Shown here: positions 1-64,000 of the stretch, one piece after another
How the letters are laid out: every line of letters starts with the position of its first letter
Position numbering within the stretch: the first letter of the stretch is position 1
Origin: Rhizobiaceae bacterium
Lineage (GTDB): Bacteria; Pseudomonadota; Alphaproteobacteria; Rhizobiales; Rhizobiaceae
Assembly: GCA_029233925.1 (NCBI GenBank)
Contig: JARGOX010000020.1
Span: forward strand, 1-64,000
Length of the DNA: 64,000 bases
Direction of reading: 5' to 3'
The notes under the pieces: generated by a model
What the model was told of the DNA's origin: nothing
Databases searched by the model: none
What the model saw: only the letters and a program-made list of their open reading frames with translations
Made by a program: the position numbers and the translations under genes

Positions 1-23
1 AAAGCTTCATTCCATCAGTGAAT

Positions 24-59
24 CCAGATGGTAAGGAATTCTTCACGGACGACTACAAC
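24..59 (+). repeat. Degenerate terminal CRISPR repeat (cas-distal end)
   Basis: These 36 bases end exactly 30 bases before the first perfect repeat, so 60-89 has normal spacer length. Only the 3' end (CTACAAC) and scattered positions match the repeat, roughly 15 of 36. A decayed terminal repeat usually marks the oldest end of an array; here that end is the one furthest from cas2. Further units to the left of the window cannot be excluded. Confidence 0.55.
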
Positions 60-89
60 AGCAATTCGGCACAAGGAATGTTTTCAATA

Positions 90-1643
90 GTTGCGGTTGG
101 CCTGACTTTTCCAGAGTGCTACAACCCAGTTCTTGGAAGTCCACCTCGGCATCGACGTTGCGGTTGGCCTGACTTTTCCAGAGTGCTACAACTGCTTGCG
201 GGCTTCTTCTTCGGCCTTGCGTGTTGCGGTTGGCCTGACTTTTCCAGAGTGCTACAACGCGCGACAACATCAGCCGCTGGAAGCGTTAGTTGCGGTTGGC
301 CTGACTTTTCCAGAGTGCTACAACCAGGCTGAAATGAACAGCACAAGACAACGTGTTGCGGTTGGCCTGACTTTTCCAGAGTGCTACAACAGAAATGTCG
401 TATTTGATCAGATGCAAGGCGTTGCGGTTGGCCTGACTTTTCCAGAGTGCTACAACAACCGAGACCTTGGCCGTCCGAATCCGGACGTTGCGGTTGGCCT
501 GACTTTTCCAGAGTGCTACAACGGTGGCGGCCATGATAGTCCTTAAAGCACTGTTGCGGTTGGCCTGACTTTTCCAGAGTGCTACAACCTCCCACATAAA
601 CGGTCGCGACCGGAGCGAGTTGCGGTTGGCCTGACTTTTCCAGAGTGCTACAACCGCCTGCACACGGGAGAGACTGCGCATGGTGTTGCGGTTGGCCTGA
701 CTTTTCCAGAGTGCTACAACCTTGTTGCTTGTCACTGTCCAGCTGTAGCGGTTGCGGTTGGCCTGACTTTTCCAGAGTGCTACAACTCGCGAAAACGCCA
801 TGACAACAGCGCCGGAGTTGCGGTTGGCCTGACTTTTCCAGAGTGCTACAACGCGCGCTAGGCGCCCCCCCCTAGCGGGGCGGTTGCGGTTGGCCTGACT
901 TTTCCAGAGTGCTACAACGCCCGGCAAACGGCAATAAAATATTCCGGAGTTGCGGTTGGCCTGACTTTTCCAGAGTGCTACAACACGCTGATCGGCTGTA
1001 TCAAGCGGCCAGCCGTTGCGGTTGGCCTGACTTTTCCAGAGTGCTACAACTTGCATTGCCCGCGCCAGAAAAGGAGCGCCGTTGCGGTTGGCCTGACTTT
1101 TCCAGAGTGCTACAACTCTTTCAGCAATGGTACGGGACGCAAATGGGTTGCGGTTGGCCTGACTTTTCCAGAGTGCTACAACGACCGCAGCCCGCGCGCC
1201 AGCGACAAGCGCGTTGCGGTTGGCCTGACTTTTCCAGAGTGCTACAACCAGGCCAGCGCTGTGCGCCTGTCGCAGCCGGTTGCGGTTGGCCTGACTTTTC
1301 CAGAGTGCTACAACGCGGACTTCATCAAGGCCGGGCAGGATGAGTTGCGGTTGGCCTGACTTTTCCAGAGTGCTACAACGCTTTTTGGACATTGCCAAGT
1401 GGCCCTGTCGTTGCGGTTGGCCTGACTTTTCCAGAGTGCTACAACAGCGATGTTTGCCACCTGGTCGACGGCAAGGTTGCGGTTGGCCTGACTTTTCCAG
1501 AGTGCTACAACCAGCTTGATACCCTTTCAACCTCGCATTTGGTTGCGGTTGGCCTGACTTTTCCAGAGTGCTACAACACTGTTGCCGCGCAGCATCAATT
1601 CTCGCTTGTTGCGGTTGGCCTGACTTTTCCAGAGTGCTACAAC
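90..1643 (+). CRISPR. Type II-C CRISPR array, 24 repeats and 23 spacers
   Basis: Twenty-four identical 36-bp repeats start at 90, 157, 223, 289 and then about every 66 bp, with the last at 1608-1643. They begin GTTGCGGTTGGCCTGAC and end AGAGTGCTACAAC. Spacers are 30 bp, except one of 31 (126-156) and one of 29 (1315-1343), and all differ by eye. The plus strand is the likely crRNA strand: the tracrRNA anti-repeat at 6730-6754 is complementary to the repeat read this way, and the repeat ends in TGCTACAAC, an extended -10-like element that closely resembles the end of the Neisseria repeat, where each repeat is known to carry its own promoter. The array is therefore transcribed towards cas2, opposite to the cas genes. 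Open frames inside the array only translate the repeat. Confidence 0.97.
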
Positions 1644-1716
1644 TGATCGCAGCGCAAAATATTGATAAAATAGGTTTTTTTGGTATTTATACGTGTCAGA
1701 AATGGCGTCTTTTTCA
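1644..1716. other. AT-rich leader-like segment between array and cas2
   Basis: The 73 bp between the last perfect repeat and the cas2 stop codon are AT-rich, with runs such as AAAATATTGATAAAATAG and a T7 tract. The flanking repeat is perfect, whereas the opposite array end is degenerate. That fits spacer insertion at this end, as reported for several II-C arrays whose acquisition end is downstream of crRNA transcription. The leader role is inferred from position and composition only. Confidence 0.5.
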
Positions 1717-2064
1717 TCAGAACATGACCAATTGTTCGGGGTTTTTGGGCGAATCAGCGCGATGATCGCCCCTCAAGCAGACGATGTTTTCATATTGCTT
1801 GTCAGTGAACTGCAGAATATCAACTTTGCCTTCCACGGGCATGGCGCCTTCCACTTTGCGGATGATTGCATCGACGGCTTCCTTGCCGTTTGTGTGCTTC
1901 ACATAGACTGAAAACTGCGCCATTTCAAAACCGTTGTCCAGAAGAAGCTCGCGAAACCTTGCATACCGCTTGCGCTCTTCTGGGCTGGTTGTTGGCAAAT
2001 CAAAAAGAACCATGACCCACATGAATTGATATCCACTCATTTCGGAATAGGATTTCGTGCTCAT
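1717..2064 (-). CDS. cas2: CRISPR-associated endonuclease Cas2 (type II-C)
   Basis: This 115-residue protein has the Cas2 ferredoxin-like start: a beta strand running into VMVLFDLPTTSPEERK near residues 17-32, where the aspartate of the FDLP motif is the conserved metal-site residue. It then has the FRELLLDNGFEMAQFSVYVK stretch typical of II-C Cas2. Cas2 dimers bridge two Cas1 dimers to form the spacer integrase. Its ATG overlaps the cas1 stop by 4 bp, indicating translational coupling. It is the last gene of the cas9-cas1-cas2 operon, and its 3' end lies 73 bp from the array. Confidence 0.96.
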   Translation of the reverse strand: MSTKSYSEMSGYQFMWVMVLFDLPTTSPEERKRYARFRELLLDNGFEMAQFSVYVKHTNGKEAVDAIIRKVEGAMPVEGKVDILQFTDKQYENIVCLRGDHRADSPKNPEQLVMF

Positions 2065-2990
2065 GCCGCATCGCCAGTTGCTGCGAGCATGAGCGGTACT
2101 GGTGCCTCCGGCAATTCAATGTTGCGTTGCTCAGCTGTGAAAACCCGCACAAGCGATTGCGCCATGCGGTCGATGCAGGCCTGCATAGGACTTGCGCCCT
2201 GTGGTGTTCCAAAATCAATCATCAAGATTGAGGCAAGAACCGCCTTGGTTTCTGGCGACAGTTCGATTGTCCCCCCCGAATTAGTGGATATAAGGCCGCA
2301 AACTTTCTGGTCCACCCAGGGACGAAAAGGCTCCATCAGATCATCGGCAAGCCGCAATGCTTCTCCTCTGCTCTGGTGATTGATAGACAGCGAAGGATGC
2401 AAGCCGGCTGAGAGGATTGATCGTGCCGTCGATGCGCGCAGTACGGTATAGCCATAATTCAAAGCAGCATTGATACCATCGGCGTTACGGTCGCGACGAA
2501 AGCTATCGCCCATCAACCTTGGCCAATAGCGCCTTGCCGCCTGTGCCTCAAGATTTTCAGTATCGCCTGATTTGATGCGGCCCGCCATTGACCGCAAGTC
2601 ATCGGCGTCCTTTGCAAATGACTGCAGAACATCTGCCTGGGCCAGGATTTTGGCCTTGATGATGTGCATCCACAGGCGCTTGAGCATCGGCTTGTTTGCC
2701 GTTGCCTGTGCCTGCATACGCAAACCTTGAGCGAAATGCCCTGAAACTGGCCAGACGACGCTTGCTGGCGATTGGTTGGAGCCACAGATGACAACTGGAA
2801 TATTGGCTTCTGCCAGCCTGGTGCAAATATTTACAGAGAGGCTCGCACCGTGACCACGAATAATCAGCGCTGCCATGTCATCAATTGGCACCCGCCCAAC
2901 TTTTTCATCCTTCAGCTTGACGGATAAAAAACCCCGCTCCACACTGATATGGGCGCCATCGCTGGTGATTTCCACTATCCGGTTTTGCAT
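2061..2990 (-). CDS. cas1: CRISPR-associated integrase Cas1 (type II-C)
   Basis: Cas1 is the catalytic subunit that inserts new spacers into the array. The protein has 309 residues, normal for subtype II Cas1. It has an N-terminal beta domain and a helical catalytic domain. The expected metal ligands are visible: Glu148 in the NLEAQAARRYW segment, His205 in LHPSLSINHQ, and an acidic cluster at Asp216-Glu220 in LADDLMEPFRP. The gene lies 64 bp downstream of cas9 and overlaps cas2. With neither csn2 nor cas4 present, the operon is subtype II-C. The protein appears intact, so acquisition may still be active. Confidence 0.97.
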   Translation of the reverse strand: MQNRIVEITSDGAHISVERGFLSVKLKDEKVGRVPIDDMAALIIRGHGASLSVNICTRLAEANIPVVICGSNQSPASVVWPVSGHFAQGLRMQAQATANKPMLKRLWMHIIKAKILAQADVLQSFAKDADDLRSMAGRIKSGDTENLEAQAARRYWPRLMGDSFRRDRNADGINAALNYGYTVLRASTARSILSAGLHPSLSINHQSRGEALRLADDLMEPFRPWVDQKVCGLISTNSGGTIELSPETKAVLASILMIDFGTPQGASPMQACIDRMAQSLVRVFTAEQRNIELPEAPVPLMLAATGDAA

Positions 2991-3054
2991 TTACATTCCC
3001 ATCAAACAGTGACGAGAATACCAAAAATGATTGCAGTTGGGTGCAAAACCCTTG

Positions 3055-6000
3055 TTATTGGTAAATCTTAACCATACCTGAGGGACTCACCGTCACGCGT
3101 TTCGCATCCGCTTTTTGCAGCGAACTGGGCGACATCTGAAAACCATTCAAAGTTTTTTCACGGATTCTGGCGGACGCATTGGCCTCATTGTGTTCCGCCA
3201 TGTTCAGCTTTCCCTCAGAGAATTTGTAGACGGTCAAAATCAATGGCTTGCCGTCCACTATGACCTTGACCATGTCGCCCTTGCGAATACGCATGGCCAG
3301 CGGTTGACCCGCACGCCCGGTCTGCTTTGTCCACCAATCCTTGTCGTCGCGCGCCAATTGATAGGCCTGAAAGGTTGAAACGACTTCGCCGGTCCATTTG
3401 CCTTTCGGATCGACCCAGATGTCATAACAATAGTTGCCGTCGCCCTTGTATCCCTTGTAAATTTTACCCTGCTTGTCTTCAAACGCGATGACATTCAGCT
3501 TTTCCTCGATCCGAACCTTGCGGACCGGTGGGGTCATGGCCCTTGCCGTCGCAAGAAGCGCCGATTTGAATTCCGTTCCTTTCAGACCCTGCGTGGCTTC
3601 CAGAAGCGCCATCATTGTCGGGAAATCCCGAATTTTCTGCAGGTCCGCAGGCGACTTGAAAGCCTCGCTGTCCAAAGGTTTGCGCGTTACGACGGTGCGA
3701 ACGCCCTTCCTGTCGGGCTCTTCATTCACCCCCTTTACTATTCCGTATGCGGTATCATTGTGCATCGCTCCCTGGAAACCGTGATCCGGCTTCTGACTGA
3801 TAACCACATCGCGCACTTTTTGCGCCACGTGATCGCGGAAATTCGCCCAGGGTTCGGGAATGCCGGCCAGCAAACGGGCATTGAACGCCTCCTCCTGCCG
3901 GTGCGCCTCGTCCGCAGCCGCCTTCAACATGGCGCGGTCTGTGCAGGCTATCACCACGGCGTCAATGGCATGATGGCGGTGGTCGTCGCGGTTTTTCTTT
4001 TGCGCTTCGGAAATTGGTTCATTGTGCCCGCGCAAAATGCTGTCAAGGCCCCAATGATGGCGAAGATCAGACGTCAGCCGACCCGTGATGACCCATACAT
4101 GGTTCTCACTGCCTGCATGGCCCTGCCCGCCATAGATCGCCTCGACATAGGCTTTGGCCAGGCGGGCAATATATTGGGTATCCGTCAGTTGGCGGGAAAG
4201 GAAATTTCGCTCCTCGTTCTCATAGCGTTCCATCGCGTCCGGCCCAAACCGCCATTTCTTCGAAACAGGCAGTTCGTTGGCGCGCTTGGCCAATTCACTC
4301 CAGTCATAACCCGCCGGTGAATGACCGAATGCCTCATAGGGAGATCTGTTCTGCTTGTCACGATTGGCCATGCGCGTTGCCAGAGTCTTGTTGGAAAAAC
4401 TGTCGTCCAGTGTTTTGGAGAAAGGCAGGATATGTTCAATCTCGATCTGGTCAGTAAACAGCATGGAAAGCGCGATCTGATCCCCGGAAAAAACGCAACG
4501 TTTGCCCAAAGCTTCAAGATCTTCATACAATCTCAGCTTCAGTCGGTTCTCATAGGTGTTGGCAACTCCCAGTCCCTCCAACTGCTTTGATCGTCGTTCA
4601 TTTTCAAGCTGGTTATCGCGTTGCTTTGACTCCAACTCGCTCTTTCCGCGTGCGGAAAGTGGCAAATCACGCGCCAGTTCCAGAACAATCTGCTCGGGTG
4701 TTCCAAAGCGTCCGATCAGGTCGTTGATCACGGCTCTCACCTGGTTCAACGCCACATGCACTGTCGGATTGGCCACTTTTCCATAGCGCTTTTCATCAGT
4801 GTCCTCCGCCTTGCCGCTGCCAAAGGCAACAGATCGCTCGAGGATTCTGCCGTAATAGGGAAGACCATTCTCGAAAATCTCGCCACTGCCGAACTGGCTG
4901 TGATGCAGACCAGCGGCTTTTACTGCGTCGGAATAGACGTGTACATCGGTTTCCAGATGCGGCAATAACAACGCCAAAGCCTTTTCGCTTAGATTTCCGT
5001 ATCCGTCCGGTAGCGGACAATCAGCAATTCGGATAGCCTGCTGGCGATCGAAGTCGTGTTGCTTCAACAGCCACGCAAACAAATTCTCCTCATTTTCTTC
5101 CTCGAGAAGCTGTGTCACGACCATGTCCCGGGTTGCCAGACTCAGATCAAACCAGCAACTACCCCACCGATCTTTTTGCATCAGCCTGGCAGCCGTCTCA
5201 TCGCCCTTCAGTTTGTTGCGCTTTTCGGATTCCGTGTTGAACCTGTCATAGCTGGAAAGAGCGAGCAGTTTTCTGATCTGGTCAAACGAGACATCAGCCG
5301 TCTTGTTGGTGGGGTGCAGCAAGCGATCCGCAACCGTGTCGCGTTGCTCAGGCGTTAGCGGAATTTTTGTTTCGCCGGTTCTGCCAACGCGCAGCGCATT
5401 GACTTCCTGAAATATTCTCGCACGTTGTGAGGATGGAAGCGCCTTTGGCGCACGCGGCAATTCCGGCAAGAGCGTACATCTGCCAACATCAGGCGATTTA
5501 AGCGGGTGCTGCCATTCTATGGTGTTGCGCAGCGTATCTCGCGCTTCATTTGTCAATGCGGTCGAATGATAGGCCAATTGTGATGCCCATATCTGGTCGA
5601 ACTCATCGAGAATCAATGCACGCGTCGGGTAATAGTCATATTGCCATTTCGACCCGTCGCCGGACTTGCGAACGCGTGCCAGCGGCTGCGGCAGGCCGGC
5701 TCCCCTTGCGGCTGTCTGATTGTGCCGGAGAGTTTCGAGCCGCGGCTTTCCGAACAACTCGCCAAGGGTACGCGCGCCTTCAGCTTCCAATCTATCCCTG
5801 GTGCGCCGGGTTGCGTCATGCACTTTGCCGCTCTCGTTGTCGCCACGGTCGGTCTTTCGATTAGACTTGAAACCGCGCCGCTGGTGCAAATGAAAAATCA
5901 CCCGGCCAAGCTGGTGGAGGGTTATCGGCTCCTGCAGCGCGCGTGCACGCAGGATCCATGGGTCACTGTGCGTCAGGTCCATGCCTTTGCTGCCTTCCAG

Positions 6001-6288
6001 GGCCTTTCTCTCCACTTCTGTATCGGGCATCAGCCCGTATTGAATGAGTTGGCGCATAAGCCGGTCCCGGCGGCGAAGATAGCGGTCCCTGTTTCTTCTG
6101 GCGCCGCGCGGTTCGCGGCGTTTGACGGCGTTGGACTGCTTGTCTTTCGGATTACGGCCATCAGAGAATATCCGGGCGCCGCAGTCGATCAACCCGACAG
6201 GCGTCCATGCCTTATCGACCTGAGCCAGCTCAAGTGCAGCCCACCCAAGAGAATTCGTACCGAGATCAATTCCTAACCGCCATTTCAT
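3055..6288 (-). CDS. cas9: CRISPR effector nuclease Cas9 (type II-C)
   Basis: This is an RNA-guided DNA endonuclease of 1077 residues, typical of compact II-C Cas9 proteins. All nuclease motifs are intact: RuvC-I with Asp8 in MKWRLGIDLGTNSLGW, an arginine-rich bridge helix at about 55-80, RuvC-II with Glu537 in IVLELARD, HNH with His619 in IEHILPFSK, and RuvC-III with His772-His773 and Asp776 in HHAIDAVVIACTD. The C-terminal third should hold the wedge and PAM-interacting region. I chose the ATG at 6288 because GGAGG sits 7 bases upstream; an in-frame start 5 codons earlier lacks that spacing. A predicted promoter lies at 6455-6482. A possible self-targeting RNA maps just above it. Confidence 0.98.
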   Translation of the reverse strand: MKWRLGIDLGTNSLGWAALELAQVDKAWTPVGLIDCGARIFSDGRNPKDKQSNAVKRREPRGARRNRDRYLRRRDRLMRQLIQYGLMPDTEVERKALEGSKGMDLTHSDPWILRARALQEPITLHQLGRVIFHLHQRRGFKSNRKTDRGDNESGKVHDATRRTRDRLEAEGARTLGELFGKPRLETLRHNQTAARGAGLPQPLARVRKSGDGSKWQYDYYPTRALILDEFDQIWASQLAYHSTALTNEARDTLRNTIEWQHPLKSPDVGRCTLLPELPRAPKALPSSQRARIFQEVNALRVGRTGETKIPLTPEQRDTVADRLLHPTNKTADVSFDQIRKLLALSSYDRFNTESEKRNKLKGDETAARLMQKDRWGSCWFDLSLATRDMVVTQLLEEENEENLFAWLLKQHDFDRQQAIRIADCPLPDGYGNLSEKALALLLPHLETDVHVYSDAVKAAGLHHSQFGSGEIFENGLPYYGRILERSVAFGSGKAEDTDEKRYGKVANPTVHVALNQVRAVINDLIGRFGTPEQIVLELARDLPLSARGKSELESKQRDNQLENERRSKQLEGLGVANTYENRLKLRLYEDLEALGKRCVFSGDQIALSMLFTDQIEIEHILPFSKTLDDSFSNKTLATRMANRDKQNRSPYEAFGHSPAGYDWSELAKRANELPVSKKWRFGPDAMERYENEERNFLSRQLTDTQYIARLAKAYVEAIYGGQGHAGSENHVWVITGRLTSDLRHHWGLDSILRGHNEPISEAQKKNRDDHRHHAIDAVVIACTDRAMLKAAADEAHRQEEAFNARLLAGIPEPWANFRDHVAQKVRDVVISQKPDHGFQGAMHNDTAYGIVKGVNEEPDRKGVRTVVTRKPLDSEAFKSPADLQKIRDFPTMMALLEATQGLKGTEFKSALLATARAMTPPVRKVRIEEKLNVIAFEDKQGKIYKGYKGDGNYCYDIWVDPKGKWTGEVVSTFQAYQLARDDKDWWTKQTGRAGQPLAMRIRKGDMVKVIVDGKPLILTVYKFSEGKLNMAEHNEANASARIREKTLNGFQMSPSSLQKADAKRVTVSPSGMVKIYQ

Positions 6289-6454
6289 GACAGGCCTCCA
6301 CATCGGATGGAAAATCCCGGCCTCCAGTGGTTTGGACCCACTGGCCCGGGGGGTGACGCCCTGCTATAACTCGCCTGTCCGGCAAGACAGAATGAAGAAA
6401 ATCCATCACTGGGGGTTGTGTCCCAAGAACGATTCGTAGATTGACGCACCTGAC

Positions 6455-6482
6455 ACGTTACGCGAGATTTAGACCTTGTCAA
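6455..6482 (-). promoter_or_regulatory. Predicted cas9 promoter
   Basis: On the minus strand TTGACA (6482-6477) is followed after 16 bases by TAACGT (6460-6455), giving a start site about 160 bases before the cas9 ATG. CTTGAC is the usual alphaproteobacterial -35. This is prediction only. The 11-bp self-match at 6495-6505 lies 13 bases above the -35 box. Confidence 0.5.
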
Positions 6483-6494
6483 GATTGTGCTTCC

Positions 6495-6505
6495 TAAGCC
6501 CCATC
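6495..6505 (-). promoter_or_regulatory. 11-bp putative Cas9 self-target above the cas9 promoter
   Basis: The plus strand reads TAAGCCCCATC, the exact reverse complement of GATGGGGCTTA at 6584-6594, which are the last 11 bases before the degenerate repeat. If that RNA acts as a guide, these bases are its seed and the match stops at position 11. The minus-strand flank on the PAM side is GGAAGCAC. The site sits between the predicted cas9 -35 (6477-6482) and the predicted divergent promoter at 6519-6547. The pair could instead simply form a hairpin with an approximately 78-base loop. Confidence 0.5.
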
Positions 6506-6518
6506 CTTATGATAGGAA

Positions 6519-6547
6519 TTGACGTATTTAGGTTTATTCGCTAACGA
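6519..6547 (+). promoter_or_regulatory. Predicted promoter of the crRNA-like/tracr transcript
   Basis: TTGACG (6519-6524), a 17-base spacer and TAACGA (6542-6547) would start a plus-strand RNA near 6554. It is back to back with the predicted cas9 promoter and similar in both boxes. The RNA would carry about 40 bases before the degenerate repeat. This is predicted by eye. Confidence 0.4.
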
Positions 6548-6553
6548 TGAATT

Positions 6554-6630
6554 GAGAAGCACTGTTATCCCATTCGTTGCGGTGATGGGGCTTAGTTGCG
6601 GTTGGCCTGTCTTTTCCAAAGTGTTTTCAA
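6554..6630 (+). ncRNA. crRNA-like unit: guide segment plus degenerate repeat (scaRNA/tracr-L-like candidate)
   Basis: Bases 6595-6630 match the CRISPR repeat at 29 of 36 positions in the same orientation as the array. The first 15 bases are perfect, and changes accumulate towards the 3' end, where the TACAAC -10-like element is lost. The preceding 30-40 bases would be a guide. Its last 11 bases match the site at 6495-6505 above the cas9 promoter, then complementarity ends. Type II systems in Streptococcus (tracr-L) and Francisella (scaRNA) use partial guides to repress transcription without cutting. Here the degenerate repeat lies about 100 bases upstream of the tracrRNA on the same strand, so one long transcript could fold into a natural single guide. 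The function is inferred. Confidence 0.5.
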
Positions 6631-6688
6631 GGGCGTTTGGTCTAAGCATATGCAAAAAGTACTGCTTGGGAAACCTGTTGAAAGGAAC

Positions 6689-6717
6689 TTGAGCGCAGCA
6701 TGCTATTTTGCTAGAGT
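6689..6717 (+). promoter_or_regulatory. Predicted tracrRNA promoter
   Basis: TTGAGC (6689-6694), a 17-base spacer and TAGAGT (6712-6717) place transcription start near 6724, six bases before the anti-repeat. This fits a short tracrRNA made independently of any longer upstream transcript. Confidence 0.45.
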
Positions 6718-6723
6718 TTAACC

Positions 6724-6829
6724 AAGCATTTGTAGCACTCTGGAAAAGTCAGGCTTTCCGTTAACAAGACGAAAGTCACAAAATGCTTCATGAGCGGCTT
6801 GTTTTCGGACAAGTCGCTCATTTGCTTTT
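6724..6829 (+). ncRNA. tracrRNA
   Basis: The anti-repeat at 6730-6754 is 25 bases perfectly complementary to the 3' two-thirds of the repeat. After a small internal loop, CCGTTAAC (6759-6766) pairs with the repeat's first bases GTTGCGG through a one-base bulge and a G-U pair, which makes the spacer-proximal lower stem. Next come a short GAC-GAAA-GTC hairpin (6768-6777) and a strong terminator: a 12-bp stem (6790-6801 with 6810-6821, one G-U pair) followed by TTGCTTTT. This order of anti-repeat, small hairpin and terminator hairpin is the normal tracrRNA plan. It lies upstream of cas9 on the opposite strand. Confidence 0.88.
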
Positions 6830-6952
6830 CGCTTCAGATGCGGAGAGAATTTCGATGTCGCTTTATTGAAATCCTTTTGTTCCTGCAATGATCTACACTT
6901 GATGTTATTCAGTCGATATTCTGGCTAAAAAATCCGGTACGATCATGCGTCG

Positions 6953-7207
6953 GTGCAACCTAAAACAAAATGGTTCGATGCAAATGCGCACGTCTTGCAG
7001 GCAAGCAGCAGTGCCCCCGGATTCGACGAAGACCCGATCAACATCTCAACCGTCATGGCCGGCCAGAAGCTCGGCATCAAGGAGGTGGACGACGGAATAT
7101 GGTTGGTGTCATTTATGAACTATGATCTGGGATATATCGACCTGGAGCAAAAAACATTGCAAACTATCGACAACCCGTTCGGCACGAGGTTGTCACCTAT
7201 GTCTTAG
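6953..7207 (+). pseudogene. C-terminal relic of an IS481-like transposase
   Basis: The last ~55 codons (for example STVMAGQKLGIKEVDDGIW, then SFMNYDLGYIDLEQ and DNPFGTRLSPMS at the end) resemble the conserved C-terminus of IS481-family DDE transposases. The N-terminal DNA-binding and DDE catalytic parts are absent. Upstream, the open frame has no recognisable transposase sequence and only a weak GTG start. It is a decayed insertion between the CRISPR locus and tRNA-Met and marks past mobile-element activity at this junction. The family call is from memory of the C-terminal motif. Confidence 0.65.
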
Positions 7208-7251
7208 GTACGTTGTGTTACCCATGTCTCCGGGTCGGACCTGGAAAAATC

Positions 7252-7328
7252 TGGTAGCGGGAGAGGGACTCGAACCCCCGACACGCGGATTATGATTCCG
7301 CTGCTCTAACCACCTGAGCTACCCCGCC
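7252..7328 (-). tRNA. tRNA-Met (CAT), CCA encoded
   Basis: On the minus strand the sequence folds as a full cloverleaf of 77 bases including the genomic CCA (7254-7252). The acceptor stem is GGCGGGG, the anticodon arm is GCGGA-ATCATAA-TCCGC with anticodon CAT, and the T arm contains GTTCGAGTC. The anticodon stem is like alphaproteobacterial elongator tRNA-Met. A lysidine-modified tRNA-Ile2 would carry the same anticodon but seems less likely. Confidence 0.93.
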
Positions 7329-7464
7329 AGACCGGCGCGATATAATGGCGCGGTGTCGCTGGTGTCAAGCGAAAGCTTGAACAAAATGCCCTGCGCCACT
7401 TGCATGGCTGCAGGCTGGCCGATATTGCAACTGCAATGCAATCACATCAGGCGGATCAGATACC

Positions 7465-8424
7465 ATGAAAACCAATCCGGCAATTGCCGTCATCGGCTGC
7501 GGATATTGGGGCCTCAACCATATCAGGACATTGAGCGGGCTGGGCGCTCTGCACGCCGTTGCCGATGCCGACATGGCCCGCGCCGAAGCGGTTGCCGCGC
7601 AGTTCAATGTCGCGGCCATGACGCCGGATGCCGTTTATGATGACCCTGCCATTGATGGCATCGTGCTGGCGCTGCCGCCGCAATTTCATGCGCAAAACGC
7701 CCTGCGCGCCATTGCGGCCGGAAAACATGTGCTGGTGGAAAAACCCATTGCCCTGAATGTCGCGGACGCCGAGCAGGTGGTCGCGGCGGGCAAGGCTGCC
7801 GGCCTGACGGTGATGACCGGCCATGTGCTGCGCTTTCACCCGGCCTTCGAGATTCTGGCGGAGATGGTGGCCAGGGGTGATCTGGGCACCATCCGCTATA
7901 TCCATTCACACCGCGTCGGGCTGGGCAAGTTCCATGCGGAAAACGATGCCCTTTGGGACATAGCGCCCCATGACCTGTCGCTGATCCTGGCGCTGACCGG
8001 TGAAGAGCCGTCAGACGTGCGCGGCGAAGGCACAGCGGTGCTCAACCACCTGAGCGATTTTGCCCATCTGCATCTGACCTTTCCCGGCGGCATCCGCTCG
8101 CATGTCTTCGCCTCACGGCTCAATCCCTATCGCGAACGCCGCCTGACGGTCATTGGCGACAAGGCGATGGCGGTCTTCGACGATGTGTCCCCGTGGCACG
8201 AAAAACTGGCCATCTATGATCACAAGGTGTGGAAGGACGGCACGTCCCTGCAGTTCGAATCAGCAGAGCCGCGCTATATTGACGCGCCCGAAGGCATGCC
8301 CCTGACCAAGGAATGCATGCATTTCATCCATTGCATTCAAAGCGGCGAACCATCGCGCACGCCGGCCGAAGAAGGCCTGGCCGTCATCAGGATCCTGTCA
8401 GCGGGCACGGTTACCCACAGCTGA
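7465..8424 (+). CDS. Gfo/Idh/MocA-family oxidoreductase, probable nucleotide-sugar dehydrogenase
   Basis: This 319-residue NAD(P)-dependent dehydrogenase starts with a Rossmann fold (AVIGCGYWGLNHIRTL, residues 7-22) and has the family EKPIALN motif near residue 93, with the substrate domain behind it. The size and the aminotransferase downstream recall the WlbA/WbpB plus WlbC/WbpE pairs, which oxidise a UDP-sugar at C3 and then aminate it to make 2,3-diamino sugars. It is separated from the aminotransferase by 326 bp, so the two may be transcribed separately. The exact substrate cannot be read from the sequence. Confidence 0.8.
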   Translation: MKTNPAIAVIGCGYWGLNHIRTLSGLGALHAVADADMARAEAVAAQFNVAAMTPDAVYDDPAIDGIVLALPPQFHAQNALRAIAAGKHVLVEKPIALNVADAEQVVAAGKAAGLTVMTGHVLRFHPAFEILAEMVARGDLGTIRYIHSHRVGLGKFHAENDALWDIAPHDLSLILALTGEEPSDVRGEGTAVLNHLSDFAHLHLTFPGGIRSHVFASRLNPYRERRLTVIGDKAMAVFDDVSPWHEKLAIYDHKVWKDGTSLQFESAEPRYIDAPEGMPLTKECMHFIHCIQSGEPSRTPAEEGLAVIRILSAGTVTHS

Positions 8425-8750
8425 TGTCATCCACCGGCGAGACTGCCAAGCCCCTTGCAGGCGGCTTGCCATGCTTGTGAGACCGGGCCCGTGAGACAGG
8501 GCCTGCCCTGCAGCCTGATCACCTGCGGTTACAAACTGCGTGCGTGTGTGAAGAGCGCGGGGCTGGAAATCTGTGGAATGACCGCTTATTAGCTGAATTC
8601 AAGATTATTTGGGCACAATCGCTTCGCATTCGGGAATAGCCGGATTGAGGGATCAGGTTATCCGGGATTTGGCGCACAACAGGAATTTCCTGTAATGGCA
8701 CCAACCCGCCAGAACGCCCGCCACAGCGATTGACCGCAGGGGACATAAAT
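8425..8750. other. Intergenic stretch without a supported gene
   Basis: It contains GC-rich short inverted repeats (for example around 8486-8512) and, at its end, the ribosome-binding site AGGGGA eight bases before the ATG at 8751. I see no convincing coding frame in it. Confidence 0.5.
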
Positions 8751-9890
8751 ATGCAGTTCATAGATCTCGCCACACAAAGAATGCGCATTGCAGACCGGCT
8801 GGAAAAGGCCGTTTCCAAAGTCATGGCCGAGGGCCGTTACATTCTTGGACCGGAAGTTAGCGAATTCGAAGAAAAGATTGCAGCTTATGTCGGGGCAAAA
8901 CACGCCGTGGCCTGCGCCAACGGCACCGACGCATTGCTGATGCCGCTGATGGCCTGCGGCGTCGGCCCGGGCGATGCAGTCTTCGTGCCCTCGTTCACCT
9001 TTGCCGCAACAGCCGAAGTGGTGGCGCTGACCGGCGCGACACCGGTCTTTGTCGAGGTTTCCCAGCAGACCTACAATATCAGCCCGTCGCATCTTGAAGA
9101 TGCCGTAGCCGCCATCAAGGCCGAGGGCCGCCTGAACATCAAGGCGATCATTCCGGTCGACCTGTTTGGAACCCCTGCCGATTATCCGGCGATTGAAGCC
9201 ATCGCGCGCAAACATGATCTGCTGATTCTCTCCGATGCCGCCCAGAGCATCGGTGGCTCGACCGTTGAGGGGCGCTGCGGCTCCTTCGGCAAGGTGGCGG
9301 GCACCAGCTTCTATCCGGCAAAGCCGCTCGGCTGCTACGGCGACGGCGGCGCCATGTTCACCGATGATGATGCGCTGATGGAAAAATTGCGCTCCATCGC
9401 CTTTCACGGCAAGGGCGAAAGCCAGTACGACAATGTGCAGATCGGCATGAACTCGCGCCTTGATACGATCCAGGCGGCCATTCTTCTGGAAAAGCTGGCC
9501 ATCTTCGACGAGGAACTGGAAGCACGGCAGACTGTGGCCAATTATTATTGCGACAATCTGAAAGACTTTGTGCGTGTGCCGCATGTGCCCGAGGGCATGC
9601 AGTCGGCCTGGGCGCAATTCGCCATAGAAACAGCCCATCGCGACGAGTTGAAAGCCCATCTGGCTGAAAACGACATTCCGTCAGTGATCTATTATGTCAA
9701 ACCGCTGCACATGCAGCCGGCCTATGCGCATTATCCCAAGGGTCCAGGCCCGCTGACAGTCACCGAACATCTGCCAAACACCATTTTGTGCCTGCCGATG
9801 CATCCCTATCTGGAACGCTCGGATCAGGATCGCATCATCGAGACCATCGGAACCTTCCTTACGGCCCGTCAGGTTGTCGCTGCCGAATGA
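8751..9890 (+). CDS. DegT/DnrJ/EryC1/StrS-family sugar aminotransferase
   Basis: This PLP-dependent enzyme of 379 residues transfers an amino group to a keto-sugar nucleotide. Visible features are the substrate loop near GTDALLMPLMACGVGPGD, the SDAAQSIGG motif with the PLP-contacting Asp, and the lysine in GTSFYPAKPLGCYGDGG that should form the Schiff base. I chose the ATG at 8751 because AGGGGA lies eight bases upstream. The sugar dehydrogenase upstream supports a role in an amino sugar for a surface glycan. A WecE/WbpE-like role is likely; the substrate is unknown. Confidence 0.88.
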   Translation: MQFIDLATQRMRIADRLEKAVSKVMAEGRYILGPEVSEFEEKIAAYVGAKHAVACANGTDALLMPLMACGVGPGDAVFVPSFTFAATAEVVALTGATPVFVEVSQQTYNISPSHLEDAVAAIKAEGRLNIKAIIPVDLFGTPADYPAIEAIARKHDLLILSDAAQSIGGSTVEGRCGSFGKVAGTSFYPAKPLGCYGDGGAMFTDDDALMEKLRSIAFHGKGESQYDNVQIGMNSRLDTIQAAILLEKLAIFDEELEARQTVANYYCDNLKDFVRVPHVPEGMQSAWAQFAIETAHRDELKAHLAENDIPSVIYYVKPLHMQPAYAHYPKGPGPLTVTEHLPNTILCLPMHPYLERSDQDRIIETIGTFLTARQVVAAE

Positions 9891-9955
9891 AATTGGCCTG
9901 ATTTGGGTTGCACGGCCCGGTCATCGACTTTGCTTACCTGGGGTTTTGGGCTGAC

Positions 9956-10004
9956 CTAAGATTTCGGGCTTTCCTACAATTGTTGGGCTGCCCTACAATT
10001 GTTG
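9956..10004. repeat. Short tandem repeat across the mnmA stop codon
   Basis: CTACAATTGTTG occurs at 9974 and again at 9993, a 19-bp period, with a third degenerate unit (CTAAGATTTC) at 9956. Read on the minus strand, the copy at 9993 encodes the last residues and TAG stop of mnmA, and each further unit brings another TAG. See the similar, cleaner array at 30855-30968. Confidence 0.6.
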
Positions 10005-11192
10005 TAGATCAGCTTCAGCGCGCTTGCCTGCCAGCAAGTCCTGCAGCAGTTTTTCTGCCTCATCGCTGCGCTCGGTCCGGCTGATAAAGCCGCCACCGAA
10101 TACGCGGGCGTCTTCGCCGTCGCTGGAATAAAGCACACAGGCCTGCCCCGGCGCAACGCCGGCTTCGCCATCGACCAGTTCCACCATCAGCGCACCGTCA
10201 CGGTACCAGGCGATGGCCGGGCGCGGCGGACGCGTCGAGCGAACCTTTGCGTAACATTCAAAACCATCCGCCGACAGATCACTCAACGGGCCATCGCCCA
10301 GCCAGTTGACATCGCGCAGATGCAGCCGGTTGGTCTCCAGCGCTTCCCGCGGGCCGACGATGACCCGTGCGGCGCGCGCATCCAGCTGCACCACGTAGAG
10401 CGGCTCACCAACAGCCACGCCGATGCCGCGGCGCTGACCGATGGTGTAATGCATGATGCCCTCATGCTCACCCAGCACACGGCCATCAATATGCACGATA
10501 TCGCCCTTGCGGGCCGCTTCCGGCCTCAGCTTGGCAATAATATCGCTGTATTTTCCCTGCGGCACAAAACAGATATCCTGGCTTTCCGCCTTGTTGGCGA
10601 CATTCAGGTCCATGCTGGCCGCCAGCGCCCGTGTTTCCGCCTTCGACAGATTACCCAGCGGAAACCGCAGATAGTCGATCTGTTCCTGGGTGGTGGCAAA
10701 CAGAAAATAGCTCTGATCCTTGTCGGAATCGACCGGCCTGTAGAGCGCCCGGTGCGCACCATTGTTGCGCGAGCGGATATAATGGCCGGTGGCCAGCGCA
10801 TCGGCGCCCAGTTCCTGTGCCGTCTTCAACAGATCGGCAAATTTTACCGTCTGATTGCAGGCCACACAGGGGATCGGCGTTTCGCCCGCCACATAGCTGG
10901 CGGCAAAGGGGTTGATCACCGCTTCGCGAAACCGCTGCTCATAATCCAGCACATAATGGGGAATGCCAAGGGTTTCAGACACGCGGCGCGCGTCGTCAAT
11001 ATCCTGTCCCGCGCAGCATGAGCCGGCACGATGAACGGCAGCGCCGTGATCGTAGAGCTGCAGCGTCACGCCAACCACGTCATAGCCCTCGCGCTTGAGC
11101 AGTCCGGCAACGACGGAGGAATCTACGCCCCCCGACATGGCAACCACAACCCGCGTGTCTTCAGGCTTCTTGTCGATATCTAATGTGTTCAA
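9993..11192 (-). CDS. mnmA: tRNA-specific 2-thiouridylase MnmA
   Basis: MnmA adenylates and thiolates uridine 34 of tRNA-Lys, tRNA-Glu and tRNA-Gln. The protein carries the PP-loop ATP site [15 protein letters not shown] near the N-terminus, a cysteine in [13 protein letters not shown], and the catalytic region [21 protein letters not shown]. The likely start is TTG at 11192, giving [20 protein letters not shown] as in rhizobial homologues and 399 residues. The open frame continues 40 codons further up without homology-like sequence. The gene converges with the sugar aminotransferase gene and is divergent from sciP. Confidence 0.95.
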
Positions 11193-11432
11193 GGTCTCAT
11201 TTCCGCGTTCAAAGGCGTTCAAGGCGCCAATCAAGCTTGCGGCCCTGATATAGGCAATTGCCACTTCAACAGCAAGTTCCCTTCTCGTCGCACTTGGCGA
11301 TTGCCTGCGCAAAGGGCCGAAAAAGGCGGTTTTCGACGTTAAATAAAACTGTCCCGGTTTGTTTAGACAATCTTTAAACCTCGAACTGTATGGTGGCTTC
11401 AGTAAGGTCTTTGAGTGTGTATAGAGAGTCCA

Positions 11433-11708
11433 ATGACCGAGATGGTGAGACCAAGAATAAAATACGTGATCGGCCCCGACGGAAGCCCGTTGACCATTGC
11501 CGATCTACCTCCGAGCTCGACCAGGCGATGGGTGATCCGACGCAAGGCCGAAGTTGTTGCCGCCGTCAGAGGTGGCCTGCTGAGCCTTGAAGAGGCCTGT
11601 GAGCGCTACACGCTGACAGTCGAGGAGTTCCTGTCCTGGCAGGCATCAATCGATGCCTATGGACTTGCAGGTTTGCGCACGACGCGTATCCAGCAATACC
11701 GTCATTGA
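11433..11708 (+). CDS. sciP: CtrA inhibitor SciP (DUF1153)
   Basis: This small DNA-binding protein of 91 residues restrains CtrA-activated transcription in G1 cells in Caulobacter. The conserved core is clear: [17 protein letters not shown], then [20 protein letters not shown] with the helix-turn-helix, and [14 protein letters not shown]. The ATG at 11433 is preferred over a GTG six codons earlier because family members start close to the core motif. ctrA lies 1.6 kb downstream and chpT beyond it, so three parts of the CtrA circuit are clustered. Confidence 0.95.
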
Positions 11709-11875
11709 TGGCACAGGTCCCAATATATCTGTTGCCCTATCCTTCCCCTTGAGACATGCCCTCATGGTGTGTCTGAGCAATCATTCAGGCATAGCGGGTA
11801 TATCGGTGAGGCACACGGCTGACGTGCGCTCATCGGGGTATGCCGCTGCCTTGCATTTTGGTTGCTTGCCTGCTT

Positions 11876-12412
11876 CTATCGGCGTTTTTGCACAAGAAAG
11901 TGGCTCAAGGTCACTGCCAGTGCCGATGCGGCGTAGAACCACAGGCCCGGCTGGGTAAATGCGTCCGCCACGCCGCTTGTTTTGGCCGCGACAATGACCA
12001 GCGCTACCAGCATGACATCCATCATCGACCATTTGGACAAAAGCGGAAACAATCCGCGCAAGAAAGCTGGTCCGGATTTTTCACGATCCGGTTTTGATGC
12101 CGCCTCAAACAGGACCGTCAGCAGCTTTGCCACCGGAAAGATCGCCGAAAACAGCGCGACCAGCACCGCCAGCATTGTGTTTCCATCCTGCCCAAGCGTC
12201 CAGATAATCTGCAGCAGCGACGGCGTTTCCTCAAAAAAATAGAGTTTTTCAAACCGCACCAGCGGCAGGGTCAGCCCCAGAGCCAGGCAAAACGGGCCGG
12301 CAAAAAGCAAAATTGGCAGCAATAGCCGGTATAGCACGTTTGAAATTTCCCGGTTCAGTGGTGGCACGTTGGAGCGTTCACGGGCCCGGCGCAACCAGGC
12401 AGCCAGCACCAA
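11876..12412 (-). CDS. PqiA-family (paraquat-inducible protein A) membrane protein
   Basis: This 178-residue integral membrane protein has about four hydrophobic segments, near residues 27-50, 72-95, 128-145 and 155-172. The sequence (LPLVRFEKLYFFEETPSLLQ, then FPVAKLL and LLSKWSMMDVMLVAL) is characteristic of single-domain PqiA proteins. The family is linked to envelope lipid transport and stress, but this short alphaproteobacterial form is poorly characterised. It points away from sciP and lies just downstream of the fliJ-like gene on the same strand. Confidence 0.85.
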   Translation of the reverse strand: MVLAAWLRRARERSNVPPLNREISNVLYRLLLPILLFAGPFCLALGLTLPLVRFEKLYFFEETPSLLQIIWTLGQDGNTMLAVLVALFSAIFPVAKLLTVLFEAASKPDREKSGPAFLRGLFPLLSKWSMMDVMLVALVIVAAKTSGVADAFTQPGLWFYAASALAVTLSHFLVQKRR

Positions 12413-12543
12413 AGCATATCCCGGCCATCAGAACCAGCCACTGGTTCCAGCGGGCGTTCGCACGCGCCCCGTGCAAGCCGGGCGCGTTCATTTTTCACAG
12501 CAGATTTTACAAGAAAGGTTCGCACCACACAACGCGTCTGTGA

Positions 12544-12900
12544 TCAACCCACCTTGGAAGGCCTGCCACTGCTGTCGCGACCTTCAAGCGCCGCGGCCTT
12601 TTCCAGTTCCGCCTCGGCCTCGGACACAGCAATCGCCGCAGCATCCTGCTGAATACGCAACTCCCGGATTGACCCCTGCAGGTTGTCCGAACGCTGGCGT
12701 GCCGCCTTGGCAAAGGTGGGATAGGCAAAATGCGTGGAATCGGAAATCCCCGATTTTTTCTCCTCAGCCGCAATCTGGTATTCCAACTCGGCGGACATGC
12801 GTTCGAATTCGGACATCATCAGCTGAATCTGCTCCAGTTGACGACGTTTATCGTTGACCTGAAATTGTTTCAGACGAACAAGGCTCTCACTAGACTTCAT
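12544..12900 (-). CDS. fliJ: FliJ-like flagellar export chaperone
   Basis: This 118-residue, almost entirely coiled-coil protein begins MKSSESLVRLKQFQVNDKRR, with the SDSTHFAYPTFAKAARQRSD segment seen in rhizobial proteins annotated FliJ. FliJ forms the central stalk of the flagellar export ATPase and recycles chaperones. Start ATG at 12900 has GGGAG eight bases upstream. No other flagellar gene is in the window, but this gene is commonly next to ctrA in this order of bacteria. The assignment rests on resemblance and context. Confidence 0.75.
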   Translation of the reverse strand: MKSSESLVRLKQFQVNDKRRQLEQIQLMMSEFERMSAELEYQIAAEEKKSGISDSTHFAYPTFAKAARQRSDNLQGSIRELRIQQDAAAIAVSEAEAELEKAAALEGRDSSGRPSKVG

Positions 12901-12933
12901 ACGCAATACTCCCGTGATGCCAGATCCCGGCAT

Positions 12934-13332
12934 GCCAGTTTACCTGCCCGCTGTTCAATGACCGCAATTGCGTCTGTCCAATGCCTGGAAATCAGCCGGT
13001 TTGGTCATTTTGGTAACGTTTCGTTTACGGACATCGTTAATCATAGGGACAATCGCTTAAAGCCGAGTAAACGAAAGCAAAATGACTGAAGATTTCTTTC
13101 TTGAGTCTACAGAGTCGTTTGCAAGGAATTATTAATGTGAAATCTTAACTTCCTGAATTTTTTTTCACATTTAGTTTCAATGGCTTAAGCAAAAATACTA
13201 AGAAGCTAATTAAGAGTTGCCATACCGAATTAGAATTTGTTAACCATTTCATGGCAAGTTTTTTACAGACAGCGACTCGATCCGTGAGTTTAGATGCCGT
13301 TGCGGAGATCCGTAACGGAAAAGGGGAATTTC
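12934..13332 (+). promoter_or_regulatory. ctrA upstream control region
   Basis: About 430 bp separate the divergent fliJ and ctrA genes. The stretch is AT-rich after 13080 and holds three GANTC sites (13103-13107, 13112-13116, 13274-13278), the target of the cell-cycle methylase CcrM. It also holds the CtrA half-site TTAACCAT (13240-13247) and further TTAA elements, including a pair around 13131-13148 with 9 rather than 7 bases between. In Caulobacter, ctrA transcription responds to CcrM methylation and to CtrA itself; similar control is inferred here. Confidence 0.6.
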
Positions 13333-14034
13333 ATGCGGGTATTACTCATTGAAGACGACAGCGCCACGGCGCAGAGCATCGAACTGATGCTCAAATCAGA
13401 AAGTTTTAACATCTACACCACGGATCTTGGTGAAGAGGGTGTGGATCTTGGAAAGTTGTATGATTACGACATCATCCTTCTGGATCTGAACCTGCCGGAC
13501 ATGTCCGGTTACGAGGTTCTGCGAACGCTTCGCCTTTCGAAGGTAAAGACACCGATCCTGATCTTGTCCGGCATGGCCGGCATTGAAGACAAGGTTCGCG
13601 GTCTCGGCTTCGGCGCCGACGATTACATGACCAAGCCCTTCCACAAGGATGAGCTGATCGCCCGCATTCATGCGATCGTTCGTCGCTCCAAAGGTCATGC
13701 GCAATCCGTCATCACCACTGGCGATCTGCTGGTCAACCTGGACGCAAAAACCGTTGAAGTCAGCGGCCAGCGCGTCCATCTGACGGGCAAGGAATACCAG
13801 ATGCTGGAATTGCTTTCCCTGCGCAAGGGCACGACGCTCACCAAGGAAATGTTCCTCAATCATCTATACGGCGGTATGGATGAGCCCGAGCTGAAGATCA
13901 TTGACGTGTTCATCTGCAAGTTGCGCAAGAAACTGGCAACAGCTGCGGATGGTCGCAACTACATTGAAACGGTCTGGGGACGCGGTTATGTGCTGCGCGA
14001 GCCGGAAGAAAGCGAAATACGCGAAAGCGCCTGA
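13333..14034 (+). CDS. ctrA: Cell-cycle master response regulator CtrA
   Basis: This is an OmpR-family transcription factor of 233 residues controlling cell-cycle, division and motility genes in alphaproteobacteria. The receiver domain (1-115) has Asp7-Asp8, the phospho-acceptor Asp51 in [16 protein letters not shown] and the lysine in DDYMTKPF. The C-terminal winged helix (about 130-230) contains [17 protein letters not shown] and [13 protein letters not shown]. The ATG giving MRVLLIEDD is the family start; an in-frame ATG 13 codons upstream adds non-homologous residues. ChpT, which phosphorylates CtrA, and SciP, which inhibits its activity, are encoded on either side. Confidence 0.98.
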
Positions 14035-14085
14035 TAAAATACCTGGCCAGGCAAACAGCCGATAGCCAAGTCTGCGAATTCCCTG

Positions 14086-14119
14086 ACCCGTCCGGAACAT
14101 TTGTTTCAGGCGGGTTTTT
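14086..14119 (+). terminator. Rho-independent terminator of ctrA
   Basis: ACCCGTC (14086-14092) pairs with GGCGGGT (14109-14115) through one T-G pair, and the stem is followed by a run of T. It lies 52 bp after the ctrA stop codon. Confidence 0.65.
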
Positions 14120-14292
14120 GCTGACCAGATGGGCGGATCTGCAGCACGAACACAGCAACGCGAAGACTGCAATTCAAAAACTGCAACCCAAAGCGGCGTT
14201 CAGTAAAATCCTGCAATCGCGCAGATTCATAAACCAGTGAACATTGCGGTTTGCCCGCCGTGCCAAAAACAGCACATAAATTGCCAGAAATC

Positions 14293-14661
14293 TTAGCCCG
14301 CAGGCATAGCCGGCTGAGTAAATGTCTTTGTCAATATCTGTCGATCAAAGGGCTTGAGAAGAAAGTCATCAGCCCCTGCCCGCTTGCCCTGCATCATCAA
14401 TTTGAGCTTGGCCTCAATCAGGCAATAATAGATTTTAACGTTCGCACCACCGGGCATTCCGCGCACCGATTTTATAAGATCCGTCGCACCGTCCATGCAC
14501 CCATCGACGATCATGACCGAAGGAACGGATTCTTCGCAGAATGTAAGAGCACTATCGACATCATGGGCTTCTGAAACCAGAAATCCCAGGTCAGAAAGAA
14601 TTCGTTTTGCCACCTTGCAGATGACAACCGAATCGTCGACGAGAACAAGCCTTTTCATCAT
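14293..14661 (-). CDS. Single-domain response regulator downstream of chpT
   Basis: This is a stand-alone receiver domain of 122 residues. Asp9-Asp10, the acceptor Asp53 in VMIVDGCMDG, and the lysine in DDFLLKPFD are present. The usual switch Thr/Ser after beta-4 is not obvious: the strand reads VKIYYCLIEAK, so signal output may differ from that of CheY or DivK. There is no output domain. It follows chpT on the same strand with a 10-bp hairpin in the gap, so it may act in the CtrA phosphorelay as a phosphate sink or adaptor. That role is inferred from position. A second in-frame ATG lies one codon in. Confidence 0.85.
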   Translation of the reverse strand: MMKRLVLVDDSVVICKVAKRILSDLGFLVSEAHDVDSALTFCEESVPSVMIVDGCMDGATDLIKSVRGMPGGANVKIYYCLIEAKLKLMMQGKRAGADDFLLKPFDRQILTKTFTQPAMPAG

Positions 14662-14707
14662 GAATTCTCCAGAAGAACTTTCTTGGTATCACAAAGACAC
14701 AGGACCT

Positions 14708-14732
14708 CCGATCACCCAAAAGGGGTGATCGG
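14708..14732. promoter_or_regulatory. Perfect 10-bp hairpin upstream of the response regulator
   Basis: CCGATCACCC and GGGTGATCGG flank a five-base AAAAG loop, about 47 bases above the response-regulator start. There is no T-run on either side, so it is not a standard intrinsic terminator. It may be an mRNA processing or attenuation element, or an operator. Confidence 0.45.
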
Positions 14733-14852
14733 GCTCATGTACCAATGCTGGAATTATCATAGGTTGTAATTGGATAGATTGCGTTAGCAAACAGGCTTAA
14801 GTTTTCCTAAATTTGACACTATTGTTTCTGCCCCGTTGAATTAAGGCTGAAT

Positions 14853-15488
14853 TCAGCTGGTCGTGAACTTCACTTCTTCCGGACCGACTGTCATGCTCAC
14901 AGCCATTCCTGCGGCCTCCGCAAGCACCACTGTATAATAGGGCTGGATGGAATGCGCATCGATGGGCTCGCTGAGTTCACCGCTGTATATTTCCAGGAAT
15001 TTCGGTGAAACCCGAATCATTTTTCCTCGCGCTGTCAACGTGAATTTCGGAGTGCTGTCCAGCGATTCGAGAACAATATCAATGGAACCGCCGCGTGGAA
15101 TGGCACCATAGGCAATCAGAAACAGGTTCAGCAAAAGCTTGACCTTGTTCTTGGCCATGATGGCGCGCTCGCCCTGCCAGTTGATCTCGGTCTTGTTGTC
15201 AGCGCCTGCAAAATCCAGAATTGCTCTTTGCGCCTCACCAGTGTCGATCGATGCACCGGCCGAGCCGGAAGCCCCAAAGGCCAGTCGGGCGAATTTGAGT
15301 CGGATGGCGGCATTGTTTGCACTGGTCCTGATCAGGTCCATTGCATCATCATCGGCCCCCCCTTCATCCAGCAGTTCGAGCCCGTTGTTGATCGCGCCAA
15401 CGGGGGAAATGATATCGTGGCACACCCGGCTGCACAAAAGCGCCGCCAGATCATTACCGGACAGTGTCAGATTTGGATTCACAGACAT
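14853..15488 (-). CDS. chpT: Histidine phosphotransferase ChpT
   Basis: ChpT relays phosphate from the hybrid kinase CckA to CtrA and CpdR. The 211-residue protein has the dimerisation and phosphotransfer helix SRVCHDIISPVGAINNGLEL with the phospho-accepting His24. A degenerate GHKL-like C-terminal fold follows that lacks the usual ATP-binding G boxes, as expected for ChpT. Together with ctrA and sciP it completes a local cluster of the CtrA circuit. CckA is not in the window. Confidence 0.95.
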   Translation of the reverse strand: MSVNPNLTLSGNDLAALLCSRVCHDIISPVGAINNGLELLDEGGADDDAMDLIRTSANNAAIRLKFARLAFGASGSAGASIDTGEAQRAILDFAGADNKTEINWQGERAIMAKNKVKLLLNLFLIAYGAIPRGGSIDIVLESLDSTPKFTLTARGKMIRVSPKFLEIYSGELSEPIDAHSIQPYYTVVLAEAAGMAVSMTVGPEEVKFTTS

Positions 15489-15663
15489 CTTCGGCTCCTT
15501 TGCAAACCGTTTCAGGCTCCAGCGCCTGCTCCCGGAATGTCCAATTTTCTTTATGCATGAAACGCCTTAAAGACACCACATTTGGTAAACCGACTGTTAA
15601 TGTCCTGCCCCCATGATATGGGGATATTACGAACATCAGATTAATCCCGTGATGGAGAAACCA

Positions 15664-16254
15664 ATGAACCGCCTCAACAGTGCCTTTTCGGCAGCATTCA
15701 AGCACGTTTCGATGACGCTGCTGTTGATGGCTGCCCTGCTTTTTCCAGCGACCGCGCAACAGGTGAGCCAGGAAGGCTATACTTCCCAGGAAATGATCGA
15801 TCAGGGGCACCAGTTTTTCGGCAATGCCACGGATGGTCTGGCCCGTGTCATCGAGAAAGCCTTTGAGAGCTACGGGCTGCCAAATGGCTATGTTCTGGGC
15901 GAAGAAGCCTCCGGCGCCTTCATCGGCGGCCTGACCTATGGCGAAGGACAGATGTACACCAAAAATGCCGGTGAGCATCCGCTGTTCTGGCAAGGCCCCT
16001 CTGTCGGCTTTGACTATGGTGGCCAGGGCAGCCGCGTGATGATGCTGGTCTATAATCTGCAAAACGTCGATGACGTCTATGGTCGGTTTGGCGGTGTCAG
16101 CGGACAGGCCTACGCCATTGCCGGCGCAGGCATGACGGTCCTTCAGGGCGGACACATTGTGCTGGTACCGGTGCGTACCGGCATCGGCGCGCGGCTTGGT
16201 GTCAATATCGGCTATCTCAAACTGACCTCAAGACCCACATGGAATCCCTTTTGA
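15664..16254 (+). CDS. eipA: DUF1134/EipA-type envelope integrity protein
   Basis: This secreted 196-residue protein has a signal peptide (hydrophobic MTLLLMAALLFPATAQQ, cleavage after about residue 29). A glycine-rich all-beta domain follows, with GYVLGEEASGAFIGGLTYGE and GFDYGGQGSRVMMLVYNLQN motifs of DUF1134. EipA was described in Brucella as a periplasmic protein needed for envelope integrity. The ATG at 15664 has GGAG seven bases upstream. It stands alone and diverges from chpT, which is the usual neighbourhood in this group. Confidence 0.9.
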   Translation: MNRLNSAFSAAFKHVSMTLLLMAALLFPATAQQVSQEGYTSQEMIDQGHQFFGNATDGLARVIEKAFESYGLPNGYVLGEEASGAFIGGLTYGEGQMYTKNAGEHPLFWQGPSVGFDYGGQGSRVMMLVYNLQNVDDVYGRFGGVSGQAYAIAGAGMTVLQGGHIVLVPVRTGIGARLGVNIGYLKLTSRPTWNPF

Positions 16255-16448
16255 CAGCCTTGGGTTGAGTCGTGCGGCCCGCTTGCGCCTTCCCTGTCTC
16301 GCATCGCGACGGCATGAAGAATGGAAGCACTCTTTACCGCTCGTCTCAGCCATGTTTAATGCGTGACAGGCATTCCCATGCCGGTTGAAGCGTGTTTTGC
16401 TACGTCGAAATACGCAGGATGGGCCGTTAGAATTCGCGGAAGTATAGA

Positions 16449-18092
16449 GTGATCGGGTTTATTCTCATATTTGCATTGGGCTTCCTGGCGGCGGCAATGC
16501 TGGCAATGTTCATCACGCCTGCCATTTACGGCAGGGTCGTGAAACTCACGGAAAAACGCATCGAAGCGACCGTGCCGACGAGCCATGCAGAAATCAAGAG
16601 CAAAGCCGACCTCATGCGCGCACGTTTTGCCAGCGAAACGGCAAAATTGTCAGCGCAGTTAAGGATGGAGCGAGATAAAAACACCGCCAACACCCTGAAG
16701 GCGAACCAGTTGCAAACAGATCTCGCGCGCATTTCGGGCGAGAAAAGCCAAGCCGTACAGACAATCGAGGAATTGTTGACCCAATGCGCAACGCTGAGAT
16801 CGGATACGCGCAAGAATGAACAAGTCGTCGAAAAACTATCGGGAAGTGTCGCGGAGCTGGAACGGATCAAACGGTTGGACGATGCGCAAATCAGTCATCT
16901 GCGTAACGTTCTTGCCAGCATATCGACAGATGTCGAGAGCATGAAAATCGATCTTGCGACCAGTGGCACGGAGACCATGAGCCTGCGCTCGGAAATCGAT
17001 ACGCTGCGCATGGAAAAAAACAGGTTGCTCAGCGATATCAAGGAAATAACAGACACAGCCGTGACGCTGGAGCGTGATGTTCAAAACCATCAGGAAGACC
17101 ACGACGAAAGGCGCATCGCGCTTGCCGCCGCCCAGTCAATGCTTGCGGACCGGGAAATGCAACTCGAACAGGCAAATGCGCTGATTGACGACCAACAGCG
17201 CCAGCTTCGCGAGGGGGAAGAAGCAAACCAGCTGCGCATGCGCGACCTCGAAGAAGCAGAAATGCTTGCCAGGGACCTGTCCGGGCAGCTCGAGACCTTG
17301 AAGGCCGCATTGGACCAGGGCGAAGCTGAAAAGACCGACCTGAAGGAAAAAATTACCGAACTCAGGGCCGAAAGCCGGCAAATGAGCAAGGAAATCAAAT
17401 TGGCAACCGACCTGGCAGAAGACATCGAACAACGTCTTGCCGAGGAACAGCGCAATGCTGCCAATCTTAAAATCAGGCTTGATAAAACAGAGACAGACCT
17501 GAAATTCAGTGAGCAGCAGATCACCAAAAACACGCGGCAAAGCAAGGATGACAGCCGGGAATTGAGTGAAGCAGCGGCGACAGAGAATAGACAGGCTCAG
17601 GCCGCCGAAAAACGCGTCGCTGCGCTTGAAAGCCAGATCCGGCACTTCAAATTGGAACTTGAGCAAAGCCATCAGCAGTCGGCTGAATTCAGCAATCAGC
17701 TGGTTACAATGGACCTTGAGGCCAGACAATTGTCCACGTCTCGGGCCTCGGCTACCAAAGCTGAAGTCATGAAGACCGACAGCCTGCCGGACGCGCCTTT
17801 GCCCGTTGTTGAAAGAGATTTGAATGGAATGATGAAATCACGCGTCGAAGAAATCCGTCAGCGGCACGCCCGACTGGTGGAATCGCTCAGGCAATCGCGT
17901 GATTCAAGCACTGATGCCAGCATGCGCGATGAAATCGCTGCCATTGCGGCGACTATTGTCGGCCTGTCAGGACAACGCGACGGCAAAAAGTCCCCCATTC
18001 ACGCAATACTATCCGATGCTGGTACAAGCAAACGCCCATCTGACGCTCGATTGAGCCTCGCGGCCCGTGCAAAATCAGAGCTGCAAGACTGA
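16449..18092 (+). CDS. Membrane-anchored long coiled-coil protein, function unknown
   Basis: This 547-residue protein starts at a GTG with one N-terminal membrane helix (GFILIFALGFLAAAMLAMFI, residues 3-22). About 400 residues of nearly uninterrupted, highly charged heptad-like helix follow (rich in E, K, Q, R and A), and a short, less regular tail contains PDAPLPVVERDLNGMMKSR. No enzyme motif is visible. The layout resembles bacterial scaffolding or divisome-associated coiled-coil proteins, but I do not recognise a named family. The protein has no operon partner. Confidence 0.8.
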   Translation: MIGFILIFALGFLAAAMLAMFITPAIYGRVVKLTEKRIEATVPTSHAEIKSKADLMRARFASETAKLSAQLRMERDKNTANTLKANQLQTDLARISGEKSQAVQTIEELLTQCATLRSDTRKNEQVVEKLSGSVAELERIKRLDDAQISHLRNVLASISTDVESMKIDLATSGTETMSLRSEIDTLRMEKNRLLSDIKEITDTAVTLERDVQNHQEDHDERRIALAAAQSMLADREMQLEQANALIDDQQRQLREGEEANQLRMRDLEEAEMLARDLSGQLETLKAALDQGEAEKTDLKEKITELRAESRQMSKEIKLATDLAEDIEQRLAEEQRNAANLKIRLDKTETDLKFSEQQITKNTRQSKDDSRELSEAAATENRQAQAAEKRVAALESQIRHFKLELEQSHQQSAEFSNQLVTMDLEARQLSTSRASATKAEVMKTDSLPDAPLPVVERDLNGMMKSRVEEIRQRHARLVESLRQSRDSSTDASMRDEIAAIAATIVGLSGQRDGKKSPIHAILSDAGTSKRPSDARLSLAARAKSELQD

Positions 18093-18101
18093 ACTTTGTA
18101 T

Positions 18102-18190
18102 TCGGAAAAAGTTTCACACATTTCCGAAAACGATCTTTTCCCGGCGCGTTATCTCATCGGAAAACCGTTTCACACTTTTCCGGAAACGCT
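18102..18190. repeat. Two copies of a Hyphomicrobiales intergenic repeat
   Basis: Copy 1 (18102-18132) and copy 2 (18157-18190) share the pattern TCGGAAAA..GTTTCACAC.TTTCCG.AAACG. In copy 2, CGGAAAA and TTTTCCG form a perfect 7-bp stem. I recall this kind of element as frequent between genes in rhizobia. Here it lies between two convergent genes and could act as a two-way transcript end. Confidence 0.6.
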
Positions 18191-19049
18191 ATATCCGCCC
18201 CTGCCCCGCGGCAATGGAAAACAGGGCTATGCCCGCAGCCATGGCAACGTTCAGGCTGTCGAGGTCGGCGGCCTGTGGGATCCGGGCCGTCTTCAGCCTG
18301 TCCATCAGGGCATCGGGCAGGCCTGCGCCTTCAGTCCCGACCAACAGCGCAACCCTGCGCCCCGGCTTGATCTCTTGAATGGGCAGGGCACCTGCAGGCG
18401 ACAGGGCCCAAATATCAAAGCCCGCCTGATCCAGCGCTGCAATAATCTCCTCAATGCTTGCCTGCCGTGTATAGGGAACGCTCAGGCTTGCTCCAACCGA
18501 CACCCGGATGGCCTTGCGATAGAGCGGATCGCAGCATTGTTCATCCAGACAGATCAGATCCGCGCAAAATGCCGCCGCGTTGCGAAACAGGCCACCCAGA
18601 TTGTCGTGATTTGATATCGCATTGCACACCAGCACCAGAGCGTTCGAATCGAGGTCATTGATCGCCTGATGCAAATCAACCGGTGCACGGGCCTCGCCAA
18701 TTGCCAGGACGCCGCGATGCATGGGAAATCCGGCAATCGCATCGATCACGTCGCGGCTGCAGACCATAATCGGTATCGACGCATCAAACTGCAAAAGAAT
18801 ATCGGCAATGCCCTCCACCCGGTTTTCCAGGACCAGTATTTTTTTCGCCTGAAATGCACTGGAGCGCGCCAGCATGCGCAGAACGACGGTGCCTTCCGCA
18901 ACAAAGCGGCCTTCACGCCCGACAAGATCGCGTTCACGAATATTGCAAAAATCGGCAATTTTCGCATCGGCGGGATCTGTAATTTTTACCACCCGTTGCA
19001 AAAGCTCACGCATTGCTGTTTCTCGGGCCATTGCTGCGTCCGGGATCAT
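18189..19049 (-). CDS. TrmH/SpoU-family RNA methyltransferase
   Basis: This is a SPOUT-class methyltransferase of 286 residues. An N-terminal substrate-binding domain (REGRFVAEGTVVLRML) precedes the knotted domain with the three family motifs: NAISNHDNLGGLFRNAAAF, LLVGTEGAGLP and LDSLNVAMAAGIALF. It probably 2'-O-methylates ribose in tRNA or rRNA; the exact target is unknown. It begins directly after the stop codon of the small membrane-protein gene, so the two are probably co-transcribed. Confidence 0.9.
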   Translation of the reverse strand: MIPDAAMARETAMRELLQRVVKITDPADAKIADFCNIRERDLVGREGRFVAEGTVVLRMLARSSAFQAKKILVLENRVEGIADILLQFDASIPIMVCSRDVIDAIAGFPMHRGVLAIGEARAPVDLHQAINDLDSNALVLVCNAISNHDNLGGLFRNAAAFCADLICLDEQCCDPLYRKAIRVSVGASLSVPYTRQASIEEIIAALDQAGFDIWALSPAGALPIQEIKPGRRVALLVGTEGAGLPDALMDRLKTARIPQAADLDSLNVAMAAGIALFSIAAGQGRI

Positions 19050-19433
19050 TCAGGAACCCTGCAAGGCGATTTCCGCTATGATCCGTGCCGTTGCCATATC
19101 GAATATGATGACACGCGCCGCCCCGTCAGATCCTTTTCCATGGAAAAGAACCCTGTTGCCATCCAGCGCGACATGCGCAACCAAAAATCCGTCCGGCAGT
19201 TGCGCGGTCAGTTGCAGCGGCGCCTGTGACGGCACCAGGAGTGCATTTGTTGCGACAGATGGCGCATCCTCGGTCTTGACGACCTTGTAGACAACACCGG
19301 CCAGGACCGCCATAACACCCACCAACATGATCGCAATGGAAATGCCCAGAAGCCGAACCATCTTGCGCCGTACTTTTTCCATTTCCGGATCAAGCGGTTT
19401 ATCTTCTTCCTGGTCCAGTTCCACATTCGCCAT
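19050..19433 (-). CDS. Small single-pass membrane protein (DUF6476-like)
   Basis: The protein has 127 residues: an acidic N-terminus, one membrane helix (LLGISIAIMLVGVMAVLAGVV, about residues 28-48), then a small beta-rich domain containing LPDGFLVAHVALDGNRVLF. It resembles a small alphaproteobacterial protein family with no assigned role. It is divergent from the pseudouridine synthase gene by 29 bp, and its stop abuts the methyltransferase start. Confidence 0.75.
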   Translation of the reverse strand: MANVELDQEEDKPLDPEMEKVRRKMVRLLGISIAIMLVGVMAVLAGVVYKVVKTEDAPSVATNALLVPSQAPLQLTAQLPDGFLVAHVALDGNRVLFHGKGSDGAARVIIFDMATARIIAEIALQGS

Positions 19434-19462
19434 GACAGCCCCAATTCAATCCGGATGACTTT

Positions 19463-20491
19463 ATGACTGAACCCTTTACCCAAGCCGCGGGCGAGAAGAA
19501 AGAGCTGACTGCAGATGAAAATGCCTCCGGTCGACTTGACGCATGGCTGGCAGAGGCTTTTGAGGGGCAAATTTCGCGCAGCCGGATAAAGGCGCTGATG
19601 CAGGAAGGCGCCGTGACGGTCAACGGCAGGATCGTGCGGGAGGCCAAACACAAGATCATGCCGGCCGATTGCATCGCATTCACCATGCCTGAACCGACGG
19701 AAGCCGAGCCGCAGCCCGAGAACATCCCCTTCACAGTACTCTATGAAGATGATGATCTGATTGTCCTGGCCAAGCCGGCCGGTCTTGTGGTCCATCCTGG
19801 TGCCGGCAACTGGTCGGGAACCCTGGTCAACGCGCTTCTCTATCATTGTGGCACGTCGCTGTCGGGCATAGGCGGAGTCAAACGCCCCGGAATTGTCCAT
19901 CGGCTGGATAAAAACACCAGCGGCGTCATGGTCGCGGCGAAAAATGACCTCGCCCATCGTCACCTGGCAGATCAGTTCGCCGATCACGGTCGCACAGGCC
20001 CCTTGCAACGGGCCTATCTGGCTCTCGTGTGGGGTCGACCGGAAAGTCTGAAAGGAACCATCAATGCGCCGTTGGGACGCGCCGTGTCGCACCGCACCAA
20101 ACGCGCCGTCAAGAAAGCCGAAAGTGCAGACGCAAGAACCGCGATAACCCACTATCAGGTCCGGCAGCGCTATGGCGAGAAGCACGGTGGCGAGGCGCTC
20201 GCCTGCCTGGTTGAGTGCAGGCTTGAAACCGGCAGAACACACCAGATTCGCGTTCATATGGAATATCTGGGCCACCCACTTGTCGGTGATCCTGAATATG
20301 GCACCGCCTTCAAGACCAAGATCAATACGCTGCCGGAGGCCGCCAGAGCGACCGTTTCACAACTCGACCGCCAGGCGCTGCACGCCTACCTGCTGCAGTT
20401 CGAACATCCCCGAAGCGGCAAAACCCTTCGTTTCGAGGCACCGCTGCCGGAAGATCTGCAAAATGTGATCGCTGCTTTTGAAACACTTTAG
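19463..20491 (+). CDS. RluA/RluD-family pseudouridine synthase
   Basis: This 342-residue enzyme converts uridine to pseudouridine in rRNA. The N-terminal S4 domain (DAWLAEAFEGQISRSRIKAL) binds RNA. The catalytic domain has the hallmark RPGIVHRLDKNTSGVMV with the nucleophilic aspartate in HRLDK. Later motifs GRTHQIRVHMEYLGHPLVGD and LDRQALHAYLLQFEHP are also present. It probably corresponds to RluD, which modifies helix 69 of 23S rRNA. It lies directly upstream of rpoH, a common rhizobial arrangement. Confidence 0.92.
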   Translation: MTEPFTQAAGEKKELTADENASGRLDAWLAEAFEGQISRSRIKALMQEGAVTVNGRIVREAKHKIMPADCIAFTMPEPTEAEPQPENIPFTVLYEDDDLIVLAKPAGLVVHPGAGNWSGTLVNALLYHCGTSLSGIGGVKRPGIVHRLDKNTSGVMVAAKNDLAHRHLADQFADHGRTGPLQRAYLALVWGRPESLKGTINAPLGRAVSHRTKRAVKKAESADARTAITHYQVRQRYGEKHGGEALACLVECRLETGRTHQIRVHMEYLGHPLVGDPEYGTAFKTKINTLPEAARATVSQLDRQALHAYLLQFEHPRSGKTLRFEAPLPEDLQNVIAAFETL

Positions 20492-20667
20492 TAGGCTAAG
20501 GATCAAATGCACCCCTTTGATCATGGTCGTTCTAAATCGATTTATTCGCGAATGGCTTGATATCGCCATCTTTCGTAATTACTTGAGATTCGATTGTGCC
20601 TTGACGTCATGAGGCACGGTGGGCTTGCCTTATATGGGAGCCCAAACAAAGAAAGGGGGGTGCTGTT

Positions 20668-21570
20668 ATGGCCCGAAACACCTTACCCACAATTTCCTCT
20701 GGAGAAGGCGGACTCAACCGTTATCTCGAGGAGATTCGTCGATTCCCCATGCTGGAGCCCCAGCAGGAATATATGCTCGCAAAACGCTATAACGAGCATC
20801 AGGACACCAGTGCTGCGCACGAACTTGTAACCAGCCACCTGCGGTTGGTCGCCAAGATCGCAATGGGCTACCGTGGATACGGCCTGCCGATCGGTGAAGT
20901 GATTTCCGAAGGCAATGTCGGTCTGATGCAGGCAGTCAAGAAATTTGACCCAGAAAGAGGCTTTCGCCTGGCAACCTATGCCATGTGGTGGATAAAGGCG
21001 TCGATTCAGGAATATGTGCTGCGGTCCTGGTCACTGGTCAAAATGGGAACGACCGCCAACCAGAAGCGACTGTTTTTCAACCTGCGCAAGCTCAAGGGCA
21101 AGATCCAGGCTCTGGAAGAAGGTGATCTTCGTCCTGAACAGGTGGCTGAAATCGCCACCAAGCTGAATGTCAGCGAGGAAGAAGTCATTTCCATGAACCG
21201 CCGCCTTTCAGGCGATGCGTCGCTCAATGCGCCCATCAAGGCCGCCGAAGGCGAATCCGGACAGTGGCAGGATTGGCTGGTTGATGACAGCGAAGATCAG
21301 GAAACAATGCTCATCCAGCAGGACGAGCTGGAAGATCGCCGCAACATGCTGGCCTCCGCCATGGATGTGCTCAATGACCGGGAAAAGCGGATATTCAAGG
21401 CCCGGCGTCTGTCGGAAGATCCTTTGACGCTGGAAGAATTGTCCGGAGAATTCGACATCAGTCGCGAAAGAGTGCGACAGATCGAGGTTCGGGCATTTGA
21501 AAAAGTCCAAGCGGCTGTGCGCAAACAGGCCCATGACCGCAGCAACAGCCTGCAGACAGTCGCTGATTAA
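20668..21570 (+). CDS. rpoH: Heat-shock sigma factor RpoH (sigma-32)
   Basis: This 300-residue sigma-70-family factor directs RNA polymerase to heat-shock promoters. The N-terminus has LNRYLEEIRRFPMLEPQQEY of region 1.2. Region 2 contains LRLVAKIAMGYRGYGLP, GNVGLMQAVKKFDPERGFRL and TYAMWWIKASIQEYVLRSWS. The RpoH box lies in QKRLFFNLRKLK, and region 4.2 (EFDISRERVRQIEVRAFEK) closes the protein. A strong GAAAGGGGGG ribosome-binding site precedes the ATG. Confidence 0.97.
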   Translation: MARNTLPTISSGEGGLNRYLEEIRRFPMLEPQQEYMLAKRYNEHQDTSAAHELVTSHLRLVAKIAMGYRGYGLPIGEVISEGNVGLMQAVKKFDPERGFRLATYAMWWIKASIQEYVLRSWSLVKMGTTANQKRLFFNLRKLKGKIQALEEGDLRPEQVAEIATKLNVSEEEVISMNRRLSGDASLNAPIKAAEGESGQWQDWLVDDSEDQETMLIQQDELEDRRNMLASAMDVLNDREKRIFKARRLSEDPLTLEELSGEFDISRERVRQIEVRAFEKVQAAVRKQAHDRSNSLQTVAD

Positions 21571-21593
21571 AACTCAATAAGCCAGCATAGCTA

Positions 21594-21623
21594 TTCCGGG
21601 ATTGGTTTGAACCGATCCCGGAA
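21594..21623. terminator. Terminator-like hairpin after rpoH
   Basis: TTCCGGGAT and ATCCCGGAA form a 9-bp outer stem, with GGTT and AACC continuing after one mismatch. It lies 24 bp after the rpoH stop, between convergent genes. No T-run follows, so it may stabilise the 3' end rather than terminate by itself. Confidence 0.5.
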
Positions 21624-21679
21624 AGCCCAAAATGTCATCAGGGCATTTCACCAAAAGAACCTTTTGATAATGCTTCGCC

Positions 21680-23221
21680 CTATTGCGAATCGCTGGTGGC
21701 GTGAGCCTCCCAGGCCCTGATCACCTGATCAAAGACCTCAGCCCCCGTGGTGCCCTTCTCCAAGGTCAGCAACGCGCGTCGTCCATTGCCATAGCTCACA
21801 GGCAGATCAATCCAGTTTCGCTCCCGCAAGAGGCGCAGATTGAGCTGAACGGCTTCCACATAATCGTTCAGTGCGATCATGAAAAACGTGTCGGTAATTT
21901 GAGCCGGCACGGCAATCAGTGAATCACCCGTGTCCTGTTCTGTCTGCTTCAATGCAAAATTCTGAACAGATTTTATTCCGTTGCCGCTGAAACTGTCCCC
22001 CAGATCAAACAGAATTTCGATCAGATGGCTGGCTGGCAGTGACTGATCGGCATTCCGCTTGATTGTCATGAGCGCACCCATGCTTTTTCCAGGAATATTG
22101 ATCTGCGCCTGAATGGCCGGTTCGGGAGGAAGATTGTCGCCAGGTGATTCCCTGACAATGCTCCAGACCACGGTGCCCTGTTCGGCCGTCGGGGCCTGTT
22201 GACCGAGACGTTCTTCGTAAAGAAACATCTTTTGTCCGACTATTGGCGGCGAAGCCACGTCGCGACTCTCCAATTGTCTGTTGTCCGCCACGACGATCTC
22301 ATTGTCGGCGACAACAGGCTGGCTGGGCGAGATGTCCAGAACGGCGGTCGATTTACCTTCCGCACCACCATTGAACGCCGACCCCGTACCGGAGTTGCCT
22401 TGAACTTCCGTCCCGTCCGAAAGCAGCCGCTGCGTGAATTTCGTATTATCGCCATCAGCCCCTGAAAGCGAATTGGCTGCGCCATTCGAATTTTCACTAT
22501 TGGCGGCAACACTATTGCGTGACGCCGTTGCATTTGAAGCAGCAGATCCCGACGGTTTGTCGGTGGCCGCAGAAGACTGCATTGATGCTGCATTTTCAGA
22601 AGCCGAAGGCCCAAAGACAAGTTGGCTGATATTGTCGCGGAAAATAAATCCGCCTATTGCCAGGATGGCGACGATGGCAAGAACGACGAGCGCTATGATC
22701 AATAGCCCGCCGGATCGCGATTTCTGCGGTTGCAGATAATCCGAAACATGGTCGCCATTCAGATTGCGCCCAGCGCCGTCTCCACCGTTCCTGTGGCCAC
22801 GGTCCATTTCACCGCCCAGAACCCCTGAATCCATCTCCGGGCCGAAAACCGGTTCCTGCTCCTCATCGTCAAAAAACGGCGCATCAGGTTCAGCAAACGG
22901 CTCTTCCGGCTCGTCTTCCTCATCACCGAAATAGGTTTCATCAGCACCATATTCTACAGGCTCATCGGCCAATATATCGGCGAAGACGTCGTCATCAAGC
23001 TCCGGCAAAGCATCCGCATTGCGGCTTTCAATCTCTGTAATGGCTTCTTCAAGCCTGAGCATCTGCCTTTGTCTGGCTGTTTCACTGATCGGGGGATCGA
23101 TATTATCCAGTTGCCGTCCGATCGCCGCACGCGCTTTGCTATAGACCTTGTCGCGCATCTCCGGCGTGTTTTCACTCAGACCATCGACAGCCTTTTCTAT
23201 AACTGTAACTAAATTCACCAT
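21680..23221 (-). CDS. Single-pass membrane protein with acidic cytoplasmic part, function unknown
   Basis: This 513-residue protein has three parts. An N-terminal segment (1-80) contains LVTVIEKAVDGLSENTPEMR. A strongly acidic, proline-poor linker (about 80-150) follows. One membrane helix (LLIIALVVLAIVAILAIGGF) lies near residue 180. Outside is a Ser/Ala/Asn-rich linker followed by a folded C-terminal region containing IVRESPGDNLPPEPAIQAQI and VSYGNGRRALLTLEKGTTGA. Similar proteins sit next to purA in rhizobia, but I know of no function. It is the next gene downstream of purA on the same strand. Confidence 0.85.
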   Translation of the reverse strand: MVNLVTVIEKAVDGLSENTPEMRDKVYSKARAAIGRQLDNIDPPISETARQRQMLRLEEAITEIESRNADALPELDDDVFADILADEPVEYGADETYFGDEEDEPEEPFAEPDAPFFDDEEQEPVFGPEMDSGVLGGEMDRGHRNGGDGAGRNLNGDHVSDYLQPQKSRSGGLLIIALVVLAIVAILAIGGFIFRDNISQLVFGPSASENAASMQSSAATDKPSGSAASNATASRNSVAANSENSNGAANSLSGADGDNTKFTQRLLSDGTEVQGNSGTGSAFNGGAEGKSTAVLDISPSQPVVADNEIVVADNRQLESRDVASPPIVGQKMFLYEERLGQQAPTAEQGTVVWSIVRESPGDNLPPEPAIQAQINIPGKSMGALMTIKRNADQSLPASHLIEILFDLGDSFSGNGIKSVQNFALKQTEQDTGDSLIAVPAQITDTFFMIALNDYVEAVQLNLRLLRERNWIDLPVSYGNGRRALLTLEKGTTGAEVFDQVIRAWEAHATSDSQ

Positions 23222-23357
23222 AGAACCGCTCTACACTTTGGTTTTCCGGACCAGACTCAATTCTAGGTCATGGAGTTGCGGGTATTCCGCCTGAAACTGT
23301 TGTTCGCACCCTATACAGGTTATTAAGGACACGTGCAGAAACCTTTAATAGAATAGT

Positions 23358-24656
23358 CTAATCTTCAAATGGGTCCGTAACAAGGATTGTGTCGTCGCGT
23401 TCAGGACTTGTCGACAACAATGCCACAGGCGCACCAATCAGCTCTTCGATATGGCGAACATATTTGACCGCCTGAGCCGGCAGATCGTTCCAGCTTCGCG
23501 CTCCAACCGTGGATTCTTTCCACCCTTCAAGCGTTTCATAAACAGGCACGACCCGTGCCTGCTGTCCCTGACTTGCCGGGAAAAAGTCCAGTTCCTGATC
23601 ATCCAGGGTGTAACCGACACATATCTTCAATTCATCCAGCCCATCAAGCACGTCAAGTTTTGTCAGGGCAATGCCGGTAATGCCATTGGTGGCGACGGCC
23701 TGGCGTACCAGCACCGCATCAAACCAGCCGCAACGGCGTTTGCGCCCGGTCACGGTTCCGAATTCATGGCCACGCTCGCCAAGAAACTGACCGATATCAT
23801 TTTGTTGTTCGGTCGGGAACGGGCCCTCACCGACACGGGTGGTATAGGCTTTGGTGATGCCCAGCACATAGCCAAGCGAACCCGGGCCCATGCCGGAACC
23901 GGCCGCTGCCTGTCCTGCGACCGTATTGGAAGAGGTCACAAACGGGTAGGTTCCATGATCAATATCCAAAAGCGTGCCTTGTGCACCTTCAAACAGAATC
24001 CGTTTGCCGCTGCGACGCTTTTCATCAAGCAGACGCCAGACCGTTTCGCGATAGGGCAATACACGGCCCGCAACATCGGTCAGTTCGCTCATGATCGTTT
24101 CATGCGCAACTTCTTTTTGGCCCAGGCCACGGCGCAACGCATTGTGATGCGTCAACAACCGATCGACCTTCGCCGGCAGCGATTCCATATTGGCAAGATC
24201 CATCACACGAACGGCACGGCGACCGACCTTGTCTTCGTAGGCAGGACCAATACCGCGTCTTGTCGTGCCGATCTTGGTGCCGGAATTCGAAGCGGCGTCC
24301 TCTCGGATTGCATCAAGTTCGCGGTGCAGTGACAGAATCAGCGTCGCATTGTCGGCAATGCGCAGATTTTCCGGCGTGACGGCAACGCCCTGCCCGGTCA
24401 ATCGGTCAATCTCGGCAACCAAGGCATGAGGATCGATCACCACACCATTGCCGATGACCGACAGCTTGCCTTCCCTCACAACACCCGAAGGGAGCAGAGA
24501 AAGCTTGTAGGTCACACCATCAATGACAAGGGTATGGCCTGCATTGTGGCCACCCTGAAAGCGCACGATGACATCGGCGCGCTCCGACAACCAGTCAACA
24601 ATCTTGCCTTTGCCTTCGTCGCCCCATTGAGAGCCGACCACCACGACATTCGTCAT
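23358..24656 (-). CDS. purA: Adenylosuccinate synthetase PurA
   Basis: PurA joins IMP and aspartate using GTP, the first committed step from IMP to AMP. The 432-residue protein shows the P-loop [20 protein letters not shown] at the N-terminus. It also shows the IMP-binding [17 protein letters not shown], the [20 protein letters not shown] segment and the GTP-binding region near the C-terminus. The ATG at 24656 follows AAGGGGAAATC, a good ribosome-binding site. Confidence 0.98.
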
Positions 24657-24859
24657 GATTTCCCCTTGTCGTTCCGGCAGCACATCGCTACCACTGTTTC
24701 AAACCCGCGCATCTATAGCGCATGTTGATTTCAAGTAAAATCGCCTATCCAGAAAATCTGGCCCTTTGGCAAAATAGATTTGACCGGTTACATCATAAAC
24801 TGTCGGCAATCATGATGACGACACCCATTTTCCCGCCATGCACAGAAATGGAATGATCA

Positions 24860-25786
24860 ATGGCCATTCGCGCCTATTTGCTGCTTACCATCACCGCGAT
24901 CAGCTGGGCAGGAAATGCCATAGCCGGCAAGCTTGCCGCAGGCCACATCAGCCCGGCGCTGCTGACCAGCGGCCGATGGCTTGTTGCCTTTGTCGTCCTG
25001 CTGCCTTTTGCGCTTCCCCATGTGCGCCGGGAATGGCCCATCATTGCAAAAAACCTGCCATTTCTCGCCGTGATGGGCATTGTCGGTTTCACCATATTCA
25101 ACAACCTGCTCTACCTGGCGCTCAACCATACCAGCGCAATCAATGTTACAATTGAGCAGGCTTCCATGCCCCTGGTGGTGTTCCTGGCCAATTTCCTGCT
25201 TTTTGGCCAACGTATCAGCCGCGGACAGATTATCGGTTTCGCGATGACGCTTGTTGGTGTCGCCACCGTTGCAAGCAACGGCAACCTCTACAATCTGCTC
25301 AGCCTGGACGTCGGTTATGGCGATGCCCTGTTGCTTCTGGCCGTTGTTTTTTATGGCGCCTACACGGTTGCCCTGCGATGGATGCCGAAACTCCACTGGC
25401 TCAGCATCATCACAACCCTAGCAGCGGCGGCTTTCATCGGCAGCCTGCCGTTCACCCTGGCTGAAAGCATCACCGACAATCTGTTGCTGCCTGACACGCG
25501 CGGCTGGCTCACCCTGCTCTATGCGGCCATCTTTCCGTCCATCCTGGCTCAGGTATTCTACATCAAGGGCAACCAATTGATCGGCGGCAACCGTGCTGGT
25601 CTTTTCTTCAATCTGGTCCCGGTCTTCGGAACGCTTTTCGCCGTTCTCCTGTTGGGCGAACACCTCAAGATGTTTCACCTGATCGCATTGGTCCTGGTGA
25701 TCGGCGGCATCATGCTGGCGGAACACAAGGCTGCCGGGCGCAGAACAGCAAGTGTCCCTGGTAACAAATCCGGATCGCGGCCCTGA
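24860..25786 (+). CDS. EamA/DMT-family transporter
   Basis: This inner-membrane protein of 308 residues has ten predicted membrane helices arranged as two EamA repeats. The first opens AIRAYLLLTITAISWAGNAI and the second begins near GYGDALLLLAVVFYGAYTVA. DMT proteins export amino acids or other small metabolites; the substrate is not readable here. It is divergent from purA and ends in a 9-bp inverted repeat (25772-25806) shared with the convergent serA gene. Confidence 0.9.
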   Translation: MAIRAYLLLTITAISWAGNAIAGKLAAGHISPALLTSGRWLVAFVVLLPFALPHVRREWPIIAKNLPFLAVMGIVGFTIFNNLLYLALNHTSAINVTIEQASMPLVVFLANFLLFGQRISRGQIIGFAMTLVGVATVASNGNLYNLLSLDVGYGDALLLLAVVFYGAYTVALRWMPKLHWLSIITTLAAAAFIGSLPFTLAESITDNLLLPDTRGWLTLLYAAIFPSILAQVFYIKGNQLIGGNRAGLFFNLVPVFGTLFAVLLLGEHLKMFHLIALVLVIGGIMLAEHKAAGRRTASVPGNKSGSRP

Positions 25787-25891
25787 TTGTCTGTCAACCG
25801 CGATCCGTCACATTCATTCCGTTAACCACCTATTCGGGGGGCAAAGTCCGGCGACAGAGTTCACCGGATGTTGCTGAGCTTCCGGTAGCCC

Positions 25892-27487
25892 TTACTGAAC
25901 GTCAAAAACCAGAGATTTGGCGGATTTGATGTCTTTGTTGCTGCGCAACTTATCAAGCACCTTTTCATCAACACGCTCATCGACGTAAAGCAGTGCTATG
26001 GCATCGCCACCGGCGTGGTTACGGCCCAGGGAAAAGTTCGCTATATTGACACCAGCCTCGCCGAAAACAGTACCCAAAAGGCCGATGATACCCGGTGCAT
26101 CATCATTGGTCGTATAGACCATGTGGGCACCTATCTCGGCGTCGAGGTTGATCCCCTTGATCTGGATGAATCGCGGCTTTCCATCGGAAAATACCGTCCC
26201 GGCAATCGACCGCGTCTGGTTTTCCGTCTTCACGGTCAGCATGATGTAGCCATCGAATACGCCGGATTTATCACGCCGGGCTTCGGAAAGTATAATGCCG
26301 CGCTCCTTCACCATGATCGGTGCCGAAACCATATTGACATCACCCACCTGCGGGCGAATGAGCCCGGCCAGAAGCGCGCTGGTCAGCGCCTTGGTATTCA
26401 TCTGTGCGGTGGAACCATCATAGAGGATTTCCACTTCCTTGATGGCGCTTTCGGTGACCTGGCCGACAAAGGAACCCAGCACATCGGCAAGCTTGACAAA
26501 TGGCTTGAGGCGTGGCGCTTCCTCGGCACTGATCGACGGCATATTGATGGCGTTTGTAACCGCCCCCTTGATCAGATAGTCGGACATCTGCTCGGCCACA
26601 TGGAGTGCAACATTCTCCTGGGCTTCACTTGTGGAAGCGCCCAGGTGCGGTGTGCACACCACATTTTCAAGACCAAAGAGCGGGCTGTCGACGGCAGGTT
26701 CAACTTCAAAAACATCAAACCCGGCTCCGGCGACCTTGCCGGACTTGATGGCCTCGGCCAGATCGGCTTCGACCACCAGCCCGCCGCGGGCGCAATTGAT
26801 GATGCGCACACCGGTTTTCATTTTGGTGATGGCTTCGGCATTGATGATATTGCGGGTCTTGTCCGTCAGCGGCACATGCAGAGTGATGAAATCGGCGCGG
26901 GAAAACAATTCGTCAAGATCGACTTTTTCAACGCCCAGTTCCTCGGCTTTCTCCTCAGAAAGGAAAGGATCATAAGCAATAACCCGCATCTTCAGGCCGA
27001 TACCGCGTGCAGCTGCAATCGAACCGATATTGCCGCAACCGATGACACCAAGTGTCTTGCCGGTGATTTCGACACCCATGAATTTCGATTTCTCCCATTT
27101 TCCAGCCTGGGTTGAGGCGTCGGCAGCGGGGATCTGGCGGGCGACGGCCATCAGCAGCGAAATTGCGTGCTCGGCTGTTGTGATGGAATTGCCAAAAGGC
27201 GTGTTCATCACAATGATACCACGCCGTGAGGCGGCTGGAATATCGACATTGTCCACGCCAATACCAGCACGACCAATGACCTTGAGCTTGCTGGCCGCAT
27301 CAATCAATTTGGCCGTGGCCTTGGTGGCCGACCGTATGGCCAGTCCATCATACTGGTCTATGATCGACAGCAATTTGTCCTTGTCCTTGCCCACATCCGG
27401 CAAGAAATCGACATCGATACCGCGATCACGGAATATCTGGACGGCAGTTTCGGAGAGTTTATCGGAAACGAGTACGCGCGGTGCCAT
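25892..27487 (-). CDS. serA: D-3-phosphoglycerate dehydrogenase SerA
   Basis: SerA oxidises 3-phosphoglycerate, the first step of serine synthesis. The 531-residue form has four regions: the substrate domain, a Rossmann fold with LGVIGCGNIGSIAAARGIGL, an intervening domain, and a C-terminal ACT domain (about 455-531) that may give feedback control. Catalytic residues lie in INCARGGLVVE (Arg), a glutamate in FDVFEVEPA and a histidine in CTPHLGAST. serC lies 71 bp upstream on the same strand, so both are expressed together. Confidence 0.97.
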   Translation of the reverse strand: MAPRVLVSDKLSETAVQIFRDRGIDVDFLPDVGKDKDKLLSIIDQYDGLAIRSATKATAKLIDAASKLKVIGRAGIGVDNVDIPAASRRGIIVMNTPFGNSITTAEHAISLLMAVARQIPAADASTQAGKWEKSKFMGVEITGKTLGVIGCGNIGSIAAARGIGLKMRVIAYDPFLSEEKAEELGVEKVDLDELFSRADFITLHVPLTDKTRNIINAEAITKMKTGVRIINCARGGLVVEADLAEAIKSGKVAGAGFDVFEVEPAVDSPLFGLENVVCTPHLGASTSEAQENVALHVAEQMSDYLIKGAVTNAINMPSISAEEAPRLKPFVKLADVLGSFVGQVTESAIKEVEILYDGSTAQMNTKALTSALLAGLIRPQVGDVNMVSAPIMVKERGIILSEARRDKSGVFDGYIMLTVKTENQTRSIAGTVFSDGKPRFIQIKGINLDAEIGAHMVYTTNDDAPGIIGLLGTVFGEAGVNIANFSLGRNHAGGDAIALLYVDERVDEKVLDKLRSNKDIKSAKSLVFDVQ

Positions 27488-27558
27488 GAAAGGCCTCCCT
27501 TTAAATTTTCAAAAATGGAGCAAGGACGGGCCGCTCTATCGCGGCCCGGTCACGAAGG

Positions 27559-28734
27559 TCAGGCTGACGCAGCAAGCGTCGCGCGCTGTTGCTGGAAAGC
27601 CCATTCGAGCCATGGCATCAGGGCTTCAAGGTCCGAGGCCTCGACGGTTGCACCCGTCCATATGCGCAGACCTGCAGGGGCGTCACGATAGGCGCCGATA
27701 TCAAAGGCAATGCCTGCCTTGTCCAGAAGCGCCACCATGCCCTTGGCAAAGCTGGCCTGCGCATCGGCGGCAAGCGCCGCAATCTCGGGATCAACAATCT
27801 TCAGGCAAACCGATGTGTTGGAGCGTGTTGCAACATCGCTGGCAAGAAAATCAATCCATTCAGCCTGTTCGACAAAACGACTGATGATCGCAGCATTGCT
27901 GTCGGCCCTGTGCACCAGCGCATCCAGCCCACCGATGTTCTCGGCCCAGGCAAGCGCATCAAGATAATCTTCGACACACAGCATGGAAGGTGTGTTGATT
28001 GTGGCGCCCTCAAAGATGTCCTCAATCAGCTTGCCGCCCTTGGTCATGCGGAAAATCTTCGGCAGCGGCCAGGATGGTGTGTAGCTTTCCAGCCGTTCAA
28101 CGGCGCGCGGGCTCAAGATGAGCATTCCGTGGCCACCCTCACCGCCCAGCACCTTTTGCCAGGAGAAGGTAACAACATCCAGCTTGTCAAACGCCAGTTC
28201 CTGAGCAAATGCCGCCGATGTGGCGTCGCATATGGTCAGGCCTTGGCGGTCTGCCGGGATAAAGTCGCCATTGGGCACACGCACACCTGATGTGGTGCCG
28301 TTCCAGGTAAAGACGACATCGCGGTCAAATTCGATTTTTGATAGGTCCGGCAATAGTCCGTAGTCGGCTTCCAGAACTTTGACATCGTCGAGCTTCAGCT
28401 GTTTGACAACATCCGATACCCATCCGGCGCCAAAGGATTCCCAGGAAACCATGTGCACACCGCGTTGGCCAAGCATTGACCACAACGCCATTTCCACAGC
28501 GCCGGTATCGGAGGCCGGCACGATGCCGATACGATAACCATCAGGCACGCCAAGCAGCGACCGGGTCTGATCTATTGCCTGTTTGAGTTTTGCCTTGCCG
28601 ATTTTTGCCCGGTGAGAGCGCCCGAGAGCGGCATCGTTCAGGGCACCTGGCGTCCAACCGGGACGCTTGGTGCAAGGACCAGAAGAGAAACGAGGATTTG
28701 CCGGACGCATGTCCGGTTGGGTATTTTTCAACAT
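27559..28734 (-). CDS. serC: Phosphoserine aminotransferase SerC
   Basis: SerC is a PLP enzyme converting 3-phosphohydroxypyruvate to phosphoserine. The 391-residue protein begins [20 protein letters not shown] and has the PLP lysine in [19 protein letters not shown]. The ATG at 28734 has GGAAGG ten bases upstream and matches the family start. A hairpin leader lies directly before it. It is the first gene of the serC-serA operon. Confidence 0.96.
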
Positions 28735-28790
28735 GTGGCTATCCTTCCAGATAGTGGCCCCTCGTTGGGGAGGGGTGTCCCACAGCGGCA
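28735..28790 (-). promoter_or_regulatory. serC leader hairpin (serC RNA-motif candidate)
   Basis: In the 5' leader, CCCCTC and GAGGGG (28758-28763 with 28770-28775) form a 6-bp GC-rich stem with a six-base loop, followed by GGAAGGATAGCCAC and the serC ATG. A short conserved hairpin, the serC motif, has been described at this position in alphaproteobacteria; its ligand is not established. Assignment rests on position and shape only. Confidence 0.5.
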
Positions 28791-29099
28791 ATTATCCAAA
28801 CTCGGACAAAAGCGCAAGCGAATAAATGACGCAGCTGTATATTTGCTGCCAGCCACCATCCTGTTGACGGGTATAAACGCAGAAAATGTGAACCAGTGGT
28901 CACGTCAAGCGCGTGAAAAATTGGCCCCAGCCACAATCCAAGGCGCACCTTTTTCCATTGAAAACAATTGCTTGCCCAGTCTCGCGCGACGTAAGAAGCA
29001 TGAATAATGACTTTACTTTCCGGAGAATTGCCTGTCTTTATCAACAGGGTTCAAGCTGCAACAATGAACAGGCAAACCTTCTGACAGGGCAGGCAACGG
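28776..29099. other. Intergenic region between serC and marC
   Basis: This stretch should hold the divergent serC and marC promoters. I see no coding frame I would support, and no clear -35/-10 pair. Confidence 0.4.
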
Positions 29100-29732
29100 A
29101 TGGATTTTTCGTTTTTTGATAATTCACTGGATGACTTCATAACGCTGTTTGTCGTGGTGGATCCCATCGGGTCCATTCCGGTATTCATTGCCTGCACACA
29201 GGGCCTGTCCGCCTCGGAAAGCCGCAAAGTGGCAATCCGCGCCATTGTCTATGCAACCGCCATTCTTCTGTTCTTCATCGTTGCCGGCCAGCTCATTATC
29301 GAAGCGCTCAAGGTTGACCTGACATCATTCCAGTTGGCCGGTGGCATTGTTTTGTTTCTGTTTGCCATGACGATGATATTTGGTGATGGCAAGCCGGCCA
29401 GCGAACTCAAGGTTCTCAGTGACAATGAAATAAAGCAGATCGCCGCCTTTCCCATTGCCATCCCGTCCATCGCCGGGCCCGGCCCCATGCTGGCCGTTGT
29501 GACTTTGACCGACAATCACGGGAAATCCGTTCTGGAGCAATCCTTAACGTCGGTCCTGCTGGCAGTGGTTCTTGCAATCACCCTGGTCCTGCTGTTGCTT
29601 GCGGGGCCGATCCACCGCTTCATCGGCATGTCCGGCGCTGCCGTCATCAGCCGGGTCATGGGCATCATTCTTGCAACACTTGCCGTTGACAATATCGTCA
29701 ACGCCGTGCGCGAACTCGCCACGACATTCTAA
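29100..29732 (+). CDS. MarC-family (UPF0056) integral membrane protein
   Basis: This 210-residue protein has six hydrophobic segments and the family signature FVVVDPIGSIPVFIACTQGL near the N-terminus, plus FPIAIPSIAGPGPMLAVVTL in the middle. MarC proteins are inner-membrane proteins of unknown transport role; an early link to multiple antibiotic resistance was not upheld. It stands alone. Confidence 0.92.
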   Translation: MDFSFFDNSLDDFITLFVVVDPIGSIPVFIACTQGLSASESRKVAIRAIVYATAILLFFIVAGQLIIEALKVDLTSFQLAGGIVLFLFAMTMIFGDGKPASELKVLSDNEIKQIAAFPIAIPSIAGPGPMLAVVTLTDNHGKSVLEQSLTSVLLAVVLAITLVLLLLAGPIHRFIGMSGAAVISRVMGIILATLAVDNIVNAVRELATTF

Positions 29733-29751
29733 AACGGATCCAGAATACAAA

Positions 29752-29770
29752 AGGCGGGCAATGCCCGCCT
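29752..29770 (-). terminator. Terminator of the outer-membrane protein gene at 29799
   Basis: AGGCGGGC and GCCCGCCT pair perfectly around a 3-base loop. Read on the minus strand, the stem is followed by TTTTG. It lies 28 bp after the stop of the minus-strand barrel gene and also closes marC from the other side. Confidence 0.8.
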
Positions 29771-29798
29771 CGTCAATTTAAAGATTGGTCCGCTATCC

Positions 29799-30644
29799 CT
29801 ACCAGAGTGCGTAGCGCAGCGTCGCCTTGATTTCATGCCTGCTGAAACCATTGTCCGTACCCTGTACGCCTGATGCACCGGCTGTCTGAGAAGCACTGTC
29901 GAAGGCGTAGGTATCACCGCCATCAATATTGACGTAGCGATAGCCGAGATCAGCCTTCAGATTGCGCATGAATTCATAGGAGAACCCAGCCATCAGGGCA
30001 TAGGTAAAGCGCCAGCTTTGCTCGCCGCCATGCTGAACATTGGCCGGACCAACGCCACAGACATCACCACCATCGACGCAGGTCTCCTGGGCGTTATAAT
30101 TGTCATAATCCATCAGCGTATAGCCTGCACCGGCTCCGACGTAGGGTGTGAAGCCGACATAGGTACCAAGATCAACATAGCCGTTGGCCATCAGGCCATA
30201 GGTATTGAAATCCGCACTTCCGGCTGTCGAACAGCCGGTCGCCGTATTGACATTGGTACACGGTTGGCTGCCGGAAAAACTGCTGCCACTGAATGTACCG
30301 TTTTGATAGTCCAGTGCGCCTTCGGCACGAAACCAGTCGGACAGCTGATATCCAACCCCGAAGCCGACACTCACATCTGTGTCAAAGTCTGATGTGGCAT
30401 AATTCTGTGTATCGTAAACCAAAGTGGTTGTGTTGAACGTCCGATAGGATGTCGCTGAGCCATCTGTTGAAAAATCATAACCGACATCACCCCGCAGATA
30501 CCAGCCATTGCCCACCTCCACCGGAACGGTGCGCGGCAGTTCCGGCGCGAAAATAATATTATCCAGATCAGCTGAATGCGCAGCCCCGACACTGCCTAAA
30601 AACAGCACGGCGATCATGGAACGAGACATGACACTCTTGAACAT
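29799..30644 (-). CDS. Outer-membrane beta-barrel protein (Omp25/31-like)
   Basis: This 281-residue protein has a signal peptide ending in SVGAAHSA. Alternating hydrophobic/polar strands rich in aromatic residues and glycine follow, for example GWYLRGDVGYDFS and VGFGVGYQLSDWFRAEGALD. It ends in EIKATLRYALW, a C-terminal aromatic residue that acts as the barrel assembly signal. This is the small OmpA-like barrel group common in rhizobia and Brucella. The ATG at 30644 follows AAGGGA. It is related to the next barrel gene, suggesting an old tandem duplication. Confidence 0.9.
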   Translation of the reverse strand: MFKSVMSRSMIAVLFLGSVGAAHSADLDNIIFAPELPRTVPVEVGNGWYLRGDVGYDFSTDGSATSYRTFNTTTLVYDTQNYATSDFDTDVSVGFGVGYQLSDWFRAEGALDYQNGTFSGSSFSGSQPCTNVNTATGCSTAGSADFNTYGLMANGYVDLGTYVGFTPYVGAGAGYTLMDYDNYNAQETCVDGGDVCGVGPANVQHGGEQSWRFTYALMAGFSYEFMRNLKADLGYRYVNIDGGDTYAFDSASQTAGASGVQGTDNGFSRHEIKATLRYALW

Positions 30645-30809
30645 ACAACCAGTCCCTTTACCTGGCTTCCCGTGACCTGCCGTCACCAGAAGCGAATTCT
30701 ATGTCGGCAATATCCGACAAACTGGTTAAGTTGTGGTTAAGCATGTTTGTTCACCACATTTGTTTACGCTTCATTTTCCATGATATTTCGTGGCATTGCC
30801 CCAAAGCAA

Positions 30810-30833
30810 AACCGCCCGGCAAGCCGGGCGGTT
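30810..30833 (-). terminator. Terminator of the second outer-membrane protein gene
   Basis: AACCGCCCGGC and GCCGGGCGGTT are an 11-bp perfect inverted repeat around AA. On the minus strand it runs into a T4 tract. It lies about 120 bp downstream of the stop at 30952, beyond the tandem repeat. Confidence 0.85.
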
Positions 30834-30854
30834 GAAAATCTTATCTGTCTGACG

Positions 30855-30968
30855 TTCTAATTATGAACAGGCGGGCTAATTATGAACAGGCGGGCTAATT
30901 ATGAACAGGCGTTCTAATTATGGACAGGCGTTCTAATTATGGACAGGCGGCCTATTTATAGACAGGCG
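30855..30968. repeat. Six 19-bp tandem repeats spanning a stop codon
   Basis: Units such as TTCTAATTATGGACAGGCG repeat with an exact 19-bp period. On the minus strand, the first unit encodes the last residues (PVYK) and TAG of the barrel gene. Five more units follow, each with its own TAG: the complements of these stops start at 30952, 30933, 30914, 30895, 30876 and 30857. Because 19 is not a multiple of 3, successive stops fall in all three frames. Confidence 0.9.
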
Positions 30969-31806
30969 GGATATAGGGCGGAACATAGGGCTCTGGCTCA
31001 CAGTCACGGCCCGGATAATAACGAAGTCCGGCACGCACCTCATGTACATTGAAATCATGGTCATAGCCAGGGCCGCCGCCGGTTGAATAACCGAACATTT
31101 TGCCACCTGAGACGTAGCGGTAGCGATAGCCACCATCAACGGCAAGGTCGCAACGTACATGGTAGGCGCCACCAGCCATCAGCGCCGCACTGAAGCGCCA
31201 TTCGGCATTGCCACCATGGGTGATTGTCGGGTCGCAATCATTTGGATCACCAACCAGACAGGAGGTATTTTCCAGATCACCCCATTTGACATAGGTGCCT
31301 CCGATACCGCCACCCACATAGGCCGAGAAATTGCCGTAGGTCCAGAAATCCACATAGGCATTTGCCAGCACCGAATAGGCGCTCATGCTGGCAATATCCG
31401 TTGATATACAGGGATCACCCACACCGCAGGACCCGGATGTTGATCCGGTAAAGTCCGCGTCAAACATATAGTCGAGCGTCACGTCAGTGCGCAGATAGCG
31501 GTTGATCTGATAGCCGACACCACCACCAATGGACCAGGAATTGTCCAGCTTCTGCGAGTCAAAATATCCCCGGTCGCCAGGTCCGCCGTAAAGGGCATAA
31601 TCGATCCCCCTGAGCTGCGTCCATGAATATCCAAGATCACCGCGAATATACAGACCATCCCAGGAATTGACGGCAACATCGGTCGATCCCCGCATGTCTA
31701 CATCATAGACCGGTATGGGTTCTGTGACCGGGTCTACGTAAACGTCCGCAGCCATGGCTTGTGTCGCCATTAACACCGTCATGGCTGTCAAAGTGTACAA
31801 TTTCAT
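30952..31806 (-). CDS. Outer-membrane beta-barrel protein
   Basis: This 284-residue protein has a signal peptide (MKLYTLTAMTVLMATQAMAA) and a barrel with repeats such as WDGLYIRGDLGYSWTQLRG and GGVGYQINRYLRTDVTLDYM. It resembles its neighbour at 29799, including paired cysteines in extracellular loops. After the last strand (VRAGLRYYPG) it carries a proline-rich tail (EPEPYVPPYIPPVYK), so it lacks the usual C-terminal aromatic residue. Start ATG at 31806 has GGAG eight bases upstream. The 3' end has been duplicated into a tandem repeat. Confidence 0.9.
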   Translation of the reverse strand: MKLYTLTAMTVLMATQAMAADVYVDPVTEPIPVYDVDMRGSTDVAVNSWDGLYIRGDLGYSWTQLRGIDYALYGGPGDRGYFDSQKLDNSWSIGGGVGYQINRYLRTDVTLDYMFDADFTGSTSGSCGVGDPCISTDIASMSAYSVLANAYVDFWTYGNFSAYVGGGIGGTYVKWGDLENTSCLVGDPNDCDPTITHGGNAEWRFSAALMAGGAYHVRCDLAVDGGYRYRYVSGGKMFGYSTGGGPGYDHDFNVHEVRAGLRYYPGRDCEPEPYVPPYIPPVYK

Positions 31807-32280
31807 TTTCATTGCTCCACGCCCCACTAAAATTGCGAGACCGTTGCCCGCCAGTTGCGATGTATTTAATTCACAATGGATACAATGAAGCAAAATGGTT
31901 AAGAGCGCGTTATCTATGTCCATTTACCGAAAAACAAAAAATAACACCGTAATTTCAATACTTAACAGGAAAATGCAGGAATGGTAAATGGCCCATGAAT
32001 TGCAACAACAGGAGGAGAACACTCTCTGCGTACAATCTGAAGCGGCTGCTTTGGGACCTCTGATCTGGCGAACCGGACGCAATTCAGACAATCAGATGGA
32101 GTGTTGGGGAACAACTGGAGCCAATTTGCTTTCGATGAAACGGCCCGTTTTGGCTTGACGCCTCATCCCTTGCGCAGGCGGGAACGAACAGAACATTTGC
32201 GTCGCTCCGAACGCCTGACACGTCATGGAAAGCTGGCAAGCCGATCATCAAAGGTGAAGCAGCAATCGGGCAGGATGCCG
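31807..32280. other. Intergenic region without a supported gene
   Basis: The promoter side of the barrel gene (31807-32000) is AT-rich. The rest, next to the glmM 3' end, has short overlapping frames on both strands, but none shows a ribosome-binding site or recognisable protein sequence. Confidence 0.5.
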
Positions 32281-33633
32281 TCAAGCAGCGCTGCGTACGC
32301 CTGAGATCACGTCCACCAGACTGTTGACAATACGCTCAACCAGCACATGGTCATCGCCCTCTGCCATGACCCGTATCAAAGGCTCTGTGCCCGACGGACG
32401 GATCACCAGCCGCCCGGACGCGCCAAGCTGACTGGTTGCGTCCTTGATGGATGCCTGTACGAATTCATCCTCCAGCGGCTTGCCACCGGAAATACGCACA
32501 TTCTTCAACATTTGTGGTACCGGCTCGAACCGGCGACAGACCTCACTGACAGGCCTGTCCATCCTTTGCACGCAGGCCATGATCTGCAATGCTGCCACCA
32601 ATCCATCGCCGGTGGTCGCAAAATCGGTCAGCACAATATGCCCCGACTGCTCGCCCCCCACATTGAAGCCGTTCGACCGCATGTGTTCAACAACATGCCG
32701 GTCCCCCACTTTGGTGCGTGCCAGTGTCAGGTCACGTTCCGCCAGAAACCGTTCCAGCCCGAGGTTGGACATGATGGTGGCCACGATACCGCCACCTTGC
32801 AAACGCCCGTCACTGGCCCATGATTCCGCAATGACAGCCATCAACTGGTCGCCATCCACGATGCTGCCTTTTTCATCAACGATCAGAACACGATCCGCAT
32901 CGCCATCCAGTGCGATACCGATATCGGCCCGCACTTCGTGGACCTTTCTTGCCAGCGCCACCGGATGGGTGGAGCCGCAATTCAGGTTGATATTGTGGCC
33001 ATTGGGTTCATTGCCAAAAGCAATGACCTCAGCACCAAGCTCCCACAGCGCCGCTGGCGCCACCTTGTAGGCAGCGCCATTGGCGCAATCTATGGCAACA
33101 CGCAAACCGCTCAGGGAGACATCACGTGGCATCGTGCGCTTGGCAAACTCGATATAGCGATCATGCACACCGTCTATACGCTTGGCCCGTCCGATTTCCT
33201 TGGCCGGTGCCAATTGTTCGGAAATATCAGCATCGATCAGTCGCTCGATCTGCAATTCCAGTTCATCGGGCAATTTGAAACCGTCCGGACCAAACAATTT
33301 GATGCCATTGTCTTCAAAGTGATTATGCGAAGCGGAAATCATCACACCGATATCGGAGCGCAGCGAGCGCGTCAGCATCGCCACAGCCGGTGTCGGAATG
33401 GGGCCAAGAAGAAAAACATCCATCCCGGCGGCCGTAAATCCGGCGACCAGAGCATTTTCAATCATGTAGCCCGAAAGCCTTGTATCCTTGCCGATCACCA
33501 CGCGATGCCGGTGATCACCACGCCTGAAGACCGTGCCGGCGGCAAGCCCGACACGCATGGCAACATCCGGGGTCATCGGAAATTTATTGGATTTTCCGCG
33601 AATTCCATCGGTTCCGAAATACTGCCGTGTCAT
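32281..33633 (-). CDS. glmM: Phosphoglucosamine mutase GlmM
   Basis: GlmM converts glucosamine-6-phosphate to glucosamine-1-phosphate for UDP-GlcNAc, peptidoglycan and LPS. The 450-residue protein has [18 protein letters not shown] at the start, the active-site phosphoserine loop [15 protein letters not shown] near residue 100, the metal loop [13 protein letters not shown], and [15 protein letters not shown] at the end. The ATG at 33633 is the family start. It is downstream of ftsH in the same direction, as in many proteobacteria. Confidence 0.97.
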
Positions 33634-33871
33634 CGTGTCCCCCGAGATAATGGCTACCTGATTGCGCAATCATGTTCAATATAGCTGATTTGGTCTGCTG
33701 CCCGATAAATACGGGTGCGACATCTATTGATCAAATCAGCGATTCGCATTCGCTTCCTAAGGCTCTAGCATTTCCGCCAGCGGTTGTTGATCAGGTTTTA
33801 TTACGACCTGTTGCAACTGAAAATGGCCGCAACAGGCGGCCATTCTCCAAATTGAACTTATTTTCCGTCCA

Positions 33872-35812
33872 TCACTGTGGCTGCGGCTCCAGACCTTCAT
33901 CAGGTTTGTCACCTGACTCTTCTTTTGTTTCCTGGCTTTTGGCACCGGTTTTCGGCACAGCAGATCCCCTGGACGGCGGGGTATCGTCACCCATGTCTCT
34001 GGCCGGCTTCTCGCCGCGCAGAAGCGCCTTTATTTCATCACCGGAAAGGGTTTCATATTCGAGAAGCCCTTCTGCCAGCGTATTGAAATCGTCATTCTTG
34101 TCTTCCAGGATCTTGCGCGCCGCCGTATAGGCCTCATCAATCAGGCGATGCACTTCGCTGTCAATTTTCTGAGCCGTGGCTTCAGAAACATTCTTTGTTT
34201 GTGCAACCGAATGACCCAGGAAAACTTCCTGTTGATTTTCGCCATAGGACACCAGACCAAGTTCATCTGAAAATCCCCACTGCGTTACCATGGCACGGGC
34301 AAGCTTCGTGGCCTGCTCGATATCGGAAGATGCACCGGAGGTGATGTTCTCCTTGCCAAAGGTCAGTTCCTCGGCAATGCGTCCGCCCATCATGATCGCC
34401 AAACGCGAAATCATGTAGAGGTAGCTCATGGAGTAACGATCGCCCTCAGGCAATTGCATGACCATGCCCAAAGCCCGTCCACGCGGAATGATTGTCGCCT
34501 TGTGAACCGGATCAGTGGATCGCACATTCATGGCAACGATGGCGTGTCCTGCCTCATGATAGGCGGTCAGCTTCTTCTCTTCCTGCGTCATGGCACTGGA
34601 GCGGCGTTCCGCGCCCATCATGACCTTGTCCTTGGCATCCTCGAATTCCAGCATGGTCACGAGCCGCTTGTTGCGACGCGCTGCCATCAGGGCAGATTCA
34701 TTGACAAGGTTCATCAGGTCCGCACCGGAAAATCCGGGCGTGCCGCGCGCAATGACCTTCAGGTCAACATTGGGCGCAAGTGGCACATTGCGCACATGCA
34801 CTTTCAAAATACGCTCGCGGCCAATGATATCGGGATTGGGCACAACAACCTGACGGTCAAAACGGCCTGGCCGCAGCAAGGCCGGGTCCAGCACGTCAGG
34901 ACGGTTGGTGGCAGCAATCAGGATAACACCCTCATTGGCCTCAAATCCATCCATCTCGACCAACAGCTGGTTAAGCGTCTGTTCCCGCTCGTCATTACCA
35001 CCGCCAAGACCGGCGCCACGATGCCGACCAACCGCATCGATTTCATCGATGAAGATGATGCAGGGTGCGTTTTTCTTGGCCTGTTCAAACATGTCACGGA
35101 CACGGCTTGCGCCGACACCGACAAACATTTCCACAAAGTCCGAACCGGAAATCGTGAAGAAGGGCACAGCCGCTTCACCGGCCACAGAACGGGCCAGCAG
35201 GGTCTTGCCGGTTCCGGGCGGTCCAACCAGAAGAACGCCGCGTGGAATGCGTCCGCCAAGACGCTGGAACTTCTGCGGGTCCCTGAGGAACTCGACAATT
35301 TCTTCCAGATCTTCCTTTGCTTCGTCCACACCGGCAACATCGTCAAATGTCACACGTCCGTGCGCTTCGGTCAGCAATTTGGCCTTGGACTTGCCAAAAC
35401 CCATGGCGCCTCTTGATCCACCCTGCATCTGGCGCATGAAGAAGATCCACACACCAAGGATGAGCAGGATAGGCAGCCAGGAGATCAGATAGCCCAGGAA
35501 TGTGTTTGATCCATCCACTTCCGGTGCTGCCGATATGCCAACGCCCTTGTCTTCCAGGCGGGAAACAAGGCCCGGGTCACCGGGTGAATAGGTCTGGAAG
35601 GTCTTGCCACCCTCCGCATAGACGCCGGAGATGGTGTCGCCGACAATCTTGACGTTGCGGATTGTGCCGTTATCCACGTCCGAAAGGAACTGAGAATAGG
35701 ATATCTCCCGCGACGAGCTGCGCTCGCTCGGCCCCTGGAACATATTAAACAGCGCAATTAGCAAAAGCGCAATGATTGCCCAAAGGGCGAAATTTCTGAA
35801 ATTCGGGTTCAT
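33872..35812 (-). CDS. ftsH: ATP-dependent zinc metalloprotease FtsH
   Basis: This membrane-bound AAA+ protease of 646 residues degrades misfolded membrane proteins and regulators such as RpoH and LpxC. Two membrane helices (about 7-25 and 105-123) flank a periplasmic domain. The AAA domain has Walker A GPPGTGKT (197-204), Walker [12 protein letters not shown] and the second region of homology. The zinc site HEAGH lies at 419-423. The C-terminus ends in a charged Pro/Glu-rich tail. It sits between tilS and glmM. Confidence 0.98.
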
Positions 35813-35928
35813 ACGGTCCCCTGGAACGACTAACGGCCCGTCATTTGGCGGGCTAACTCATGTGACCTTAACATAGGTACCTCGGCCCTGCTTGCCAAGG
35901 CCACACACCTGTAGTTACGGCAACTTGC

Positions 35929-37344
35929 TTAATTAGTTTGCCACTTTTCATGCCTGTTCATTGACAAAGGTGATTGCGGATAGGCTGGCAATCCAAAAAG
36001 TGACGCACATATGTCAGCCACCCTGGACTCGAATTCAGGCAAAAACAGGTCGAAATGGGCAAAATAACGCGACACGGACAATTCGTCCGATGGCGCCATA
36101 CCCTGGCACAACCGGCCGGTCGTCATCCCGTCATGCGCGTTCAAAATGGCCGGTTGAGCCGCCAATGCACGCGAAACCACACCACGCGGCAAATCAGTCG
36201 GAAAATTCCGGACCGGTTCACAAGGTGGACAGTCCTGATTGTTTTCAAACGGGCCAACGACAAGCGGCTGTGCGGGATGGCTGTTGATGATCCGGTAGCG
36301 CCCGTCCCACAGGGCCAGGCAGCCCGGCGCCACCTTCAAGGTCGGCAGAGCGCGCTTCTCGCGAAAGAGGAAAATTCCCTTTGCCCTGCGGTCGAGAACG
36401 CAACGGCTCAGATTGATTCTCGCAGGTCCCGCGCCAGAAACGAATCGTGCAATTTGATTGCGTGCGCTTGCGCCTGGCAGATAGGCGCGCCCACCCATCA
36501 ACGTCGCCAGCAGGGCAATCGCCCGATGAAGGTCATCGCCATCCGCCGAAGATACAGGCGGCAACTGAGCGATCATATCGCCATGGATTTGCGCATTTCC
36601 CTGCAGAAAGAGCGTCAGCGTTTCGGCCTCCCGGCGCCGCGCATCCACACTTGCAGCCATCAATTGAAGCGTTCGCTCATCTGCCTGCGCACTGCGGTCA
36701 CGCATCCGCATACGCACGCGTTCAAACCGACGGTCCACATTGCTCGGGTCATCGGTCCATGCAACCGATGCGGCGACAAGTCTTGCCCTTAACGCTGCGC
36801 GCGAAACCCGCAGCAATGGTCTCAATATCCAGCATTGACGATGGAACAATACGGCTTCAGCCATGCCTGCAAGCCCTCTCCTTGCACGCTTGGCTGCTCC
36901 GTTGCCCTTACCTGTGGCCGGAACGCGTTCCTGTCGCATCGCAAATGTTTCGATCTGATCATCTCTGGTGTGCGCGGTGACAATTGCCCTGGCACCAAGA
37001 CTGCGTGCCCCCTCGCACAGAAGTTCATAGCGCGCATTGCGGGCAGCATCCTGCAGGCCATTGGCCGGCTTGGGTCCTACCCACGTCATAGTCCGGTGAA
37101 CAATACCGTGTGATCGGCAATAATGCGCAACGGCCTCAGCCTCACCAGCCGAAGCGGCACGCAACCCGTGATCAACAGTCACGGCTGTCAGTCGTTTTGA
37201 GTGTTGGGTGCCCAAATGATGGTGCAAGAGATGCAGCAGGGCAATGGAATCGCTGCCACCGGAAACCGCAACGCACAGTTTGCCGGTCTCGCCAAATCGT
37301 TCCAAAAAGTCTTCAATTGCAAATTCAGGACAAACGTCGCTCAC
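35929..37344 (-). CDS. tilS: tRNA(Ile)-lysidine synthetase TilS
   Basis: TilS attaches lysine to C34 of tRNA-Ile(CAU) so that it reads AUA. The N-terminal PP-loop CVAVSGGSDSIALLHLL is clear, followed by VDHGLR and HTRDDQIETFAMR. The roughly 240 C-terminal residues are divergent, as usual. I place the start at the GTG at 37344 (VSDVCPEFAIEDFLERF), 11 bp after the cpoB stop. The open frame continues upstream inside cpoB without homology. Length is then 471 residues. Confidence 0.92.
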   Translation of the reverse strand: MSDVCPEFAIEDFLERFGETGKLCVAVSGGSDSIALLHLLHHHLGTQHSKRLTAVTVDHGLRAASAGEAEAVAHYCRSHGIVHRTMTWVGPKPANGLQDAARNARYELLCEGARSLGARAIVTAHTRDDQIETFAMRQERVPATGKGNGAAKRARRGLAGMAEAVLFHRQCWILRPLLRVSRAALRARLVAASVAWTDDPSNVDRRFERVRMRMRDRSAQADERTLQLMAASVDARRREAETLTLFLQGNAQIHGDMIAQLPPVSSADGDDLHRAIALLATLMGGRAYLPGASARNQIARFVSGAGPARINLSRCVLDRRAKGIFLFREKRALPTLKVAPGCLALWDGRYRIINSHPAQPLVVGPFENNQDCPPCEPVRNFPTDLPRGVVSRALAAQPAILNAHDGMTTGRLCQGMAPSDELSVSRYFAHFDLFLPEFESRVADICASLFGLPAYPQSPLSMNRHEKWQTN

Positions 37345-37355
37345 GCCACGGTCCG

Positions 37356-38312
37356 TTAGCAGCTCATGCGGCTTTGTTCGACAGCCACCTTGTTCTTCAC
37401 CGCCTCGGAGGAGCCGGGATAACGGGTCAGCACTTCTCTGTAGGTCGCACATGCGGTGTCGCGATTATCCAGTGCTGCCAGCGACATGCCCAGTTTCAGC
37501 AGCATTTCCGGCGCCTTTGGCGCATTGGGAAATTGTTTATGGGCAGTCAAAAGTGTTTTGGCCGCTTCATGAAACGACCCTTGGGAATATTGCGCCTCAC
37601 CCAACCAGAAATAGGCATCGGAAATCTTGTTACCGTCGGGATATTGGGAAATATAGCGGCTGAATGCCACTTCCGCCTGGGGGTAATCCCCCGAAAGCAC
37701 ATAGCCGTAAGCTGCCTGGTAAAGACCACCAGGCTCCGAGTCCGGCAGCGAGGCCGTTTTTGTCAGATCCTGAGTGGCATCTGACGCCGGCTGTTCCAAA
37801 GCCGGGTCAGCCTGCTGGACCGTAGTGGCAACATCGCTCTGATCGACCACGGTGTCGCCGCTGCGGGTCAAAGGCTGGACCGTGCTTTGCGTTGCCGCCA
37901 TTTCCTTGGCCACTTTTGCCGGTTCGCCAGAACCTGCATCAGACCTTTTGCCGCTGGCGCCTTCAAGCTCCTGAAAACGGAACTCATTGTCTTCCTGCAT
38001 CCGGCGCATATTCTCCTGCACTTCCAGCAGTTGAAATCCCAGCTCTTCAATACGGCCATTGAGCTCGCGGATACGTTCTTCAAGCTGTCCGATGCGGAAG
38101 GTCGCATCGTCGCCGGACTGGGCAAGGAGAACCGGTGCCGATTCAACCTTCTTTCTTCCAAAACCAGGAAGATTGAAAGCCAGTGGCAACCCGTGCCGCT
38201 GGCTTTGCACAGATGAGCTCTGATCTTGCGATGACGAAAGACCTGCCAGTGCCATTCCCGGCATCAAAAACACTGCGAAACAGAGGGCAATTGTTCGTGA
38301 ATAGGCGTTCAT
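37356..38312 (-). CDS. cpoB: Tol-Pal system protein CpoB/YbgF
   Basis: This periplasmic protein of 318 residues coordinates peptidoglycan synthesis with outer-membrane constriction through TolA. It has a signal peptide (IALCFAVFLMPGMALA) and a coiled coil (RIGQLEERIRELNGRIEELG, about 85-130). A variable linker and three TPR repeats follow (LYQAAYGYVLSGDYPQAEVA, DAYFWLGEAQYSQGSFHEAA, APEMLLKLGMSLAALDNRDT). The two cysteines near the C-terminus are at CATYREVL and the final residue. It is the last member of the tol-pal cluster, before tilS. Confidence 0.95.
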   Translation of the reverse strand: MNAYSRTIALCFAVFLMPGMALAGLSSSQDQSSSVQSQRHGLPLAFNLPGFGRKKVESAPVLLAQSGDDATFRIGQLEERIRELNGRIEELGFQLLEVQENMRRMQEDNEFRFQELEGASGKRSDAGSGEPAKVAKEMAATQSTVQPLTRSGDTVVDQSDVATTVQQADPALEQPASDATQDLTKTASLPDSEPGGLYQAAYGYVLSGDYPQAEVAFSRYISQYPDGNKISDAYFWLGEAQYSQGSFHEAAKTLLTAHKQFPNAPKAPEMLLKLGMSLAALDNRDTACATYREVLTRYPGSSEAVKNKVAVEQSRMSC

Positions 38313-38410
38313 ATTGTTCTTACCTGTTTTATGCCACTTCGAAGGCGACAATCGCAAGCCGAAAACCCGACTGTGTCGCCATGGCGATCATCCTCCGCAC
38401 GAAAGCGGGA

Positions 38411-38917
38411 TTAGCTGCTGGCACCTCTCACAACCGTAACGGCACGGCGGTTTTGCGACCAGCAGGAAATATCATCACACACTGCGACGGGACGTTCCTT
38501 GCCGTATGATATTGTTTTGATGCGCGCAGCCGACACACCTTTCGAGATGAGATAGCTGCGTGTTGCAGCTGCGCGCCGGGCACCAAGCGCCAAATTATAG
38601 GCACGTGTGCCGCGCTCATCCGCATTGCCTTCAATCAGCACTGCATCATTGGGATATTTTGCCAGCCATTGCGCCTGACGATCAAGCGTTGCGGCCGAAT
38701 CGGTCCTGATGGCGGACGAATCGGTATCAAAAAATATCCGGTCGCCTACATTCAACGTCAGATCCTGCTGCGAGCCGGGGGCTGCCCCGTTTGCGGCAAG
38801 ACCAAGTTCGCCCGGGCTGTTGGGCAGGGAATTTTTGGATGCGCAGCCTGACAGTGCGAGCGCAACGGCCAGCCCCAGCACAAGTGGATTGCGCGAAACG
38901 CTCATCAGCAGATTCAT
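38411..38917 (-). CDS. pal: Peptidoglycan-associated lipoprotein Pal
   Basis: This 168-residue outer-membrane lipoprotein has the lipobox ALSGC at the end of its signal peptide. An OmpA-like peptidoglycan-binding domain follows: DRIFFDTDSSAIRTD, VLIEGNADERGTRAYNLALG and ARIKTISYGKERPV. It anchors the outer membrane to peptidoglycan and is moved by TolB and TolA during division. It is downstream of tolB by 248 bp. Confidence 0.97.
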   Translation of the reverse strand: MNLLMSVSRNPLVLGLAVALALSGCASKNSLPNSPGELGLAANGAAPGSQQDLTLNVGDRIFFDTDSSAIRTDSAATLDRQAQWLAKYPNDAVLIEGNADERGTRAYNLALGARRAAATRSYLISKGVSAARIKTISYGKERPVAVCDDISCWSQNRRAVTVVRGASS

Positions 38918-39165
38918 TCTCAGTCTCCTCGAATTAACGACACAGTTTCATTTGTTGCCACATCTTTGTGTTCTGCTGACTAAAGCCTCAAACACAGTGT
39001 CTTTTGCACATCCGAATACACGATCCGACCGGGTCCTGACACTTGCGCAAATTCCTTATACAGCAGATTGCGGCGCGGTTACGACAGGCAAACGGTTATG
39101 AACGCCAAATTTACCAATTACGACAGGTTCCCATAACAGTTTTTCCCGTTATTTCAAAAGACCCG

Positions 39166-40488
39166 CTATTTCAGAAGCGGTGACCAGGCCGGGTCGGAAC
39201 CGAACTCCGGCGTTTGCACCCTCTCTTCATTGTAACCGGTCAGATCGATCGAGTAGAGCTGCGGTCCGGCAGCCCCTGCCGGCTGGCGGAAGAACATGAT
39301 GACCCGGCCATTGGGAGACCAGGTCGGCCCCTCATTGTGAAACCCCGTGGTCAAGATACGCTCACCGGAGCCATCGGGACGCATCACACCGATCGAGAAT
39401 TTGCCACCCGATTGTTTGGTAAAGGCAATGAGATCGCCGCGTGGTGACCAGACCGGCGTGGAATAGGACCCATCGCCAAAGGAAATGCGCTTCTGATTGC
39501 TGCCATCGGCATTCATCACATAAAGCTGCTGCCTGCCGCCACGATCCGATTCAAACACGATCTGCTGGCCTTCCGGAGAATAGGAAGGCGATGTGTCAAT
39601 GGCTGTTGTATTGGTTAGCCGTGTCGTTTTGCGTGAACGCAAATCCATCGTGTAAATATTGGCGTCGCCGTTTTGCTCCAAGCTCATGATCACTTTTTGC
39701 CCGTCCGGCGAAAAGCGCGGGGAAAAGGTCATTCCCGGAAAATTGCCGACAATTTCCCGTTGTCCCGTTTCCAGCTGCAGCAGATAGACCCGTGGCTGAC
39801 CGTTGGCAAAGGACATGTAGGTAACTTCCTGCCTGCTTGGCGAGAAGCGCGGGGTCAGAACAAGATCGTCGCCCTGTGTCAGAAAACGGAGATTTGCGCT
39901 GTCCTGATCCATGATGGCCAGGCGTTTTTTTCGATCATTGCGCGGTCCGCTCTCGGAGACGAAAACCACACGCGTATCGAAATAGCCCTTTTCACCCGTC
40001 AACTTTTCATAGATTGCGTCTGCGATGATATGGGCAACACGGCGCCAGTTTTCCGGCTGGGTAAAAAACTGCTGACCGATCAATTGTTCGGCGGCAAATG
40101 TATCCCACAAGCGAAATTCGGTGCGCAACCGGCCATCGGCTTCGGCCGTAACCCGACCGACAACCAGTGCCTGGGCATTGATAACGCGCCAGTCTTCAAA
40201 CCGCGGTGACAGATTGGGATCCGTTATCTTCTGGATAAAGGCCGCCTTGTTGATTGGCGCGAACAGCCCGGATCGCTTCAGGTCATCGGCAATCACACTT
40301 GCTATTTTCGCCCCGATATCATCCTTCGAGGCAAAATCGGTAATGGCGAGAGGCAGCGCTTCGACATTGCCCTTGGTGATGTCGATTTCGACAACCGCAT
40401 GCGCTGTGCCCGGCATCAAAACAAGACTGACCATCAATACATGGCCGAATACAGCCCAGAACACGGCGGCACGCCGAATATGGGCCAT
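39166..40488 (-). CDS. tolB: Tol-Pal periplasmic beta-propeller TolB
   Basis: This 440-residue secreted protein has an N-terminal alpha/beta domain ([20 protein letters not shown]) and a six-bladed propeller with repeated SPDG/SPEG and WSPRGD motifs (for example [20 protein letters not shown]). It carries Pal to the division site and hands it to peptidoglycan under TolA control. I chose the ATG at 40488, which gives a normal signal peptide; longer frames run into tolA. Confidence 0.96.
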
Positions 40489-40546
40489 GAAAGCACGAGG
40501 GGCAGGAAACTGGTTGTCTTTGCGATAAAGGCTCAAGATTTTTTCC

Positions 40547-41602
40547 TCAGAACATCTGGCTAGGGTCGAAATTGACAATAACATCGGACCAGGCATCATA
40601 TTTCTCTTTTGGAAGATTGTAAGGCGCACAACGCAATACAGCTCTTCGTGCGCCACCGGACAAGACACGTCTTGTCTGGTCCGTGCCGCCGCTGGCTTCG
40701 ACGCTCGGCCGCCCGTCTATGGCGCCGTCACGATCCAGCCGCATGGTCACCGTCACACGCACGTCCGCCGCTTCAGACAATCCGGGCACAATTTGCCAGC
40801 AACGTTGGATCTGGCCGCGCAATGCATCCATTTCACTTTGCGACAATTGCGATCCCTCAGTGGTTATACGTCCGCCCAGGGCCGCTTCATCGTTGCTTTG
40901 TTTGGCGCCGCCGCCTGCTGCATCCTGCCTGTTCAACAAAGCTGCAACTTCATCGGCATTGAAATCACTATCCTTGGCGGAGGCCTGTTTGCTGGTTTCC
41001 TGGCGATCCTGGTTGTTCTTGCGTTCGGGCGTCTTGGCAGTCTGGGCCTTGGGTGGTGTCGGACGGGCCGTCGGAACCGGAATATTCTCCGGCACAGTTT
41101 CAGATTCCGGCTTGATGTCAACCGCCTGCGATATAGCCTCCGCCACAGGATCAGGCAGCACCGCCTGTTGTGGTTCAGGCAGAGCGGCAACTTCCGTCGC
41201 CGGAACGGGTTCGGGTTCCTTGACCGGCTGCGGAACAACCTCCGGTTCGCTTGTGGGAACAGGAACGGGTGTTTCGGCTTTTTCCGGCGACGCCGTCGCC
41301 TCGACGGTTGTCGGAGCCGGCTTTGCCTTTTCGACCGATTTCAGGTCAATCTTGTTGTCCCCGACATTTTCCGCATCCTTGACCTGGACCGGCTTGCTGG
41401 TGGGAACCGGCGCGGATTTTTCGGCCGCTGGAGCCTTGCGTTCACCCTGTTGAATCTGACTGATGGAGGAATAGGGAACGATGGCAACAGGCAGCGCCTC
41501 TATTTCCACCGCCTCATGCGGCGGTGGAGCTGACAGCCAGAACAGGCCCCAGCTCAATAGCAGGACGTGGCTCAGTGCGGATAATAATATGCCCAGTTTC
41601 AT
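40547..41602 (-). CDS. tolA: Tol-Pal energy-transducing protein TolA
   Basis: This 351-residue protein has one N-terminal membrane helix ([20 protein letters not shown]). A long low-complexity periplasmic arm rich in Pro, Val, Glu and Lys (about 60-250) follows, then a compact C-terminal domain ([20 protein letters not shown]). It couples the TolQR proton motor to TolB and Pal. The arm is diverged as usual; assignment rests on the ends and on operon position, 9 bp after tolR. Confidence 0.93.
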
Positions 41603-41611
41603 TGTCTGCGA

Positions 41612-42073
41612 TCAACCATCCTGCTCCTGGAGCGTAACAAGACCGAGATTCGTGTATCCTGCCGATGAGATAAGCGCCATGACCTTCATGACGGTACCGT
41701 AATCCGCATTGCGATCGCCGCGCACGTAAATCCGTTCCTGATAGCCGGTTGTTGCGATCGCTTGCAGCTTCGCCACAACCTCCTCCAGCGGAATTTCAGT
41801 TTCCTGCAAGAATATCAGACCATCCTGCCTGACAGACACGGTAATGGGCTGCGAGTCCGAACTGAGCGCACCCGCCTGGGTTTCCGGCAAGTCAATCGGC
41901 ACGCCGACAGTCAGCAGGGGAGCGGCAACCATGAAAATGATCAGCAATACCAGCATGACGTCCACGAAGGGCGTCACATTGATTTCGCTCATCGGCTGTC
42001 TTCTGCGCCCACGCCTGTGGTTGCCCTGACGCCTCCTGCCCCCGGCTGTTGCGCTGTCTGTTCCCATCACCAT
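41612..42073 (-). CDS. tolR: Tol-Pal motor protein TolR
   Basis: This 153-residue ExbD/TolR protein has a basic N-terminus. One membrane helix follows, [20 protein letters not shown], which carries the proton-relay aspartate in [10 protein letters not shown] periplasmic domain ([20 protein letters not shown]) completes it. It works with TolQ as a stator. A second in-frame ATG lies two codons in. Confidence 0.97.
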
Positions 42074-42084
42074 CGAAACGGCCT

Positions 42085-42801
42085 CTACTCTGCCGCTTGG
42101 CGTGGCTGCAGTTTCTCATCGATCTGACGCGATAAAATACCGGAGAATTCGTCTGCGAAACCCTCCATCCGGGCCGTCAGCTTGCCCGCATCAGAGGTGA
42201 ATTTATTGTAGGCAATCACCGCCGGGATGGCAGCCAGCAAACCAATCGCGGTGGCAAGCAACGCCTCGGCGATACCCGGAGCGACAACCGCCAGATTGGT
42301 GGATTTGGATCCCGCAATCGCCTGAAACGATGTCATGATACCAATCACGGTTCCAAACAGGCCGATGAAGGGCGCGGCGGAACCGATTGATGCCAGCGAA
42401 CCAAGGCGCGCTTCCAGCTTTTCAGCTTCCCGCGCCAGCGTGACATCCATTGATTTATCTATGCGCATTTGCAGCCCCATGGGGGAGCGGGCGCCGCGCT
42501 CATAGGATTTTTTCCATTCGCGCATGGCCGCGACAAAGATCGAACTGAGGCCGGTTGTTTTGCGACCCGTCAGCATCTGGTAAAGCTCTTCAAGCGATTG
42601 CCCTGACCAGAAAACCTGTTCGAACCTGTCGAACTGGCGCCTTGCCCGAACATAGTTGAAACTCTTGTCCAGAATGATGGCCCAGGTCCAAATGGATGCG
42701 CCGACGAGCCCAACCATAACCAGCTTGACCACAAAACCGGCCTGTATGAAAAGCGCCCAGAGAGTCACCTCATTCGTGGCCGCCAACCCTACCTGTTCCA
42801 T
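42085..42801 (-). CDS. tolQ: Tol-Pal motor protein TolQ
   Basis: This 238-residue ExbB/MotA-type protein has three membrane helices. The first is near residues 15-40, and the second and third surround APFIGLFGTVIGIMTSFQAI and GIAEALLATAIGLLAAIPAV. With TolR it forms the proton-driven motor that energises TolA at the septum. It is the first gene of tolQRAB; ybgC is 388 bp upstream. Confidence 0.97.
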   Translation of the reverse strand: MEQVGLAATNEVTLWALFIQAGFVVKLVMVGLVGASIWTWAIILDKSFNYVRARRQFDRFEQVFWSGQSLEELYQMLTGRKTTGLSSIFVAAMREWKKSYERGARSPMGLQMRIDKSMDVTLAREAEKLEARLGSLASIGSAAPFIGLFGTVIGIMTSFQAIAGSKSTNLAVVAPGIAEALLATAIGLLAAIPAVIAYNKFTSDAGKLTARMEGFADEFSGILSRQIDEKLQPRQAAE

Positions 42802-43189
42802 AAATACCTAATCCCTGAATCCGTGCGCCCGATCACGACGTGTGCACAGCACCTGCCTTGGTACTTGCCTGACACGCAGACCGATTTCGCTATAATTGTT
42901 GTCCGTCTCGCTCACCCAGCCTGCATGTTGCGATAAATCTTGGTGAAAGGATGGCGTGTGCGAGTCACCCAACCCGTGGGATCCCATTAAGACATGATTA
43001 TGGTTAATGACAGGTTAGGGAATATGGCAAGTCAAAACGAATGACAATAGTTTGTGCGAAAAGATCATCTTTGAAGCACGTTTCCAATCAGGCAAGAGAC
43101 CTTTGAAACAGGGATTGTACATTGTACCGGTTCTTGATTTTTCGCTGGCATCACTGACATTCGTCAGCATACCCCTGAAATTTTGAGAT
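42802..43189. other. Gap between ybgC and tolQ
   Basis: This 388-bp region presumably carries the tolQ promoter. I see short stops in all frames and no RNA gene. Unlike in many proteobacteria, ybgC and tolQ do not abut here. Confidence 0.5.
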
Positions 43190-43630
43190 TCAGAACTCAA
43201 ACAGCAAGGCGATCTCCCGGGGCAATCGCCGGGGCCTGCCACTGCGATTGACGATTGCGATGGTCACATGCGCATTGATCAGCTCATTGTCTTCGCAAAA
43301 AACCTTCTGGTCGAGCATCAGCCGGGCACCGGTAATCGCTTTGGTGATCGTGACGATGTCCAGCACATCATCCATTCGGGCGGCCGCCTTGAAGTCGATG
43401 TCCATATGACGCACCACAAAGGCCAGGCCATCAGGATCGCCATGCAAAGCCATTTGCCCCTGATGGATACCAAGGCAGCGCAGATAATCCGTGCGACCAC
43501 GTTCCAGAAATTGCAGATAACGCGCATGATAGACAACACCGGAAAAGTCCGTATCCTCGTAGTAGACCCGCTGCCTGAGCCGGTGGCCATTTCCCTCAAG
43601 GATTCCTGCTAGTGGATCAGACAAATGCAC
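43190..43630 (-). CDS. ybgC: Acyl-CoA thioesterase YbgC (Tol-Pal associated)
   Basis: This 146-residue hot-dog-fold enzyme hydrolyses acyl-CoA or acyl-ACP. The hallmark RVYYEDTDFSGVVYHARYLQ with the catalytic aspartate in EDTDFSG is followed by FLERGRTDYLRCLGI. It is usually the first gene of the tol-pal cluster and may link phospholipid metabolism to envelope constriction. It is divergent from sqdB. Confidence 0.95.
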   Translation of the reverse strand: MHLSDPLAGILEGNGHRLRQRVYYEDTDFSGVVYHARYLQFLERGRTDYLRCLGIHQGQMALHGDPDGLAFVVRHMDIDFKAAARMDDVLDIVTITKAITGARLMLDQKVFCEDNELINAHVTIAIVNRSGRPRRLPREIALLFEF

Positions 43631-43796
43631 CCTCCATCAACAATTATGATTGCCCGTGCGGTTGACGGAACACAATTCTGTTGCCAAATCAATGCCATAT
43701 CAACCAGCCAGCGGCCTTGTTGCCCCTCTGGCATAGTCATACTGTCACAATCGCGCGCTAACGCTCGCCGCATAGATGCATTTGGAGGTGATTCCC

Positions 43797-45017
43797 ATGA
43801 AAATCGCAATTCTTGGTGGTGACGGCTTTGTCGGTTGGCCCACGGCGCTTCATCTGTCGGAGCAGGGTCACGACGTCCACATCGTCGACAATCTGTCCCG
43901 CCGCTGGATAGACACGGAACTGGGTGTCCAGTCTCTGACACCGATGGATTCCATTCAGGAGCGCACCCGCATCTGGCATCAGGAAACCGGCCGGCGCATT
44001 CATTTCCATTTGATCGACATTGCCCGCGATTATGACCTGTTCAAATCATGGCTGGGTGAAAACCGCCCTGAAGCCATCGTGCATTTTGCCGAACAGCGTG
44101 CAGCCCCCTATTCGATGAAATCCGATCGCCACAAGAATTACACCGTCAACAACAATGTCAATGCGACGCACAATCTGCTCAATGCGATGGTCGCGACCGG
44201 CCTTGATGCCCATCTGGTTCACCTGGGCACCATGGGTGTCTATGGTTATTCCACCGTCGGCGCCGCCATTCCTGAAGGCTATCTGCCCGTTGGCATCGAA
44301 ACCATGGATGGCAATGTCGTCCAGCAGGACATTCTCTATCCGGCCAATCCCGGCTCCGTCTATCACATGACCAAATGCCTGGATCAATTGCTGTTCCAGT
44401 TCTACGCCAAGAATGACGGCTTGCGCATCACCGACCTGCATCAGGGCATTGTATGGGGCACCCACACCGAACAGACCCGCCGTCACCCGCAATTGATCAA
44501 CCGCTTCGATTATGATGGTGACTATGGAACCGTGCTGAACCGCTTTCTCATCCAGGCAGCCATTGGCTATCCCTTGACCGTTCACGGCACCGGAGGCCAG
44601 ACGCGCGCCTTCATCCACATTCAGGATTCCGTGCGCTGCATTGATCTGGCCCTGCAAAATCCACCGCAAAGCGGTGACAAGGTCAATATCTACAACCAGA
44701 TGACTGAAACCCACCGCGTCAAGGATCTTGCCGCACTGGTGGCTGGCCTGACCGGAACGGAAATCGCCTATCTGCCAAATCCGCGCAAAGAAGCAGCGGA
44801 AAATGATCTGGTCGTCAAGAACAACCAGTTCCTGGAACTGGGCCTTGACCCGATCACCCTGGAACAGGGTCTGCTTTCCGAAGTTGTGGATGTCGCCAGA
44901 AAATTCGCCTACCGGGTGGACCGCAGCCGCATTCCTGCCGTTTCGGCCTGGACGAAGGAAATCGAACCCACCATCAACCGAGATCCCGAAGGCAAGAAGC
45001 TGAAATCAGCTTCCTGA
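43797..45017 (+). CDS. sqdB: UDP-sulfoquinovose synthase SqdB
   Basis: SqdB makes UDP-sulfoquinovose from UDP-glucose and sulfite for the sulfolipid SQDG. The 406-residue SDR-fold enzyme has the NAD motif ILGGDGFVGWPTALHL, the family-specific DNLSRRWIDTELGVQSLTP, and VHFAEQRAAPYSM. The catalytic YxxxK is in GSVYHMTKCLDQ. GGAGG precedes the ATG at 43797 at proper spacing. It leads a three-gene operon. Confidence 0.97.
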   Translation: MKIAILGGDGFVGWPTALHLSEQGHDVHIVDNLSRRWIDTELGVQSLTPMDSIQERTRIWHQETGRRIHFHLIDIARDYDLFKSWLGENRPEAIVHFAEQRAAPYSMKSDRHKNYTVNNNVNATHNLLNAMVATGLDAHLVHLGTMGVYGYSTVGAAIPEGYLPVGIETMDGNVVQQDILYPANPGSVYHMTKCLDQLLFQFYAKNDGLRITDLHQGIVWGTHTEQTRRHPQLINRFDYDGDYGTVLNRFLIQAAIGYPLTVHGTGGQTRAFIHIQDSVRCIDLALQNPPQSGDKVNIYNQMTETHRVKDLAALVAGLTGTEIAYLPNPRKEAAENDLVVKNNQFLELGLDPITLEQGLLSEVVDVARKFAYRVDRSRIPAVSAWTKEIEPTINRDPEGKKLKSAS

Positions 45018-45030
45018 TGGTCACGTCAAG

Positions 45031-45912
45031 ATGATTGACAGGAACAGACCTGCAGCGTCCGGGCCGAGTGGCGAGCCGGGCGCTGCGCCCGGCCGTGCAG
45101 CAAAACATGCTTTTGTAACCCTTGTCACCAATGCCGACTACGCCCGTGGCGCACTGGCGCTGGTGCGCTCGATCCAATTTTCCGGAACGTCTGCGGATAT
45201 CGTCGTGCTGCATACGCAAGCGGTGACGCAAGACGAATTGTCCGCCGTGCAAAAGCTCGGCGCGCGTCTCATTCAGGTCGACCTGCTGCCGACATCCGAT
45301 GCCTTCAACCAGCGCCATGCCCGTTCCAAAATTCTCCTGAATGCGCCCTTTACCAAAGGACGAAAACCAGCATTCCATACGCCTCTCGACAATTTTGCCA
45401 AATTGCGCCTGTGGCAATTGGTGGAATACCAACGCTGCATCTTCATCGATGCCGATGCACTGGTCCTCAAAAACATCGACCAATTGTTCCTCTATCCGCA
45501 ATTTTCCGCAGCGCCCAATGTCTATGAATCGCTGAGCGATTTCCACCGGCTCAACTCCGGTGTCTTTGTCGCAGAACCCTCGTTGGAGACTTTTTCCGAC
45601 ATGTTGCGGGCGCTCGACCAACCGGATGTCTTCTGGAGACGCACGGACCAGACATTCCTGCAATCCTATTTCCCCGATTGGCATGGGCTACCGGTGTTTT
45701 TCAACATGCTGCAATATGTCTGGTTCAACATGCCAGAGTTGTGGGATTGGTCCTCCATTGGCGTGCTGCACTATCAATATGAAAAGCCTTGGGAAACCGG
45801 TCATCCGCGATCCCAGCAATTGATGCCCTTGATTGACCTGTGGCATGCCTATCTCAGCGGCGAGAACATTCCGGACATCGCATCGCTTCCCAACCCGGTG
45901 AAACCCGCGTGA
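45031..45912 (+). CDS. sqdD: Glycogenin-like glycosyltransferase SqdD (GT8)
   Basis: This 293-residue family-8 glycosyltransferase has FVTLVTNADYARGALALVRS near the start, the metal-binding DxD in CIFIDADALVLKNIDQL, and a conserved FNAGV-like segment read here as HRLNSGVFVAEPS. In Rhodobacter and Sinorhizobium, SqdD lies next to SqdB and is thought to transfer sulfoquinovose to diacylglycerol. The gene is 13 bp after sqdB and overlaps the next gene by 4 bp. Confidence 0.9.
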   Translation: MIDRNRPAASGPSGEPGAAPGRAAKHAFVTLVTNADYARGALALVRSIQFSGTSADIVVLHTQAVTQDELSAVQKLGARLIQVDLLPTSDAFNQRHARSKILLNAPFTKGRKPAFHTPLDNFAKLRLWQLVEYQRCIFIDADALVLKNIDQLFLYPQFSAAPNVYESLSDFHRLNSGVFVAEPSLETFSDMLRALDQPDVFWRRTDQTFLQSYFPDWHGLPVFFNMLQYVWFNMPELWDWSSIGVLHYQYEKPWETGHPRSQQLMPLIDLWHAYLSGENIPDIASLPNPVKPA

Positions 45913-46817
45913 CACGCGTCCTTGTCACGGGCGGCACCGGGTCGGTCGGCCGTTTCTTTGTGGCATTTCTGCTGGAGCACCAATATCAGGTGACAGTGGC
46001 TGGCCGCACCCCGCCGCCGGCAGACATGTTTCAATCACCGGTCGGCTTTCGCCCGCTCACCCTCAGTCCAAAAACACCCTATGAGCCAATCGTCGAGGAT
46101 ATGGACTGCCTTGTACATGCGGGTTTCGACCATGTTCCGGGGCGCTACCGCGGCGGTGAAGGCGATGATATTCGTGGGTTCTGGGACCGCAATTTCCTGT
46201 CGACCCTGTTGCTTTTCCATTCGGCCCGGCAGGCGGGCCTGCGCAGAGGCGTTTTTCTGTCAAGCCGCGCCGTCTACGGTGTTCAGCCACCCGGAACCAG
46301 GCTTGCTGAACAGATGGAATGCCATCCCGACACCCATTACGGCGCGGTCAAACTGGCCTGCGAACGCCATCTTTCAAAGCTCTCCACAACAACGGATCTG
46401 ACCATTGCCTCCCTGCGGGCAACGGGTGTCTATGGACAGTCTGCTGCAGGGGTAAAACACAAATGGTCCGGTCTGTTTGACGATTATCTGAGCGGCAAGA
46501 CGATTGCGCCACGCTGCGGCACCGAAATCCACGGACGGGATCTGGCCCGGGCAGTCGTTCTCCTGCTGGAGCAACCCGCTGATGCCCTGTCCGGCGAATG
46601 TTTCAATGCCTCGGACCTCCTGCTTGATCACCATGACTTGCTGGACATCGTCAAGCAGCACCGTGGGTGCCCGCACCCGCTTCCTGCCCGAGCCGATGCT
46701 ACCGGCTATAACGTGATGAGCACCGAAAAGCTGACGCAACTGGGCTGGCAGCCCGGTGGAAGACCATTGCTAAGGCAAAGTGTTGTTGAGATGCTGGAGA
46801 AGGACTTGCCGGTCTGA
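45909..46817 (+). CDS. sqdC: NAD-dependent epimerase/reductase, SqdC candidate
   Basis: This 302-residue extended SDR protein starts at a GTG overlapping the sqdD stop: VTRVLVTGGTGSVGRFFVAF. The catalytic tyrosine and lysine are in HYGAVKLACERHL. In several alphaproteobacteria, sqdB and sqdD are followed by sqdC, a reductase-like gene involved in sulfolipid formation; order and family fit here. The symbol is by context, and a separate sugar-epimerase role is possible. Confidence 0.72.
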   Translation: MTRVLVTGGTGSVGRFFVAFLLEHQYQVTVAGRTPPPADMFQSPVGFRPLTLSPKTPYEPIVEDMDCLVHAGFDHVPGRYRGGEGDDIRGFWDRNFLSTLLLFHSARQAGLRRGVFLSSRAVYGVQPPGTRLAEQMECHPDTHYGAVKLACERHLSKLSTTTDLTIASLRATGVYGQSAAGVKHKWSGLFDDYLSGKTIAPRCGTEIHGRDLARAVVLLLEQPADALSGECFNASDLLLDHHDLLDIVKQHRGCPHPLPARADATGYNVMSTEKLTQLGWQPGGRPLLRQSVVEMLEKDLPV

Positions 46818-47124
46818 GCGCCCTGATTTGCGTTCGAATGGGGCTTCCTGTCGCTGCGTGAACTGCCCGCAAAAAACTGGGTCAAATTCAAGGACGCTTT
46901 GTTCTGACATTGCTCACCTATTAACGCCATTAGCGAAAGCAAAGTGTCATTCGGCGGAGCATGTGATGGCACATGTCATCCAGGTTCCATCCGAGGCGCA
47001 TGGCCTGCAGCGCACCTTTGCCGATCTGTATCGCCGCTATACCGGCGACGTCTTACAGTCAGGTTGAGTCTTCTCATCGTTGCTCACCTCTCCCCGATAA
47101 GTTCCTGATTTCGGTTCGATCCGG
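46818..47124. other. Gap between convergent sqdC and transporter genes
   Basis: A tiny frame at 46966-47067 (33 residues, MAHVIQVPSEAHGLQRTF at its start) has an ATG, but no good ribosome-binding site and no recognisable family. It may be a fragment of a lost gene. No terminator is obvious. Confidence 0.4.
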
Positions 47125-48015
47125 TCAGGACTTCTGTTGCGGCGTTTGCCCGGCGTGTTTGCGCTCTCTCCAAATGATGTAAATTCCGCTGACGACGATC
47201 ACTGCCGCCCCCAAAAACGCCGATCGGTCAGGAACCTCATTCCAGATCAGCCAGCCAAAAGTTGTTGCCCAGACCAGGCCCGAATAGTCCAGAGGCGCGA
47301 CAATAGCGGCCGGAGCCAGGCGGAATGCCTGTGTCATCATTGTCATGCCTGCCGTTCCGAACAGGGCGATTGCAGCGAAGAGCCACAGGTCTTCAAGCCG
47401 GACCGGCTGCCAGACGAAGGGGACGATGAACGCGCTCAAGAATGCGCTGGCGCCTGTCAGATAGAGGAGCATCGTCCAGACACTCTCGCGTTGATCAACC
47501 CATCGGGCACTGAGCATGAGCAGCGCATAGACGAAGGCGGTCAACACCGGCAGCAACGCGGCCGGCTGGAACGCTGCAGTGCCGGGGCGAATGACGATCA
47601 GCACGCCGATAAATCCGACAAGCACCGCCAGCCATCGGCGGCGGCCAACCTGTTCGCGAAGGAAAACGGCCGAAATCGCCGTGATGAACAAAGGTGCGAC
47701 GAAGATAAGCGCAGTCGCTTCTGCCAGGTCCAGATGGATAAAGCTTGTAAAGAACAGAACCGTCGCCACGATCCACAGAAATCCGCGCAGGAAATGCGCT
47801 GCCGGACGAGGAGAGCGCAAGGCGCCGCGCCCGCTCATCACGACGGTAAGGACAATGGCAAAGGGCAGTGCGATGATGTTGCGCAGGAACAGAATCTGCA
47901 GAGGCGAATATGCCGCGACAAGGTACTTCGCGAGCGCGTCATTGGCACTGAGGCACGCGACCCCTGCACACATCATCACGATTCCTGCGGCCGTCTTGTC
48001 CTGCGTTTCCGCCAT
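47125..48015 (-). CDS. EamA/DMT-family transporter under LysR control
   Basis: This 296-residue inner-membrane protein has ten hydrophobic helices in two EamA halves, with family motifs such as CLSANDALAKYL, ATALIFVAPLFITAISAVFL and ATTFGWLIWNEVPD. The cargo is unknown. The ATG at 48015 gives a normal N-terminus. It diverges from the lysR gene across a 178-bp gap with a LysR-type operator, so it is the probable regulated target. Confidence 0.88.
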   Translation of the reverse strand: MAETQDKTAAGIVMMCAGVACLSANDALAKYLVAAYSPLQILFLRNIIALPFAIVLTVVMSGRGALRSPRPAAHFLRGFLWIVATVLFFTSFIHLDLAEATALIFVAPLFITAISAVFLREQVGRRRWLAVLVGFIGVLIVIRPGTAAFQPAALLPVLTAFVYALLMLSARWVDQRESVWTMLLYLTGASAFLSAFIVPFVWQPVRLEDLWLFAAIALFGTAGMTMMTQAFRLAPAAIVAPLDYSGLVWATTFGWLIWNEVPDRSAFLGAAVIVVSGIYIIWRERKHAGQTPQQKS

Positions 48016-48158
48016 TTTGCTTTGCACATCAGCCCCCTCTCCGGATCGCGCCGGTGATCCCGCGCATCGTTTCAGCCCCCGCCGCACTTTCCCACCGTTT
48101 GGGCAAGAGAAACAGTAAACCGTGACAAAACGACTGTAAAATATATATAAAGGCATCT

Positions 48159-48181
48159 ATTGATCTGAAATAAATATCAAT
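48159..48181. promoter_or_regulatory. LysR-type operator (perfect inverted repeat)
   Basis: ATTGAT, 11 bases, then ATCAAT form a perfect T-N11-A inverted repeat 12 bp before the lysR ATG, in the gap shared with the divergent transporter gene. This is the classic layout for autoregulation and control of the divergent target by a LysR protein. Confidence 0.7.
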
Positions 48182-48193
48182 CAGGTGCGAAAC

Positions 48194-49090
48194 ATGAACC
48201 TTCGCCAGATCAGGCAATTCATTGCAGTTGCTGAGGAACTGCATTTTGGCCGGGCAGCCGAACGGCTGAACATGACGCAGCCGCCGCTTAGCATGTCAAT
48301 TCGCGCATTGGAAGAAACGCTTGGCGTCCAGCTTTTCAACCGAACGAGAAAGAGCGTTGCGCTGACATCGGCTGGGGCGATCTGGCTGGATCATGCGCGA
48401 AAAGTGCTGGCCGATGCCGAGCGCCTCCCGGGCATCGCACAGCGCGCCGCCCAAGGGCAGCTCGGTCAACTGCGTCTCGCATTCGTCAGCATCGCGAGCT
48501 ACACCCTGCTGCCCGACCTGGTCTGCCGCTTTCGCGCTGCCTTTCCAGACGTCCGGGTCGAATTGCGCGAGGCGACGAGCGATGTGCAATTCGATGCCTT
48601 GGCCAAGGGCGAAATAGACGCCGGTATCATCATTCACCCTGGCGAAGGTTTTCGACCAGCTTTGTCCCACCACTCGCTTCCAAGCGAACCTTTGGTAGCG
48701 GCCGTCTCGCAATGTCATATTCCCTCCTCTGCGATCCTGTCGCAATCCATTGCTTTCGAGCAGATCGCGGATGCGCCCCTCATTTTCATTCCGCGCCAGG
48801 TCGCGCCCGCCTATTTCGACATCGTCGCCGATTATTATGCGGTACACGGAAAGCCGCTTCGTATCTATCAGGAAGCGATCCAGATGCAGACCATTATCGG
48901 CCTCGTCGCCGCCGGCCTCGGCATTTCACTGGTGCCCAGATCAATGACCGAGATGAGTCGCAAGGGCGTTCATTACCTGTCGCTGGAGGGGCCCACGCCA
49001 ACGGTCGAAACCTGCATGATCTGGAAGGACGACGGGGATCAGCCTGCACTCCAGTCTTTCCTTGACCTGCTGGATCCCGCAGTGCGTTGA
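48194..49090 (+). CDS. LysR-family transcriptional regulator
   Basis: This 298-residue protein has an N-terminal winged helix-turn-helix (MNLRQIRQFIAVAEELHFGR, then AERLNMTQPPLSMSIRALEE). The periplasmic-binding-like effector domain begins near GQLRLAFVSIASYTLLPDLV. It probably controls the divergent EamA transporter; the effector is unknown. The ATG at 48194 is preferred over a GTG three codons up because it matches the family start. Confidence 0.93.
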   Translation: MNLRQIRQFIAVAEELHFGRAAERLNMTQPPLSMSIRALEETLGVQLFNRTRKSVALTSAGAIWLDHARKVLADAERLPGIAQRAAQGQLGQLRLAFVSIASYTLLPDLVCRFRAAFPDVRVELREATSDVQFDALAKGEIDAGIIIHPGEGFRPALSHHSLPSEPLVAAVSQCHIPSSAILSQSIAFEQIADAPLIFIPRQVAPAYFDIVADYYAVHGKPLRIYQEAIQMQTIIGLVAAGLGISLVPRSMTEMSRKGVHYLSLEGPTPTVETCMIWKDDGDQPALQSFLDLLDPAVR

Positions 49091-49215
49091 TGCAGCAGGT
49101 TGACAATCCCGAGCGATTGAAAACCTGCGGTGCTGCCGACGGATTGGGTTCTCACGGCACACCCTTTCATCCGCACTCCCCTGCCTTGGCTTCGGTCCCC
49201 GCGCCAAGCGCCGCC

Positions 49216-49430
49216 CGAGCGCAGTGAAGATACGGCCTGCGAAGTTGAACTGGCCCGCACCGGGTCCACGATTTTGCTGGATCCCGGACAATCAAGTCTG
49301 GAAGCGGCCGGTGCGCATGCCTTTTCTCCTGACATGAAGGCATTTTTGGAACCTGCGAAACGTCGGTTCTTGGCGGCATTCCCCATCATCGGGACTTTTA
49401 CCGGAAGCTTTCTCTACGCACCAGCGTGTT
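49216..49430 (+). pseudogene. Decayed ferredoxin domain of an oxygenase reductase
   Basis: The translated stretch EDTACEVELARTGSTILLDP and PGQSSLEAAGAHAF parallels the intact reductase C-terminus at 63240-63345 (EDTTFEVELARTGTTIVVEP, PGQSILEAAEAAGADVFG). Downstream, bases such as TTCTTGGCGGCATTCC match as well. The segment with the iron-sulphur cysteines is frame-shifted and replaced. No start codon or N-terminal FAD domain is visible. It is a dead, partial paralogue of the gene at 62517-63506, left next to the lysR gene. Confidence 0.8.
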
Positions 49431-49586
49431 ATTTGGCTCGTGAGAACCTTCATTGTTAACCGAACGGTCCGCTTTTATGGCATGAAAATTCTAAAATGTA
49501 CAAAATTTTCTTCATATATTTCAAACATATACAAATTTTTTTACAGGGAAAGAAAAATTTCCTCCTCAAAGAGCTTTACAAAAAGC

Positions 49587-49630
49587 ACCGATCGGTACAT
49601 ATATTAACACCATAAGAGTACCGATCGGTA
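49587..49630. promoter_or_regulatory. Paired palindromic operators (TetR-type)
   Basis: ACCGATCGGT occurs at 49587-49596 and 49620-49629, each flanked by A or TA. The copies are 33 bp apart, about three helical turns on the same DNA face. They lie 50-90 bp upstream of the secreted hydrolase gene. Twelve-base palindromes of this type are common TetR-family operators; no TetR gene is in the window. Confidence 0.65.
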
Positions 49631-49679
49631 AACTTATGGCATTGTGCAAACACCCGCTCTCAGCCAAATGGAGGTTACA

Positions 49680-50477
49680 ATGAGTGCCTATTCAAAATCG
49701 TTCCCCGGAAACCAGATCCGTCAAAGCATCATGGCTTTGGCAGGTGCAGCCGTGCTTACGGCATCGATCGTCAGCGGCGGCGCCCTAGCTGATAACAGTG
49801 GACTTCCCGATCCGGGTTTCGAGATCGTTCAGGGCAGAACCGCCCTCCTGGTCACCGACCCGCAGAATGATTTTCTCAGCCCCGATGGCGTGACATGGGG
49901 AGTCGTTGGAAAGAATGTCGAAGCCAATGGCACCGTCGAGAACATCGACCGCCTGTTCGCCGCGGCGAAAAAAACGGGAATGCCGGTCTTTATCTCCCCG
50001 CACTATTATTACCCCCATGATCATGGCTGGAAATTCGAAGGCGCTCTGGAAGCCCTCATGCACAAGATTGGCATGTTCGACCGCAAGGGACCGCTTTCAA
50101 CGGAAGGTTTTGAAGGCTCCGGGGCTGACTGGCTCGATCAATACAAGAAATACATCGAGGACGGTGAAACTGTCGTAACCAGCCCACACAAGGTTTTTGG
50201 ACCCGAGACGAATGACCTCGTTCTGCAGATGCGCAAACAGGGCATCGACAAGGTCATCATCGCCGGCATGTCGGCCAATCTGTGCACCGAGTCTCACATG
50301 CGGGCACTGGTTGAACAGGGTTTCGAAGTCATGGTCGTGCCTGACGCAACAGGCGCCGCCCAGGTTCCCGGCTATGACGGCTTTGCAGCGGCAGTCACCA
50401 ATTTCCGCATGATCGCCAGCCATGTTGCCAACACCGATATGGCCGTCACAGCGATCAACGCCGCAGCCGCCCGCTGA
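49680..50477 (+). CDS. Secreted isochorismatase-family cysteine hydrolase
   Basis: This 265-residue protein has an isochorismatase fold preceded by a signal peptide (SIMALAGAAVLTASIVSGGA, cleavage after about residue 37), so it acts in the periplasm, which is unusual for this family. The catalytic triad is intact: Asp60 in LLVTDPQNDF, Lys171 in SPHKVFGPE and Cys202 in SANLCTESH. It should hydrolyse an amide or related bond; the substrate is unknown. GGAGG precedes the ATG at 49680. Paired TetR-type operators lie upstream. Confidence 0.88.
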   Translation: MSAYSKSFPGNQIRQSIMALAGAAVLTASIVSGGALADNSGLPDPGFEIVQGRTALLVTDPQNDFLSPDGVTWGVVGKNVEANGTVENIDRLFAAAKKTGMPVFISPHYYYPHDHGWKFEGALEALMHKIGMFDRKGPLSTEGFEGSGADWLDQYKKYIEDGETVVTSPHKVFGPETNDLVLQMRKQGIDKVIIAGMSANLCTESHMRALVEQGFEVMVVPDATGAAQVPGYDGFAAAVTNFRMIASHVANTDMAVTAINAAAAR

Positions 50478-50502
50478 CACCCGCGATTTGCACGTGTCCC
50501 CG

Positions 50503-50789
50503 GCGCGCCGCCCCTCCGGCGCGCAGGTCTCCGATCATCCGGCCGCTCCCCCCGGACCGGTTGGTCGGAGACCCACCAGACCTTGGGGATATCAGGATAA
50601 AAAGGATGACCCGCGATCACCAGCCCCCGACACCGCAGCAAAGGCAGCGACGGAATTGCGCCCGGGATGCGTGGGTATCCTGCAAACCCGGTCTCTGAAA
50701 GCCTTGCGACCTTCGTACAGGTCGCAACAAGGCTCCACGGGATCACCCAGTTCGGCAATGCTATCGCCGGTTACAGCCTTGATAGCATT
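50503..50789. repeat. Series of inverted repeats in the isochorismatase-YHS gap
   Basis: Four stems lie close together: GCGCGCC/GGCGCGC (50503-50524); GGTCTCCGA/TCGGAGACC (50526-50534 with 50565-50573, enclosing a CCGG/CCGG stem); GCCTTGCGACC with GGTCGCAACAAGGC (50701-50711 with 50720-50733); and AATGCTATC/GATAGCATT (50757-50765 with 50781-50789). None is followed by a T-run. The first may end the upstream transcript. The rest could be a structured leader of the YHS gene or remnants of a decayed element. Confidence 0.55.
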
Positions 50790-50891
50790 CCGATACCGCC
50801 GGTCTCCGGCGTTTCCATTCGCTGACTTCATGGGAGGCGAAATACACCCAAACCGCCTGAAAAATGGCAACAACTCAAAAGGAATATCAAG

Positions 50892-51395
50892 ATGAAAACC
50901 ACCAAAAACCTGATCACGGCAGCAACGCTTGTTGGTGCACTGTTCACCGCCACGTCGGCATTCGCCGTTGATGAATACAATGTCTCAAAGGGCACCACAG
51001 TTGATGGACATGGCGTGGCCTTTCGCGCCAACGATGTCGTCGCGCTTGTGAACGGTCTGGGGATCGTCCCGGGCCAGGCCAGGTACACCCACGTATATGA
51101 CGGCGTCGCTTACTATTTTGGATCTGAAGCGACAAAGAAGCAGTTTGCATCAGCACCGGAGAAATACATGCCCAAATATGGTGGATATTGCGCCTATGGC
51201 GTTGCCAAGGGAAAGAAGCTCGATGGAAGCCCGCGTTTCGCCGACATCGTTGATGGCAAACTTTACCTGTTTCTCAACGCCCAGGTTTTCAAAGCCTATG
51301 AAAAAGACAAGGCAGGTGTCCTCGCCAAGGCAGCAGAAAATTGGCCAGCGATGCATCATGTGTCTGTGGCGACCGTCAACGCTGGAGGCAGCTGA
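50892..51395 (+). CDS. Secreted YHS-domain protein
   Basis: This 167-residue protein has a signal peptide (LITAATLVGALFTATSAFA). The YHS-type core has Tyr-His-rich metal-binding-like motifs: YDGVAYYFGSEATKKQFASA, PEKYMPKYGGYCAYGVAKG and then DIVDGKLYLFLNAQVFKAYE. YHS domains are found in metal-handling proteins. This duplicated, secreted form is common in alphaproteobacteria without a known function. It follows the secreted hydrolase and may belong to the same response. Confidence 0.88.
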   Translation: MKTTKNLITAATLVGALFTATSAFAVDEYNVSKGTTVDGHGVAFRANDVVALVNGLGIVPGQARYTHVYDGVAYYFGSEATKKQFASAPEKYMPKYGGYCAYGVAKGKKLDGSPRFADIVDGKLYLFLNAQVFKAYEKDKAGVLAKAAENWPAMHHVSVATVNAGGS

Positions 51396-51684
51396 CTTTT
51401 GACCGGTGTTCTGCGGAACCCGGTCGGCGAATTGTTGGCAATTGCTTCAAAAAACACTGCAAACCAAACAATGAGGCAGGCGCGCATCGAAATACGCGCC
51501 TGCAATGGGCAAAAGAGAAAACCCGTTCACAAGAGAATATACGTACGTGCCACCCGCCTCAACCGGTCTGCTACCCCGACCCTGACGCACGGGCCAGACT
51601 TCCATGACCCCGGCGCACATAACCAATGCGCCACCGGCAAGCTCCAACGGCGTGAGGGTCTCGTTTCGCTCAAATTCATTTTAG
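51396..51684. other. Intergenic stretch after the YHS gene
   Basis: GCAGGCGCG and CGCGCCTGC (51476-51484 with 51495-51503) form a 9-bp hairpin 80 bp after the YHS stop. It has no T-run but is likely part of the transcript end. No coding frame here is supported. Confidence 0.45.
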
Positions 51685-51849
51685 GTGTCACTGGAGTTTT
51701 TCTTGGCTGATCCGCGCTGGAAGGCCTATGCGCAGAGAACCCGACCCTTGCAGATCAGCCGGGAAAACAAGGTCCTGATCCCCGCACCCGTCAGCCCCTG
51801 GGCAACAGATGACCCTCCCCTGGACATGGCAGCGCAGCCGGGAGAATAA
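51685..51849 (+). pseudogene. Relic resembling the C-terminus of a NIPSNAP-type protein
   Basis: The frame after a stop at 51682 encodes FFLADPRWKAYAQRTRPLQI, then SRENKVLIPAPVSPWA, ending at TAA (51847-51849). The DPRW..Y pattern and the PAP.SP ending are like NIPSNAP-domain proteins, but only about 50 codons remain and there is no ribosome-binding site. It fits the picture of a region with several decayed genes. The family match is from memory. Confidence 0.4.
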
Positions 51850-52207
51850 TCTGGTGAGGTAATCTGATTGAGCGTGATGGCTGCGGTTGCTTCCCCCAAG
51901 CGGACAGCCCTTCCGGGTGAAACGAAAATTTCTTAGAGAGCCGTCACAATGCATTCGGTATTGCGGTGAATTACGGGATTGAATTGTCGCAATGACCAAA
52001 CAAACACCTTGATCTGATCAGAGCGTGACGATCGAAAACGTCTGCGCTCCGTCGATAAAGGTACACGCCGGATGGCCCGCGACAGGCAGGAAACTCATAA
52101 AGATGGCAAGACTTTTTCCAATACTGCCGTTTTCAATGAAATCGGCCCGAAGCAGCCATACGTCTTTTCATTTGCAGATTGCCGCAAAGTGTCAGCACCT
52201 GCTGGCT
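51850..52207. other. Gap before the gntR gene without a supported gene
   Basis: This stretch lies downstream of the minus-strand gntR gene and downstream of the relic. Short frames are present, but none has coding character. No terminator with a T-run is visible. Confidence 0.4.
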
Positions 52208-52996
52208 TTACGGCGATTCCAGTAGGCTGGGGTCGGTTCCGTTCGACGGTTCCCCCACAGACAGGGCGACGATATCCAGACGGAGCAGGTGCTTGGCGAG
52301 AAAGACCGGCTTGCCACGCCGGCTCAATACTGTTGTCAGGCTGGTCAAGTGCTGATCGCTGCGCATGCGACTGAAACCCGTTCGGGACGTGCTGGCAGAA
52401 CCCGCAGCTATACGCCAGACGGTTGGAACACATTTGGAGCGGAATTGCGGACCAAGAGCCGAAAGCAATGTCTGGCCACTGCTCGCCTCCAGCTCTGTCA
52501 GGTGAAGGGGAATGGACGTGTCGGAAGCTGAAACGATTTCCAGGGCAGAAACCACAGGCTCATCACCAAACAAAAACAGACTTTCCCGGCAGATGAGATC
52601 GCCATGATCATCTGGCAGTTCAAGCAGCGCGCGGCTCCAGCTCGTTGGCGCGATGGGTTCGGTGCGAATGATCTTGACCGTGAGCGGTCTTGCCGCATGC
52701 AGCATTTCTTCAAGCGGAGCATTGAATGAAGGTGGACGGGCGGAGGGAGCGGCCAATTGCCGCCTGCGCGGATCAACACCGCGTTCAATAACCCCATCTT
52801 CCTCAAGCAGACGCAATGCTTCTCTGAGAACCGTTCTGCTGACCCCCAGTTCGGCGGAAAGCTCTATTTCCGGTGGGATGGCATCGCCAGGACGCCCCTG
52901 TTTGCGCAAAGCGCCGACGAGCCTGTCATAGACCTGCACGGAAAGCGGACGTCTGTCGCGCACCGGGCGCATGTGGAATTGATGATTATCTGACAT
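52208..52996 (-). CDS. GntR-family transcriptional regulator
   Basis: This 262-residue regulator has an N-terminal winged helix (PLSVQVYDRLVGALRKQGRP, then ELSAELGVSRTVLREALRLL with the recognition helix) and an effector domain of about 160 residues. The effector fold looks UTRA-like (DHGDLICRESLFLFGDEPVV) rather than FadR-like, though the spacing is unusual. It diverges from the aldo/keto reductase gene. The identical palindromes at 53287 and 54650 are the likely binding sites, which would make it the local regulator of the catabolic genes. Confidence 0.85.
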   Translation of the reverse strand: MSDNHQFHMRPVRDRRPLSVQVYDRLVGALRKQGRPGDAIPPEIELSAELGVSRTVLREALRLLEEDGVIERGVDPRRRQLAAPSARPPSFNAPLEEMLHAARPLTVKIIRTEPIAPTSWSRALLELPDDHGDLICRESLFLFGDEPVVSALEIVSASDTSIPLHLTELEASSGQTLLSALGPQFRSKCVPTVWRIAAGSASTSRTGFSRMRSDQHLTSLTTVLSRRGKPVFLAKHLLRLDIVALSVGEPSNGTDPSLLESP

Positions 52997-53286
52997 GCCA
53001 CAGTTCTCTGGAGGTGGTTCTAAATGTGTATGTGGAGAGAGGTCACCAAGCTTTTCTCCATCTAATTTGAATGCATGATCAAGGCTATTGCCGTGGTAAA
53101 TCCCCTAAACGATCATCATCATGAACTACTGACCTTTATCTTGAAACACAACATGGCGTTCATACAGTGTGCCGGCCCTCTTTGGCTGTGTGTTTTGCCT
53201 CCGTTGACCGGTATTCCTCATTCAATCCGGGAAAACACATCATATCCCGGCATGCTTCTGATCCAAAGCGCGCCCTCAATTATGTG
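52997..53286. other. Divergent promoter region between gntR and the aldo/keto reductase gene
   Basis: About 290 bp without a supported gene. It should contain the gntR promoter; the operator for the plus-strand genes begins at 53287. Confidence 0.4.
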
Positions 53287-53308
53287 TTTTATTGTTGAAC
53301 AATGGACA
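53287..53308. promoter_or_regulatory. Operator copy 1 before the aldo/keto reductase gene
   Basis: TTTT followed by ATTGTTGAACAATGGACA contains the palindrome ATTGTT-G-AACAAT, 50 bp before the reductase ATG. All 22 bases are identical to 54650-54671. GntR-family proteins bind such TTGT..ACAA palindromes. Confidence 0.75.
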
Positions 53309-53357
53309 CTGATGTGATTTCTATGCATAGACAGCGATAAAAACAAGGGGCGTCGAA

Positions 53358-54383
53358 ATGCAAAAGATACAACTTGGGGCACGTGGACCCATGGTTTCGC
53401 GGTTTGGCTTTGGCACAATGTCCCTTCTCACCTCCCAGAACCAGACGGAAGCCAGTGCACTTGTGCATCAGGCCCTGGATGCGGGCATAAATCTTGTCGA
53501 TACGGCAGATGTCTATGGCAATGGCGCTGTTGAAGAAGCGCTGAACCATGCCCTGCGCGGGCGACGCAGTGATGTGGTGCTGGCAACCAAGGTCGGATTG
53601 CCAATGAACGGAGACCGCCAGCGCGCGGGCGGCTCGAAACGATGGATCATTGAAGCTGTCGAAGACAGTTTGCGCCGGCTCGGAACAGACTATATCGACC
53701 TTTACCAGTTGCATCGGCCCGATCCGAAAACACCCATCGAGGAGACGGTCGGAGCGCTCGATGCACTTGTTCGGGCGGGCAAGATCCGCTTTGCAGGATC
53801 CTCTGTGTTTCCCGCTGAGATAATGGTTCAATTTCAATGGGAGGCCGAACGGCAGGGAGCGGAGACTTTCGTCAGCGAGCAAGCACCCTATTCGATCCTT
53901 GCCAGAGGCATAGAGAACGCCTCCCTGCCCATCTGTCGGCAATATGGCATGGGGGCCCTGGTTTGGAGCCCACTCAATGGCGGCTGGCTGACCGGTAAAT
54001 ACCGGCATGGCGCGCCGGTTCCTGAAGGGTCTCGCGCTGCAAGCGGCAATCCATTTGTGCGCGCAGATGATACACGCAAGCTTGACCTGGTTGACGCCCT
54101 TCTTGAAGTGGCAGAACGCGCCGGTCTGGGCCTTGCGCATATGAGCCTGGCATGGACCCTTGAACACCCGGCCGTTTCCTCGGTTTTGCTTGGACCAAGA
54201 ACATCTGCCCAACTTGCCGACCTGCTTGGCGCGGACGGCATTGCGCTTCCGGAAGACGTGCTCAACGCCATCGACGAAATTGTTGCCCCTGGTACAAATG
54301 TCGATCCGCGTAATGCGGGATGGGTACCGGTCGGCCTGGCACCTGAACAGAGGCGCTCTCAGCCGGTAAACACCGGCAGTTAA
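53358..54383 (+). CDS. Aldo/keto reductase
   Basis: This 341-residue NADPH-dependent TIM-barrel oxidoreductase has the complete tetrad: Asp48, Tyr53 (DTADVYGNG), Lys78 (VLATKVGL) and His119 (LYQLHRPDP). The cofactor-binding end contains SSVLLGPRTSAQLADLLGAD. It most resembles the YajO/Tas-like group of bacterial reductases. The substrate is unknown, but it shares an identical operator with the kinase gene 333 bp downstream, so it probably acts in the same pathway, for instance on an aldehyde released by the oxygenase. Confidence 0.92.
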   Translation: MQKIQLGARGPMVSRFGFGTMSLLTSQNQTEASALVHQALDAGINLVDTADVYGNGAVEEALNHALRGRRSDVVLATKVGLPMNGDRQRAGGSKRWIIEAVEDSLRRLGTDYIDLYQLHRPDPKTPIEETVGALDALVRAGKIRFAGSSVFPAEIMVQFQWEAERQGAETFVSEQAPYSILARGIENASLPICRQYGMGALVWSPLNGGWLTGKYRHGAPVPEGSRAASGNPFVRADDTRKLDLVDALLEVAERAGLGLAHMSLAWTLEHPAVSSVLLGPRTSAQLADLLGADGIALPEDVLNAIDEIVAPGTNVDPRNAGWVPVGLAPEQRRSQPVNTGS

Positions 54384-54649
54384 GCTGGCCTGCGCGGTCG
54401 CAAATAAAATATCCGGACATTCGTTCTGCGTTCAATGCTGGCGCATGTGCTGCTACGCGCTTACCTCGTCCGGGTCAGCGCAAGCTTGCCGCCTGCGTAA
54501 GGCGGACCGCATGGTCACAGACCCCACACAATGGCGTTTTTGCTCCAGAAAAAACCTCCGCTGCGCACCAAGAGAACCGTACAGCAGGGATTAAGTCTTT
54601 GAAAGATCTGACATAATATAACAACAACCAAAATTTGACGTCAACGACA
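54384..54649. other. Gap between reductase and kinase genes
   Basis: CCGCCT and AGGCGG (54489-54494 with 54500-54505) form a small hairpin that may end the reductase transcript. No coding frame is supported. The second operator starts at 54650. Confidence 0.4.
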
Positions 54650-54671
54650 TTTTATTGTTGAACAATGGACA
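54650..54671. promoter_or_regulatory. Operator copy 2 before the kinase operon
   Basis: Identical over 22 bases to 53287-53308, with the same ATTGTT-G-AACAAT palindrome. It lies 45 bp before the first possible start of the kinase gene and implies joint control of both transcription units by one regulator. Confidence 0.78.
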
Positions 54672-54716
54672 ATAACGTGGTTTATAATATGTGCAGTTAA
54701 AAACCATGCACAGAAA

Positions 54717-55820
54717 ATGTGCACACCAGACGATCTGATCAAGAACAAGGATTCGATGTTGTCCGCACCTGCCCCTCCAAATCTTGCTGTCGCTGGATCT
54801 TTCAGCATCGACGGCGTTATTGCCCAGGACGGTCGCTGGGTCGTTGGAAAGGTCGGAGGCAACGCACTTTGGTCATCACTTGGCGCGCTGATGTGCGGGC
54901 TCAAGCCCCGCGTGCTGACGGTCGTTGGTAATGACTACCCGGCCAAGGTACTCGAAACACTCTCGTTGGCCGGTATCGATACGCGCGCTGTGGTGCACCT
55001 GGACCGGACCCATCCGGTACGCGTAACATTTGCCCATATGCCGGACGGCTCACGCATCCAGCCGGTGCCGCAGCATATGATCCGCGCATTGCCTGAAAAG
55101 GTGCAGGCGCAATTCATTGACACCACAAGCCAACCGGACGTATTGCCTTTAGGTGCGCCACGCGGCGAAGATGTGCCCGACGACTGGCTGGATGAAATCA
55201 ACTTCTGGCATCTGCCGTTGCTCCCCCTGAACAGGCATCGTTCGCTTGTACAGCGAATTGCCGCAGGCCGGGGACAGCTGCAAGCCGATTGCCCTGCACG
55301 GTCTGATTTGCTGCTCAAGCCATTTGAAAAACTTTCCAATACCCTCGGAAGTCTGGATGTGTTTTTGCCAAGCACGTCGGACTTCGACGTTTTTGCGCCC
55401 GATCTTGATGTTGTCCAGATACTGACCGGCTTGCGCGCTGCGGGGGCGAGGACAGTCGTTCTCAAAGCCGGCCCCGATGGCGTTTATGTGCTGCGCGAAC
55501 AGGCCATCTGGCATATTCCCGCCTACGCAGAAGCGGTTTTCGATCCAACCGGTGCAGGCGATGCATTTTGCGGCGGCTTTCTCGGAGGCATGGCGCTGAC
55601 CGGTGACCTCGTGGAAGCTGCGGCGCTTGGCTCCGCGGTTGCTTCCTTTGCCGTCGCCACGGAAGATCCCCTGACCCTTGCCGATATCGATGCTGGGCAA
55701 ACTTTCGCTCGTGCGGACCAGTTGCGCGCCCGCGCCAAGGAAATCGGCGTGATCCCCGGTTTTGACACAGCACCCATTCTTGGCGGTGAGCATGAAAGCT
55801 CAACCGTCGTGAACGAATAG
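54717..55820 (+). CDS. PfkB-family (ribokinase-like) sugar or nucleoside kinase
   Basis: This protein of 367 residues (354 if it starts at the ATG at 54756) has an N-terminal FSIDGVI..GRWVVGKVGGNA segment and the ribokinase signature DPTGAGDAFCGGFLGGMALT with the catalytic aspartate and anion hole. PfkB enzymes phosphorylate ribose, other sugars, or nucleosides at a hydroxyl. The BMP-type nucleoside importer encoded downstream favours a nucleoside or pentose substrate. It opens a probable seven-gene operon under operator copy 2. Confidence 0.88.
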   Translation: MCTPDDLIKNKDSMLSAPAPPNLAVAGSFSIDGVIAQDGRWVVGKVGGNALWSSLGALMCGLKPRVLTVVGNDYPAKVLETLSLAGIDTRAVVHLDRTHPVRVTFAHMPDGSRIQPVPQHMIRALPEKVQAQFIDTTSQPDVLPLGAPRGEDVPDDWLDEINFWHLPLLPLNRHRSLVQRIAAGRGQLQADCPARSDLLLKPFEKLSNTLGSLDVFLPSTSDFDVFAPDLDVVQILTGLRAAGARTVVLKAGPDGVYVLREQAIWHIPAYAEAVFDPTGAGDAFCGGFLGGMALTGDLVEAAALGSAVASFAVATEDPLTLADIDAGQTFARADQLRARAKEIGVIPGFDTAPILGGEHESSTVVNE

Positions 55821-55836
55821 AAAGGCCACCAGGCAA

Positions 55837-56409
55837 ATGATGACAATCGGGGTAATAGGGCGCAGTTCAAAACCGGGCGAGACTTTACCCGAGCTCGTCA
55901 CCAATGCGGCCTACGAAATCGGGCGGTGCATAGCCATGGCAGGCGCAGCGCTGGTGAGTGGCGGTACCGGCGGGGTCATGGAGGCCTCATGCAAGGGCGC
56001 GCGCGAGGCTGGTGGATTGACGATCGGCTTTCTGCCCTACGCAGACAAATCCAGAGCCAATCCCTACGTCGACCTTATTTTCCCCACAGGCATGGGCACC
56101 ATACGCAATATTCTGACCGCACGCGGCTGCGACAGCCTGATCATGATCGGTGGCGGGGTCGGTACGCTCAACGAAGTGACCGTCGCCTATGATTCGGGCG
56201 TCCCCGTTATCGTACTGGAAGGCACGACGGGTTGGGCGGACCGGCTTCGCAGCGCCCTTGAAGAGGGATGCTGGCTTGATGAGCGCCGCGTGGTGCCGAT
56301 CAGTTTCACGTCCACCCCCCAAAGCGCCGTTGACCTGGCTGTGGAACGGGCAGGCGAACCGCGCCATGGCACGAGGCTTGAAGCCCATACCGGGTGGGCT
56401 GGCCAATGA
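55837..56409 (+). CDS. TIGR00725/LOG-like Rossmann protein
   Basis: This 190-residue protein has the SLOG-type nucleotide fold: TIGVIGRSSKPGETLP at the start, AGAALVSGGTGGVMEASCKG, and the signature IGGGVGTLNEVTVAY near residue 105. In LOG enzymes the equivalent PGGxGTxxE motif binds a nucleoside 5'-monophosphate and splits it into base and ribose 5-phosphate. This TIGR00725 variant has no assigned activity that I know of. Its place between a kinase and a nucleoside-type importer makes phosphoribohydrolase activity plausible but unproven. Confidence 0.8.
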   Translation: MMTIGVIGRSSKPGETLPELVTNAAYEIGRCIAMAGAALVSGGTGGVMEASCKGAREAGGLTIGFLPYADKSRANPYVDLIFPTGMGTIRNILTARGCDSLIMIGGGVGTLNEVTVAYDSGVPVIVLEGTTGWADRLRSALEEGCWLDERRVVPISFTSTPQSAVDLAVERAGEPRHGTRLEAHTGWAGQ

Positions 56410-56516
56410 CCCATTCACCGTCACGCACGCCTCTTGCCACCGTCCCATATGCGCACACGCCGTGCCCGAATATACCCAGTGACTGCCAATAAACCCCAAT
56501 ATCCAAGGAGCTATCC

Positions 56517-57568
56517 ATGTCTAAGTCGTTCAATACGCGCATTGCCCCGCTCTCCAGAATGATGTCCACCTCGGTCATCGCCATCGCGCTTGGCCTTGGT
56601 ACACCCGCCATTGCCTTTGCTCAGGACTATGTCTGGTCCATGGTGACCAATCAGGCCGGCCTTGGCGATCAGGGTTTCAACGATCTTGCCAAGCTCGGTG
56701 TTGAAAACAGCGCCGCCGAACTTGGCGGCAAGCCGTTGGTGATCCAATCCTCGAATCAATCACAATTCGTTCCGAATCTGCAGCAAGCCGTCGACAGTGG
56801 TTCGACCGTTACGACCGGTGTCGGCTTCGGTATCCGCGATGCGCTCACCGAGGTCGCCATCGCCAATCCGGATGCCAGGTTCACGCTGATTGATGCCGTT
56901 GCTGTAGACAAGGACAAGAACCCGCTGCCAAATGTCGCCAGCGTCACATTTCGCGAACACGAAGCAGCGTTTCTCGCGGGCATCGTCGCGGCCATGAGCA
57001 CCGACAAGACCCGCGCAGGTTTTATCGGTGGTATGGAAACCCCTCCGGTGATCCGTTTTCTGTCCGGTTTTGAGGCAGGCCTGCATTATGTCAATCCGGA
57101 CATTGAAGTATCCGTGGCCTTCGTTGGATCATTCACTGAACCGGCAAAGGCAAAGGAACTTGCCCTCGGCATCTATGATCTGGGCGCTGACGTCATTCTG
57201 GATGTCGCCGGCGGTGGCGGGCGTGGTATCTTCGACGCAGCCAAGGGTCTGGGCAAAGGCAATTGGGTGATTGGCGTCGATACCTGCAAGGGGCAATTTG
57301 CTCCCGACAACTTCCTGACCTCCGCCGTCAAGGATGTCGCCGGTGCTGTGGTTTATGAAAACAAGGCGGCAGCCGACGGCACCTTCAAGGGCGGCACCGT
57401 CAGTCTCGGTCTCGCTGAGAAGGCTGTCGGCCTTTGCGCAGACAACCTTGATACACTTTCGCCGGAGATCATGGCAAAGGTCGAGGCTGCAACCGCCGCC
57501 ATCCTGGACGGCTCAATGGTCGTCCCTGCCAACGAAGAAGAGTTGCAGTCGTTCAAATCGATGAGCAA

Positions 57569-57572
<4 letters not shown>
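56517..57572 (+). CDS. BMP-family ABC transporter substrate-binding protein
   Basis: This 351-residue periplasmic protein has a signal peptide (TSVIAIALGLGTPAIAFAQ) and a PnrA/BmpA fold: MVTNQAGLGDQGFNDLAKLG at the start, FREHEAAFLAGIVAAMS, and FIGGMETPPVIRFLSGFEAG. BMP proteins typically deliver purine or pyrimidine nucleosides to ABC permeases. AAGGAG precedes the ATG. It is followed by the ATPase and two permeases with 4-bp overlaps, a complete importer. Confidence 0.94.
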
Positions 57573-59172
<1,600 letters not shown>

Positions 59173-59176
<4 letters not shown>

Positions 59177-60450
59177 CGCGGGATGCGATGACGGCCCCTC
59201 CCTCAATCAAGAAAGCCGCGACCGGCAAACGTCAGGTCAGGATGGATCCCGAGGTCATGGCTGACGCACTGGCCAATGATACCCGGCAACCCAATGGGGA
59301 ATTTGTGCCGCGCCTGGTCGCACGCTTCCATACCATGTCGGGCAGCGTCGGCGGACAAGTCCTGACATTCATGCTGACAATAGCAGCTGCTCTGGTCGCA
59401 TCGGTCCCGTTGATCTGGCTCGCCGGATCGGATTTTTGGCTGACGACAACGGCCTTCTTCGGCGGCGCGCTTGGCAGCGGCCCGGCAATCGCCGAAACGC
59501 TGGTCCAGATGATCCCACTGCTGATCGCCGGTCTGGCGGTCGCCGTTGCTTTCCATGCAAGCCTTTTCAATATCGGCGTTGAGGGCCAATTGCTCTTCGG
59601 CGGCCTTGTTGCCGGTGTGGTCGGTGCCTCCCTTGACATTCCACCGGCGCTTTTGATGATCGTGTGTCTTCTGGCGGGAATGATTGGTGGGGCGCTGTTT
59701 GCCTTGATCCCGGCCCTGCTCAAGGCCTATCGCGGCGCGCACGAAGTGGTCACCACCATCATGATGAATTTTGTAGCAGTGGCTGTGGCGGAATTTGCCG
59801 TCGCTCCAACCGGACCATTCGTTGCTGCCGATCAGCCTTCTGCGACCGACCGGGTGCCCGAGGGTGCGCAATTGCCGATCATCTGGGAGGGCACACGTCT
59901 GCATGCCGGACTGCTTGTCGCCTTGGCCGCCGTCGCCATCGCCACATGGGTGCTCTATCGCACGCCCGCCGGTTTCCGGCTGCGACTGATGGGCGCCAAC
60001 CAGAATGCGGCACGGGCGAGCGGCATTTCCATCGAACGGCAGACTATCATCGCATTGCTTGCCTCAGGCGCACTTGGCGGGCTTGCTGGCGCCGTTCAGG
60101 TGCTTGGGCTCTATGGTCGCTTTTATGCCGGTTTTTCGCCGGGTTACGGTTTCGACGCCATCGCGGTCGCCCTGCTCGGGGCGCTGTCGCCTATCGGCGT
60201 CGTCGCCGCTTCCTTCTTTTTCGCCGTGCTTCATGCAGGCTCGGTCCCCCTGCAGGCAATCGCAGGGATCAGCCGCGAATTTGTCGGCGTTGTCTCCGGA
60301 CTGGTGGTCGCCTTCGTGGCTGCGCAACCGGCAGTCATGCGGCTGGTGTCGAACATGCGCCAAAAGGTCGTCGACGATACGCTGCCCAACGACCCGCCGG
60401 AACCACAGTACATGTCTGAAATAGCCACCAGCCCGGAGGAGCCATCATGA
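59173..60450 (+). CDS. ABC transporter permease, BMP system (first)
   Basis: This 425-residue membrane permease has about ten hydrophobic segments (for example VLTFMLTIAAALVASVPLIW) and the BPD_transp_2 motifs FHASLFNIGVEGQLLFGGLV and ANQNAARASGISIERQTIIA. Its cytoplasmic N-terminus of about 65 residues is longer than usual. The start overlaps the ATPase stop (ATGA). Pairs with the next gene as the second half of the channel. Confidence 0.93.
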
Positions 60451-61370
60451 GCAGCCTTTTGACGATATCACTGGTCATCAGCGCCCTTCATCTGGCCTTG
60501 CCGATTTTGATGCCGATGCTGGGCGGTCTTATCAGCGAACGCAGCGGTGTCCTGAACATCGGCCTGGAAGGCATGATGCTGATCGGCGCATTTTCCGCCG
60601 TGCTGGTGACCTATTTCACCGGTGACCCATGGCTCGGCCTTATCGGCGCTCTTGCCTCGGGTGTTTTTTCAGGCAGCGCGCTGGCGCTGATGACGGTGAC
60701 CTTGCGCGGCGACCAGGTCGTGTCATGTGCAGCCATCAATCTCATTGGCGCCGGACTGACGGCAGCCCTGATTCCGGTGATCTGGGGCGTCGATGGACTG
60801 ACGCCCAGCGTCGAAAAAATACCCGTCGTGCGCGTGCCGCTGCTGGCAGACCTGCCAAATGTGGGGCGGCTGTTCTCGTCGCTCAGCCTTGTCGACTATG
60901 CCTGTTTCGCACTGGTTTTCCTTGTCTGGTGGGTGATGTTTCGCACTGACGCCGGTCTGCGCATCAGGGCCTGCGGTGAATCCGCCGAATCCGCAGACGC
61001 TGCCGGCATTGCGGTGGTGCGCACGCGCTTCTTCGCCGTGGTTGCCTCCGGTGTCTTCGGCGCATTGGGTGGAGCCTATCTGTCCATTGTAACGCTCGAT
61101 ATGTTTCAGGCATCCATGACGCAGGGTCGTGGTTTTCTGGCGCTGGCTGCTCTGGTCTTCGGCAAGTGGCGGGTCTGGCCCGGTGCGCTTGCATGCATCG
61201 CCTTCGGCTTCGCTGATGCGATCGCGCTGCGTGCGCAAATTCTATGGCGTGACATTCCCCACGAATTATTGATCGCACTGCCCTATGTGCTTGCGCTTCT
61301 GGCGCTTGCCACCTTCGTCGGCCGCGCTTCCGGCCCTGCCGACGCAGGCAAGCCGTTTAAACGGGCCTGA
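60447..61370 (+). CDS. ABC transporter permease, BMP system (second)
   Basis: This 307-residue permease of the same family has LISERSGVLNIGLEGMMLIG near the N-terminus and the coupling region RIRACGESAESADAAGIAVV. It has eight to nine hydrophobic segments. Its ATG overlaps the stop of the first permease by 4 bp. Both permeases resemble the YufP/YufQ-type pair of nucleoside importers. Confidence 0.93.
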   Translation: MSSLLTISLVISALHLALPILMPMLGGLISERSGVLNIGLEGMMLIGAFSAVLVTYFTGDPWLGLIGALASGVFSGSALALMTVTLRGDQVVSCAAINLIGAGLTAALIPVIWGVDGLTPSVEKIPVVRVPLLADLPNVGRLFSSLSLVDYACFALVFLVWWVMFRTDAGLRIRACGESAESADAAGIAVVRTRFFAVVASGVFGALGGAYLSIVTLDMFQASMTQGRGFLALAALVFGKWRVWPGALACIAFGFADAIALRAQILWRDIPHELLIALPYVLALLALATFVGRASGPADAGKPFKRA

Positions 61371-61419
61371 TCATGGCCCGCCCCACACAACCATCTGCCT
61401 GCCAATCAAGGAGACGAAA

Positions 61420-62520
61420 ATGTTTGTGAGCGAAATCCCTGCCCTCAGGGGCTATTGGTATCCGGTCGCCTATTCATCCGATATCAGCGACAAACCACGC
61501 GGTGTACGGCTCCTTGGCGACGACTATGTCGTCTGGCGTGGGGCGGACGGCAAACTCGGTTGTGCGGTTGACGAATGCCCGCACCGCGCCGCGCGCCTTT
61601 CCCAGGGTTGGCTCGACAATGGCGATCTGGTGTGCCCCTATCATGGCTGGGCCTTCCACACGAGCGGAGCCTGTGTGCGCATTCCCCAGAATGATGACGA
61701 CAAGCCCGTGCCACCCAGGGCACGCGCACTTTCGGTTCTTGTCGACGAGCGTTACGGGCTGGTCTGGGTATGCGTCGGCATGCCCGGTGCTGATATTCCT
61801 GATCTGCCCGAAGCCGAAGATCCGAATTTCGTGGTCATGCATGAGATCATGGAGGTGTGGGACACCTCGGCGCCGCGGGTGATCGACAATGCGCTCGACA
61901 TTGCGCATGTTGCCTGGACGCATCGCAACACCGTCGGGGATTCCTCCGCCCCCAAATTTGAGAGCTACGAGATCAACCGTGACGGGCATAAGCTCAGCGC
62001 ACGGATCAGTTATCGCGCCCGCCTGACAGACGCCATGCGCGCCAATACCGGCTTGACCGGTGACCATACAATCCGTGTCACCAACTCGGAGCTGGTGCAA
62101 CCCTTCGTCTACAAGGACGTGATGGAATATGAGAACGGACTGCGGCACGTGCTGTTCAAGACCGCGACGCCGGTTGACGACCACCACACACTGTTTTGCC
62201 AGTTCATTGCCCGAAATGATGCGCCTGACGAAAAGAAACGCGCGGGAATCATTGCCCTGGATCGTGAAATTCAAAGTGAAGACAAGGTGCTTCTTAAAAA
62301 CATCCGGCCCGAATTTCCTCTTGAGATCCAGACGGAAATGCATACGCGCAGCGACAGGATGACGGTGGAGTACCGCAAGATTCTGGCAGAGCTTGCACAC
62401 GAAAACTCCAATGTAACTCCGGACAGCGCCTGGGCCCGGCCCTTTCTCCAGGCTGCGCGCGAAAACACAGCCGCGCGGGCACGGCCAGATCAGCGTGAAA
62501 ATGAAAAGACGCCAAAATGA
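61420..62520 (+). CDS. Rieske-type ring-hydroxylating/demethylating oxygenase
   Basis: This 366-residue oxygenase has a Rieske 2Fe-2S site Cys53-His55 and Cys72-His75 (CPHRAARL, CPYHGWAF). The mononuclear iron site has Asp160, His163 and His168 in DNALDIAHVAWTH, with a further acidic ligand probable in the SEDKVLLKN region. It resembles the VanA-like group, many of which remove methyl groups from O or N atoms. AAGGAG precedes the ATG at 61420. It overlaps the reductase gene by 4 bp, forming a two-component system. The substrate is probably what the BMP importer brings in, or a product made from it. Confidence 0.92.
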   Translation: MFVSEIPALRGYWYPVAYSSDISDKPRGVRLLGDDYVVWRGADGKLGCAVDECPHRAARLSQGWLDNGDLVCPYHGWAFHTSGACVRIPQNDDDKPVPPRARALSVLVDERYGLVWVCVGMPGADIPDLPEAEDPNFVVMHEIMEVWDTSAPRVIDNALDIAHVAWTHRNTVGDSSAPKFESYEINRDGHKLSARISYRARLTDAMRANTGLTGDHTIRVTNSELVQPFVYKDVMEYENGLRHVLFKTATPVDDHHTLFCQFIARNDAPDEKKRAGIIALDREIQSEDKVLLKNIRPEFPLEIQTEMHTRSDRMTVEYRKILAELAHENSNVTPDSAWARPFLQAARENTAARARPDQRENEKTPK

Positions 62521-63506
62521 CCTTGGCGCACGAAAAACCCGAGGTCGTCCCGGCGCACAATTTATCGGACACATTTGGTCTTCTCCTCACATCGAAAAAG
62601 CATGTGGCGGACGGAATCGTCGCGATCGAATTGCAGGATCCCGGCGGCGGCGATCTGCCGCCGTGGGAGCCGGGTGCGCATATCGAACTGATTTTCGGCG
62701 AGGCTGGAATCGTCCGTCAATACTCCCTGTGCGGTAACCCACTTGATCGCAGCAGATGGATGATTGCGGTCCTGCGCGAGGACATGGGTCGCGGCGGATC
62801 ACTCGCCATCCACGATCATCTCGTCGAGGGCAGTGCAGTGCAGGTCCGGCCACCGCGCAACAATTTTGCGCTTGTGCCGGGCAACAGCTTCGCCTTCATT
62901 GCCGGTGGGATTGGGATCACACCCTTCCTGCCGATGATCGCGCAACTCGAAAGAGCTGGCGCCGACTGGCAGCTTCACTATGCCGGACGATCACCATCAA
63001 GCATGGCCTTTGCCGACCAACTGGTGTCGGATTATGGCGAGAAAGTCAGGCTCTACCCCAAAAGCCAGCAGCAAATTCTTGGGGTCGATGGCGTCGTCGC
63101 CAGCTTGCCCGATGAAACAGAGGTCTTTGCCTGCGGGCCGATACGTCTCTTGAACGAAATCGGCGATGTCTGCGCCGCACGCCACATCACGCCGCACGTC
63201 GAGCGCTTTTCTGCAGCACAAAGTGCGCCGCAGCCTGTCGGTGAAGATACGACCTTTGAAGTCGAACTGGCCCGTACAGGGACCACTATTGTGGTGGAGC
63301 CCGGACAATCTATCCTGGAGGCTGCCGAAGCGGCGGGCGCGGACGTTTTTGGATCCTGTCTCGAGGGCGTTTGCGGAACCTGCGAGACGCGGGTTCTTGG
63401 CGGCATTCCTGACCATCGGGACTTTGTACTGGAGGGCTCACAAAAAGACACGATGATGATCTGCGTATCCCGCGCCGCCTGCCCGCGACTCATTCTTGAT
63501 ATCTAA
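62517..63506 (+). CDS. Oxygenase reductase (VanB-like FMN/2Fe-2S)
   Basis: This 329-residue electron carrier passes electrons from NAD(P)H to the Rieske oxygenase. The N-terminal flavin-binding barrel contains RQYSLCGNPLDRSRWMIAVL, and the nucleotide-binding domain has FAFIAGGIGITPFLPMIAQL and VFACGPIRLLNEI. The C-terminal plant-type ferredoxin has the cluster cysteines in SCLEGVCGTCETRVLGG and a last one in MICVSRA. It is the last gene of the operon. Its ferredoxin region also exists as a decayed copy at 49216-49430. Confidence 0.95.
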   Translation: MTLAHEKPEVVPAHNLSDTFGLLLTSKKHVADGIVAIELQDPGGGDLPPWEPGAHIELIFGEAGIVRQYSLCGNPLDRSRWMIAVLREDMGRGGSLAIHDHLVEGSAVQVRPPRNNFALVPGNSFAFIAGGIGITPFLPMIAQLERAGADWQLHYAGRSPSSMAFADQLVSDYGEKVRLYPKSQQQILGVDGVVASLPDETEVFACGPIRLLNEIGDVCAARHITPHVERFSAAQSAPQPVGEDTTFEVELARTGTTIVVEPGQSILEAAEAAGADVFGSCLEGVCGTCETRVLGGIPDHRDFVLEGSQKDTMMICVSRAACPRLILDI

Positions 63507-63988
63507 ATATCGAGTGACCTCGTGCAACTGAGAACTTCTGAAATCTGGTGAAATCGATCGGATCGCAGCTGCTCGCACCCGCTGGCTGCATGCGCGAATG
63601 CAACAGTGCTGGTAAATCACTGCAGAGGCAAAGTGTTCTGGAAATGATCTAACATTGGCAGGTCCTCCTGCTTCTATTGAGCCACAAGTCCTGCGAATAG
63701 GAACTCCGGCTGCGGTCAGGGGATTTTTTTCCAGCAGCTCAAATGAGAGTTTCAGCCCTTTCCTGCCGTTTGCTGACGGTTTGGTTCATATCCATCGGCA
63801 TGGACAACAGCTTTTCGACCAAATCGGGCTTCAGATAGAAAATTGAGATCGTCGCCTGTGTTGAACCCGAGCATTGGTCTTGCCTCGTCGAGCTGCTCAG
63901 TGCCGGGGATGGGAAAACAGTCCTTTGAGGCAAATCAATGAAGGCGTTTCACATCTGTGCAATCATTACATTTTTGGAGGAACTGAAT
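63507..63988. other. Region downstream of the oxygenase operon
   Basis: 482 bp with only short overlapping frames. None has a ribosome-binding site or recognisable protein sequence. No clear terminator is visible. The end carries the ribosome-binding site of the next gene. Confidence 0.45.
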
Positions 63989-64000
63989 ATGTATAAAAAC
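63989..64000 (+). CDS. Start of a gene cut by the window end
   Basis: TTTTTGGAGG (63971-63980) followed after eight bases by ATGTATAAAAAC is a very good translation start. Only four codons (MYKN) are in the window, so no function can be given. Confidence 0.6.

Follow-up and report, generated by a model that had tools for sequence, protein, structure and literature searches.

A type II-C CRISPR-Cas locus appears to encode a regulator of its own effector. Cas9 is very probably directed to the cas9 promoter by a long tracrRNA that doubles as a natural single guide, with 11 guide nucleotides in its 5' part, and would repress transcription there. Arguing for this autorepression are the anatomy of the unit, the match of guide and target, the recurrence of the arrangement in other cas9 loci, its register at the repeat junction, a common flank and the co-variation of guide and target, all read directly from the DNA sequence.

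The window, by which we mean the whole 64,000-nt stretch of DNA that was analysed, is the start of a contig in a host genome of 6.1 Mb. Its CRISPR operon runs on the minus strand in the order cas9-cas1-cas2 and comprises a cas9 open reading frame of 1082 aa (3055-6303; TIGR01865, with RuvC_III and HNH_4 domains), a type II cas1 (2061-2990; TIGR03639) and cas2 (1717-2064; TIGR01573). The true cas9 start is likely MKWRLG at 6288, judging by a GGAGG just upstream. Directly after cas2 comes an array (90-1643) of 24 identical 36-nt repeats, GTTGCGGTTGGCCTGACTTTTCCAGAGTGCTACAAC, and 23 spacers, whose sense strand is taken as plus because of the orientation of the tracrRNA. The locus thus has the cas9, type II cas1, cas2 and tracrRNA of type II-C, with neither csn2 nor cas4 within the operon. 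The left edge of the window is the contig end, and the 89 bases before the first repeat (1-89) are not repeat-like, so the array may end there. Rfam matches in the window were a serC leader (28734-28785, minus strand) and a tRNA (7255-7328, minus strand), the latter just past the tracrRNA region.

Anatomy of the unit upstream of cas9

The sequence-only reading had reported a degenerate repeat in the same orientation as the array, and a repeat search of the window bore this out: positions 6595-6630 (plus strand) match the array repeat at 29 of 36 bases, the best plus-strand match outside the array in the 64 kb, with runners-up at 20/36. On the minus strand the best match, also 29/36 (runner-up 21/36), is the tracrRNA anti-repeat (6729-6764). 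Directly 5' of the degenerate repeat stands the 11-nt guide GATGGGGCTTA (6584-6594, plus strand), and the target proposed for it at 6495-6505, which reads GATGGGGCTTA on the minus strand, is indeed its exact reverse complement. The inverted match amounts to 12 bp when the first G of the repeat is counted (6494-6505 with 6584-6595). Past the 11 bases complementarity stops, as had been claimed, with agreement at 4 of the next 29 positions (15 of 40 overall). By arithmetic, the chance of an exact 11-mer match at one fixed anchor is about 4e-4 per 760 nt, counting both strands. The host genome contains two sites with GATGGGGCTTA+NG at zero mismatches. The second lies within an open reading frame on another contig and has the flank CGATTT, without a purine at position 5; in this exact-match search of the host genome the window's own target was the one site whose flank fits.

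On the minus strand the target adjoins a candidate PAM side, GGAAGCAC (6487-6494). Target and PAM together (6487-6505) lie between two predicted -35 boxes, the PAM end being 4 bp from that of cas9. The window's promoters are consensus predictions, absent from a stricter scan, and plausible only. Of the two that had been placed on either side of the target, the cas9 promoter (6455-6482, minus strand; -35 TTGACA at 6482-6477, 16-bp spacing, -10 TAACGT at 6460-6455) was reproduced, whereas that of the long tracrRNA (6519-6547, plus strand; TTGACG-17-TAACGA) was recovered with the same -35 and a different -10. A possible short-tracrRNA promoter (6678-6706, plus strand; TTGAAA at 6678, spacing 17, TGCTAT at 6701) is likewise recognised by consensus only.

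The unit precedes the anti-repeat by 98 nt and has the orientation of the tracrRNA. Between them is a linker (6631-6728) that is predicted to fold on itself; the anti-repeat (6729-6765) runs into a conserved motif, GTTAACAAG (6760-6768), and is followed by a terminator hairpin of 14 pairs (6790-6821), all on the plus strand. A scan of 6250-7250 gave a single terminator-like site, located after the anti-repeat, and none between unit and anti-repeat (6630-6729). In predicted folds the degenerate repeat acts as a crRNA-like handle, forming a duplex with the anti-repeat in cis (z -6.2 in the fold of 6554-6840 and -7.5 in that of 6584-6821). Seven of the 11 guide bases are paired in both of these long folds, to the 5' leader in the former and to the tail in the latter, and the guide is unpaired when only the stretch from guide to anti-repeat is folded. 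Rfam returned no family for the long-tracrRNA candidate at gathering cut-offs. The earlier proposal of a crRNA-like RNA in cis upstream of the tracrRNA holds as to position, but the unit is better described as the 5' part of a long tracrRNA than as a separate crRNA, because the tracrRNA comes next on the same strand. Modelled pairing suggests a natural single-guide RNA, resembling tracr-L, as the most likely product of unit and anti-repeat together.

Recurrence, flank and co-variation in other cas9 loci

Cas9 relatives were gathered from a genome contig search (9 loci), from genomes with a Cas9 match in the family (22/199), order (44/397) and class (61/385), from narrower searches and from plasmids (46 records, 8 fetched). 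Wide-flank regions were taken except from the weakest and fragmentary Cas9 matches. The final set holds 120 cas9-upstream regions of at most 760 nt each, one duplicate (L202 = L033) having been dropped from 121; near-identical pairs such as L209/L210 and L161/L162 were retained. Five loci from the narrower searches were analysed (L193, L197, L198, L202 and L203), and the narrower genome searches yielded one clear additional case, L197. An inverted-only search missed most cases; later counts cover both strands.

The tracrRNA motif GTTAACAAG, with at most one mismatch, occurs in 95 of the 120 regions. Repeat-like starts, defined as at least 10/13 and 35-200 nt upstream of this motif, number 29, a few loci contributing more than one. 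For 12 of these 29, in 12 loci, the guide matches a site in the region at 11/12 or better, against 0.59 expected, and for 9 of the 29 the site also has a flank fitting NGNNRY (expected 0.047). The expectations derive from all 83,861 positions of the 120 regions, at which 2.0% reach at least 11/12 and 0.16% do so with NGNNRY. Other repeat cut-offs gave 14/81 (at least 9), 11/16 (at least 11) and 5/8 (at least 12) at the same guide threshold, and a smaller, earlier set of regions gave 12/28. Because the cut-offs were set after the first cases were known and those same loci supplied the flank motif, the flank-free 12/29 is the cleaner number. Control guides from array spacers (72 loci) reached 11/12 or better in 15 of 1444 cases, and in 2 of 1444 with the flank. 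The match is also in register with the repeat: when the guide end was shifted from -8 to +8, matches with the flank peaked at offset 0, with 9, against 0 or 1 at every other offset. Disregarding the flank, there were 12 at 0, 12 at +1, 8 at +2, 4 at -1 and 0-2 elsewhere; the count at +1 is expected wherever the flank and the repeat start with the same base.

Seven of the 12 loci (window, L047, L088, L090, L091, L098 and L197) have an uninterrupted match of exactly 11 nt; in L108 it measures 12 nt and in L054 15 nt, and in L052, L164 and L178 a single mismatch falls within 12. A run of fewer than 11 can pass the 11/12 cut-off only when a single mismatch makes up the count, and L038 and L103, with runs of 10, fall outside it. 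These lengths are a clear sign of a guide match capped near 11 nt, not 30 nt as in array spacers. Guide and target are in direct orientation in 8 of the 12 matches. In L054, L098, L100 and L197 the distance from unit to target is about 150-230 nt, and the target is found at the estimated cas9 start. L038, whose Cas9 is 65.6% identical to that of the window, has the same layout and a guide of its own, CAATGTCTTA, with an exact complement about 69 nt upstream and the flank GGGGGC. Weak or odd cases (L042, L045, L092, L110, L165, L173 and L193) were left uncounted. The eight plasmid II-C loci (L207-L214, from Azospirillum, Novosphingobium, Pseudosulfitobacter (two), Limnohabitans, Bosea, Nitrobacter and Sphingobium) showed no repeat-like unit by eye in their first 480 nt and no match in the scan of the final set.

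Across the 12 matches the flanks have G at position 2 (p 2e-6), a purine at 3, a purine at 5 and a pyrimidine at 6, each in 11/12; the exceptions are L047 and L098, without RY at 5-6, and L178, without G at 2. The window's GGAAGC fits this NGNNRY consensus. It also resembles the measured PAM of DfCas9, a II-C enzyme of Defluviimonas, which is NNRNAY (PMC7708072), except at position 5, where the window has G for A. The PAM side put forward in the sequence-only reading, GGAAGCAC, accords with the flank consensus of the other loci. Protospacers of the window's array were sought in phages (E limit 1) and plasmids (0.1), and for one spacer in viral contigs, and none was found; the arrays of L088 and L050 gave no protospacer match in phages. 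The L088 array matched one Sphingobium plasmid, apparently at that plasmid's own CRISPR array beside cas genes. With the L089 array, 19 phage records matched, most of the 15 listed at one query stretch with E 0.4. An L089 spacer matched a phage ORF (E 0.03, two mismatches) with the flank GACCATCG, which has A-T at 5-6 and no G at 2.

Guide and target co-vary in related II-C loci, in direct as well as inverted orientation, and mere upkeep of a hairpin would not produce this pattern. In L103 and L108, whose Cas9 proteins are 78.3% identical, the upstream regions align, and guide and target stand at homologous places in direct orientation. Five of the 10 positions distinguish the two guides, ATTGTGAGTT and ATTACTGGTA; the target mirrors every one of these differences, and the flanks keep G at 2, a purine at 5 and a pyrimidine at 6. 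Pairs among L088, L090 and L091 show 3 to 5 guide differences over 11 positions, and window and L038 show 6, in each case with as many target differences, the sites not being position-aligned. In 15 hand-picked loci the match of a guide to its own target averages 10.7/11, and to those of other loci 3.9/11 with a maximum of 8. These loci are the 12 at 11/12 or better, L038 and L103 (10/12 with flank), and L100, which has an 11/12 match and a tracrRNA motif too divergent for the filter. Since direct repeats cannot form a hairpin, pairing within the RNA does not explain the co-variation, and the joint change of guide and target points to a real self-control circuit.

A candidate autorepression circuit and its alternatives

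The idea that a partial guide aims Cas9 at its own promoter is thus supported, as a sequence-based prediction, and generalised by recurrence, register, flank and co-variation. In the circuit that we infer, transcription from about 6554 to 6821 would yield a long tracrRNA consisting of the 11-nt guide, degenerate repeat, linker, anti-repeat and tracrRNA tail. Loaded with this RNA, Cas9 would recognise GATGGGGCTTA with the flank GGAAGC (6505-6489), a site that has the predicted -35 boxes of two divergent promoters, for cas9 and for the long tracrRNA, on its two sides. Pairing limited to 11 seed-side bases should let Cas9 bind there and not cut. The bound protein would block transcription of cas9, with the downstream cas1 and cas2, and possibly also transcription of the guide RNA itself; such negative feedback would set the level of Cas9. 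A wider proposal is possible and is offered tentatively: in type II-C systems of many Alphaproteobacteria the unit may be a convergent, fast-changing Cas9 autoregulator whose guide is capped at 11 nt by selection for binding without cutting, and the window's version may repress both cas9 and its own guide RNA and read the Cas9 that is free of crRNA or anti-CRISPR.

The paired 11-bp motifs might instead be operators for a protein at the cas9 and tracrRNA promoters, or the arms of a hairpin, with no role for Cas9. The window would permit this, its arms being inverted, 78 bp apart and both near predicted promoters. However, the shift control places the end of the second copy where the degenerate repeat starts, the motif varies by locus to the extent of the low cross-match given above, and the target copy bears an NGNNRY-like flank. 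The direct matches, which are the majority, cannot pair, and one of them co-varies. We rejected a local hairpin or operator on the direct-orientation co-variation and the register at the repeat junction, and consider this explanation quite improbable.

Very unlikely, too, is that the element chiefly controls the long-tracrRNA promoter or genes in trans, with a secondary effect on cas9. The target does have a predicted -35 box on either side, that of the long RNA (6519) being 13 bp away, and the site of a fused guide in L165 stands upstream of the guide itself, away from cas9. Against this reading, the targets of the four loci named above are at the estimated cas9 start, and the only other exact site followed by NG in the host genome has an unsuitable flank. 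A third possibility is that the degenerate repeat is left over from duplication of a repeat and that the 11-nt match arose by chance; in its favour, repeat-like starts with no good match are common (17/29). As an explanation of the recurrence, this is contradicted by the excess of matches over expectation, the array-spacer control and the co-variation, and it is hardly credible.

If Cas9 does repress its own gene through this unit, intrinsic autorepression extends from II-A to II-C, with a co-variation that is directly testable, and the same trick would seem to have evolved with unrelated sequences. Such a circuit would account for the repeat-like pieces that precede some tracrRNAs, lead one to expect an NGNNRY-like PAM in several Cas9 proteins not yet characterised, and make natural single-guide scaffolds available. 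Cloning these loci with their native upstream DNA may then leave Cas9 repressed.

Known systems and variant forms

The tracr-L of type II-A Streptococcus pyogenes, reportedly the work of Workman et al. 2021, has a guide of 11 nt. It is described as repressing Pcas as a natural single guide (PMC11417352, PMC8730458), and a review gives its guide as 9 bp (PMC8730458). In S. mutans, mutation of the PAM at the predicted tracr-L target is reported to raise cas expression (PMC11417352). The window resembles tracr-L in its putative long and short tracrRNA forms from two promoters, which in the window are predictions, and in a crRNA-like 5' part of the tracrRNA, with guide and handle on the same strand and predicted pairing to the anti-repeat in cis, that would serve as a natural single guide. 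It also has a short guide that matches a cas promoter beside a PAM, the promoter being predicted and the PAM deduced by comparison. It differs in its type II-C operon, which is cas9-cas1-cas2 and not the cas9-cas1-cas2-csn2 of II-A, in its recognisable degenerate repeat, in a flank that is NGNNRY-like and not NGG, and in a guide and target that differ between sister loci. By analogy the element may work like tracr-L, yet outside that II-A family, and it was not filed as a member.

According to predictions by Guzina 2018, scaRNAs occur near the arrays of II-C Neisseria and Pasteurella, and II-A Listeria has an sgRNA-like unit (PMC6199352). A scaRNA is described as a separate transcript that represses another gene (PMC8730458), and according to a 2026 paper a II-C scaRNA of N. 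meningitidis acts on efeUOB (PMC13431127). With the scaRNA of Francisella novicida II-B, and those predicted for II-C, the window shares a lone degenerate repeat off the array, a partial guide, and Cas9 with tracrRNA. Unlike a scaRNA, the window's unit is fused to the tracrRNA, no terminator of its own having been found at 6630-6729, and would act on cas9 rather than another gene; the II-C units of Guzina lie by the array and are not fused to a tracrRNA. That paper's main text has no mention of autoregulation, the cas9 promoter or alphaproteobacteria (PMC6199352). A 2025 paper deals with extraneous crRNAs in II-C (PMC12080349). Among the matches listed in the open-licence literature, none concerned guide-based autoregulation of a II-C cas9.

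Cas-regulating CreR RNAs are said to be due to Shmakov 2023 and Liu 2023. They are alike in that a crRNA-like RNA sends the effector to the cas promoter, in autorepression, and differ in that the effector is Cascade or Cas12a, CreR being described for types I and V-A (PMC12737573). The effector gene of the window is cas9, and its unit has one repeat, not the two that often enclose the guide of a CreR or mini-CRISPR.

In a FastTree of 118 Cas9 proteins, midpoint-rooted and drawn without support values, carriers of the unit are spread over several separate parts. They adjoin non-carriers, as with L094 (none) and L092 (weak), whose Cas9 proteins are 90.6% identical, and in the window's own Cas9 clade the unit is present in 2 of 9 distinct loci, the window and L038. 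Such scatter beside loci without the unit suggests quick turnover, and guide and target appear to come, go and change quickly. L038 also contains AAGCCCCATC at about 6109-6118, where CAAGCCCCATC matches 10/11 of the window's target and the L038 guide differs; this is possibly an old target, or chance.

The unit is fused to the tracrRNA in the window, L038, L197 and others, and 10 of 12 folds give at least 9 pairs between its first 14 nt and the anti-repeat (L090 has 0 and L091 has 5). L052, L045 and L193 have a split, scaRNA-like form with a terminator-like hairpin after the unit and before the tracrRNA; of the three, L052 alone matches well (11/12, flank AGGAAT), at a site near the cas9 start, and the target is weak or absent in L045 and L193. 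L165 has a fused single-guide RNA besides a normal tracrRNA, at about 5400-5590 on the minus strand (u 454-640 of the cas9-upstream strand), in the order guide with a 12-nt match, GTTGCGAGTGGATCC, short loop, GGGTCCTCTCGTTAACAAGCC and tracrRNA-like tail with a hairpin. Its target, with the flank GCAAAC, lies about 70-80 nt upstream of the single guide, beside a large ORF that we take to resemble an error-prone DNA polymerase. In L054, L098, L173, L088 and L091 the presumed promoter of the short tracrRNA has a TTGA-type -35 that falls within the degenerate repeat or shortly after it, which looks as though one of the two elements, repeat or promoter, had arisen from the other.
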